In this document: positions 1-34,034 of the stretch, piece after piece
Layout of the letters: every line of letters starts with the position of its first letter
How positions within the stretch are numbered: the stretch's first letter is position 1
Source of the DNA: Candidatus Gottesmanbacteria bacterium
GTDB lineage: Bacteria; Patescibacteriota; Microgenomatia; UBA10105; UBA927
Length of the DNA stretch: 34,034 nucleotides
Reading direction: 5' to 3'
Assembly: GCA_023245335.1 (NCBI GenBank)
Contig: JAHFKK010000001.1
Span: 1,064,019-1,098,052 of the forward strand
Notes under the pieces: model-generated
What the model was told of the DNA's origin: nothing
Databases searched by the model: none
What the model saw: the letters and a program-made list of their open reading frames with translations, nothing else
Program-made: the position numbers and the translations under genes

Positions 1-120
1 TTGGCCTTCTGCTACCGGTCCAGCCGACAAGTTGATATTCACCGCATGTGCTGTTAAGGCGCCGGCGAAAAATATGCCTGCGACCACTACGAGAATTAGG
101 ACAATCCTTCCGACAGTCAT
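1..120 (-). CDS. Exported protein, N-terminal fragment (runs off window)
   Basis: The minus strand reads ATG at 120 with GAGAGG five nt upstream, then an N-terminus MTVGRIVLILVVVAGIFFAG that looks like a signal peptide or membrane anchor. It is followed by TAHAVNINLSAGPVAEGQ, where the window ends. The start lies one nt beyond the stop of the lipoprotein gene upstream (122-1009), so it is the next cistron of the same operon. The reading frame is open to position 1 and the C-terminus is not visible. I cannot name a family. An alternative is a single-pass membrane protein rather than a cleaved precursor; THA|VNI would be an acceptable signal-peptidase I site. Confidence 0.7.
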   Translation of the reverse strand, partial: MTVGRIVLILVVVAGIFFAGALTAHAVNINLSAGPVAEGQ

Positions 121-121
121 G

Positions 122-1009
122 TTAACCTCTCATCCGTGGGTATCTTTGATTACGATCTCCTGAATGCACCTCTTCGGCGACAAATCTGCCAAAGCCTGGA
201 GACACATCAGTATTATGCCGCCGGTCAAAGCCTTGCAACATTGCGAGAATGACGCTTATAGGAATTAATTGACCTTTGGTATATTGCCGTAACTGATTGC
301 CTATTTCCGGTCTGAATTCAGATGGCACTTGGTGAGCTTGCATATACTTCACTAACCATTTCGCCAACGTTTCGACCGGTATGCCATCTGATGTACCTGG
401 AGCAGGCAAAGTCTGTTGAGCTTGACCCTGTTTCATTAACATCGCGGCATAGGCTTGACCGATTTGGACTGTCACCTTGGCTATTGCCCGTTGCGGAGCG
501 CTTATTCCCCAAAATGCAACGTAAAGCAATATGGCTAAAATTAACCCTCCGATTGTACCGAAGAGTAGCCATGGCCAATATCCAGGTGTTCCGGACTGTC
601 CGCTTTTGCCAGAAACCGATGCCCCGTTGACATATTGAATGTACAACTTACCGGGACAACCAAGGACGCCTCCGCATACAGGATTCCATCCTAATGGCAT
701 ATCACGAACAAACACACCGTCTTCCGTAAACTGTTTCCAGCCGGTAAACGGTGTTGCCGTCGGGGATGGTGTAACGGACGGTGTAGGTGATTGCGTCGGC
801 GTTTCTGTCGGCTCTAACGTTGGCGTTCTCGTTGGCAAATCCGTACCTGCAGCAATTAAAGTATTCGCTGCATTGGCCACGACGGTTGAACCCCAGGCTG
901 TTTGCGTCACTGCATATTGCGTGGCCATAGCATCCTGTTGTTCCTGCGTAGCGCATCCTGCCAAAAGAACTGCAAGGAGAATGAGCGGTCCGTACCTAAT
1001 GAGATTCAC
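122..1009 (-). CDS. Lipoprotein with PT-rich linker and internal membrane segment
   Basis: A 295-residue protein. A basic N-terminus and hydrophobic stretch end in the lipobox LAGC (Cys19), so it should be lipidated on the outer face of the membrane. Residues about 56-87 are a Pro/Thr/Ser linker (repeated TPT/SPT). A short Cys-containing segment (NPVCGGVLGCPG) follows, then one strong transmembrane helix at about 145-170 (WPWLLFGTIGGLILAILLYV), and a soluble C-terminal part of about 125 residues. A lipid anchor plus a later helix would place the C-terminal part in the cytoplasm. The start is GTG at 1009, chosen because AGGAGG lies five nt upstream. It is in the operon between a 193-residue membrane protein and the gene that leaves the window. 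The linker style resembles Chloroflexi and Microgenomates surface proteins. Function unknown. Confidence 0.75.
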   Translation of the reverse strand: MNLIRYGPLILLAVLLAGCATQEQQDAMATQYAVTQTAWGSTVVANAANTLIAAGTDLPTRTPTLEPTETPTQSPTPSVTPSPTATPFTGWKQFTEDGVFVRDMPLGWNPVCGGVLGCPGKLYIQYVNGASVSGKSGQSGTPGYWPWLLFGTIGGLILAILLYVAFWGISAPQRAIAKVTVQIGQAYAAMLMKQGQAQQTLPAPGTSDGIPVETLAKWLVKYMQAHQVPSEFRPEIGNQLRQYTKGQLIPISVILAMLQGFDRRHNTDVSPGFGRFVAEEVHSGDRNQRYPRMRG

Positions 1010-1020
1010 CTTCTCCTCCT

Positions 1021-1602
1021 TTATCCAATCGCCAGATAGTAAATGGCCGTCAACAGCAGGACTATATTGGCAAAAAACGGCAACAGATGTGTTCCCTGTT
1101 CTTCCAATGAGTCAGGAAATGCCACTGTTATAACTTGCACAAAACCAAATAACGCAAGCAAGGCCGTTTTTGGTTGACCAATAAGCCACTCTGTTATAAA
1201 AAACGCAATCCATATAAGCATGGCAAGAACATAGGTCCACACAGATTTATTACCGATGACATACTTAGGGACTATATTGCCATGCCCATCATCCTCAGTT
1301 TCAATGACCTCTTCTGCAGATGATGTTTGTGGATGCTCGTAACGATCACCGCGCAGCAAAAATCCTGCATACGTCAACGCAAACGCGACGTAGAACCCAG
1401 TGAGAATAACCAAGGTCCTTTCACTCTGAGGATTCGCGTATAGTGCGGGAGCAAACCCAGATAAACCTCGGAAAGCCACCGCCAGAAAAAAAACCAATAT
1501 TCCCCAGAGCTTCGTCATCTGACGTAGGAGGTTTATGCCCCGTCCTGTCGCTAGCTGCAATTGATATTGCAGGTCAAACAGTTGCGTAAAATATTCTCGC
1601 AT
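1021..1602 (-). CDS. Multi-pass membrane protein of unknown function
   Basis: A 193-residue protein starting MREYFTQLFDLQYQLQ. I chose ATG 1602 rather than the longer open frame to 1695 because the longer form would overlap the SPFH gene, which ends at 1613, and because GTGAGG precedes 1602. About four or five hydrophobic segments are visible: LWGILVFFLAVAFRGLSGF, TLVILTGFYVAFALTYAGFL, VWTYVLAMLIWIAFFITEWL, TALLALFGFVQVITVAF and FFANIVLLLTAIYYLAIG. An acidic loop (SSAEEVIETEDDGHG) sits between the second and third. It lies 10 nt downstream of the SPFH gene and 11 nt upstream of the lipoprotein gene, so the three are probably co-translated and may form one membrane complex (inference). No family recognised. 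Confidence 0.72.
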   Translation of the reverse strand: MREYFTQLFDLQYQLQLATGRGINLLRQMTKLWGILVFFLAVAFRGLSGFAPALYANPQSERTLVILTGFYVAFALTYAGFLLRGDRYEHPQTSSAEEVIETEDDGHGNIVPKYVIGNKSVWTYVLAMLIWIAFFITEWLIGQPKTALLALFGFVQVITVAFPDSLEEQGTHLLPFFANIVLLLTAIYYLAIG

Positions 1603-1612
1603 GTCAGCCTCA

Positions 1613-2512
1613 CTATGATTTAATCCCGACGAGATCGAGCAGATCCTTACCAGCTTGGACAAATGTATTCCAGCCGGCAGTGCGCACTGCTTCAATCCAT
1701 TCGAGTTTCACATATAGAGCTTCGCCAAGGTGATCCGCAGCCTTTTTACGACCTTCAGCCTGAATACGCTCCGCAGTAGCATCTGCTTCTGCGCCGATGA
1801 CTCTATTCGCTGCGTCGTACATGGATTTCGGGTAGTTGATATCCATGATTCCGAACGCGCGGATTTCAACACCCCATTCCATTAGTAGCGAATTAGTCTG
1901 AATGAATCTCAGTATCTTTCGTTCGATATTTGGAAACTGTTTTTGTCCTTTAAGGGTATCAACGGTTTCTCCATGAAAACCTCGAACGACTTCACGCTGG
2001 ATCATATCGTCACTTTCTATTTCTGGATCACGGTCTGGCACGGAATTCAGAGTCAAATATGGATCTCTGAACCGTATGGCTCGTACATACCGCACCTTGA
2101 CGTCCGCTGGCTTATCACCGCCGAGCGGAATTGTAATTACACGAACGCGTTTTAGATCGAATGTTGCTGCGCGTCGTATTCGCTCTATGGGCCAGAGTAT
2201 GTGAATCGGTCCTTCCCCATGCGTGTCTTTTAACGCCTTTGCGAGACGGTAAACTACCGCAACATATTTATTGGGGACGAAATACCAGTTCATCGGTAAC
2301 AGGACATCGTAGATCACAAAAAGCCCTATCACCAAAGCGAACCAAACGGTCCACTGCATATCTGACGTCGGAGCAAGGACAATCAACGTAGCGAAAACAT
2401 ACACCACGCTGAAAAATGCCCAAATGCCTACACCGATTATGTTAATGAGCGGATGTCGAGTGCCCATCGGTTTTGGCGTTGATGCTTTTACGGTCGGTTT
2501 CTTTTCCATCAT
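1613..2512 (-). CDS. SPFH/band-7 domain membrane protein
   Basis: A 299-residue protein. Two hydrophobic segments at about residues 24-48 and 53-73 are followed by a band-7-type domain: 'VPNKYVAVVYRLAKAL...GPIHILWPIERI', then beta-rich stretches and 'ERKILRFIQTNSLLMEWGVEIRAFGIMDINYP', the usual SPFH pattern ending in a strand with 'WGVEI.....I.DI..P'. A C-terminal helix rich in Ala, Glu and Lys (ANRVIGAEADATAERIQAEG) follows, as in prohibitin/HflK/stomatin relatives. Such proteins form membrane-bound rings or scaffolds and often work with proteases or channel partners; the partner here is unknown. SD is AGGAAGGTGA before ATG 2512; a second ATG at 2509 is equally possible. The gene is central in the seven-gene operon, and its neighbours are small membrane proteins rather than the NfeD protease usually found next to bacterial SPFH genes. 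Confidence 0.8.
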   Translation of the reverse strand: MMEKKPTVKASTPKPMGTRHPLINIIGVGIWAFFSVVYVFATLIVLAPTSDMQWTVWFALVIGLFVIYDVLLPMNWYFVPNKYVAVVYRLAKALKDTHGEGPIHILWPIERIRRAATFDLKRVRVITIPLGGDKPADVKVRYVRAIRFRDPYLTLNSVPDRDPEIESDDMIQREVVRGFHGETVDTLKGQKQFPNIERKILRFIQTNSLLMEWGVEIRAFGIMDINYPKSMYDAANRVIGAEADATAERIQAEGRKKAADHLGEALYVKLEWIEAVRTAGWNTFVQAGKDLLDLVGIKS

Positions 2513-2525
2513 TCACCTTCCTCGC

Positions 2526-3269
2526 CTAAAAAACGGCCCGGCCTTCATGAACGGGCTCTTCCCATTGTTCTGCGTCCGCTTCTTCACCGACTTCTTCTTG
2601 TGAATCTTTAATCCCCAACAGGTCGCACACGGTCGATTTAGCGGCTTGCAGTAGATTCTGCGGAACGAGCCCATCCTTTATGGCGTTACGTATGGCTTCA
2701 GCCGTTGACGCTCGAGCGGTACGGTCATTTGTCACCGACTGTAAACCAAGTTGCTCCAGTAACTTTGCCGTATTAACGGTGACATCTCCTTTGCTACTCG
2801 TCAGCTTAATTGCGCTGATGATCTGCTCCGTAACCGAGGGTGTTATATGACCGGATTGTATTGCTTCCGCAATATTTTCATGCGTTTGTTCTTGACCATG
2901 GGACTTATTCCCCAATTGATAAAGTATCGCCCCAAAAATCACAATCCAAATCAAAGCACCGGCCGTCGCACCCAACCAGGGCGACCATACAGGCCAATCG
3001 CTGGGCATCATCTCTGACCACTGGTAGTAGCCAAATACCATGACCATACTAAAATTCACTAAGAGTAATGCACCCCGAACGAACCTGTTCTGGTTATTGG
3101 CAATCACATACAGTGTGAACATGGCATACACCAATGCAGCCATCCCAAACAAACTAAACTTTTGGGATACGAACAACCGGAGAAGCCAGGCGACAAGCAG
3201 CGACAATGCTATCGGAACAGTCAGCCAGAAGCCAAAAGTTCCAACTGTTTGTTGTCGGGAACCAGCCAT
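2526..3269 (-). CDS. Membrane protein with acidic cytoplasmic tail
   Basis: A 247-residue protein starting MAGSRQQTVGTFGFWL. The longer open frame to 3392 has an Arg-rich out-of-character start and overlaps the previous gene; ATG 3269 has AGGAGG seven nt upstream and is preferred. About four or five transmembrane helices occupy residues 10-130, followed by a soluble helical region with two similar segments (ENIAEAIQSGHITPSVTEQI and TAEAIRNAIKDGLVPQNLLQ), perhaps a duplicated small helical motif, and an acidic end (SQEEVGEEADAEQWEEP). It starts one nt after the previous cistron stops and ends 13 nt before the SPFH gene. No family recognised. Several short TMs with a helical tail would suit a partner of the SPFH scaffold (inference). 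Confidence 0.72.
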   Translation of the reverse strand: MAGSRQQTVGTFGFWLTVPIALSLLVAWLLRLFVSQKFSLFGMAALVYAMFTLYVIANNQNRFVRGALLLVNFSMVMVFGYYQWSEMMPSDWPVWSPWLGATAGALIWIVIFGAILYQLGNKSHGQEQTHENIAEAIQSGHITPSVTEQIISAIKLTSSKGDVTVNTAKLLEQLGLQSVTNDRTARASTAEAIRNAIKDGLVPQNLLQAAKSTVCDLLGIKDSQEEVGEEADAEQWEEPVHEGRAVF

Positions 3270-3270
3270 G

Positions 3271-3588
3271 TCATGCCTCCTCTTCGGTCTCACCCGTGTT
3301 ACTGGCCTCTGCCGCGATCTTCTCTGCCTCACCACTGAGCTGAGCAGCAATCTTCTCGGCTTCGGCGAGGATCGCGTTTGCCGCCTCATCAAATTCGATC
3401 GTCAATTCACTCTTACCTTCAGCGATAGCCATCGAACCAAACAATGTCTTCACGACGGCGCGTACCGGATCAATTAGGTGAATTCTTTTGATTGGTTTGT
3501 GACCCGCCAATCCTAAAAGCTCAGCGAAGCCGCTGGCGATCGAACCGAATAAAGGTTGTCTTTCCGTATGAATAGGTTGATCTGCCAT
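3271..3588 (-). CDS. Small Ala/Glu-rich protein of unknown function
   Basis: A 105-residue protein, MADQPIHTERQPLFGSIASG at the N-terminus. No transmembrane segment is obvious. The C-terminal 45 residues are an amphipathic Ala/Glu-rich helix with a repeated EAEKIAA unit (AEAEKIAAQLSGEAEKIAAEAS), so a coiled coil or oligomerisation helix is likely. ATG 3588 directly follows GTG 3591; AAGGTG lies four nt upstream of the ATG. It is the second gene of the operon, 304 nt downstream of the basic peptide gene and one nt before the next membrane protein. Function unknown. Confidence 0.68.
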   Translation of the reverse strand: MADQPIHTERQPLFGSIASGFAELLGLAGHKPIKRIHLIDPVRAVVKTLFGSMAIAEGKSELTIEFDEAANAILAEAEKIAAQLSGEAEKIAAEASNTGETEEEA

Positions 3589-3892
3589 CACACACCTTGC
3601 CTTTCGTGTTAGTTATTTCATGGTTAATTAGCATGCAACAACCTGGCAAAAATTCTATCGTTATGACTTCCGACTTGTCAGGACTAGTCTAAAACTAGCT
3701 TCGGACATCCAGACAGAATTTTCGCTCCTTGCAGAAAAGCCTTTTTCAGCCACTCTCCTTTCGTTGCGCATTTAACCGACACAGGATTGTGCCGGGTGGA
3801 AATAAACAGACTCGACTGCATTCGACAGCCGGTCTGACAATTTGTGGGCCAGACCCGTAGGTCTGGGTCTGGCTTTTAAGCAGGAGGTGTTC
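3589..3892. other. Intergenic region between basic peptide gene and operon body
   Basis: About 300 nt with no credible open frame. It contains a small hairpin CTAGT-CTAAA-ACTAG at 3684-3698 and the strong hairpin described separately at 3848-3873. The second operon promoter could lie here, but I see no convincing -35/-10 pair. Confidence 0.5.
3848..3877 (+). terminator. Hairpin with short T tract (possible terminator on plus strand)
   Basis: GCCAGACCC (3848-3856) pairs perfectly with GGGTCTGGC (3865-3873) and is followed by TTTT on the plus strand. On the minus strand, the direction of the neighbouring genes, no U-tract follows the stem, so there it would act as a structured element just after the 41-residue gene rather than a classical terminator. 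Confidence 0.4.
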
Positions 3893-4018
3893 TTAACGCT
3901 TTGCAGGATCGCGTCTCGGTTTGCCTTTACGTTTGATAACGTTGATCTTTTTTCGTTTCACAACGACGACCTTTGGCTTACGTGCTTCGCGATCCGATTT
4001 CGGTGTTGTCAATGACAT
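3893..4018 (-). CDS. Very basic 41-residue peptide
   Basis: MSLTTPKSDREARKPKVVVV then KRKKINVIKRKGKPRRDPAKR: about 17 of 41 residues are Lys or Arg and there is no hydrophobic helix. The start at 4018 is fixed by an excellent SD (AGGAGGTG, five nt before the ATG), stronger than most in the window, which is the main reason to believe the gene is real. It is the first cistron on the left minus-strand operon side, with a hairpin at 3848-3873 after it. A nucleic-acid-binding or ribosome-associated role would fit the charge, but this is inference from composition only. Confidence 0.6.
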   Translation of the reverse strand: MSLTTPKSDREARKPKVVVVKRKKINVIKRKGKPRRDPAKR

Positions 4019-4291
4019 GACACACCTCCTCTTTAAGATACCAACAGACTTCCGTGTGGTTGTCTGCATGGTTTCATAAGTAGCCCGTCCAGACTTGCGT
4101 CGTGGATGGGAATTCATGGGGAGAGTCCACGAATATATACGAGTATTCAATTGTTTGAATCCACTAATTCTTTTCTTTCTCTCCTGATATTTGCATCGGT
4201 TATCCCCCAAAACATTGGAAATCCCCCGATATGTTGTTATCAGATCTAACTCTGATCTCTTTCTGACTTTCTAACATTATTTAATTCCCTC

Positions 4292-4350
4292 ATAGATATA
4301 TAGACAAAAGAAACGACCATTGTGGTCATCTCCTCAATCTATATATCTAT
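4292..4350. repeat. Nested perfect inverted repeat
   Basis: ATAGATATATAGA (4292-4304) and TCTATATATCTAT (4338-4350) are exact reverse complements. In the 33-nt loop lies a second small palindrome, GACCA-TTG-TGGTC (4315-4327). No U-tract follows on either strand, so this is not an ordinary terminator. It could be a cruciform, a protein-binding site or an RNA hairpin. Confidence 0.75.
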
Positions 4351-4630
4351 GCGGCTTACTTATGATGCACTACTTCCATGCGTATTTGAAAGGAGTTTTG
4401 CCTTCCGTACCGATCTCATACCTCTAGGAGCCACAAAAGACCGCTATCACCTATGATCTAACGTTTTGACCACAGAGACACTGTCTCACTGACGCCTTTC
4501 TCGTTTTGTAACACCCCTCACCTATAACTCTTTATTCAATTTCCTTCGTTCACTTGTTAACGTGCGCTTTGAGACAACCCGAACAAACCACCTCGATTAT
4601 GAGGCTATTCAGGCTTGCCAAAGCACTAAA

Positions 4631-4743
4631 CGAACACAATTCGTCTACAGGTGACGCTTTGTCACCCTGACAAACTCTTGGCCTTTATGGGGCCAGGGGC
4701 GCGGATCTTCCTGTCCAAAAGATCCGCGCCTCCAACCCCTTTT
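4631..4743. ncRNA. Candidate structured RNA or hairpin array
   Basis: Four stems follow one another: CGAA/TTCG (4631-4643), GGTGAC/GTCACC (4650-4666), TTGGCC/GGCCAG (about 4679-4696) and a perfect 12-bp stem GGCGCGGATCTT/AAGATCCGCGCC (4698-4709 with 4719-4730). A short TTTT tract lies at 4740-4743 on the plus strand, 9 nt after the last stem. I do not recognise RNase P, tmRNA, SRP or 6S consensus elements. Strand and ends are uncertain; plus is favoured only by the T tract. Confidence 0.35.
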
Positions 4744-4816
4744 GTGATCTGCCATATCTTCCCTCTCGCCTCATCCCACTATTCGTAGCGCGGCTCGAGG
4801 AGCGATAATCAGCGGA

Positions 4817-4869
4817 TTGATGGTTAGATAAGCCCGCGAATAAGGATTCGCTTGCCAACTAACCATCAA
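4817..4869. repeat. Inverted repeat with inner stem
   Basis: TTGATGGTTAG (4817-4827) is the exact reverse complement of CTAACCATCAA (4859-4869). An inner stem GCGAAT-AAGG-ATTCGC (4836-4851) extends it into a long two-part hairpin. A-tract on the plus strand after the right arm, so no U-tract for a plus-strand terminator; on the minus strand the U-tract precedes the stem. Possible RNA structure or binding site. Confidence 0.7.
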
Positions 4870-4924
4870 AAAAAGCTCAGTTAAGAGCCTTGTACCGCCA
4901 AGCGGATTTATGTATGTATAGATC

Positions 4925-4991
4925 GGACAGATCTAGACAGCCGGACAGACCGGACAGCTTTCTCGGCAGGGACCAGACAGATCTCGGACAG
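4925..4991 (+). repeat. Cluster of GGACAG short direct repeats
   Basis: GGACAG occurs at 4925-4930, 4943-4948, 4952-4957 and 4986-4991, with related AGACAG at 4935-4940 and 4975-4980. A longer unit, GACAGATCT followed by .GACAG, is present twice (starting 4926 and 4976, 50 bp apart). It lies 60-130 nt upstream of the wzy-like start codon. Confidence 0.6.
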
Positions 4992-5038
4992 GACATATCC
5001 TATAGCATATTTTGGGTCAAAAATCAACCTAATCATGG

Positions 5039-5044
5039 TATACT
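5039..5044 (+). promoter_or_regulatory. -10 box TATACT, leaderless spacing
   Basis: TATACT ends seven nt before ATG 5052, so transcription should begin at or within a base or two of the start codon. No clear -35 box is visible 17 nt upstream. Confidence 0.5.
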
Positions 5045-5051
5045 TGGCCCT

Positions 5052-7289
5052 ATGGGACTCATACGTTGGTGTGACAGGCTCATTACGGGTGGTTACTTCC
5101 TGCTGTTTGCTCTCGTGCCGCTTCTTTTGACTCCCTGGAATTACGAACTCTTTGAATACAACAAAATGATGGCCGTTTATGGCCTCACGGTCATTATCCT
5201 AGCGAGCTGGGTGACGAAAATGCTCGTGCAAAAGGAATTTCGCGTGCGCCGGACGGTTCTCGACGTCCCGATAGTATTATTTGTGCTTTCACAGCTTGTC
5301 AGTGCGGCCTTTTCTCTGGATCCGCACGTATCGTGGTTTGGGTACTACAGTAGGTTTAACGGCGGCATGTGGTCAGTATTCTCCTACGTCATCCTCTACT
5401 ACGGGTTCGTTTCCAACTTCGCTCCTTCCGAAACGCCCACACGAACCAAAAATCAAAAAATGAATGCAAAAAACAGCGCTATGATTCCGCACGATGAATC
5501 CAAAGCCACAACCACGAAGTTTCTCCAGGCCTCCCTCATCACGGCGACGCTCGTTGCAGTGTATGGGGTACTTGAGCATATGGGGATCGACAAACACGTC
5601 TGGATACAGGACGTACAGAACCGCGTCTTCAGCACTCTGGGGCAACCCAACTGGCTGGCGGCCTACCTTGTGGCACTCACACCGCTTACGTGGTTTTTCG
5701 CGCTCAATACTCAATACACAATGACCAATAATACTCAAAAAAGGGTGAGGGACATTCATTGGATATTGAGTATTGTATATTGGATATTGTCCGCTCTCTT
5801 TTTCCTCACCCTACTCTATACCCGCAGCCGTTCAGGACTCTTGGGTTTGGCTGTAGCGGATGTCGTGTTCTGGGGAATCGTTTTGCTTCAAAGGAAATTC
5901 AACAAAACCACTTCCTACTCACTACTCACTATTCACTGTCTTTTTGCACTCATTATCTTTATTAACGGCACCAACATCGCACAAATAGATAGATACGTTA
6001 CCCTCGACGGATGGAAAGCAGCGCTTAGTAAGCAGAACACAGAAAGTAGTAAACAGACAACACAAAAAACGACCTATACCGCACCCGCATTGGAATCCGG
6101 AGGGACGGAATCAGGGACGATACGGAAATACGTCTGGGAAGCCGCGATACGGGCTTGGCGAAGCAGTACCAAAACCATGCTGATCGGTACCGGCACCGAA
6201 ACATTTGCGTTCGCCTTTTATCAGTTCCGGCCGGTCGGACATAACCAGACGTCCGAATGGGATTTCCTCTATAACAAAGCCCACAATGAATACCTGAACT
6301 ACCTCGCCACGACGGGTATCTTTGGTTTAGGAAGCTATCTCCTCATGCTTCTGGCCTTCACCATATGGTTTGGTAAAACCCAATTCACGAAACGTGATCT
6401 CCAACCGGATAATAAAAATCTTCAGTGGTCTCCCGACATGGGAGACTGGATACTGACCTCTGCCCTATTTGCCGGCTGGCTGTCCATATTGATCACGAAC
6501 TTTTTCGGTTTCTCGGTCGTCGTGACGCAAGTGAGCCTCTTTCTTTTCCCGGCCGCCGCCATATCCTTAAGCGACAAAACGGAGCCCGCATATCTTCGCA
6601 TACCGCTCTCGGTTCCGGCTTGGATATCATGGTTTCCTATCCTCGTCGCACTCTGGCTTATCACGACACTTTCTTCCATGTGGTACGCGGATAAGCAGTT
6701 CGCACTGGGCTACCAATATGACCGGGCGGGACTCTATGGTCAGGCCATGCCCGCGCTCCTTTCCGCCCTTGCCATAAACCCGAATGAGCCGCTCTACCAT
6801 GATGAAATTTCTACGGCTTACGCAGCCCTTGCGACCGGTTCGTTTACGGCGACCAAGAACGCAACACAGGCCGCACAGTTGGCACAAAGTGCTATGGCCG
6901 AAAGCGATAAAGCACTCGAGATATCTCCCAAAAACGTGAACTTCCTCAAATCCAGGACCAAAGTCTATTACACATTGTCAGCTCTGGACCCTTCATTCAA
7001 CACTGCCGCTATACATACGCTGAATCAAGCCGCGAAGCTCTCGCCAAACGACCCGAAAATTTATTATAACCTCGCGATCCTCCTGGGTCGGGAACAACAG
7101 AATGACGGGGCGATCAAAGATCTCCTCCAGGCAAAAGTTCTGAAGCCCGACTACCGCGATGCGTATAATGCGCTCAATATATTTTACGGCGAGATGGGGA
7201 AAAAAGCCGAAGCGCGGGCAATACTCGAAGAGTATCTGACGAAGATAAACCCTGATGATGCTGATTTTAAAACAAGAGCGGCAAAATGA
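5052..7289 (+). CDS. O-antigen ligase/polymerase (Wzy)-like protein with C-terminal TPRs
   Basis: A 745-residue membrane protein starting MGLIRWCDRLITGGYF; the open frame begins further upstream but that part is GGACAG-repeat sequence without a start signal, and ATG 5052 has a -10 box seven nt before it. About twelve hydrophobic segments surround the typical Wzy_C loop ('LIGTGTETFAFAFYQFRP...NKAHNEYLNYLATTGIFGLGSYL'). The last ~170 residues are TPR-like helices ('PLYHDEISTAYAAL', 'PKIYYNLAILLGREQQNDGAIKDL'). The family joins or polymerises lipid-linked glycans at the outer face of the membrane; here it may act on surface glycan or glycoprotein. Stop overlaps the def start (ATGA). Two stretches look like in-frame repeat insertions: about residues 218-242 and 290-297. 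UDP-sugar supply could come from the galU-like gene at 30868. Confidence 0.85.
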   Translation: MGLIRWCDRLITGGYFLLFALVPLLLTPWNYELFEYNKMMAVYGLTVIILASWVTKMLVQKEFRVRRTVLDVPIVLFVLSQLVSAAFSLDPHVSWFGYYSRFNGGMWSVFSYVILYYGFVSNFAPSETPTRTKNQKMNAKNSAMIPHDESKATTTKFLQASLITATLVAVYGVLEHMGIDKHVWIQDVQNRVFSTLGQPNWLAAYLVALTPLTWFFALNTQYTMTNNTQKRVRDIHWILSIVYWILSALFFLTLLYTRSRSGLLGLAVADVVFWGIVLLQRKFNKTTSYSLLTIHCLFALIIFINGTNIAQIDRYVTLDGWKAALSKQNTESSKQTTQKTTYTAPALESGGTESGTIRKYVWEAAIRAWRSSTKTMLIGTGTETFAFAFYQFRPVGHNQTSEWDFLYNKAHNEYLNYLATTGIFGLGSYLLMLLAFTIWFGKTQFTKRDLQPDNKNLQWSPDMGDWILTSALFAGWLSILITNFFGFSVVVTQVSLFLFPAAAISLSDKTEPAYLRIPLSVPAWISWFPILVALWLITTLSSMWYADKQFALGYQYDRAGLYGQAMPALLSALAINPNEPLYHDEISTAYAALATGSFTATKNATQAAQLAQSAMAESDKALEISPKNVNFLKSRTKVYYTLSALDPSFNTAAIHTLNQAAKLSPNDPKIYYNLAILLGREQQNDGAIKDLLQAKVLKPDYRDAYNALNIFYGEMGKKAEARAILEEYLTKINPDDADFKTRAAK
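5705..5775. repeat. Inverted repeat inside the wzy-like gene
   Basis: CAATACTCAATACACAATG (5705-5723) matches the reverse complement of 5757-5775 at 17 of 19 positions, with a 33-nt spacer. It is read in frame and encodes a poorly hydrophobic, Asn/Thr/Gln-rich piece between membrane segments. This looks like inserted repeat DNA rather than conserved coding sequence. Confidence 0.65.
5921..5934 (+). repeat. Copy 1 of ACTACTCACTATTC, in coding sequence
   Basis: The 14-mer ACTACTCACTATTC occurs here inside the wzy-like gene (SLLTIH) and again at 7967-7980 inside fmt (TTHYSL). Both are flanked by further CTATTCACT-like units, so a low-complexity repeat has spread within coding DNA. Confidence 0.6.
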
Positions 7290-7831
7290 AACCAATCGTG
7301 ACCGTCCCCAATCCAGTTCTGACCGCCCCGGCGGCGGCAGTCACCGCGTTTGACCGGACGCTCGCGGCGCTTCTCACACACATGCGGGAAACGCTCCTTG
7401 CGACGGTCGATCCCAAAGGCGTCGGTCTTGCCGCTCCGCAAGTCGGCGTATCACTTCGCGTATTCATCACCAAACCAACGGTCAAAGCGCCCATACGCGA
7501 ATTTATAAACCCGACGATCATGCGGCGTACCGGCGATCTCACGAACGGCGTTCCCGAACGGGGAAATAAACTGGAAGGGTGCCTTTCTATTCCGCATATT
7601 TGGGGCAAAGTATCCCGGACGTCATCGCTCACCCTCCGGTATCAGGACGCAAAAGGCACGGCGCACGAGGAATCGTTTAAAGGCTTCATCGCGACAATCA
7701 TCCAACATGAAACCGATCACCTCTCCGGTATCCTTTTTACCCAACGCGTCCTCGAACAAAAAGGCGTATTGTATCAAATCGTCCACGACGAAGAAGGCAA
7801 AGAGGTACTGGAGGAGATACCGTTGCATTAA
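7286..7831 (+). CDS. def: Peptide deformylase
   Basis: A 181-residue enzyme that removes the formyl group from the N-terminal methionine of nascent proteins, using a bound metal. All three family motifs are present: GVGLAAPQVG (residues 45-54, Gln51), EGCLSIP (97-103, metal ligand Cys99) and QHETDHLSGILF (140-151, ligands His141 and His145, catalytic Glu142). The ATG overlaps the stop of the wzy-like gene (ATGA at 7286-7289), so the two are translationally coupled. It is followed, after a palindromic repeat, by Met-tRNA formyltransferase, the enzyme that adds the same formyl group; def-fmt pairing is common in bacteria. The HETDH variant of HExDH is within normal variation. Length is normal. 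Confidence 0.96.
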   Translation: MKPIVTVPNPVLTAPAAAVTAFDRTLAALLTHMRETLLATVDPKGVGLAAPQVGVSLRVFITKPTVKAPIREFINPTIMRRTGDLTNGVPERGNKLEGCLSIPHIWGKVSRTSSLTLRYQDAKGTAHEESFKGFIATIIQHETDHLSGILFTQRVLEQKGVLYQIVHDEEGKEVLEEIPLH

Positions 7832-7897
7832 TGTCATCGCGAGCTTGGCGTGGCGATCCCGTCGGGATTGCTTCATCGAAGACTCCTCGCAATGACA
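7832..7897. repeat. REP-like palindrome, TGTCATNGCGAG family, solo copy
   Basis: A 66-bp palindromic element begins with TGTCATCGCGAG (7832-7843) and ends with CTCGCAATGACA (7886-7897); the arms match at 11 of 12 positions. A second internal palindrome (ATCCC/GGGAT) sits at the centre. It fills the def-fmt spacer. The right half resembles the right end of the GIY-YIG-bearing element at 9297-9672. Confidence 0.85.
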
Positions 7898-7906
7898 CAT
7901 TATATG

Positions 7907-8953
7907 ATGAATATCCTTTTTTTCGGCTCCACGACTGACTCGGTCATCATTTTAGACAAACTATTTACTACTCACTATTCGCTATTCACTCCGCGGATCA
8001 CCGCGATTGTCACCCAACCCCCGCGCCCCGTTGGCCGCAAACAACTCATGACGCCGACCCCGGTAGAAACATGGGCGAAAACGCGCGCGATCACCGTCCT
8101 GTCATTTCCATCCAATACGGCAAAACCCTGGCTGTATCTGGACGAAGCACAGGTCGTAGATGCACTGGAACCTTTGAAAGCCGACCTTATCGTATCCGCC
8201 TCTTACGGCCAAAAAATCCCGGCCAAGACGCTGAAAGACGCCAAATTTGGCGGGCTCAACGTCCATCCGTCACTCCTCCCCCGCTGGCGCGGCGGGGATC
8301 CGGTTCCGTGGGCCATTATGACCGGAGACCACCAGACGGGTGTCACGATCGTATCGTTGTCGGAAAAGTTTGATGCAGGAATAATCTATGCACAGAAAAA
8401 AATTCCAATCACCGGTACGGACACTAGCCGTGCTCTCCGAACTAAACTCTTTGAACTTGGTGCCAATCTTCTTGCCGACCTCCTACCACTCTACATAACC
8501 GGTAAGGCCAAAGGAAAACCACAAACCCTATCACAAACCGTATCATCGCAAGCCCATTCATCGGGGCGTGGCAAATCCGCCAGGTTTAAACCTGTTCAAC
8601 CCGGCGGGTTGATTAGGTTCAAACCTCTTCCTGTTCCTGAAAACGACGAACCGCGGGCGAGGCGCCTTTCCCGCGATACGGGATACGAGCCTTGGGACAC
8701 CATCCTCAAAGCACTATCGAACGAAACGGAGGCTACTCGCATCGAACGCAAATACCGCGCGCTCAATCCGTGGCCGGGAGTGTGGACCCTCCTTCGCCAA
8801 GACTTCGGAGGGCAGGCCGAAAAACGTTTAAAAATTTTGAAATTACATTTGGATAACGGATTACTGGCCATTGATGAGGTGCAATTGGAAGGTAAAAATC
8901 CGGTGTCATGGCAGCAATTTTCCCAAGCCTATCTCCCACCGATATCCTCTTGA
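7907..8953 (+). CDS. fmt: Methionyl-tRNA formyltransferase with in-frame repeat insertions
   Basis: A 348-residue enzyme that formylates initiator Met-tRNA using 10-formyl-tetrahydrofolate. It begins MNILFFGST; an adjacent ATG at 7904 is an alternative, and the open frame further upstream only reads through the REP-like palindrome. The catalytic residues are Asn118, His120 (GGLNVHPS) and Asp156 (KFDAGIIY), with the family spacing of 38 residues, and the signature SLLPRWRGG at 122-130. The C-terminal domain keeps ARRLSRDTGYEPWDT and ALNPWPGVWT. Three pieces do not belong to the family: a TTHYSLFT stretch at about 21-28, residues 226-240 (RFKPVQPGGLIRFKP), which are exactly a 45-bp palindrome, and LRQDFGGQAE at about 296-305. 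All keep the frame, so the gene is probably functional. The fmt stop codon lies inside the TTGACA of the next gene's putative -35 box. Confidence 0.93.
   Translation: MNILFFGSTTDSVIILDKLFTTHYSLFTPRITAIVTQPPRPVGRKQLMTPTPVETWAKTRAITVLSFPSNTAKPWLYLDEAQVVDALEPLKADLIVSASYGQKIPAKTLKDAKFGGLNVHPSLLPRWRGGDPVPWAIMTGDHQTGVTIVSLSEKFDAGIIYAQKKIPITGTDTSRALRTKLFELGANLLADLLPLYITGKAKGKPQTLSQTVSSQAHSSGRGKSARFKPVQPGGLIRFKPLPVPENDEPRARRLSRDTGYEPWDTILKALSNETEATRIERKYRALNPWPGVWTLLRQDFGGQAEKRLKILKLHLDNGLLAIDEVQLEGKNPVSWQQFSQAYLPPISS
7967..7980 (+). repeat. Copy 2 of ACTACTCACTATTC, in fmt
   Basis: Same 14-mer as at 5921-5934. It encodes part of TTHYSLFT near the N-terminus of fmt, between the first Rossmann strand and the conserved ITAIVTQP segment, where family members have no such peptide. 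Confidence 0.6.
8582..8626. repeat. 45-bp palindrome inserted in frame in fmt
   Basis: Two 21-bp arms (8582-8602 and 8606-8626) match as reverse complements at 18 of 21 positions around GGC. The element contains AGGTTTAAACCT and AGGTTCAAACCT as its ends. It is exactly 15 codons long, in register, and encodes a peptide that itself repeats RFKP at both ends. Confidence 0.85.
8787..8812. repeat. Second hairpin-forming insertion in fmt
   Basis: CCCTCC (8787-8792) pairs with GGAGGG (8807-8812) around a TTCG-containing loop. It encodes LRQDFGG between the conserved NPWPGVWT and KRLKIL segments of fmt, where the family has only a short loop. Confidence 0.55.
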
Positions 8954-8999
8954 CAGTAACCCATCACACACGCTACCTTGATAGTAAGGAGTCATTATT

Positions 9000-9296
9000 A
9001 TGGCACGGCGAGTACAACGATCACGGATAAAGCCTACGTTTTCCACAGTCATGGGGAAAGACCTTTCCTCGTGGAACTTCGTCATATTCCTCACCTTGGC
9101 ATTTGTCTTATTGGTCGTCATCGTCGCCAGCATGAAGGGTATCGCGCTCGATATGCGAAGCCGCGCAGGCCTTTCCTGTCCCAATCCATTAGCGGCATTT
9201 AACGGCACACTCCCGAAAGCGAGTGAATGTACCGGTGAATGGAAACTCGCAAACGACGCACGCGGATGTCAGGTATTCCTCTGTCAGCCAAAATAA
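9000..9296 (+). CDS. Small single-pass membrane protein with four cysteines
   Basis: A 98-residue protein: a basic N-terminus (MARRVQRSRIKPTF), one transmembrane helix at about residues 26-46 (WNFVIFLTLAFVLLVVIVAS), and an extracytoplasmic C-terminus with four Cys (SCPNPLAAF, SECTGEW, GCQVFLCQP) that could form two disulfides. AAGGAG lies eight nt before the ATG, and TTGACA at 8952-8957, overlapping the fmt stop, may be the -35 box. No family recognised. It sits directly upstream of the GIY-YIG/REP element. Confidence 0.75.
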   Translation: MARRVQRSRIKPTFSTVMGKDLSSWNFVIFLTLAFVLLVVIVASMKGIALDMRSRAGLSCPNPLAAFNGTLPKASECTGEWKLANDARGCQVFLCQPK

Positions 9297-9672
9297 TGTC
9301 ATTGCGAATCCCGATTCAATCGGGATGAAGCAAACCCGCTGGAAACGTGTGTACTATATTTATATTCTTTCCAACCTTCGGAACACAGTCTTGTATACGA
9401 GCGTTACCAACAACCTCAATCGCTGACTTTCAGAACATAGGAAATCTACAGGGCTTCATTTCACTCAGCGATATAATGTCACTAAGCTAGTATATTTTGA
9501 GCAGTTTCCTCGTATTATCGACGCAATTAATCGCGAAAAACAAATCAAGGCAGGATCAAGAAAAAAGAAGGAAAGCCTTATTGACGGCATAAATCCTCAG
9601 TGGAGCGATCTTGCAGCAAATCTTATTTAACGGGATTGCCGCGTCGTTCGATGACTCACTTCTCGCAATGAC
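9297..9672 (+). mobile_element. Palindromic REP-like element carrying a GIY-YIG gene
   Basis: The unit starts with TGTCATTGCGA (9297-9307) and ends with TCTCGCAATGAC (9661-9672), the same terminal palindrome as the solo copy at 7832-7897. Next to the left end is a perfect hairpin ATCCCGAT-TCA-ATCGGGAT (9308-9326), and the right part starts with CGGGATTGC (9631) as in the solo copy. The decayed GIY-YIG gene occupies the middle. The structure is that of a REP palindrome split at its centre by an endonuclease gene, with the 66-bp solo element as its gene-less relative. Confidence 0.7.
9325..9630 (+). pseudogene. GIY-YIG endonuclease (UPF0213-like), nonsense mutation
   Basis: Read with one stop codon ignored, this gives a complete small GIY-YIG protein of about 100 residues: VYYIYILSNLRNTVLYTSVTN at the N-terminus, then YNVTKLVYFEQF, AINREKQIKAGSRKKKESLI and NPQWSDLAANLI before TAA. 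The frame is interrupted by TGA at 9424-9426, between NNLNR and LSEHR, where the family normally has Arg, so CGA to TGA is the likely change. The second motif is also altered (YTS instead of YTG/YIG). These single-domain nucleases cut DNA and are common near repeats in CPR genomes. Its position inside a palindromic element suggests it once helped move or maintain that element. Confidence 0.8.
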
Positions 9673-9677
9673 GGTTG

Positions 9678-9923
9678 TTAGGCAGTAGCTACTGCTGCGG
9701 CTTTTTTATTATCAAATCCCGTGCGTTTAATGCAGTTGGCACATGCATGCACACGGCTCATCGTACCGTTTATCATGAGGCTCACCCAGTGGAGGTTCAC
9801 GCCGATTGTGCGCTTGGTGTGTGTAGCCCGTCTTTTCCACTGTCCGCCGGCAACTCCCCGGTGATGTACATGGGATCCGCCAGCCACAGATTTCTTGCCG
9901 CAGAGTTCGCATTTGAGTGCCAT
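9678..9923 (-). CDS. rpmB: Ribosomal protein bL28
   Basis: An 81-residue ribosomal protein starting MALKCELCGKKSVAGGSHVH; the open frame to 10016 is not used because it runs through the divergent protease gene. The pattern of bL28 is clear: CxxC at residues 5-8, HVHHRGVAGGQWKRRATHTKR, then VSLMINGTMSRVHACANCIK with a second CxxC at 61-64, consistent with a zinc-ribbon form. It is a component of the large ribosomal subunit. It diverges from the site-2 protease at 9943 across 19 bp, with overlapping -10 boxes. The Ala-rich C-terminus (NKKAAAVATA) is encoded next to the end of the GIY-YIG element. Confidence 0.92.
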   Translation of the reverse strand: MALKCELCGKKSVAGGSHVHHRGVAGGQWKRRATHTKRTIGVNLHWVSLMINGTMSRVHACANCIKRTGFDNKKAAAVATA

Positions 9924-9929
9924 AGAGGC

Positions 9930-9938
9930 TATACTATA
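9930..9938. promoter_or_regulatory. Overlapping divergent -10 boxes (rpmB and site-2 protease)
   Basis: TATACT (9930-9935) ends seven nt before the protease ATG at 9943. On the other strand TATAGT (9938-9933) ends nine nt before the rpmB ATG at 9923. The two promoters share bases, so they should compete. Confidence 0.6.
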
Positions 9939-9942
9939 CCAT

Positions 9943-10626
9943 ATGTTGGGTGATCTATTCAACAATCCATTTACGTTTTTTTCCTGGCTCATTGCGCTCG
10001 TTGTGGCAATCACCATCCACGAATTCTCCCACGCTTATGCTGCTGACCGCTTGGGAGACCCTACGCCGCGGGTTCAAGGCAGGCTGACACTCAATCCCCT
10101 GGCACACCTCGACCCCATCGGCACGCTTCTTCTTATCGTCGCGCATTTCGGGTGGGGCAAACCCGTGGTATTTGACCCGTTTAACCTCCGCCACCCGAGA
10201 CGGGATGCAGCAATTATTTCTCTTGCGGGGCCCGTGTCAAACTTACTCCTGGCGGGCGCACTTTCGTTGGTCTTACGGATCGTTCTTGCTTATCATACCG
10301 TGATGTTTGCCGGTCAAATCGGGCCGCTCGCGGGATTCATCATCACCGGGCTTCTCCAAACGGTCATCGTATTAAACGTGGTACTTGCTGTTTTTAATCT
10401 GGTACCAATCCATCCCCTGGACGGATTCAAGATCGTAGGCGGCATACTCCCGCGTGAGTACGCCGAACAATGGTATGAGCTAGAGCCATACGGCATCATC
10501 TTCCTCATCTTTCTCATTTTCCCGTTCTTTGGCGGAGTAGCTCCCATATCGCATTTCATGACACCGCTCGTCAACTTCTTCCTCTCCCTCTTTTTGCCCG
10601 GCGCGGGCAACACCGGCATTATCTAA
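9943..10626 (+). CDS. Site-2 protease family membrane metalloprotease (M50)
   Basis: A 227-residue membrane protein. The zinc motif HEFSH is at residues 26-30 in the first helix (His26, Glu27, His30), and the second metal motif NLVPIHPLDG is at about 152-161 (Asp160). About five or six hydrophobic helices, no PDZ domain, so it belongs to the small Rv1735-like/YwhC-like group of site-2 proteases that cleave peptides within the membrane. The start at 9943 is preferred over the longer frame from 9895, which would run through the divergent rpmB, and TATACT lies seven nt before it. Substrate unknown. Family length is normal. Confidence 0.9.
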   Translation: MLGDLFNNPFTFFSWLIALVVAITIHEFSHAYAADRLGDPTPRVQGRLTLNPLAHLDPIGTLLLIVAHFGWGKPVVFDPFNLRHPRRDAAIISLAGPVSNLLLAGALSLVLRIVLAYHTVMFAGQIGPLAGFIITGLLQTVIVLNVVLAVFNLVPIHPLDGFKIVGGILPREYAEQWYELEPYGIIFLIFLIFPFFGGVAPISHFMTPLVNFFLSLFLPGAGNTGII

Positions 10627-10638
10627 AAGAACTCCTTC

Positions 10639-10667
10639 TTGAGGCGAAAACCAAAACTTCGTATACT
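10639..10667 (+). promoter_or_regulatory. Promoter TTGAGG-17-TATACT
   Basis: -35 TTGAGG (10639-10644), 17-nt spacer, -10 TATACT (10662-10667), then six nt to ATG 10674. Predicts a leaderless transcript. Confidence 0.65.
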
Positions 10668-10673
10668 ACGCGT

Positions 10674-11231
10674 ATGATAGCCTACTTTACCGCCTCTATC
10701 GTCGGCAAGAAATATCATATCGACAAATACCGCCGGATCGTGGATCTTCTGAAATCTAAAGGTGTCAATGTGGTCGACGAACATATTCTGGAAGTATCCG
10801 AAAAGGATATTCAGTTGCAATCCCGGGAAAAACGGCTCGCGTTTCATGAACAGTTGGAAGACTGGGTAAACTCTGCGGATTTTCTGGTCGCCGAAACCAG
10901 CTTCCCAAGTATCAGTGTGGGGTACGAAATCTCTATGGCACTCGATCGCGGTAAGCCGGTGCTCATCCTCTACAGTGAAGGCGATCCGCCAGCGCTTTTT
11001 GCCTATCACGAAAATGAAAAAATCGTTTGTGAACAATATACGTTAGAGTCACTACCGGCAATCATCACGGACTTTCTTCATTTTGTCCGGGGCGAAGCGG
11101 ACACCAGATTTACTTTTTTTATCTCAAGCAAACAGGCGTCCTATCTTGCGAAACAAGGCAAAAAATACCGCGTACCCAAATCCGTCTATTTGCGTCAACT
11201 CATAGACCAGGACGCACGGAAAACGAAATAG
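10674..11231 (+). CDS. Nucleoside 2-deoxyribosyltransferase-like protein
   Basis: A 185-residue protein. The N-terminal ~110 residues match the nucleoside 2-deoxyribosyltransferase/DNPH1-type fold: start MIAYFTASIVGKKYH, a helix, then DFLVAETSFPSISVGYEISM followed by ALDRGKPVLIL, where Glu in 'GYE' is the expected catalytic residue after the small Ser-rich loop. Family members cleave or transfer the N-glycosidic bond of (deoxy)nucleosides or their monophosphates. The C-terminal ~45 residues (YLAKQGKKYRVPKSVYLRQLIDQDARKTK) are basic and resemble a ribbon-helix-helix segment, which is unusual for the enzyme family. A predicted leaderless start lies six nt after TATACT. Substrate and whether the tail binds DNA are unknown. 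Confidence 0.7.
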   Translation: MIAYFTASIVGKKYHIDKYRRIVDLLKSKGVNVVDEHILEVSEKDIQLQSREKRLAFHEQLEDWVNSADFLVAETSFPSISVGYEISMALDRGKPVLILYSEGDPPALFAYHENEKIVCEQYTLESLPAIITDFLHFVRGEADTRFTFFISSKQASYLAKQGKKYRVPKSVYLRQLIDQDARKTK

Positions 11232-11333
11232 CCTCAATTTTCCCCTCTCGTTTGTACGATACCTCACTAATTAAGAGTGCATCAATATGATGCATCACGC
11301 TTTCTTCCTCTTTCCCCATACACTGACTAGGCT

Positions 11334-11549
11334 ATGGCAGCTGCTATCCGTTTATTTCATCGTCAATATGTATACCCGTTCAACCAGGCCTTTGCGACAA
11401 GCCTTACGCTTAACCACAAGCTCTGGACCGGACAGTTCGAACAGGCGTGGGATAGTCTCCGACTGGATGAGAAGCTTATCTGGGTTACATTTATTGTCAA
11501 TACGATCTGTATTTTGACGCTCATCGAATTTCTTTTCCTCAAGAAGTAA
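11334..11549 (+). CDS. Small membrane protein, 71 residues
   Basis: MAAAIRLFHRQYVYPFNQAF at the N-terminus, a polar middle, and one C-terminal transmembrane helix (LIWVTFIVNTICILTLIEFLFLKK). TACACT (11319-11324) ends nine nt before the ATG. Tail-anchored topology is likely. No family recognised; an overlapping frame on the opposite strand looks like a shadow. Confidence 0.55.
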   Translation: MAAAIRLFHRQYVYPFNQAFATSLTLNHKLWTGQFEQAWDSLRLDEKLIWVTFIVNTICILTLIEFLFLKK

Positions 11550-11947
11550 TATTTCACTTGACATCCGTGAAAACTCGTCCTACGATAACTATGCCCGTGT
11601 GGAGTTAGAAGACTATTTTCCTCCACAGAATCTTAACATTTGAGGTACGCTCTCTTTGATTACCTTAGAGGGTCACAGGACCACGTGCTCGTTCCACCTT
11701 GGTGGTACGGCCAGTCCTACCGATTTCCATTTAATCGGGGAAAATACTTCGAACTACGCACGCGGCGCAATTATTTACTCTTCTCTTGATAACTCCGACG
11801 GTTTCCTATTCCTAGATGTTTTGTTACAATAACTAACGTATCATCCCGTCACGGCCGTACCTACAAGATCTGAATAGGACGTGACACAATAGAGGGAAGA
11901 TCGTTGGGAACCCAGCTTTTCGCGAAAGGCTGGAGGCCCCAAGAACA
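11550..11947 (+). other. Gene-free region with promoter and hairpins upstream of tRNA-Thr
   Basis: About 400 nt without a credible gene. It opens with a promoter (TTGACA 11558-11563, 17-nt spacer, TACGAT 11581-11586). Downstream are stems TGTGGAG/CTCCACA (about 11600-11630), a CCACC-TT-GGTGG palindrome, GTCACG/CGTGAC (about 11850-11885) and CCAGC...GCTGG enclosing TTTCGCGAAA just before the tRNA. It may be a long tRNA precursor leader or an unrecognised small RNA. I see no tmRNA, RNase P, SRP or T-box consensus. Confidence 0.45.
11558..11586 (+). promoter_or_regulatory. Promoter TTGACA-17-TACGAT without a gene
   Basis: A consensus -35 and a good -10 at exact 17-nt spacing, with no open frame following. 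The first gene product downstream is tRNA-Thr at 11948, about 355 nt away. Confidence 0.6.
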
Positions 11948-12018
11948 GCCTCCATAGCTCAATGGCAGAGCGACGGTTTTGTAAACCGCTGACGTCAGTC
12001 CGATTCTGACTGGGGGCT
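11948..12018 (+). tRNA. tRNA-Thr (anticodon TGT)
   Basis: Acceptor GCCTCCA pairs with TGGGGGC (12011-12017; one G-T), D-arm GCTC/GAGC, anticodon loop TTTGTAA with anticodon TGT, T-arm GTCAG-TCCGATT-CTGAC. Discriminator T, no encoded CCA. The next 130 nt contain a broken copy of its 3' end. Confidence 0.92.
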
Positions 12019-12053
12019 CAAACTAAGCTAAGATATGATTTAAAGGGCGGTCA

Positions 12054-12149
12054 ACGTCAGTCCCCCGCCTGCCATCGCTTACGCTCAGGCGTATGCGGGC
12101 AAGGATTCTGACTCGCCTCGCTGAGCGAGAGCGAAGCGGGCTGGGGCTC
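12054..12149 (+). pseudogene. 3' fragment of tRNA-Thr split by two palindromic insertions
   Basis: Three blocks of the tRNA-Thr 3' half recur in order: ACGTCAGTCC (12054-12063), GATTCTGACT (12104-12113) and GGGGCTC (12143-12149). Between blocks one and two, exactly in the T-loop, are about 40 nt of palindromic sequence (12064-12103, with TACGC-TCAG-GCGTA at its core). Between blocks two and three are about 29 nt (12114-12142) with the hairpin CTCGC-TGA-GCGAG. The 5' half of the tRNA is absent, so this is a duplicated 3' end, not a functional tRNA. Confidence 0.7.
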
Positions 12150-12153
12150 CAAT

Positions 12154-12987
12154 ATGTCAGAACTCACACCAAATACTCATAACGAACCGATATTTCAGGC
12201 GGCTGTCCTATCGCCTTCCGAAATAGCCAAGTCCAAAGAATTTGCCCCTGTTCTGGCCTGGTATACAGAAAGCTGTAATAAACTTCCGGAAATGCATGTC
12301 GACATTACGCCCGTCAAAGACGCCAAAACGACAAACGTGAATCCTGACTATTTTTCCTATGCCAATGTCGACATCACTACTCCCCGAAAGTCGTGGCAAC
12401 AGGGAGGCATCATGCAGCACGCCGAATCGCTGTCTCTGGGGAATTCCGAAACCATCGACGTCCATGGCGTCACCATCTTGTTGACTGATCCTGATGGCAG
12501 GACGTTCGTCACCGTGAGCCAGGAACCGATGGCGAATGCTAAATTTCGCACGGCGGAAGGCCAACTCAAGATCAAAAAAATGACGGATACGACCGAGATA
12601 CATCCGGTCGTACGCTCTCCGCTTCAGTCCAGTGCAGAAAAATTGAAACGCATCGCCCGATCCGCACACGAAGGTCTTGCGCTGGATCCTTCTATGACGA
12701 TAATTCTCGCCCGCATAGCGACCGAGCGCGGTCAGACAGTACAAAATTTGTTAGGCAGCATCCCGCTTTCCGAATCGGCAACTGACGGCAATCGCCTGAA
12801 AAGCAACGTGCTCTATGGGAATCTTACCGTACCTCATACGATTGCAGCCGAGATCGCCAAGGATGTTCGGAGCGGTCGGTGGGTAACGCCCGCAGAATTA
12901 GATGCACTGACGGTCATGGGGGTCACTAACGGCAACCTCAATATCGGCAGGAGCGTCACCGAAGCACAGCGTCGGCTTAGTCCTTAA
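12154..12987 (+). CDS. Possible NDP-hexose 2,3-dehydratase-like protein
   Basis: A 277-residue soluble protein. The segment WQQGGIMQHAES, followed by GVTILLTDPDGRTFVTVSQEPMANAK and PVVRSPLQSSAEKLKRI, recalls the repeated unit of NDP-hexose 2,3-dehydratases (W.QPI..Q, then L.Q.K.EP.N and L.PT.Q.T), but with one unit instead of two and many differences, so the assignment is tentative. The ATG lies four nt after the end of the tRNA-Thr fragment and may be translated from the processed tRNA precursor. The 3' end overlaps the convergent ArsR-type gene by 11 bp. Alternative: an unrelated conserved CPR protein. Confidence 0.6.
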   Translation: MSELTPNTHNEPIFQAAVLSPSEIAKSKEFAPVLAWYTESCNKLPEMHVDITPVKDAKTTNVNPDYFSYANVDITTPRKSWQQGGIMQHAESLSLGNSETIDVHGVTILLTDPDGRTFVTVSQEPMANAKFRTAEGQLKIKKMTDTTEIHPVVRSPLQSSAEKLKRIARSAHEGLALDPSMTIILARIATERGQTVQNLLGSIPLSESATDGNRLKSNVLYGNLTVPHTIAAEIAKDVRSGRWVTPAELDALTVMGVTNGNLNIGRSVTEAQRRLSP

Positions 12988-13300
12988 TTTTTTTCAAAAA
13001 ATCCCGCCAAAAAGGAGTTTCTTCAAGAATCCCCGGTAATTCTTTAAACGCCCGGGCACGGAGTTTATAGAGCTTGTGTCTGCCATCCTGCTCTTTGGTT
13101 AACCAACCCGCTCTATACATGGCCTTGAGATGATGCATCAGAAGGTTTTCCTTAATCCGCAGGTGATGGGCAAGATCCTCCCCCCACATCGGCTCATGGG
13201 CGAGAAGATACACAATAGCGATACGATACGGATGTGCTAATCCTTTCACCATTTTTGAAAAAGGAGCCACCCGTTGCAGAAGCCGTTTGCCTGTCGTCAT
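12977..13300 (-). CDS. ArsR-family winged-helix regulator
   Basis: A 107-residue protein with a winged helix-turn-helix over most of its length: LAHPYRIAIVYLLAHEPMWG (helices 1-2), EDLAHHLRIKENLLMHHLKA then MYRAGWLTKEQDGRHKLYKL (recognition helix and wing). This is the ArsR/SmtB pattern, in which a dimer binds an operator and responds to metal or another signal. No Cys is present, so the classical arsenic/zinc CxC site is absent; another ligand or a non-sensing role is likely. -10 box TATACT (reverse of 13309-13314) ends eight nt before the ATG. It diverges from tRNA-Tyr and converges on the dehydratase-like gene. Confidence 0.85.
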   Translation of the reverse strand: MTTGKRLLQRVAPFSKMVKGLAHPYRIAIVYLLAHEPMWGEDLAHHLRIKENLLMHHLKAMYRAGWLTKEQDGRHKLYKLRARAFKELPGILEETPFWRDFLKKIKD

Positions 13301-13355
13301 ACATCTCTAGTATAAAGAGAGCACCTTCAGGTTTCCAGCATAAAGAGAAATACGA

Positions 13356-13361
13356 TATAAT
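13356..13361 (+). promoter_or_regulatory. -10 box TATAAT of tRNA-Tyr
   Basis: Perfect TATAAT 15 nt upstream of the mature tRNA 5' end. A weak -35 (TTCCAG, 13333-13338) lies 17 nt upstream. Confidence 0.55.
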
Positions 13362-13376
13362 AAGAACCGTTCAATA

Positions 13377-13461
13377 GCTGAGATGGCGGAGTGGACAATC
13401 GCAACAGTCTGTAAAACTGTCGCCCGACAGGGCTACCTAGGTTCGAATCCTAGTCTCAGCA
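13377..13461 (+). tRNA. tRNA-Tyr (anticodon GTA)
   Basis: Acceptor GCTGAGA pairs with TCTCAGC (13454-13460); anticodon stem ACAGT/ACTGT with loop CTGTAAA, anticodon GTA. A long variable arm (class II) precedes the T-arm CTAGG-TTCGAAT-CCTAG, as expected of bacterial tRNA-Tyr. Discriminator A, no encoded CCA. Confidence 0.95.
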
Positions 13462-13493
13462 CAAAAATAAGACTCCTATAGTCCAATTCCCTC

Positions 13494-13522
13494 TTGCATA
13501 CCAACGAATTTTTTATCATACT
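13494..13522 (+). promoter_or_regulatory. Promoter TTGCAT-17-CATACT
   Basis: -35 TTGCAT (13494-13499) and -10 CATACT (13517-13522) with a 17-nt spacer; the ATG at 13531 follows after eight nt. Confidence 0.55.
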
Positions 13523-13530
13523 CATTTCAT

Positions 13531-14037
13531 ATGGAAAAAGAAACATCTCCCGAAGTCATGGAATCCCCGTCCATGATGACGTATGTCATTGGGGCAGTTT
13601 TGGTCGTCGCAGTAGTTGCGGGGGCTTGGTATTTCCGCTCAAAGAGTCCGTCGACAGCATCCATGGAACCGGTCGCCCAACAGGCTCCGGTAGCCACCCC
13701 CACACCGGGTCCGATTACCGGGCTCGCCTGTGATAAGCAGTATTACAACCAAAAAGTCGGCTTCACACAATATTATCTTTCTGCAGAAGGCGGAGATCTC
13801 ACAACTGCTAAAACCGTTTCCTGCGACTTCACAGTGAAAGTAAAAGATAAAGTAGTCGCCAGCACATCGGGCGAAAGCCCATTATCGGATGCACCACAAC
13901 GCAACGGCGCGACATTCAAATGCACGACCAAGGCAGTGGAGCTTACACCAAACATACCCACCGTCGTAAATGTGGCGCTCAAAGACGATCTGGGAAAGAC
14001 GTCTACCTGTGCCGCGACATTTACTTTCCCACAGTAA
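13531..14037 (+). CDS. Membrane-anchored extracytoplasmic protein
   Basis: A 168-residue protein: short cytoplasmic start, one transmembrane helix at about residues 16-36 (MTYVIGAVLVVAVVAGAWYF), a Pro-rich linker (APVATPTPGPITG), and a beta-rich outer domain of about 100 residues with four Cys (LACDKQ, VSCDFT, FKCTTK, STCAAT) that probably form two disulfides. No family named with certainty; Ig-like folding is plausible. The 3' end overlaps the convergent hydrolase gene by 17 bp. Confidence 0.75.
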   Translation: MEKETSPEVMESPSMMTYVIGAVLVVAVVAGAWYFRSKSPSTASMEPVAQQAPVATPTPGPITGLACDKQYYNQKVGFTQYYLSAEGGDLTTAKTVSCDFTVKVKDKVVASTSGESPLSDAPQRNGATFKCTTKAVELTPNIPTVVNVALKDDLGKTSTCAATFTFPQ

Positions 14038-15013
14038 GACGGGACGCATAGAAGGCCACATCCCGCGCAATCACCGTATTCCATCCGGGCGTGAGATCAT
14101 GATTTGCACCCGGGTACGTAAAGTACCCGATAGTAATATTTTTATCCCGTAGCATCTTGACGAAGTCATCTGTCCATTTGATCGGCACCGCGTCATCAGC
14201 GGTACCCTGGTGGATTTGCAGCGGGCCTTTGATATTTTCAAGATAATTGGTCAGCGAATAAAGATCCGCATCATATATTCCTTCAAACTTCGCGAGCTCC
14301 CGACGCAATAATGTACCATGGTCGTCTGCCTCATCGGTGTAATACAGTACGGAATATGGAAACGGCTTGGACACTGGTGCCCAAAGAACTGCTGGATAGG
14401 CTTTGGGAGCTGCTTCAAGGACCGTAAGGGCAATCTGTCCCCCATTGCTGTGTCCCCACACACCCACGCGTGTACTATCCGCCGTCGGCAGCGACCCAAC
14501 TGATGCTAAAAGAGTAAGAGCCGCTGTATGCGTCTGAAATCGTTCCTCAAAAACGTCCGTGGAAGGCTTATCACTTCCGCCATATCCCAAAAAGTCGGGT
14601 GCGAGGGAGATAAAGCCGTTGGACGCGAATACCTCGGCACTATGCTCCGTTCCCTCACCGGGATAGTAGTGAGCCGGATCGACATAACCTCGAAATTGAA
14701 CAATCACCGGAAATCCGTTTTGAGGTTTTGGGGTACTTGGAATATGTGCAACCCCGGTAACCTTTTTCCCTTCAGAAATATAGTGAAACGTATAGACAGT
14801 ATAAGAAGCGGCAGTAGCGGTTACTTCGTCCAAAACAATGTAGCTTGAATCAAACGGGGTTTTTTTGAGATTCGGGATGGCATACCGATCGAGCGGTCGG
14901 GCAACCACGGTAATAATCGGCGAAACCATCGATGATTTTGACCGCGTGGCAACAAACATTGCGCTTATTCCTATAACGACGATACCTATGCCTATACCAA
15001 AGACCCACCGCAT
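14021..15013 (-). CDS. Membrane-anchored alpha/beta hydrolase (S9-like)
   Basis: A 330-residue protein with an N-terminal signal anchor (MRWVFGIGIGIVVIGISAMF) and an extracytoplasmic alpha/beta-hydrolase domain. The nucleophile elbow is GHSNGG (Ser189), the acid is Asp273 or Asp274 (HQGTADDAVP), and the base is His305 (GANHDL). The layout matches prolyl-oligopeptidase-like (S9) peptidases and acyl esterases of the dienelactone-hydrolase type; a peptidase and an esterase cannot be told apart here. Start 15013 is preferred over the upstream frame because TAGACT ends seven nt before it and the signal anchor begins there. It diverges from the PsbP-like gene at 15106. Confidence 0.85.
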   Translation of the reverse strand: MRWVFGIGIGIVVIGISAMFVATRSKSSMVSPIITVVARPLDRYAIPNLKKTPFDSSYIVLDEVTATAASYTVYTFHYISEGKKVTGVAHIPSTPKPQNGFPVIVQFRGYVDPAHYYPGEGTEHSAEVFASNGFISLAPDFLGYGGSDKPSTDVFEERFQTHTAALTLLASVGSLPTADSTRVGVWGHSNGGQIALTVLEAAPKAYPAVLWAPVSKPFPYSVLYYTDEADDHGTLLRRELAKFEGIYDADLYSLTNYLENIKGPLQIHQGTADDAVPIKWTDDFVKMLRDKNITIGYFTYPGANHDLTPGWNTVIARDVAFYASRLTVGK

Positions 15014-15105
15014 ATCCCCCAGTCTATCACGACAGGCACCGCATCGTATTGCATATGCGTGTACTACCCGGGTATGATGGATGAAGTGAGAAGTTATTTG
15101 ACCGT

Positions 15106-16113
15106 ATGACCGACACTCCCCCCACGCCACCCACGTCCTCCGGGCTTATAGTTGAACCATCGGTTCCCCCACCTAAAGACATACGACACCGCTTCACCAG
15201 CCGGGCGGTTTTTATATGGATGAGTGTCATCACCATTCTGCTCATCGCCGAGGCCGTTTTTCTATTTTATAAAAACGTACAACTCCAATCGCTGGTGACC
15301 GCACCAAAAACATATGAAGAATGTCTGAACGCGGCCGGAAGCCGGGTGCAGGAAAGTTATCCCTCGACGTGTATTACCCAAAACGGCAAAAGCTTTACCC
15401 AAGTGCTCACCGATCAGCAAAAACGCGCGCTCCAGCTGCCTGATCTCACAGCCGATTGGAAATTATACACTGATGCAAAAGCCGGATACTCGCTAAAGTA
15501 TCCTGATTCAATTTTTACCTACCGGAATCCGAAGTTGGATTTTTTCGTTTCAACCGCAGTCCCGCAAGGCGGCAATAGTCCGAAATTTTTAGGACAAAAT
15601 GACGTATGGCTGGAAACCGGTTCGTCCTCCGGAGCAAATCTCAGCTCTCTCGATGAATATCTTACCCTGCCGGGACAACCTATATATCCGGCTGATGCAA
15701 AAAAAACACCGGTCACCATGGCGGGGGTATCCGGTTATGTCGTCGACTACCGTCTTCCTATTTCTGCGGGTGATCTCGTACAGTACACAAAAACCGGGAC
15801 TATACTTCAGAATGAAAAGATATACACCGTCACATTATCATCCTGGAGCCCGGATGTATTAGAACGCAACAACGAGCTGTTTACCCAAATCCTCTCGACG
15901 TTCAAACTTCTGGATACATCTCCCACGACGGTAACCGGGATCCGTACGGATATCTGCTGCGGATGCCCCACCCGAATTCCTGCGAGCCAAATCGGTAACG
16001 ACGGGTGGGTGGTGTATGAGCAGGGCAAAAATTACCGCAGTCAACTGCCCAGTCAGTGCAAACTAGTAGACTGTGCACCGTGCCCCCCTCTCACAACCCA
16101 ACCGGGAAACTGA
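15106..16113 (+). CDS. Membrane-anchored PsbP-like surface protein
   Basis: A 335-residue protein with a Pro-rich cytoplasmic start, one transmembrane helix at about 36-55, a small Cys-containing segment (YEECLNAAGSRVQESYPSTC), then a domain with the PsbP/MOG1-like pattern (DWKLYTDAKAGYSLKYPDSI ... LFTQILSTFKLLD). The C-terminus is Cys-rich (DICCGCPTR, CKLVDCAPCPP). Such single-pass proteins are frequent in Microgenomates; their role is unknown. The same 'W..YT....GYS..YP' motif recurs at 17186 and more weakly at 23856. No clear -10 box. The following 115 nt are a dockerin remnant. Confidence 0.7.
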   Translation: MTDTPPTPPTSSGLIVEPSVPPPKDIRHRFTSRAVFIWMSVITILLIAEAVFLFYKNVQLQSLVTAPKTYEECLNAAGSRVQESYPSTCITQNGKSFTQVLTDQQKRALQLPDLTADWKLYTDAKAGYSLKYPDSIFTYRNPKLDFFVSTAVPQGGNSPKFLGQNDVWLETGSSSGANLSSLDEYLTLPGQPIYPADAKKTPVTMAGVSGYVVDYRLPISAGDLVQYTKTGTILQNEKIYTVTLSSWSPDVLERNNELFTQILSTFKLLDTSPTTVTGIRTDICCGCPTRIPASQIGNDGWVVYEQGKNYRSQLPSQCKLVDCAPCPPLTTQPGN

Positions 16114-16114
16114 C

Positions 16115-16231
16115 ATACGGGGCGGCACTCCCGAATATACGGCGTATTCAAGACGATGGTGCGTGACATACACCAATGGCAAAGTAGATATATTTGATTA
16201 CAACCAGCTTGTTGCAAATTTCGGGAAATAG
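16115..16231 (+). pseudogene. Dockerin-like C-terminal remnant
   Basis: A frame without a start ends in TNGKVDIFDYNQLVANFGK before TAG (16229-16231). This matches the second calcium-binding repeat of type I dockerins (D.NGDGKVDI.DY..L...FG), with the leading Asp positions already lost. Upstream residues (GTPEYTAYSRRW) are not recognisable. It lies in another frame than the PsbP-like gene and 21 nt before the cohesin-domain gene, so it seems to be the end of a lost cohesin partner. Confidence 0.6.
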
Positions 16232-16240
16232 CGAAATAAT
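16212..16240 (+). promoter_or_regulatory. Promoter TTGCAA-17-AATAAT
   Basis: -35 TTGCAA (16212-16217), 17-nt spacer, -10 AATAAT (16235-16240), twelve nt before ATG 16253. The -35 lies within the dockerin remnant. Confidence 0.5.
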
Positions 16241-16252
16241 TACATCCATCCT

Positions 16253-17131
16253 ATGCAACAATCTCCGGACGATACCCTTTCTGACGAAACGACAGACAAT
16301 CCGACAATTCCGGGCGTCACCACTCCCGACCCCGCAGATGCTCCGACTTTTTCGCCGTCGGGGACGAATCGGAAATTTTCGTGGAAAAAAATCACACCGA
16401 TTCTGACGATGATACTCCTCTTGGGGGGTGTCATGGTAGGCATAGCGGCCACCAAAACATCGCAGGAAAATCGGTCCAGAGCGACAGTAACCGGCTCGAC
16501 GCTAGCCATCGAACCCAGTACAAAAACTGCAACCGCCGGTACGACATTTACTCTGGGAATTACCCTAAATACCAACGACGATCAGGTATCCGCTGCCGAA
16601 CTCCATCTCGCCTATGATCCCGCGGCTATCCAGATTACCGACTTCACTGTAGGCACCATACTCCCGCTCGTTCTGGTGCCAAAAAACATCGCAAACGGCT
16701 CGGTAAGTATAACGCTGGGTGCCCAACCCACGAGCCCATTTAAAGGAGCCGGAATCGTCGGGACGATCACGGTGAAAGCACTCACCTCTACCACATCAAC
16801 CATCACCTTCACCGGAGACACCACGGTTGCCGCTTTGTATAAACCCACGAACTCACTTGTGGAAAAAACGGGAGCCACCATAACCGACGGCGGACCGACG
16901 CCTACATCGGGAGGGCTACTCTATATTATAGAAAACAGCATGTGCAAAATCGTGACGACAGTACCGACCGACAAGACAAGTTATCCGTCGCTCAGCGCCT
17001 GTGTCGGCGGGCTCAATGATCTCATGTTTCCATCTCCGACCGCTACCCCGTCCGCGACACCGAAGCCATCCAATCCTGATAAGGGAGAATTGCAACGGGA
17101 AAAACGACACGAAGCAAAACAGGGACAATAA
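16253..17131 (+). CDS. Membrane-anchored cohesin-domain protein
   Basis: A 292-residue protein: polar cytoplasmic N-terminus of about 45 residues, one transmembrane helix (about 48-66), then a cohesin-type beta-sandwich at about residues 82-210 ('STKTATAGTTFTLGITLNTN', 'VSAAELHLAYDPAAIQITDF', 'GIVGTITVKAL'). Cohesins bind dockerin modules in a calcium-dependent way and dock proteins on a surface. A PT/SP-rich linker and a charged C-terminus (KGELQREKRHEAKQGQ) follow. The neighbouring dockerin remnant suggests a former pair. No enzyme of cellulosome type is seen here, so the system may dock other surface proteins. Confidence 0.82.
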   Translation: MQQSPDDTLSDETTDNPTIPGVTTPDPADAPTFSPSGTNRKFSWKKITPILTMILLLGGVMVGIAATKTSQENRSRATVTGSTLAIEPSTKTATAGTTFTLGITLNTNDDQVSAAELHLAYDPAAIQITDFTVGTILPLVLVPKNIANGSVSITLGAQPTSPFKGAGIVGTITVKALTSTTSTITFTGDTTVAALYKPTNSLVEKTGATITDGGPTPTSGGLLYIIENSMCKIVTTVPTDKTSYPSLSACVGGLNDLMFPSPTATPSATPKPSNPDKGELQREKRHEAKQGQ

Positions 17132-17185
17132 CTTCTTCTCTCCTACTCTTGCCTTACTCTCCACGGTCTCCTATCATGGTTGGGT

Positions 17186-17815
17186 ATGCGTCCGTACAAA
17201 AAACAGCTATTCGGGATATGGCATAATCCCTTTTTTATCATTGGCGCTTCATGCGCCATTGTCTTCCTCGCAGGAGAAGTCTTCTATTCCTTTGTCGGAC
17301 GATATCAATCTCCGATTCCTCCTACTACGGCCACGCAAAACACTACCGCTGACTGGCAAACATTTACCGACGAATCCAATGGATTCTCTTTCCGGCATCC
17401 GATCGTCTACGAGGGACCGACGACGATGCGGGAAGGGATGGTGGAAGCATATGACGCCCTCTACCACCTGGTCGTTCTCATAAATATAATCACGACACCC
17501 AAAACACCTGGAGACTGGCTCCGCGACCAAAGAATCGAGGGATACACAAATAAGCCCTACACCTGTTTCTCCCAAACCGCCGTTACCGACGTACCGAGCG
17601 CCAGTTCACCAGACAAAACCATCCTTCACTTCGATGCGCCGGTTCTCTTTTTGGACAATATCGGAAGTCGAGAAAGTCAGCGGGGAAGCTGTACCAATCA
17701 CCCATTGGTGAGAATCCTTCTCATCCCGCATCATGGGAAAATAATTCGGATTATCTACACCGCCAGTAAAGAATCAGAGACAACCGTCTCAACGTTTCGG
17801 CTGCTTCAACCCTGA
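17186..17815 (+). CDS. Membrane-anchored PsbP-like protein
   Basis: A 209-residue protein with a signal anchor at about residues 14-36 (FFIIGASCAIVFLAGEVFYS) and an outer domain starting DWQTFTDESNGFSFRHP, the same motif as in the 15106 gene, and ending in an STFRLL strand. Two Cys (YTCFSQ, GSCTNH) may be bonded. ATG 17186 was chosen over TTG 17180; TATCAT (17172-17177) ends eight nt before it. The stop lies within a small hairpin (GCTTCA/TGAAGC, 17803-17818) next to the convergent gene. Confidence 0.72.
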   Translation: MRPYKKQLFGIWHNPFFIIGASCAIVFLAGEVFYSFVGRYQSPIPPTTATQNTTADWQTFTDESNGFSFRHPIVYEGPTTMREGMVEAYDALYHLVVLINIITTPKTPGDWLRDQRIEGYTNKPYTCFSQTAVTDVPSASSPDKTILHFDAPVLFLDNIGSRESQRGSCTNHPLVRILLIPHHGKIIRIIYTASKESETTVSTFRLLQP

Positions 17816-17844
17816 AGCATATCCGCGATTGAAGGCATGAGGGA

Positions 17845-19305
17845 CTACTTTTGCACCTGGCCGCTTATCGTATCGAACTGTGTCGTGACTGACGGGAACT
17901 TCGGACCGAAGTTCCGTCCGTACAGTGCGACCTTGCCATCTCCACCCAGACTGCCGTTTTCCTCAGACCCGATTTGTTTCCAATCGCTGTCACCGTCTCC
18001 TATCCGATACCATGCACTATATTTATCAGCACTGCGGTTGACTCTCAACCACACCTTCGCTGTATTCTCGGCAATGGGAACCGATGACTTTTCCAAAAGC
18101 TGACCGTTTGGCGCCCGCACGGAAAATACTACTTTAGACGCCACTTTTGCATCTTTTGTCGTCTGCCATTCTACTGTTGCTGCCTCATCATCCACATTCG
18201 TGTTTGACTGAAAAGTAATGCCTGCAGCTCCGACCCCATCTCCAGTGACCTTCGGTCTGAACACCTGTACTGCGGCGTTGAAGTTTTTGTGATTCTGTAT
18301 GACCGGATCCTTCCGGGTAACCATCACCTGTTTCAGATGATTCTTTACTGCCCCCGGGGGAACCGACAACGACAGATTCTTGGCTGAATTTTCCGCAACA
18401 GACGTTCCATTCAGCGCGTTTACTGCCCAACCTTTCGCGATCGCACCGTTGGCGAATGAATCGCTAAAATTATTTGTTGAGGGCGTGGGTGCGGCATTAT
18501 CCTGCCATCCTACCGACACGCTATCAAATCTTCCAACGACGTTTGGATTTTTATCTTTCGTACCTGCATTGTTGGTCAATAACCGGATCCTGCCGCTGTT
18601 CCCAAGCGACGCATTGCCCACTTCACCCAAGATGACATCCTGCGAGTCGCCTGACGTATCCGCGCCGACATGGTATGACCCGCGGTACATTTTATTTACA
18701 CGCACCAGACTTATCACCGCCACATTGCTATTAATTGGAACAGCTTTACTCACAAGTGATGTCCCGTCGGGCGCTTTGATGCTGAAAGCAATCTCGCTTT
18801 TGGTTTGGCCAGAATTGGAAGAAACCCGCCATACGACCGATGCGCCCTCATCGTTTAGGTTATCCGTAGAGCTAAATGCGATACCGGATTGCCCTGTTCC
18901 GTCTCCCTTCAGGATCGGTCGATAGACAACCGCTGAAGTTCTGAAGTCGATCTTGTCGTCAAACTCTTTATTAAACACTAATCTCGCGGCTTTCGTTTTT
19001 ACGTTTTGGGACGCGGCACCTGCAGTAACGTCCATACGAAGGTTATCGGTTGCCGTTTCCGCGACCTTCGCATCACCTATGATGCTCGCAGACCAGTTGC
19101 CGGTATTGATTTTGCCTTCCTTGAACGCATCACTCATATTTCTGTTTATTTGCGGCCGTGCATAGGAAGCACGCGGCTTGACGATCGTCGTCACGAGTTT
19201 GGAGAAATTACCGCTCAATACAAGCATGGAGACAAGGATTATTACGATCGTGCCAACGGAAAGTATAAGTGAGACTCCCCACCCACCTCGAAGTTTGTAT
19301 GCCAT
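17845..19305 (-). CDS. Surface protein with two tandem jelly-roll-like domains
   Basis: A 486-residue protein: a short N-terminus and one hydrophobic helix (GGWGVSLILSVGTIVIILVSM) followed by two homologous ~200-residue domains. Both contain the pattern V.RP...GDG.G..GI.F.S..N..DE.A.V.W then FS..AP.G..L....VPI..N.A and R.VN, so the protein arose by internal duplication. The fold is probably a concanavalin/LamG-like sandwich (DUF1349-like), a carbohydrate- or protein-binding type. ATG 19305 is preferred over 19338 because AAGGGA precedes it and the anchor starts there. A start 11 nt after the SD is long. Function at the surface is inferred, not shown. Confidence 0.75.
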   Translation of the reverse strand: MAYKLRGGWGVSLILSVGTIVIILVSMLVLSGNFSKLVTTIVKPRASYARPQINRNMSDAFKEGKINTGNWSASIIGDAKVAETATDNLRMDVTAGAASQNVKTKAARLVFNKEFDDKIDFRTSAVVYRPILKGDGTGQSGIAFSSTDNLNDEGASVVWRVSSNSGQTKSEIAFSIKAPDGTSLVSKAVPINSNVAVISLVRVNKMYRGSYHVGADTSGDSQDVILGEVGNASLGNSGRIRLLTNNAGTKDKNPNVVGRFDSVSVGWQDNAAPTPSTNNFSDSFANGAIAKGWAVNALNGTSVAENSAKNLSLSVPPGAVKNHLKQVMVTRKDPVIQNHKNFNAAVQVFRPKVTGDGVGAAGITFQSNTNVDDEAATVEWQTTKDAKVASKVVFSVRAPNGQLLEKSSVPIAENTAKVWLRVNRSADKYSAWYRIGDGDSDWKQIGSEENGSLGGDGKVALYGRNFGPKFPSVTTQFDTISGQVQK

Positions 19306-19367
19306 AAAAAATAAATCCCTTCTATAGAAACAGTACATGGCACGTCTGAAGCTGTCAAGAGAAGTTG

Positions 19368-19536
19368 TTACAACACATGGAGCTCTTTGCCGACTTTGGC
19401 AAAAGCTTTGAGTCCGTAGTCCACGTCTTTCTTGGTGTGTACGGCGGACGGCATGACACGAATACGCGCTTTACCCAAGGGCACCATCGGAAACTTGCCT
19501 CGCGTCGCAAGGGCGTGACTACGGGGCAGGCAATCT
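19368..19536 (-). pseudogene. C-terminal fragment of a BioF/Kbl-type aminotransferase
   Basis: One minus-strand frame reads [20 protein letters not shown] then [20 protein letters not shown] and GKELHVL before TAA (19370-19368). This is the end of an alpha-oxoamine synthase (2-amino-3-ketobutyrate CoA ligase/8-amino-7-oxononanoate synthase family), where 'GKARIRV..SA.HT..D.D' is conserved. The rest of the ~390-residue enzyme, with its PLP lysine, is absent; upstream lies tRNA-Thr. It is a remnant, not a gene. Confidence 0.7.
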
Positions 19537-19565
19537 TCCTATTCATATGTTAAAATCGTTGTATC

Positions 19566-19637
19566 GCCCGGGTAGTTCATCGGTAGAACGCGTTCTTGGT
19601 AAGAACGAAGTAGCGGGTCCAATTCCCGCCCCGGGCT
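19566..19637 (+). tRNA. tRNA-Thr (anticodon GGT)
   Basis: Acceptor GCCCGGG/CCCGGGC (19566-19572 with 19630-19636), D-arm GTTC/GAAC, anticodon stem CGTTC/GAACG with loop TTGGTAA, anticodon GGT, T-arm GCGGG-TCCAATT-CCCGC. Discriminator T as in tRNA-Thr(TGT), no encoded CCA. TAAAAT (19551-19556) may be the -10. The next gene's ATG starts at 19641, three nt after the discriminator. Confidence 0.93.
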
Positions 19638-19640
19638 CAT

Positions 19641-19898
19641 ATGTCGCGTACAAATAACAGGATAGAGTACGACTTGACTGATCACCACGACGTTAACGCT
19701 ATCGAGGGACTTGCCTGGAAATTTGAGCGAAAAATGGCAACTCTCGAGAGAATCTTCAAACGACATATAGATGAGGGCCATCGCGTACCCACTATCGCTG
19801 AAATATCCCTCTATCAACGAATTGAACGCAAGCGAGACATAGTGAAGAGACTGGCTCGCCAATCCGCCGGTCTCAATCCGTATCTCAGGGAAAAATGA
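19641..19898 (+). CDS. Small soluble protein joined to tRNA-Thr
   Basis: An 85-residue basic, helical protein (MSRTNNRIEYDLTDHHDVNA ... IFKRHIDEGHRVPTIAEISL ... RDIVKRLARQSAGLNPYL) without membrane segments. It has no SD and no promoter of its own: the ATG lies three nt after the tRNA-Thr(GGT) discriminator. Translation therefore probably depends on the tRNA-mRNA co-transcript. The same arrangement, ATG shortly after a tRNA-Thr end, occurs at 12154. No family recognised. An opposite-strand frame at 19539-19862 would run through the tRNA and is not believed. Confidence 0.65.
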   Translation: MSRTNNRIEYDLTDHHDVNAIEGLAWKFERKMATLERIFKRHIDEGHRVPTIAEISLYQRIERKRDIVKRLARQSAGLNPYLREK

Positions 19899-19912
19899 CG
19901 CTCGCCCGTCGA

Positions 19913-19942
19913 ATATATCAACATGTTAACATGTTGATATAT
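19913..19942. terminator. Perfect 30-bp palindrome, bidirectional terminator candidate
   Basis: ATATATCAACATG-TTAA-CATGTTGATATAT is a perfect palindrome between two convergent genes, seven nt before the end of the EamA gene. No strong U-tract follows, but the AT-rich outer arms can play that part. It could alternatively be a binding site for a dimeric regulator. Confidence 0.55.
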
Positions 19943-19948
19943 CCCTAC

Positions 19949-20815
19949 TCACAGAACCAGAAGTATAAGCCCCGCGATGACACCTATGACACCGATGAGC
20001 TTCCGTGTCGTCAAATCGTCATGGAAAAATAGCGCCGCACCGATGACGACCAACCCCATCGAAGACGCGTTCATTGCATTGATGTAGCCGATATTCGGCG
20101 CGGTGACAAAGCCTTCCTGCATACCGTAATTAAACCCAGCGCCCAAAACACCCACCAGCACCAAGTTAATAATTTGCGGTTTGGAGAGTTGCTTCCATCG
20201 AAGCTTCTTCCAAAACATTTCTCCTAAAATCAGTATCGTCACCATGGCCATAGAATAGATAAGCCGGGATAACACATTCACCCCCAGAACGAGCAGGTAC
20301 TTCGATGTTATCGTGAGCATACCCCAACAAAAAAATGCGCCTATGGCAAGCGGCAACCAGGATGGCCGGACAAATGTAGCACGCTTGGTACCTTTTTTAT
20401 CTATCGACATCATCGCAGAACACGCGACGATGAGGATGATCGCAACGGCCGAACGCACGGTGAGTGTTGATCCAAACAAAAAAATGGCGGCTACGGTCGT
20501 AAATACCACGTAACTTTTCGAAAGGACTAGGCTGTAACCCGGATTCGGGGCGTAGGCAATACTCATGAGAGACAGCGCGTTACCCAAATAACTGAAAAAT
20601 ATAGAAAGAATCGCAAGAATCAGCAATTGATACCAACTCACCGACAGGTTCGTATGCGTTGCCGTCGCCATGACGCTAAAAAGAATAAGCGGTATGACAA
20701 ACATCGCGAGGTTGATAAATTGCGAGGGTGTTTTGAGCGCGACACTTTTCCGTATCAGGAGATACTGCACTACCGAACAAAAAAACATGAGGAATCCGGC
20801 TACAATCCAGTTCAT
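19949..20815 (-). CDS. EamA/DMT-family transporter
   Basis: A 288-residue integral membrane protein with about ten transmembrane helices in two similar halves, typical of the drug/metabolite transporter superfamily ('GNALSLMSIAYAPNPGYSLVLSKSYVVFTTV' in the first half, 'GFVTAPNIGYINAMNASSMGLVVIGAALFFHDDLTTRKLIGVIGVIAG' in the second). The substrate cannot be told. TATAAT (reverse of 20823-20828) ends seven nt before ATG 20815. It follows a second EamA gene by 15 nt. Confidence 0.85.
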   Translation of the reverse strand: MNWIVAGFLMFFCSVVQYLLIRKSVALKTPSQFINLAMFVIPLILFSVMATATHTNLSVSWYQLLILAILSIFFSYLGNALSLMSIAYAPNPGYSLVLSKSYVVFTTVAAIFLFGSTLTVRSAVAIILIVACSAMMSIDKKGTKRATFVRPSWLPLAIGAFFCWGMLTITSKYLLVLGVNVLSRLIYSMAMVTILILGEMFWKKLRWKQLSKPQIINLVLVGVLGAGFNYGMQEGFVTAPNIGYINAMNASSMGLVVIGAALFFHDDLTTRKLIGVIGVIAGLILLVL

Positions 20816-20830
20816 AAAATAGATTATACC

Positions 20831-21694
20831 CTACCTCGATAGCCCGAGAGCCGCCGCGAACATGACAGCTGCGGCAGTTAACCTAATCGCGTAAATTTTG
20901 GCGGTATGCTTTTCCAATAACTTCGGCTTAAAGACGGAAAGCGGTATGACGATAAGCATGGAAATCGGCAATGTGATGATCGCGACAGATATGCTGACAT
21001 TCTGTGCAAACGCCTTAACTTCCCAAAAATATCCTGCGGCAAACAGTATTGTAGAAATGACCAACCCGTAATATTTGTTCAGTTTCACTTTCTTTAAATC
21101 CTTATAAAATAGCGGCAGCGTCGGAAGGAATAATATTGTCGCAATGAGATTAGACCACAGAAGCACCTCCCAAAATCCGTTATGCATCGAGGTCATTTTG
21201 ATGGTTGAGTTAAACCATACCGAGGTCAGAACCGCCACAACCGCGAGTAACGTGCCTTTGTGCCACAACACTTTAAGGCTCAGCTCTTCATCCGTATTGA
21301 TGAAAATTCCAGCTATGATAAGAATCGTCATGAGCACCCATTGGAATGACGTCAACACTTCGCGATAGAATAACGCCCCGACCAATACGATAAACGGCGT
21401 CCGTAAATTATAGAGAGGACTCAGTATCGTCAAATCAACTTCATAGAACGCCAGAATGAAGGCGACGCCAGACACCGCATTGGCGGCGCCGAGCCACAAC
21501 ATACTCCCCCAGTCTTGCGGCAGACCTACGTGGTTCGCTACCGCAAATGGAACTATAAGCACCGTCGACAGAAGCGCCCACATGAAATTATACAGCCACC
21601 GATTCGCTATCTGGTGCCGGATTGCGATTTTGCCTACGATAGAACCTAACGCATACACGACACTGGCAAGCCATGCAAATACGATGTAGGACAT
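20831..21694 (-). CDS. EamA/DMT-family transporter
   Basis: A 287-residue transporter with about ten helices and the same two-fold layout ('ANAVSGVAFILAFYEVDLTILSPLYNLRTPFIVLVGALFYREVLTSFQW'). ATG 21694 is preferred to TTG 21700: TATACT (reverse of 21701-21706) ends six nt before it. The paralogue at 19949 is downstream on the same strand but has its own -10. It diverges from the SpeD-like gene, with both promoters in the 60-bp gap. A link to polyamine or amino-acid transport is possible but only suggested by that neighbour. Confidence 0.85.
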   Translation of the reverse strand: MSYIVFAWLASVVYALGSIVGKIAIRHQIANRWLYNFMWALLSTVLIVPFAVANHVGLPQDWGSMLWLGAANAVSGVAFILAFYEVDLTILSPLYNLRTPFIVLVGALFYREVLTSFQWVLMTILIIAGIFINTDEELSLKVLWHKGTLLAVVAVLTSVWFNSTIKMTSMHNGFWEVLLWSNLIATILFLPTLPLFYKDLKKVKLNKYYGLVISTILFAAGYFWEVKAFAQNVSISVAIITLPISMLIVIPLSVFKPKLLEKHTAKIYAIRLTAAAVMFAAALGLSR

Positions 21695-21718
21695 GCCCAA
21701 AGTATATCAGAAACTCTA

Positions 21719-21747
21719 TTGACAATTAGTGCGAAATGCCGTTAAGT
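21719..21747 (+). promoter_or_regulatory. Promoter TTGACA-17-TTAAGT
   Basis: Consensus -35 TTGACA (21719-21724), 17-nt spacer, -10 TTAAGT (21742-21747), seven nt before ATG 21755. Confidence 0.65.
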
Positions 21748-21754
21748 ATTTTTT

Positions 21755-22141
21755 ATGTTGCATAATCCGAATCCGCACGAAAAAAACTTTTACGGGCAGG
21801 AGCTCATCCTCAATCTCTACGACTGCAACTTCAGGAAAATTTCTTCCGAGAAAGAAATCAGAAAATTTGTCATCACGCTTTGCGATAGAGTCATCAAAAT
21901 GAAATGCTACGGAGAGCCCCAGATCCCCTACTTCGGCCTGGAAAATCCCATCACCGCGGGGTATTCACTCGTCCAGCTCATCGAGACAAGCTCGGTCACC
22001 GGTCACTTTTCCGAATACAAAAAAAGTTGCTACATCAATATCTTTTCCTGCGCGTGGTATGACATGGAAAAAACCGCACAATTTTGCCAGGAATTCTTCG
22101 GTGCCAAACGTATGCAGGCGACCTTCCTCAAACGCGATTGA
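21755..22141 (+). CDS. S-adenosylmethionine decarboxylase (SpeD)-like protein
   Basis: A 128-residue protein of the small AdoMet-decarboxylase fold: YGQELILNLYDCNFRKIS, then KMKCYGEPQI and GYSLVQLIETSSVTGHFSE, then CYINIFSCAWYDMEKTAQFC. In the family an internal Ser is converted to a pyruvoyl cofactor and the protein self-cleaves there; the usual signature is ESHISIHTWPE. Here the matching part is ETSSVTGHFSE: Ser79/Ser80 and His84 are present but shifted by one, so whether it processes and which substrate it takes are open. Cys99 (FSC) is kept. Family members make decarboxylated AdoMet for spermidine, and related proteins have become arginine or ornithine decarboxylases. Confidence 0.8.
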   Translation: MLHNPNPHEKNFYGQELILNLYDCNFRKISSEKEIRKFVITLCDRVIKMKCYGEPQIPYFGLENPITAGYSLVQLIETSSVTGHFSEYKKSCYINIFSCAWYDMEKTAQFCQEFFGAKRMQATFLKRD

Positions 22142-22173
22142 GTTGATGTCTTTCCCCGCCTCACCAAACTTAG

Positions 22174-22179
22174 TATGAT
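22174..22179 (+). promoter_or_regulatory. -10 box TATGAT, leaderless spacing
   Basis: TATGAT ends six nt before ATG 22186. Confidence 0.5.
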
Positions 22180-22185
22180 GGTCCC

Positions 22186-23151
22186 ATGCGTTGGTTCGCA
22201 GTCATCCTTTTTGGCATAATCAGTCTTATCGTCCTTCCGGTATACGCCGACAGTGGCGTCATCTCCCCGCTTGCCGATAGCCCACTCATACCGATCGTGG
22301 CCTCTCAACCATCCGCCGCATACTCCATTACCGCACCCAATGTCCTCGGAGTGCAAACCTCGCTGGGAGATGCCGTCACGCAATTTTTTAATAGCACACC
22401 AACACCTACTCCCACTCCGCAAATCCAATCGGATAGTGCTGCTATATCACCTACTCCTACCCCCACCCCGATACCACGGACCACCCGCAAAGCCCAAATG
22501 ACCGTCACTCTCCTCGGAGATTCCATGATCGACACCTTAGGTCCGGACGGAGGAGGACTTGCGGCACGGCTCAATAAAGTCTATCCCAAAACAACCTTCA
22601 CCATCATTAATCATGGCGTCGGCGGAGAAAATATCGACACCGGGCTCAAACATCTCACGAACGGCTATGCCTACATCGGCACTATCCGGCCATCTGTCAT
22701 ATCCCAGTCACCCGACATCATCGTCGTAGAATCCTTCGGGTACAATCCGTATCCGTACGATACCGGAGCGATCGAGACACACTGGCTGCAGCTCGCGAAC
22801 ATCATGAACACGATTAAACAAAACCTTCCACAAACCAAAATCGTCATCGCTGCAACCATTGCTCCGAACTGGGATGTCTTCGGCGACGGCGCGCCGTTTA
22901 TCAACATGAGCGCAGACGGCAAACGCCAAAAGGTCGCGACCATCGACAGCTACATCGAAAGCACGATCGGATTTGCCAAAAGCGAACATTATCCGCTTGC
23001 TGATGCATATCACCAGAGTAAAGGTTCCGACGGCAACGGGATGATCCAGTATATAAATCCCGGTGATCATATACACTACTCAGATGCAGGTCGGACGTTA
23101 TTTTCCCAAACGGTCGCGAGTACTATCACGAACCAAAAATTGCTTGAATGA
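22186..23151 (+). CDS. Secreted SGNH/GDSL-family hydrolase
   Basis: A 321-residue protein with a signal peptide (MRWFAVILFGIISLIVLPVY, then ADS), two runs of TP repeats (about residues 70-78 and 90-96) as linkers, and an SGNH hydrolase domain from about 105. Block I is LLGDSM (Ser113), the Gly is in NHGVGGEN, block V is DHIHYS (Asp294, His297). The block III Asn may be in ESFGYNPYP. The family removes acyl groups from glycans or lipids at the cell surface. It is followed by another TP-rich surface protein. TATGAT lies six nt before the start. Confidence 0.85.
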   Translation: MRWFAVILFGIISLIVLPVYADSGVISPLADSPLIPIVASQPSAAYSITAPNVLGVQTSLGDAVTQFFNSTPTPTPTPQIQSDSAAISPTPTPTPIPRTTRKAQMTVTLLGDSMIDTLGPDGGGLAARLNKVYPKTTFTIINHGVGGENIDTGLKHLTNGYAYIGTIRPSVISQSPDIIVVESFGYNPYPYDTGAIETHWLQLANIMNTIKQNLPQTKIVIAATIAPNWDVFGDGAPFINMSADGKRQKVATIDSYIESTIGFAKSEHYPLADAYHQSKGSDGNGMIQYINPGDHIHYSDAGRTLFSQTVASTITNQKLLE

Positions 23152-23160
23152 CAAACGAGC

Positions 23161-23189
23161 TTGATTTTTAAAACGTAAGGGGTTACACT
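23161..23189 (+). promoter_or_regulatory. Promoter TTGATT-17-TACACT
   Basis: -35 TTGATT (23161-23166), 17-nt spacer, -10 TACACT (23184-23189); ATG 23200 follows after ten nt. Confidence 0.55.
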
Positions 23190-23199
23190 CCACTCTGAT

Positions 23200-23616
23200 A
23201 TGCAGGAACTCGCAGTACTCAATATTAATCCGAACCTTATTCAACTCATTCCGACGCCCACTCCTACATTGGCACTCATTAAGCTTCCTCCTGGTTTCTT
23301 CGGACCGAGCGCGACGCCCACACCTCATCCGACACCGACACCGCAGGTCATCGTCGTCACAGCTACTCCCCAACCCGGAGTTCCTTCGCCGACACCAAAA
23401 ACCTTGACAGGCAACGCGACTCCGACCGAGACAGTTACTCCTCAGGCTTCACCGTCTACCACCATGACGATTACCCCGACGCCTTCACCGAAACCCACGA
23501 TGATCGCAGGATTTACCGCCCAGACTGCCGTATTAACCGTAGTGGTAGCCGTACTTGTCGCTATCGTCCTTATTCAGGTGTTATTTCCGAACCTTTTCCG
23601 CAGGAAAACGGAATAA
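23200..23616 (+). CDS. PT-rich cell-surface stalk protein with C-terminal anchor
   Basis: A 138-residue protein made of a short N-terminal segment (MQELAVLNINPNLIQLIP), about 80 residues of Thr/Pro-rich repeats (TPTPT, ATPTPHPTPTP), and one C-terminal transmembrane helix (AVLTVVVAVLVAIVLIQVLF) with a basic tail (RRKTE). No clear signal peptide precedes the repeats, so it may be tail-anchored or use a non-standard route. No LPXTG motif. The composition suggests an O-glycosylated stalk (inference). It follows the SGNH hydrolase. Confidence 0.62.
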   Translation: MQELAVLNINPNLIQLIPTPTPTLALIKLPPGFFGPSATPTPHPTPTPQVIVVTATPQPGVPSPTPKTLTGNATPTETVTPQASPSTTMTITPTPSPKPTMIAGFTAQTAVLTVVVAVLVAIVLIQVLFPNLFRRKTE

Positions 23617-23642
23617 TATCCCGCGCCCCTCTCAATAACCCC

Positions 23643-23671
23643 TTGGTAAAACGACCATAATGCGATATAAT
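23643..23671 (+). promoter_or_regulatory. Promoter TTGGTA-17-TATAAT of rpmG
   Basis: -35 TTGGTA (23643-23648), 17-nt spacer, perfect -10 TATAAT (23666-23671), then seven nt to ATG 23679. The clearest leaderless promoter of the window. Confidence 0.75.
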
Positions 23672-23678
23672 CTCCTCT

Positions 23679-23852
23679 ATGGCAAAGAAAGATCAACGAC
23701 TATTACTGGCGATGGTTTGCACAGTCTGCAAAAGTCAGAACTACATGACGACGAGGAATAAAATTAACACGACGGAAAAAATCGTGTTGAAAAAGTATTG
23801 TCCCCACTGCCGCAAACACACCGAACACAAGGAATCCAGCAAACTCGATTAA
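23679..23852 (+). CDS. rpmG: Ribosomal protein bL33
   Basis: A 57-residue ribosomal protein of the large subunit: MAKKDQRLLLAMVCTVCKSQ, then YMTTRNKINTTEKIVLKKYC and PHCRKHTEHKESSKLD. Two CxxC pairs (Cys14/17 and Cys41/44) give the zinc-ribbon form of bL33, and 'NY.TTRNK..T..KI.LKKYCP.CRKHT.HKE.K' is the family pattern. It is read from a leaderless promoter and is followed three nt later by a membrane-protein gene, so the two form a transcript. In many bacteria rpmG stands next to secE; here secE is 10 kb away. Confidence 0.95.
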   Translation: MAKKDQRLLLAMVCTVCKSQNYMTTRNKINTTEKIVLKKYCPHCRKHTEHKESSKLD

Positions 23853-23855
23853 CGT

Positions 23856-24365
23856 ATGCATAGAAATACGCTCTTTCTCACCGTCATACTCGCGGTGATT
23901 GCAGCACTCGTTGTCGGCGTCAATATCGGCCGTCATGACAATAAACCCCAGGCTATACCTACACCCTCGCTGACACCGACTGCAACTCCCATCAAGCATC
24001 TGACGTTTTCGAGCGCACTTTGTGGAATTACTCTGGAGTATCCAAGTAATCTTCAACCTTTGGAGAGTACGGCCAGTGGAACCGCATTTGTCGATAACGC
24101 GCACCCGGATCAATCCGTCATCCTGGTCTGCCGGCCGGATCTTCCCAAAATAACCGTCACCGCGGACAAGATAGAAAATATAACGATCCAAAATAGCGCA
24201 TCCAGTGGAGCGACGTTATCAGCCAAACTCTACCATGACGTATCTGCAAATAACGAACCGGTCGATAAACTCATGTTCCACAACGAGAAAAAGGGTCTCG
24301 ACGTCTATCTCGGAGGCTTCGGCGCGACGTTCAAAGAGATTATTGCCTCAATCAAACTCTTCTAA
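23856..24365 (+). CDS. Membrane-anchored extracytoplasmic protein, PsbP-like
   Basis: A 169-residue protein with a signal anchor (NTLFLTVILAVIAALVVGVN), a short Pro-rich linker (AIPTPSLTPTATPI) and an outer domain beginning LTFSSALCGITLEYPSNLQP, similar to the PsbP-like proteins at 15106 and 17186, and ending FKEIIASIKLF. Two Cys (ALCGIT and LVCRPD) may be bonded. It starts three nt after rpmG and has no promoter of its own. Role unknown. Confidence 0.7.
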   Translation: MHRNTLFLTVILAVIAALVVGVNIGRHDNKPQAIPTPSLTPTATPIKHLTFSSALCGITLEYPSNLQPLESTASGTAFVDNAHPDQSVILVCRPDLPKITVTADKIENITIQNSASSGATLSAKLYHDVSANNEPVDKLMFHNEKKGLDVYLGGFGATFKEIIASIKLF

Positions 24366-24423
24366 ACGCCCCACGGGGAATATCATTTCATTCACTGGCT
24401 AAAGCTGATAAAATAGGTTCGTT

Positions 24424-24494
24424 AGGGCCATAGTTCAATGGTAGAATAGGGGTCTCCAAAACCTCTGATCGTGGTTCGACTCCACGTGGCCCTG
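24424..24494 (+). tRNA. tRNA-Trp (anticodon CCA)
   Basis: Acceptor AGGGCCA/TGGCCCT (24424-24430 with 24487-24493), D-arm GTTC/GAAT-like, anticodon stem GGGGT/ACCTC with loop CTCCAAA, anticodon CCA, T-arm CGTGG-TTCGACT-CCACG. Discriminator G, no encoded CCA. The CCA anticodon reads UGG only, which agrees with TGA being a stop here. Confidence 0.94.
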
Positions 24495-24506
24495 CAAAAA
24501 AAGAGG

Positions 24507-25133
24507 TTACGTCGTCCCGAAGTAGCGATCCCCAAAATCCCCAAGACCGGGAACGATATATTTACGGCTATCGAGCCGTTTATCTATGGAAGCGGTAAAT
24601 ATCGGCACATCCGGGTGATGCGTCTGTATGCGCCGGACTCCTTCAGGGGCTGCAACGATCGAAAGCGCGAGAATCTCTTTGGCTCCCCGTTTTTTGAGGA
24701 GTGTCAGCGCCTGATCTTTGCTCCCGCCGGTTGCCAACATCGGATCAAAGAGAATAATCTTATCCAGCGGACTGATATTCGGAAGATGCTCATAATATTT
24801 GGCTGCTATAGCTGTTTTTTCGTCCCGTTTGAGCCCGATAAACCCGACCGGTGCGTCCGGCACGTACCCGTCAAGCGATTCAACCATTGCCTGTCCGGCC
24901 CGCAAAATTGCTACGAAGATCAGGGAATCAGCAAGTCGTTTCCCGTCAAAGGCCGCAAGCGGCGTATGAATCTTTTTGGTCCGCAAACGCAGACATTTGG
25001 TGGCTTCGATAAATACTATGAGGGAAACGATGCTCGTGTGGTGAACGAAATCCGCTTTTTTCGTCTTCACGTCCCGCAGGACGGTCAGAGAATGATCAAT
25101 GAGCGGGTGCTTAACGACAATAACTTCGGCCAT
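24507..25133 (-). CDS. upp: Uracil phosphoribosyltransferase
   Basis: A 208-residue enzyme that makes UMP from uracil and PRPP (pyrimidine salvage). The N-terminus VIVVKHPLIDHSLTVLRD, the YEA-like 'FIEATKCLRL' segment and the PRPP-binding loop LFDPMLATGGS (Asp130-Ser138) are typical, as is the C-terminal uracil loop 'YIVPGLGDFGDRYFGT'. GAGGT stands directly before the ATG, too close to be an ideal SD. A T tract follows the stop on the minus strand, next to the convergent tRNA-Trp. Salvage enzymes fit an organism with reduced nucleotide synthesis. Confidence 0.95.
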   Translation of the reverse strand: MAEVIVVKHPLIDHSLTVLRDVKTKKADFVHHTSIVSLIVFIEATKCLRLRTKKIHTPLAAFDGKRLADSLIFVAILRAGQAMVESLDGYVPDAPVGFIGLKRDEKTAIAAKYYEHLPNISPLDKIILFDPMLATGGSKDQALTLLKKRGAKEILALSIVAAPEGVRRIQTHHPDVPIFTASIDKRLDSRKYIVPGLGDFGDRYFGTT

Positions 25134-25286
25134 ACCTCTTAGTTAATTAGAAATTTTAATGTCGCGCGAATCCAATATGTTAAATACTTACATCACCAAT
25201 AGAGATTATACCTCCGTTGTAAACAAAAATGTATGTGTGCTACCACACAACACAAATTATACGTACAAAAATGATACACTTATGTC
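25134..25286. promoter_or_regulatory. AT-rich divergent promoter region
   Basis: About 150 nt between upp and the GNAT gene. It holds a TGTGTG-CTAC-CACACA hairpin (about 25233-25248) and TACACT (25275-25280), which ends six nt before ATG 25287. No clear -35 pairs with it. Confidence 0.45.
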
Positions 25287-25712
25287 ATGAATCTCCGCAC
25301 TATGACCCTCGCCGATCATCCGTCGCTCATCACATTTTGGAAAGCAAACTATTTCGTCAACGAGATGGACACCAAAAACCAGTTTAAACTTTTTCTCGAC
25401 AAAAATCCGGACTTGAGCATCGTCATGGAAACGGACGGCCGAATTATCGGTACAGCACTCGGTTCATACGATGGCCGTCGCGGCTATATCCAAAAAGTCG
25501 TAACCGCCAAAGAATATCGGAAGCGAGGAATCGGCAAGATGTTGGTCTTGGAGGTTATCAGACGCTTACGTGCTGTTGGAGTACTATATATCCCACTTGC
25601 AGAAGACAAGCATTTGGTCGCGTTTTATATAGAGTGCGGATTTAAAAAAACCGAACAAGTCGCCATGAATATGAGTTGGTCAACCTACACGTATACACCT
25701 GATACGGCATAA
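25287..25712 (+). CDS. GNAT-family N-acetyltransferase
   Basis: A 141-residue acetyltransferase. The acetyl-CoA loop is RKRGIGK (about residues 78-84, motif A R/Q-x-x-G-x-G/A), preceded by the strand YIQKVVTAKEY and followed by the helix KMLVLEVIRRLRAVG; motif B is LVAFYIECGFKKTE. The usual GNAT pattern is complete. The acceptor (protein N-terminus or Lys, amine, antibiotic) cannot be told. Confidence 0.88.
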   Translation: MNLRTMTLADHPSLITFWKANYFVNEMDTKNQFKLFLDKNPDLSIVMETDGRIIGTALGSYDGRRGYIQKVVTAKEYRKRGIGKMLVLEVIRRLRAVGVLYIPLAEDKHLVAFYIECGFKKTEQVAMNMSWSTYTYTPDTA

Positions 25713-25724
25713 CATTCCCGGATA

Positions 25725-25753
25725 TTGACAACGATTGTATGAATTCGTACACT
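25725..25753 (+). promoter_or_regulatory. Promoter TTGACA-17-TACACT
   Basis: Consensus -35 TTGACA (25725-25730), 17-nt spacer, -10 TACACT (25748-25753), eight nt before ATG 25762. Confidence 0.7.
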
Positions 25754-25761
25754 TAACGGAT

Positions 25762-26262
25762 ATGAATAAAACTACCGTTCTTGTTTTGGCTGTTGTCGTA
25801 CTTCTCGGTCTCGGATATGTTGGCCGGCAGCGAATTAAATCCATGTTGGGTATGTCTACCCCCGCTCCGGTTCAGGAGATGGCTCCGGCAAACGGATCCC
25901 CTTCTGCATCAGCTTCTGCTCCGACGACTTCTTCGTCTGATAGTGTCTACATGACAAAGGCCGATCCGGCCAAGGGTAGTTACATGACAGATTCACAGGG
26001 CATGACGCTCTATACCTTTGATAAAGACACCAAAGACGTCAGCAACTGTTCGGGAGGGTGTCTTGCAGCGTGGCCGGCATACAAATTCACGACCTCTGCA
26101 AATGCTACCTTACCGGCTAACGTCACGGCGATCACACGGGCCGATGGTGGCCAGCAATTCGCCTGGAAAGATATGCCGCTCTATTACTACACGAAAGACC
26201 AAAAAGCCGGAGACATCACGGGTGACGGCGTCGGCGGCGTATGGCACATCGTAAAGCTGTAA
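25762..26262 (+). CDS. Membrane-anchored 'secreted repeat' (COG4315/Lipoprotein_15) protein
   Basis: A 166-residue protein with a signal anchor (TTVLVLAVVVLLGLGYVG), a Ser/Ala/Pro linker, and two copies of the COG4315 motif: YMTDSQGMTLYTFDKD then SNCSGGCLAAWPAY, and FAWKDMPLYYYTKDQKAGDI then GDGVGGVWHIVKL. The two Cys are in the usual place. The family is exported and of unknown function. ATG 25762 was chosen over 25735 because a full promoter with leaderless spacing lies before it. Confidence 0.85.
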   Translation: MNKTTVLVLAVVVLLGLGYVGRQRIKSMLGMSTPAPVQEMAPANGSPSASASAPTTSSSDSVYMTKADPAKGSYMTDSQGMTLYTFDKDTKDVSNCSGGCLAAWPAYKFTTSANATLPANVTAITRADGGQQFAWKDMPLYYYTKDQKAGDITGDGVGGVWHIVKL

Positions 26263-26300
26263 CGAATTTTCGTGATAGTTAGTTTACTCGGAAAAATTGT

Positions 26301-26306
26301 TATACT
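26301..26306 (+). promoter_or_regulatory. -10 box TATACT, leaderless spacing
   Basis: TATACT ends six nt before ATG 26313. No convincing -35. Confidence 0.5.
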
Positions 26307-26312
26307 ACTGGA

Positions 26313-26930
26313 ATGGAACGTGTCGATCTGACCCATACGTTTACCGCGGATATGCCGGTGTATCCCGGAGATCCGAAATCAACACTCATACAAATCTCCT
26401 CTATCGCTAAAGACGGCTTTACCGATCATCTCCTAACAACCCCCATGCATGTCGGCACACACATGGATGCCCCGCTGCATATGATCGAAGGCGGTAAAAC
26501 CATTGATGCGATAGAACTGGACCGTTTTTTCGGGCCGGGAGTACTTCTGGACGCCAGGAATAAATTATCCGTAGACCGCGACATCCTCGACAATATCACC
26601 GTACCCAAAGGAGCATTTATCCTCGTGTACACCGGACAGGATGCGAAATGGAATAAGGATTCGTATTTCTACGGGTATCCGCTCATAACCGAAGCGTTCG
26701 GTACGCGCGCTGTAGAACTGGGTGTTCATGCCGTCGGAGTAGATACACCGAGTGTTGACGAACCGCCGTTTGCGACCCATAAAGCGCTCCTTGGGAAAGG
26801 AGTACTCGTCATTGAACACATGACGAATCTCGGCACTCTGGTGAATAAAAAATTTGATGTCATTGCCCTGCCTCCTAAACTTACGACAGACGGCGCGACG
26901 GTCCGCGTCATCGCTCAAACCCTCTCCTAA
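26313..26930 (+). CDS. Cyclase/kynurenine-formamidase-like metal hydrolase
   Basis: A 205-residue enzyme of the 'putative cyclase' family. The metal motif HVGTHMDAPLH (residues 46-56: His46, His50, Asp52, His56) and the start DLTHTFTADMPVYPGDP are diagnostic. Members hydrolyse arylformamides such as N-formylkynurenine or act as isatin hydrolases; the substrate here is unknown, and no tryptophan-degradation genes are nearby. Length is normal. It is read from TATACT with leaderless spacing and followed by an MFS transporter on the same strand. Confidence 0.85.
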   Translation: MERVDLTHTFTADMPVYPGDPKSTLIQISSIAKDGFTDHLLTTPMHVGTHMDAPLHMIEGGKTIDAIELDRFFGPGVLLDARNKLSVDRDILDNITVPKGAFILVYTGQDAKWNKDSYFYGYPLITEAFGTRAVELGVHAVGVDTPSVDEPPFATHKALLGKGVLVIEHMTNLGTLVNKKFDVIALPPKLTTDGATVRVIAQTLS

Positions 26931-26980
26931 GCTCCCACATACCGTTCGCGCGCCTATGTACGATATACTTGTCATACGAT

Positions 26981-28165
26981 ATGGCGATTCATCGCAACAT
27001 AAAGCTTTTGGCACTGCACAACTTCTTTACGGACTTCGTCCTTTTTGCACCTGTCGCAATCATCTATTTCCAAAAAGTCACCGGGTCATTTGCTCTCGGC
27101 ATGAGCGTCTTCTCCGTCGCGTACGTATCCTCTGCCGTATTTGAGCTGCCGACCGGCATCTTCTCCGACATAGTCGGGCGCAAATGGACCGTCATATGGG
27201 GATCGTTCTTTTCTGTCATCTGTGTGGTCCTGTATGCCGTCGGCGGATCATACGCCATGCTTTTGGCCGGATCATTATTTCAGGGTCTCTCCCGTGCTTT
27301 TTTCAGCGGGAATAATGAAGCGCTCCTGCATGATTCACTTCGTGAGACGGATCAGACGCATCAGTATGGTGAATATCTCGGAAAAACCAGCACCACGTTT
27401 CAGATCGCCCTTGCCGCAGCGGCCGTCATCGGGAGCGTAACCGCAAGCCGTTCATTTGCCTGGGTTATGTGGCTCTCCGTCATTCCGCAGATCGCGGCGC
27501 TTATCGTTGCAACCCAGCTTACCGAACCGACAAATCCCCATAAGGCGGCAACCTCCATCTATGCGCACATGAAAGATTCTGCGAAACTTTTTATCACCAA
27601 TCCGATACTCAGGGACGTAAACCTCGCCGATGTCACCCGTTTCGGCCTGGGAGAATCGGTGTATTTCCTGCGGTCGGCATTCGTCAATTCCCTCTGGCCA
27701 CTGTGGGCTGTCGGGATATCCAATATGCTGGCGAACCTGGGAGGCGGACTGAGCTACTATTACAGCGATGCATTAATTAAGAAATTTAAGGAAATCCACA
27801 TACTGAATTTTGAAATCATCTTTAACCGGATCGTCAATTTCGCGGCTCTTCTTTTCCCGTCCGTACTCTCTCCGGTACTCATAAGTGCGTCATCACTTTC
27901 GTACGGCGTCGGATCGGTCGCTCTGGGCTCGCTTATGCAGAAAGAATTCACCGACCATCAACGGGCGACCATGGGATCCATTAACTCTCTTGCCGGCAAT
28001 GTCGTCTTCGGCATCTATTCCATAGCCCTTGGAGTCATGAGCGACCGCATGGGGGTACGCAGCGCCCTGCTTGCGGCAAATGTCGTCCTACTAGTTCCAC
28101 TTTACTTATATCGAAGGCTCGCACGGACCCAACAAACTTCTGCTACACTTACCAATGTTCTATGA
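26981..28165 (+). CDS. MFS transporter
   Basis: A 394-residue membrane protein with about twelve helices of the major facilitator superfamily. The loop between helices 2 and 3 holds the MFS signature in the form GIFSDIVGRKWTVIWGS, and a related one recurs in the second half (GVMSDRMGVRSALL). The substrate is unknown. I use ATG 26981 rather than TTG 26969, which lies inside the TATACT -10 box. The stop overlaps the next start as ATGA (28162-28165), so the next gene is coupled to it. Confidence 0.87.
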   Translation: MAIHRNIKLLALHNFFTDFVLFAPVAIIYFQKVTGSFALGMSVFSVAYVSSAVFELPTGIFSDIVGRKWTVIWGSFFSVICVVLYAVGGSYAMLLAGSLFQGLSRAFFSGNNEALLHDSLRETDQTHQYGEYLGKTSTTFQIALAAAAVIGSVTASRSFAWVMWLSVIPQIAALIVATQLTEPTNPHKAATSIYAHMKDSAKLFITNPILRDVNLADVTRFGLGESVYFLRSAFVNSLWPLWAVGISNMLANLGGGLSYYYSDALIKKFKEIHILNFEIIFNRIVNFAALLFPSVLSPVLISASSLSYGVGSVALGSLMQKEFTDHQRATMGSINSLAGNVVFGIYSIALGVMSDRMGVRSALLAANVVLLVPLYLYRRLARTQQTSATLTNVL

Positions 28166-28764
28166 AAAAGCGGTTCAGAAAAATTAATCATGCCCACGGG
28201 ACGCATCCCCGACACAAAAAACACACCTACACAAACCTTCTCCTTGTCGCTCTGGGCTTTACGGCAGCCATACTACTCGCCAAGACACCTGCATTTGCTG
28301 CGTTCCTTCTGGGACTCGGAGGTTACGCGTATTTGGGGGCGTTTGTCGCCGGCGTACTTTTCGTCTGTACGCCGACGGCCGCAATTGGCGCGGTGATGCT
28401 TGTTGTTTTATCCAAAGACCTCCCGATACTGGGGGTATGTCTCATAGCGGGAATCGGCGCAGTGGTTGCCGATCTCGGCATGTTCCACATCGTCAAAGAC
28501 GGGTTACTCGAAGAGCTTGAGGACATATATAACGAGCTCCACGGCCGCAAGCTTTCGCATATTTTCCACAGCAAGGCATTCCGTTGGACCTTACCGGTTC
28601 TGGGCGCTATGATCATCGCCTCTCCGCTTCCGGATGAACTCGGGGTGGGACTCATGGGGATATCCAAGCTTAGCGTCTGGCGCTTTGCGGGGCTTTCGTG
28701 GGTTCTCAACTCCATCGGGATATTCACTGTGATATCGGCAATCTTCCTCATTCACCACGCGTAG
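28162..28764 (+). CDS. Multi-pass membrane protein (DedA/VTT-like?)
   Basis: A 200-residue protein: a very basic N-terminus (MKKRFRKINHAHGTHPRHKK) and about five hydrophobic helices, interrupted by an acidic soluble loop (LLEELEDIYNELHGRKLSHI). The segment SPLPDELGVGLMGISKLS recalls the P...E...G.S motif of DedA/VTT proteins, which flip lipids, but the match is short. It is translationally coupled to the MFS gene. A role as its partner is possible but unproven. Confidence 0.65.
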   Translation: MKKRFRKINHAHGTHPRHKKHTYTNLLLVALGFTAAILLAKTPAFAAFLLGLGGYAYLGAFVAGVLFVCTPTAAIGAVMLVVLSKDLPILGVCLIAGIGAVVADLGMFHIVKDGLLEELEDIYNELHGRKLSHIFHSKAFRWTLPVLGAMIIASPLPDELGVGLMGISKLSVWRFAGLSWVLNSIGIFTVISAIFLIHHA

Positions 28765-28807
28765 TGTTGCATCATTTGTTATAATCCTCGTAAAGGAGCG
28801 TGTCTGT

Positions 28808-29185
28808 ATGTTTCATAAAATCTCTACAATCCTCATCTGGTCCGGCAACTGGAAGCCGCTTGCCGCATGGTATCAAAAAGTATTCAATCTCAAGACTATA
28901 GAGCAAATCAATCATCCGAAGGATACGGGTATATTGTTTGAATTCCCCGACGGGATGCCTTGGCTCTGGGTCGGACAGCACGACAAGATAAAAGGGAAGA
29001 ATAAAGACCATTTACGAATCATGTTTAATATAAATGTAGATTCCGTTGAGGAAGCGTACACATATCTCAGGAAAAAAGGCGTCAAATTCATCGCCCTACC
29101 CTTCCATGCACCGACCATGGAGAAATGGTTTGCGACATTTTCCGATCCTGACGGCAATACCATACAGATTATCGGTCAAAAATGA
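28808..29185 (+). CDS. VOC-family (glyoxalase/dioxygenase-fold) protein
   Basis: A 125-residue protein of the vicinal-oxygen-chelate fold with the two beta-alpha-beta-beta-beta units: FHKISTILIWSGNWKPLAAW (strand 1, helix 1), LFEFPDGMPWLWVG, DHLRIMFNINVDSVEEAYTY (second unit) and FATFSDPDGNTIQIIGQ. The C-terminal 'DPDGN...I' motif is typical. Metal ligands cannot be assigned with confidence, so enzyme and resistance-protein roles both remain open. It has an SD (AAAGGAG, nine nt before the ATG) and TATAAT at 28780-28785. Its stop overlaps the MazG-like start (ATGA). Confidence 0.82.
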   Translation: MFHKISTILIWSGNWKPLAAWYQKVFNLKTIEQINHPKDTGILFEFPDGMPWLWVGQHDKIKGKNKDHLRIMFNINVDSVEEAYTYLRKKGVKFIALPFHAPTMEKWFATFSDPDGNTIQIIGQK

Positions 29186-29541
29186 AACGACCACCTATCA
29201 AATCACCATTCGGCAAATACATCACCATGCTTGAAGAAGCCGATACGGACGTCAAAAACAAAGAAGAATACGGCTCATTCCTCATACTTTCGCTTGTCGA
29301 AGAAATAGGTGAGATGGCGAGGGCTTACCTTGCCAAACACGGCCGCAAACCGACAAATATCGCTGCCCAGGAAGACGAAACCTACGAACAGGAACTCGGA
29401 GACATTATCGTCGCAATCCTCCGATTCGCACGCATCAAAAATATCGACCTCCATAAACGCGTCATGTATACGCTTCGGAAAATAGAAAAGCGGCAACAGG
29501 AACCCAAACGTCAGGAAATCTCACGACACAGGGAGGGATAG
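29182..29541 (+). CDS. MazG-like nucleotide pyrophosphohydrolase
   Basis: A 119-residue all-helical protein with the MazG/dUTPase-type metal motif: SLVEEIGEMARAYL (Glu40, Glu41, Glu44) and EQELGDIIVAILRFAR (Glu71, Asp74), i.e. EExxE then ExxD. The family cleaves NTPs or dNTPs to the monophosphate and pyrophosphate, as a house-cleaning or stringent-response enzyme. The N-terminus is coupled to the VOC gene by ATGA. The last ~20 residues (QQEPKRQEISRHREG) are basic and overlap the convergent gene by 21 bp. Confidence 0.8.
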   Translation: MKRPPIKSPFGKYITMLEEADTDVKNKEEYGSFLILSLVEEIGEMARAYLAKHGRKPTNIAAQEDETYEQELGDIIVAILRFARIKNIDLHKRVMYTLRKIEKRQQEPKRQEISRHREG

Positions 29542-30099
29542 GGTCCACTTAAGAAATGGGAAATGGGCCGGTAAGACACTCCGCACCAATTTATCCCACC
29601 ATACATTGCCGCCGTGCGGTACAAACCAATGAAGACTCCATTCCTGGATAATTTTCAGTATGATGATGACCCCCAACCACAACGCCTGATATGGTAGTAC
29701 TTGGATACGAGGCGTTGGTGCAGGATAAAATACAAATAACCAAAGTACAGCCGCTTCATAAATATTGGGGCACAACAAAAAAATTTCGGACGCACCGGAG
29801 GCCACATAAATGACGTATCCTATCGCCCGCCAAAGAAATAGCGGGAGGAACGCCAACCAGACTCCGTATCGCCACACAATATATAGCTCTACACAATAGC
29901 CCACCATATCGAGCGCTTTATCCCACCGGTGATACGATAAACGGTCAAAGACGCCGGTTGCGGCAAACACTCTCCCATCCAGAAAATCAAAAATCATAGT
30001 GAGTACTATTCCGGGAAGCGGTGCTATAAACATGGAGAACGCCGCGAGTATGCGCGCTAACGTAACAAGTGGAATGATAAGGACGTGTGCATTTTTCAT
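29521..30099 (-). CDS. Membrane protein, CDP-alcohol phosphatidyltransferase-like
   Basis: A 192-residue protein with about five or six hydrophobic helices. It contains 'MIFDFLDGRVFA...HRWDKALDMVGY', which fits the CDP-alcohol phosphotransferase motif D..DG..(A/R)...G...D...D in spacing, though Ala-Arg and Gly are replaced. Members make phospholipids or related lipids from CDP-diacylglycerol or CDP-alcohols. With this imperfect motif it may be a diverged or inactive relative. It follows the YdjM-like gene by seven nt, so the two form an operon. Confidence 0.6.
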   Translation of the reverse strand: MKNAHVLIIPLVTLARILAAFSMFIAPLPGIVLTMIFDFLDGRVFAATGVFDRLSYHRWDKALDMVGYCVELYIVWRYGVWLAFLPLFLWRAIGYVIYVASGASEIFLLCPNIYEAAVLWLFVFYPAPTPRIQVLPYQALWLGVIIILKIIQEWSLHWFVPHGGNVWWDKLVRSVLPAHFPFLKWTLSLPVS

Positions 30100-30106
30100 G
30101 AGGAGT

Positions 30107-30607
30107 TTAGCGCGGTCTGCCCCACCGACTCCAATTTGTATTCATTTCGCCCAACTGTATGAGATCGTCCGCGATATCAAACAAATAGTGGCTTACTATG
30201 GAGCCAAACAATACGACACCGAGATGCCAATCGACAAACGAAGCAAGGGCCGCAAGAGCAATAAAGATACCTACGATATACACATTGTGATACGACAAAC
30301 TGGTATTTAGCTTATGGCCCGTCGCGACGAAGTAAAATAATTTACGCCACTCCCGTTTTTTGACGTGGGAAAACACCTGTTGGGTGTAGGTGTCATGACG
30401 GCCATACCCCAACCAGTAATTGAAATGGTCGATGTCAGGTAATACCGACCCTATGGCCGCGGTCCAAATCCATTTGAGGTTAAACTCCCCCCACAATTCA
30501 CGCAAGAACCATGCCCACAAAAGCCCCAGCATGACGTGGTATGCCATGTGTCGTGATTGCCAGAGAATAAATCCAGCGCCGCGCATTCGGGCGAATGTTT
30601 TTCGCAT
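30107..30607 (-). CDS. YdjM-like membrane-associated metal-dependent hydrolase
   Basis: A 166-residue membrane protein. GSVLPDIDHFNYWLG, 'HVKKREWRKLFYFVATGHKL' and 'SIVSHYLFDIADD' are the usual His/Asp pieces of the YdjM/DUF457 family of inner-membrane putative hydrolases. The open frame reaches 30844, but the real start is ATG 30607: TTGACA (reverse of 30637-30642) and a -10 (GAAACT, reverse of 30614-30619) lie at 17-nt spacing, with six nt to the ATG, and the upstream part overlaps a gene on the other strand. Substrate unknown. Confidence 0.75.
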   Translation of the reverse strand: MRKTFARMRGAGFILWQSRHMAYHVMLGLLWAWFLRELWGEFNLKWIWTAAIGSVLPDIDHFNYWLGYGRHDTYTQQVFSHVKKREWRKLFYFVATGHKLNTSLSYHNVYIVGIFIALAALASFVDWHLGVVLFGSIVSHYLFDIADDLIQLGEMNTNWSRWGRPR

Positions 30608-30613
30608 GCCCCC

Positions 30614-30678
30614 AGTTTCGGGTATTGGTCCACTTGTGTCAAGTATTTTTTGACAAACGCCCCGCAGTGCGCAATAGT
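30614..30678. promoter_or_regulatory. Back-to-back divergent promoters
   Basis: Minus strand: TTGACA (30642-30637), 17-nt spacer, GAAACT (30619-30614), six nt to ATG 30607. Plus strand: TTGACA (30650-30655), 17-nt spacer, AATAGT (30673-30678), seven nt to ATG 30686. The two -35 boxes are seven bp apart and form an inverted pair TGTCAA...TTGACA. Confidence 0.65.
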
Positions 30679-30685
30679 ACGATAT

Positions 30686-30865
30686 ATGGCAGACGGATCG
30701 AAACACTCTTATGTCTTTGACGCCGTTGGTCTTATCCTCCTCTACGCCGTCGCCATGGCAAGCGTCGCGATACCATACCGGGTGCTTATACAAAAAATCA
30801 GCATCACCACGCCCCTTGAGGTAAAGGCGCAAGGAAACCAGCAAATCACCACAACGGGTAAATGA
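30686..30865 (+). CDS. Small single-pass membrane protein, 59 residues
   Basis: MADGSKHSYVFDAVGLILLY then AVAMASVAIPYRVLIQKISI and a polar end. One transmembrane helix at about 12-30. It is supported by its own promoter with a consensus -35 and leaderless spacing, and by ending two nt before the convergent galU stop without overlapping it. Short and unknown. Confidence 0.6.
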   Translation: MADGSKHSYVFDAVGLILLYAVAMASVAIPYRVLIQKISITTPLEVKAQGNQQITTTGK

Positions 30866-30867
30866 AC

Positions 30868-31746
30868 TTACAGCTTGAGGCTTTTGAGGTACTCCCGAAA
30901 ATCACCGTTTAAATCTTTGTGTGCCAAAGCAAACTCAACAACGGTTTTGAGATATTCAAGTTTGTTCCCGGTGTCGTAGTAACGGCCTTCTTTTACCAAG
31001 CATGCGTAGACCGGCCGTGATTTCATAAGTTCCCGTATCGCGTCGGTGAGCCATACCTCTCCGCTTTTTCCCGGTGCAAGGTGCTCGAGTATCGGAAAAA
31101 TGTCAGGCGTCAGGACGTAGCAGCCATGGGCTGCAATATTACTCGGGGCCTCTTCTTTCTTCGGTTTTTCGATGAGTTTTTTGATCTGCCAGACGTTGTC
31201 CTCTACGTTGACCGCGTCAACGATGCCATACCGGGAAACGTCCTGATTGGATACTTTGATTGCGGATATTACGGGGTCGCCGTATTTTTCGAATACGTCG
31301 ATACATTGTTTGGCGCGTGGGGGCTTCGCATATATGAATTCATCTCCCCATATCGCCACAAACGGCTCGTCTCCGATGACGTTTCTGGCGCATAGTACCG
31401 GTGTGCCGTTCCCATACGGGCCTTTTTGACGGATATAAATAAAGTTAGCAAGTTCTGCCGTCCGTTTGACTTCTTCAAGCTGTTCTTGTTTCCCCTGCTC
31501 TTTCAGCGTCTGAATGAGTTCATTGGGATAATCAAAATGGTCCTCAATTGCCCGCTTGTGCCATCCGGTCACGATGACAATGTCGGTAATACCGGAAGCG
31601 ACTAACTCTTCGACCACATACTGTATGACCGGTTTGTCCACAATGGGGAGCATTTCTTTCGGCATTGCCTTCGTCTGGGGAAGAAATCGCGTCCCAAAAC
31701 CTGCTGCGGGGATGACTGCTTTGCGGATCTTTTGTGCCTTCGCCAT
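30868..31746 (-). CDS. galU: UTP-glucose-1-phosphate uridylyltransferase
   Basis: A 292-residue nucleotidyltransferase that makes UDP-glucose from UTP and glucose-1-phosphate. The N-terminal nucleotide loop is AVIPAAGFGTRFLPQTKAMPK, and PKEMLPIVDKPVIQYVVEE, VTGWHKRAIEDHFD, FVAIWGDEFI and the sugar-binding 'GKSGEVWLTDAIRELM' are all GalU-type. UDP-glucose feeds surface glycans, which links it in function to the Wzy-like protein at 5052. The start at 31746 has neither a clear SD nor a -10 at leaderless spacing. Length is normal. Confidence 0.94.
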   Translation of the reverse strand: MAKAQKIRKAVIPAAGFGTRFLPQTKAMPKEMLPIVDKPVIQYVVEELVASGITDIVIVTGWHKRAIEDHFDYPNELIQTLKEQGKQEQLEEVKRTAELANFIYIRQKGPYGNGTPVLCARNVIGDEPFVAIWGDEFIYAKPPRAKQCIDVFEKYGDPVISAIKVSNQDVSRYGIVDAVNVEDNVWQIKKLIEKPKKEEAPSNIAAHGCYVLTPDIFPILEHLAPGKSGEVWLTDAIRELMKSRPVYACLVKEGRYYDTGNKLEYLKTVVEFALAHKDLNGDFREYLKSLKL

Positions 31747-31835
31747 ATAAAAAAAGTGGACAGGTACTCCTGATTGTACCGTCGGAGAATTTCATTTGTC
31801 AATTTGTTATGATGAAAGTAGGCAGCTCCGGAGGT

Positions 31836-33782
31836 ATGAAAAAATTATTTGTCCTGCTTATTTTGTCGGTCCTTGTCCTCATCCCAATAACACCCGTGTT
31901 TGCCGGGGTAGCTTCACATGCGACGACCAAAGCAGGCGATGCGATTGACATCACGCTGCATCCCATACATCAACTCCCCCAAAAGTTCGGATATGACATA
32001 ACGGGCGACATCATTCCTATCGTCGCGGCAGTAGAGAAAAGAATAGCTATCCCCGATGTCTACCCTTTTGCCGTTTTCAATAAAGCGTTAAGCGATCTCG
32101 CGCAATCGATATACGGAAAACAAAAGACTATTGATTTTACGAATAACAACCCCGTGAGCGCCAAGTATTGCGTCAAAATGGTTCTCACGCCTCCGTATAT
32201 GGAAAAGGTTGTCCGCTATGACATCACCGACACCACTACGGAAATATCGGCCGATTGGCCCGATTCCCGCGTGGCCGGACAGGCGGAAGAATATTTGGCG
32301 AGCTGGAACGGGCTTTGGAAAAAAGGGCCGAATACTGCCGGATACTATGATTATAATTACCCCACACATGTCATCGCGACCATCGTCACCGGCGACTGCG
32401 GGATGCAGACGTCTGCCGTACCGGTGAAAACAGGTGACCCGTTGGTCGCGAAGCAACTAGCCCGATTCGAGCCGGGTTGTCCTGACGTCGATCATTGTTC
32501 CCACTACGAAGATTGGTACTCCGGACCAGAAAAGAAGTACTGGGTAGAAGGTGATGGAATTAAACCAGGCCACTGGGAATGGGTCCATCTCCCCGTACCA
32601 ATACGGTATGAAATCACCCGCAAATCGGGCGACGGACACTTCACCAACTTACAGGCCAAAAGCGGCAGGTGTGATTCGGGCGATACCAGCGACGCACAAA
32701 CAGCTGCGCTCTGTGACCAGCGGGGGCAATGGACGTCCGGATTTGTCCCGAAATCGATATTTGACATACCGATCGCCCCGCACGCCCAGGTCGAACAGCA
32801 GGTCCAATTGTCCGGGATAACCGCGCAACATATATCCACACTCGATCATCCGGTAACATTGGACACCGCGTTCAAAAATACGCATAGCGCCATGGAGGAC
32901 ACCAAAACAGCGGTCTGTTTTCTGACGCCAATGTCAAGACAAAATGCGGTAAGTATCGGCGACAAAACCGACAGCATACCGCTCACATGTAACGTGCGCG
33001 CGGTGAAATGCCCCATAGATGTCATTCTGGACGAAAATCCTCAGAGCAAAGACAACTCCTGCAGTTTGTGCAATACAGGAAGCTACACTAGTTCCGATAA
33101 CTTTCTCACCCCCGCGGAAAAGCTTGCATTCCCGGGGGGCGTCCCTCCTGCACTTGTCAAAGTGCTTCGCTATGCGGGCGGTGTGTATCATGTGCCCCCT
33201 GCGGTACTTTTGGGTACCATGCTGGAAGAAGGAGCCTTCGAACACGCACCCTCATGGACATGGACTGACACGACCGTACGCACATATAGCGACTGTACGA
33301 TCAAAGACCCTATGCCCCGTTGTGATGAGTTTGCCCACCCGACAACCGGCGCAAAAGGAGCGTTTGGATTTATACAATTTTGGTGGGATCAATCCATGGC
33401 ACAACTCGGCGAATTCGGTCCGTTCAAACCGCTCGCTGATGACCCGCTATTTAAAGACGTCCTTGCAAACCGGCCTAAAGACACAATGGGTTCATGTAAC
33501 TTCCTGGACGCCGCGATGATGGCGGCCCAGGATATGGGGACAACACAAAGCCACCTCTATGTTCCCGGCGTTCCGCAGTCCTGCAGTGAAGGAACCTATG
33601 GCACGACGACCTATCCAATCTATCAAGGCGGCGATATCCCCGGCTCCTGCAGTGTATGGGAGTCTGATCGTGTCGCGCTCACGCGTTATCAATACTCCGA
33701 CCGCGTCTGTGATGCGACTATCGGACGGACCGTACGGACGTTCGATGCTTTTAACTGCAGCACCGATGCCGGCGCCCCGTAA
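31836..33782 (+). CDS. Secreted lytic transglycosylase-like protein
   Basis: A 648-residue protein. A signal peptide (MKKLFVLLILSVLVLIPITP, cleavage after VFA, residue 23) is followed by a large N-terminal region of about 400 residues without clear family and with scattered Cys pairs. The C-terminal part looks like a lysozyme-fold transglycosylase: ALVKVLRYAGGVYHVPPAVL, LLGTMLEEGAFEH with catalytic candidate Glu464/465, and KGAFGFIQF (about 507-515), in place of the usual GxMQ(F). Such enzymes cut peptidoglycan, often to insert envelope machines such as type IV pili or secretion systems. GGAGGT abuts ATG 31836; in-frame ATGs at 31809 and 31812 are alternatives. secE follows on the same strand. 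Confidence 0.72.
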   Translation: MKKLFVLLILSVLVLIPITPVFAGVASHATTKAGDAIDITLHPIHQLPQKFGYDITGDIIPIVAAVEKRIAIPDVYPFAVFNKALSDLAQSIYGKQKTIDFTNNNPVSAKYCVKMVLTPPYMEKVVRYDITDTTTEISADWPDSRVAGQAEEYLASWNGLWKKGPNTAGYYDYNYPTHVIATIVTGDCGMQTSAVPVKTGDPLVAKQLARFEPGCPDVDHCSHYEDWYSGPEKKYWVEGDGIKPGHWEWVHLPVPIRYEITRKSGDGHFTNLQAKSGRCDSGDTSDAQTAALCDQRGQWTSGFVPKSIFDIPIAPHAQVEQQVQLSGITAQHISTLDHPVTLDTAFKNTHSAMEDTKTAVCFLTPMSRQNAVSIGDKTDSIPLTCNVRAVKCPIDVILDENPQSKDNSCSLCNTGSYTSSDNFLTPAEKLAFPGGVPPALVKVLRYAGGVYHVPPAVLLGTMLEEGAFEHAPSWTWTDTTVRTYSDCTIKDPMPRCDEFAHPTTGAKGAFGFIQFWWDQSMAQLGEFGPFKPLADDPLFKDVLANRPKDTMGSCNFLDAAMMAAQDMGTTQSHLYVPGVPQSCSEGTYGTTTYPIYQGGDIPGSCSVWESDRVALTRYQYSDRVCDATIGRTVRTFDAFNCSTDAGAP

Positions 33783-33793
33783 GATACCTGCCT

Positions 33794-33822
33794 TTACAAG
33801 GATGGTTCCTTTTTGGTATAGT
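33794..33822 (+). promoter_or_regulatory. Promoter TTACAA-17-TATAGT of secE
   Basis: -35 TTACAA (33794-33799), 17-nt spacer, -10 TATAGT (33817-33822), 42 nt before ATG 33865. Here a leader is present; it holds the palindrome TCCCCGGGGA (about 33831-33840) and a GGGGG run. Confidence 0.6.
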
Positions 33823-33864
33823 ACGGGTTGTCCCCGGGGAGGGGGCTTTTGTTAGGGAAACGAC

Positions 33865-34034
33865 ATGGAGAGACCAAACGCACCAAGTTTGCCGAAGACA
33901 TTGCCTGCTACATTTTTGCAGGAAGTAGTCTCAGAACTCAGGAAAGTCACCTGGCCAACACGTGCGGAAACGATCAAGCTGACCATAACGGTCATCGTCA
34001 TATCGCTCCTTATCGGCGCATTTATCGGCGGACT
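33865..34034 (+). CDS. secE: Preprotein translocase subunit SecE (N-terminal part; window ends)
   Basis: The frame reads MERPNAPSLPKTLPATFLQE then VVSELRKVTWPTRAETIKLT and the beginning of the single transmembrane helix (ITVIVISLLIGAFIGG) up to the window end. 'F..EV..ELRKVTWPTR.E....T..V' is the SecE signature. SecE clamps the SecY channel of the protein export machinery. In most bacteria nusG and the rplKAJL genes follow; these would lie beyond the window. A leader of about 35 nt with weak SD (TTAGGGAAACG) precedes it. Confidence 0.93.
   Translation, partial: MERPNAPSLPKTLPATFLQEVVSELRKVTWPTRAETIKLTITVIVISLLIGAFIGG

Follow-up and report, generated by a model that had tools for sequence, protein, structure and literature searches.

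A membrane-protein operon with exchangeable gene sets in a Gottesmanbacteria genus carries a boxA-like element and leader-trailer pairing of the rRNA type

The combination of a boxA and a leader-trailer helix is normally used by bacteria for ribosomal RNA only, and it is regarded as a hallmark of rRNA synthesis. The E. coli boxA recruits NusB-S10 to the polymerase and blocks Rho termination; it is thought to keep the leader close to the exit channel up to the point where the trailer emerges, and the resulting leader-trailer helix is then cut as a substrate by RNase III, with >17 bp needed in pre-16S RNA (PMC10250234). boxA also acts on some mRNAs, as in the suhB 5' UTR of E. coli and relatives, and putatively in others, where it takes part in short leader regulation (PMC5725501). 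We found no trailer partner reported for such an mRNA boxA nor, in the openly accessible literature searched, any protein genes described as enclosed by a boxA and a leader-trailer helix. Two further systems bear comparison with the locus described here: the OLE RNA ribonucleoprotein, in which a large structured, membrane-associated RNA is genetically linked to membrane proteins (PMC12265935), and the SPFH microdomain proteins (stomatin/slipin, HflK/C, and flotillin).

We analyzed a stretch of 34,034 nucleotides, hereafter the window, which lies on a 1.2-Mb contig (G000:C12) in a 1.55-Mb genome (G000) of Candidatus Gottesmanbacteria. The host group consists of small-genome groundwater bacteria. 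An earlier note on this DNA had described seven adjacent minus-strand genes encoding a basic peptide, an EAEKIAA-repeat protein, two multi-pass membrane proteins, an SPFH protein, a lipoprotein, and an exported protein, and our check of the window ORFs confirmed all seven along with their starts (Table 1). Of the spacings it had given, the single 304-nt spacer stands, while the remainder, reported as 1-13 nt, measure 1-16 nt. The operon does lie at positions 1-4018, where it had been placed, but the unit continues past both sides: the last gene, P0008, encodes 224 aa with a second transmembrane (TM) segment and ends at L014:14465, ~550 bp left of the window, and the leader extends to the right. 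The first gene is small and basic in most relatives as well (G001, G004, G006, and G008).

Table 1. Operon and leader features by position in the window
Feature	Position	Strand	Basis
Candidate promoter TTGATT-17-TATAGG	4999..5027	-	Consensus match; conserved in genus upstream alignment
Untranslated leader 5' of boxA, strong folding	4566..4998	-	Fold z
boxA-like site GCACGTTAACA (GCACATTAACA in relatives)	4555..4565	-	Element in 7/7 genus members
5' (leader) arm AGTGAACGAAGGAAAT	4539..4554	-	Helix score, covariation
Untranslated folded leader, boxA to first gene	4019..4538	-	z -5.8 over 4020-4570
P0006, 41-aa basic peptide, first gene	3893..4018	-	SD -13.6
304-nt untranslated spacer, strong folding	3589..3892	-	z -6.7
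P0005, 105-aa EAEKIAA protein	3271..3588	-	28% identity with G006 counterpart
P0004, 247-aa four-TM membrane protein	2526..3269	-	26% identity with G006 counterpart
P0001, 298-aa SPFH/Band_7 protein, two N-terminal TMs	1613..2509	-	Pfam Band_7
P0002, 193-aa multi-pass protein (4-5 TM)	1021..1602	-	27% identity with G006 counterpart
P0003, 295-aa lipoprotein	122..1009	-	41% identity with G006 counterpart
P0008, exported/TM protein, start only inside window	1..120	-	ORF; 42% identity over 71 aa with G006 counterpart

Among the seven genes, the SPFH domain is the sole Pfam family above cut-off. P0001 matches Band_7 at 40.6 bits (3.7e-10) and its G006 counterpart at 68.8 bits (8.1e-19), both against a curated cut-off of 23.6, and the P0001 profile matches stomatin structures at 1e-10. 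The Pfam search of P0004 gave no family above cut-off, and matches to DUF1440, L19e, BrxC, DotU, and OAD_gamma fell below their cut-offs and were disregarded. P0001 and its counterpart share the Band_7/SPFH domain with the microdomain proteins; P0001 differs in being very divergent, in its N-terminal TMs, and in its company, since no Pfam or NCBIfam match above cut-off in the operon corresponds to NfeD, FtsH, HflK/C, or another known SPFH partner, in agreement with what the earlier note had stated for the first two. Searches with P0001 returned generic slipins and no orthologue in 374 genomes of the class, weak slipin matches on four plasmids in the plasmid collection, and no relative in the phage collection, viral contigs, or genome contig collection. 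With only slipins returned, sequence search alone would therefore label the operon an orphan. The lipoprotein P0003 is laid out as a lipobox, a Thr/Pro-rich linker, a small beta domain, a TM segment, and a helical C-terminal domain. Its homologues occur in two of the gene sets described below (A and B) and in a single additional family (G184); apart from G184, profile matches in other genomes of the class are Thr/Pro-rich noise. An AF2 model of P0003 has a pLDDT of 56 overall and 73-81 in the C-terminal helices, and it matched no known fold at E<=0.001; the P0001 model (pLDDT 38) was unusable.

The starts of the seven genes carry strong Shine-Dalgarno (SD) sites, as claimed previously. Computed as a duplex with the genus's own 16S tail, anti-SD energies average -10.5 kcal/mol for the operon versus -1.5 kcal/mol for the first starts of 25 other window ORFs (P = 5e-5), or -4.5 kcal/mol when the best start is allowed (P = 1.7e-4), and the clusters of relatives likewise have strong SDs. 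Two explanations had been offered, high expression and different ancestry, with a G+C comparison proposed as a check. The G+C content of the operon (0.46-0.50) does not differ from that of the rest of the window (0.45-0.53), so there is no compositional sign of foreign ancestry, and a foreign origin judged by G+C is unsupported. A need for high expression is the better fit, given the ordinary G+C, the fixed position of the locus throughout the genus, and the presence of an rRNA-type boxA and helix.

The operon is flanked by mreB and an O-antigen-ligase-like gene, which also lie near each other in G001 and G003-G006; in G002, they are on separate contigs that both end within the interval. In all seven genus members, this interval holds a minus-strand membrane-protein cluster consisting of one of three largely unrelated gene sets. 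Set A is found in G000 and in G006, a second species that keeps all seven genes together, in unchanged order and at the same locus, and so bears out the view that they form one unit. Gene order is conserved between these two genomes and protein sequence is not: the proteins are ~24-42% identical (SPFH, 24%) versus 92% for mreB. Set B (G002, G004, and G005) combines a lipoprotein of P0003-like architecture with small TM proteins, TM proteins of 300 aa and 213 aa (the latter 4-TM), and a multi-TM protein of 490 aa, while set C (G001 and G003) comprises a large M23 cell-wall hydrolase with TMs and membrane proteins, with an SLT domain also in G003. Alignment by hhalign between sets A, B, and C found no homology beyond the lipoprotein, which set C lacks. 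The SPFH protein is missing from both set B and set C, so it is not the core of the putative assembly. On a tree of MreB, P0010, and the ligase, the three sets are scattered and require at least four changes (a manual parsimony count, with one tree node at 61% bootstrap). The sets have therefore been exchanged, or else repeatedly lost from a richer ancestor. A syntenic locus (ligase - cluster - mreB - PBP2 - dprA - topA) is present in G008, from a second genus of the same family, with a boxA-like element upstream of a 48-aa basic peptide; the locus is thus not confined to one genus. What is constant across the sets is the architecture of the transcript. The earlier note had overlooked this, along with the three interchangeable sets and the extension of the unit beyond 1-4018.

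Nucleotide comparison of the loci revealed a conserved short element upstream of the clusters and a structured element downstream. The upstream region contains a conserved TTGAC-17-TATAGG-like candidate promoter ~980 nt ahead of the first gene, with a better -35 in relatives (TTGACT-17-TATAGG). It is followed by a boxA-like site of the form GCAC(A/G)TTAACA. Together with the adjoining arm, this site makes up an element that reads GCAC(A/G)TTAACAAGTGAACGAAGGAAAT in the sense of the operon, from which G002, G004, and G006 deviate by single bases. The element occurs in exactly one copy per genome in 7/7 genus members, and a class-wide search allowing one mismatch matched only these seven genomes and G008.

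Directly after the boxA-like site begins an arm of 10-16 nt, and its complement lies 2.2-7.2 kb downstream. In sets A and C this complement directly follows the last gene, and in set B it follows the lipoprotein/exported pair. In G000, the 3' arm is GTTTCTTTCGTTCACT at L014 ~14390-14375, left of the window and ~5.2 kb from the 5' arm; the helix score of 34.6 was equaled by 0/2000 dinucleotide shuffles of the 150 nt following the stop codon. For G000 to G006 in order, 0, 0, 33, 0, 6, 11, and 2 of 2000 such shuffles reached the helix. Complementary arms are present in 7/7 genus genomes and G008, with G002 having only a 10-bp helix plus an internal loop. Across the eight sequences, 4/16 pairs show compensatory changes; in G008, arm AGTGAATGAAGGAA pairs with TTCCTTCATTCACT, with a C-G pair replaced by U-A through changes on both sides. 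Paired cells amount to 89.8% over the eight sequences versus 37-52% in slid controls, a value matched by 2/500 shuffles, and this count leans somewhat toward a helix because the arms were extracted by hand and one bulged G002 base was omitted.

The arrangement is repeated within the locus. Set B has a second boxA (an exact TGCTCTTTAACA in G002) upstream of the cluster's second half; in this second unit, the arm TCCTGATTGT has its pairing partner, ACAATCAGGA, at the 3' end. Additional boxA-like sites with partners occur at the locus in G002-G006 and G008: there are extra units in G003, G005, and G006, two of them with 18-19-bp arms, and a second G008 unit (TCGCTCTTTAACA, arm AAGACAGACTAC) spans an M23-type membrane protein and its neighbor. 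A scan of the window and all loci covered 73 boxA-like sites and found boxA-anchored helices only here and at rRNA genes; the same scan on reversed sequence, as a control, gave 3, and a boxA look-alike within the SPFH gene had no partner better than shuffles. Arms that flank a set swapped at a fixed site could also be inverted repeats at the DNA level, belonging to an exchange cassette or a mobile element, with recombination swapping the sets and any RNA pairing incidental, and an IS200-like transposase gene does adjoin the set in G001. We consider this explanation improbable: the 5' arm is always joined to a boxA-like site of the kind common to rRNA leaders, the arms diverge between species yet remain complementary, G005 and G006 have additional arm pairs that are unrelated and have a boxA each, and the first unit of set B encloses only part of the set. 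In addition, no transposase or integrase was seen among the ORFs of the G000 interval.

The same design is found at the rRNA genes of the hosts themselves. The 16S and 23S genes of the genus are preceded by CTTTAACA/CATTAACA, and the stand-alone 16S genes of the same genomes have CTTTAACAATCGAATGGTGATAGG before and CCTATCACCATTCGGTTGTTAAAG after them, that is, a boxA and an adjoining arm complementary to the trailer. Leaders of 23S contain TGCTCTTTAACA in three genomes, and the G004 23S leader, GCACATTAACAAGTCAACGAATG, is nearly identical to the operon element, the GCACATTAACA form preceding both. Judged by these sequence matches, the locus follows the boxA plus leader-trailer helix design of 16S and 23S rRNA: each segment has one boxA, an adjoining arm, and a complement directly after it, with covariation. 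It differs from rRNA operons in that the arms are shorter (10-16 bp, versus the E. coli pre-16S requirement) and enclose SD-led protein genes over up to 7.2 kb; ORFs, not rRNA, occupy the space between the arms, and an Rfam search of the loci gave no match at gathering score, including none to the OLE RNA model. With suhB and the other mRNA cases, the locus shares a putative NusB/S10-type site outside rRNA, differing from them in that every boxA is matched by a long-range partner and that several units can follow one another.

A nut-like boxA, SD-led genes, a basic protein, and hydrolases clustered at one site could also be the virion genes of a domesticated or defective virus or satellite. 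The M23 and SLT domains of set C, the strong SDs unlike those of host genes, and the rapid divergence would fit such an origin, which we nonetheless regard as unlikely. Seven protein queries found no relative in IMG/VR, which also lacks the boxA element, and the P0001 searches of phage and plasmid collections described above gave weak slipin matches only. No replication, packaging, or integration gene was recognized among the ORFs of the locus. The locus is fixed across all genus members and also in a second genus, and leader-trailer helices are an rRNA trait of which we know no phage example. A PADLOC search for anti-phage defense gave no matches.

Altogether, we think it probable that set A is one variant of a species-variable membrane or surface assembly expressed through a transcript that resembles an rRNA precursor. 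Transcription would begin at the sigma70-type promoter with a long leader, and boxA would bring NusB/S10-type antitermination factors to RNA polymerase, which could then pass quickly and termination-resistant through highly structured untranslated RNA. Pairing of the leader and trailer arms would close the mRNA into a loop, and the helix would probably act as a substrate for RNase III and stabilize the mRNA, as in pre-16S and pre-23S RNA, while the strong SD sites would drive high translation. In set A, the lipid-anchored TM protein, the multi-pass proteins, and an SPFH scaffold would assemble in the cytoplasmic membrane, with the lipid-anchored domains facing outward and a small part of the assembly exposed on that side. 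Between species, the protein set would be swapped while promoter, boxA, and helix are retained. An antiterminated, closed, and heavily translated transcript predicts an abundant product, which suggests a very abundant cell-surface machine. Since the sets share almost no homology beyond the lipoprotein, what we treat as one assembly may be several systems that share an expression slot.

If a protein operon has taken on the whole arrangement, unit by unit, protein genes would be movable into the rRNA expression mode, and the locus would offer a test of the helix's role where no ribosome is built. It may also point to one of the most abundant and fast-diverging membrane machines of an uncultured bacterial group, a candidate made up only of uncharacterized families plus one SPFH protein.

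Predicted RNA structure is concentrated in the untranslated parts, with z from -5.8 to -9.9 overall against shuffles. The pre-boxA leader (4560-5000) has z -7.5, with -3.6 to -5.8 in its 200-nt windows, and the trailer has z -9.9, versus a mean of only -0.83 in coding windows and -0.05 in control genes. The trailer element forms matching hairpins in G000 and G006 (set A) and G003 (set C), with 14/64 pairs doubly changed in a structure based on these three sequences only. Its conserved GNRA-like hairpin, common to sets A and C, would suit the idea, modeled on OLE RNA, that the untranslated RNA is itself the main product: an rRNA-like RNA or membrane ribonucleoprotein of end-clamped, antiterminated structural RNAs, bound by the basic peptide, with the swapped membrane proteins as anchors or cargo. 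The locus does resemble the OLE system in linking a large structured RNA genetically to membrane proteins, yet it has no Rfam family and its RNA is mostly mRNA; the G000 unit is largely protein-coding with near-ordinary folding in its coding windows, and the trailer element was not found in set B. We therefore doubt that the RNA is the main product, either as a free RNA or as a membrane-tied ribonucleoprotein. In favor of this reading, the first unit in G008 is a 0.58-kb closed RNA whose sole ORF is the 48-aa basic peptide and whose predicted minimum-energy fold includes the end-closing helix (z -6.6).

The locus is adjoined in all seven genus members by P0010, whereas the family's other genera yielded no copy of it. 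In contrast to this genus-confined gene, its neighbour mreB is ~90% conserved.

A lipoprotein from another family (genome G184) matches the operon lipoprotein in architecture, with a Thr/Pro linker, GxPGK, WPW and a TM segment, and is possibly a distant relative of the membrane assembly. Its gene lies close to a contig end and adjoins a 365-aa gene of unknown kind.

Features of the locus and of compared genomes
Feature	Location	Detail
P0010, 289 aa	L014:13394-12525	left of window; no Pfam family
G184 lipoprotein	L074:2368-1754	profile E 2.7e-20
Strong conserved hairpin + T-run	L085-L090, about 150-250 nt before 16S	e.g. CCCCGCAATGGCGGGGCTTTTTTT
G001 IS200/RAYT-like transposase gene	L038, oriented 3316-2642	
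G006 exported protein gene	L040, oriented 5718-5503 and 5457-5068	two frames
G006 extra boxA unit	L040, oriented 3539	
G005 extra boxA unit	L042, oriented 3734	

The extra boxA units of G006 and G005 span 0.6-0.8 kb, have arms of 18-19 bp (AAACGGGAGAATAAG...) and enclose only genes for small TM proteins. The split of the G006 exported protein gene reflects a frameshift, unless it was introduced by faulty assembly. In G001, the trailer element is directly flanked by the transposase gene.

In the rRNA leaders (L085-L090), the hairpin and T-run lie between the 16S promoter and boxA and look like a terminator or attenuator. Among the rRNA loci, 16S genes stand alone, separate from 23S (L087, L088, L089, L090, L091-L094), and several species carry insertions in both genes (L087-L090, L091-L094). 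16S matches cover 1755-2106 bp in insertion-bearing species versus 1508-1511 in G006 and G004; for 23S the figure is 3.2-3.6 kb.
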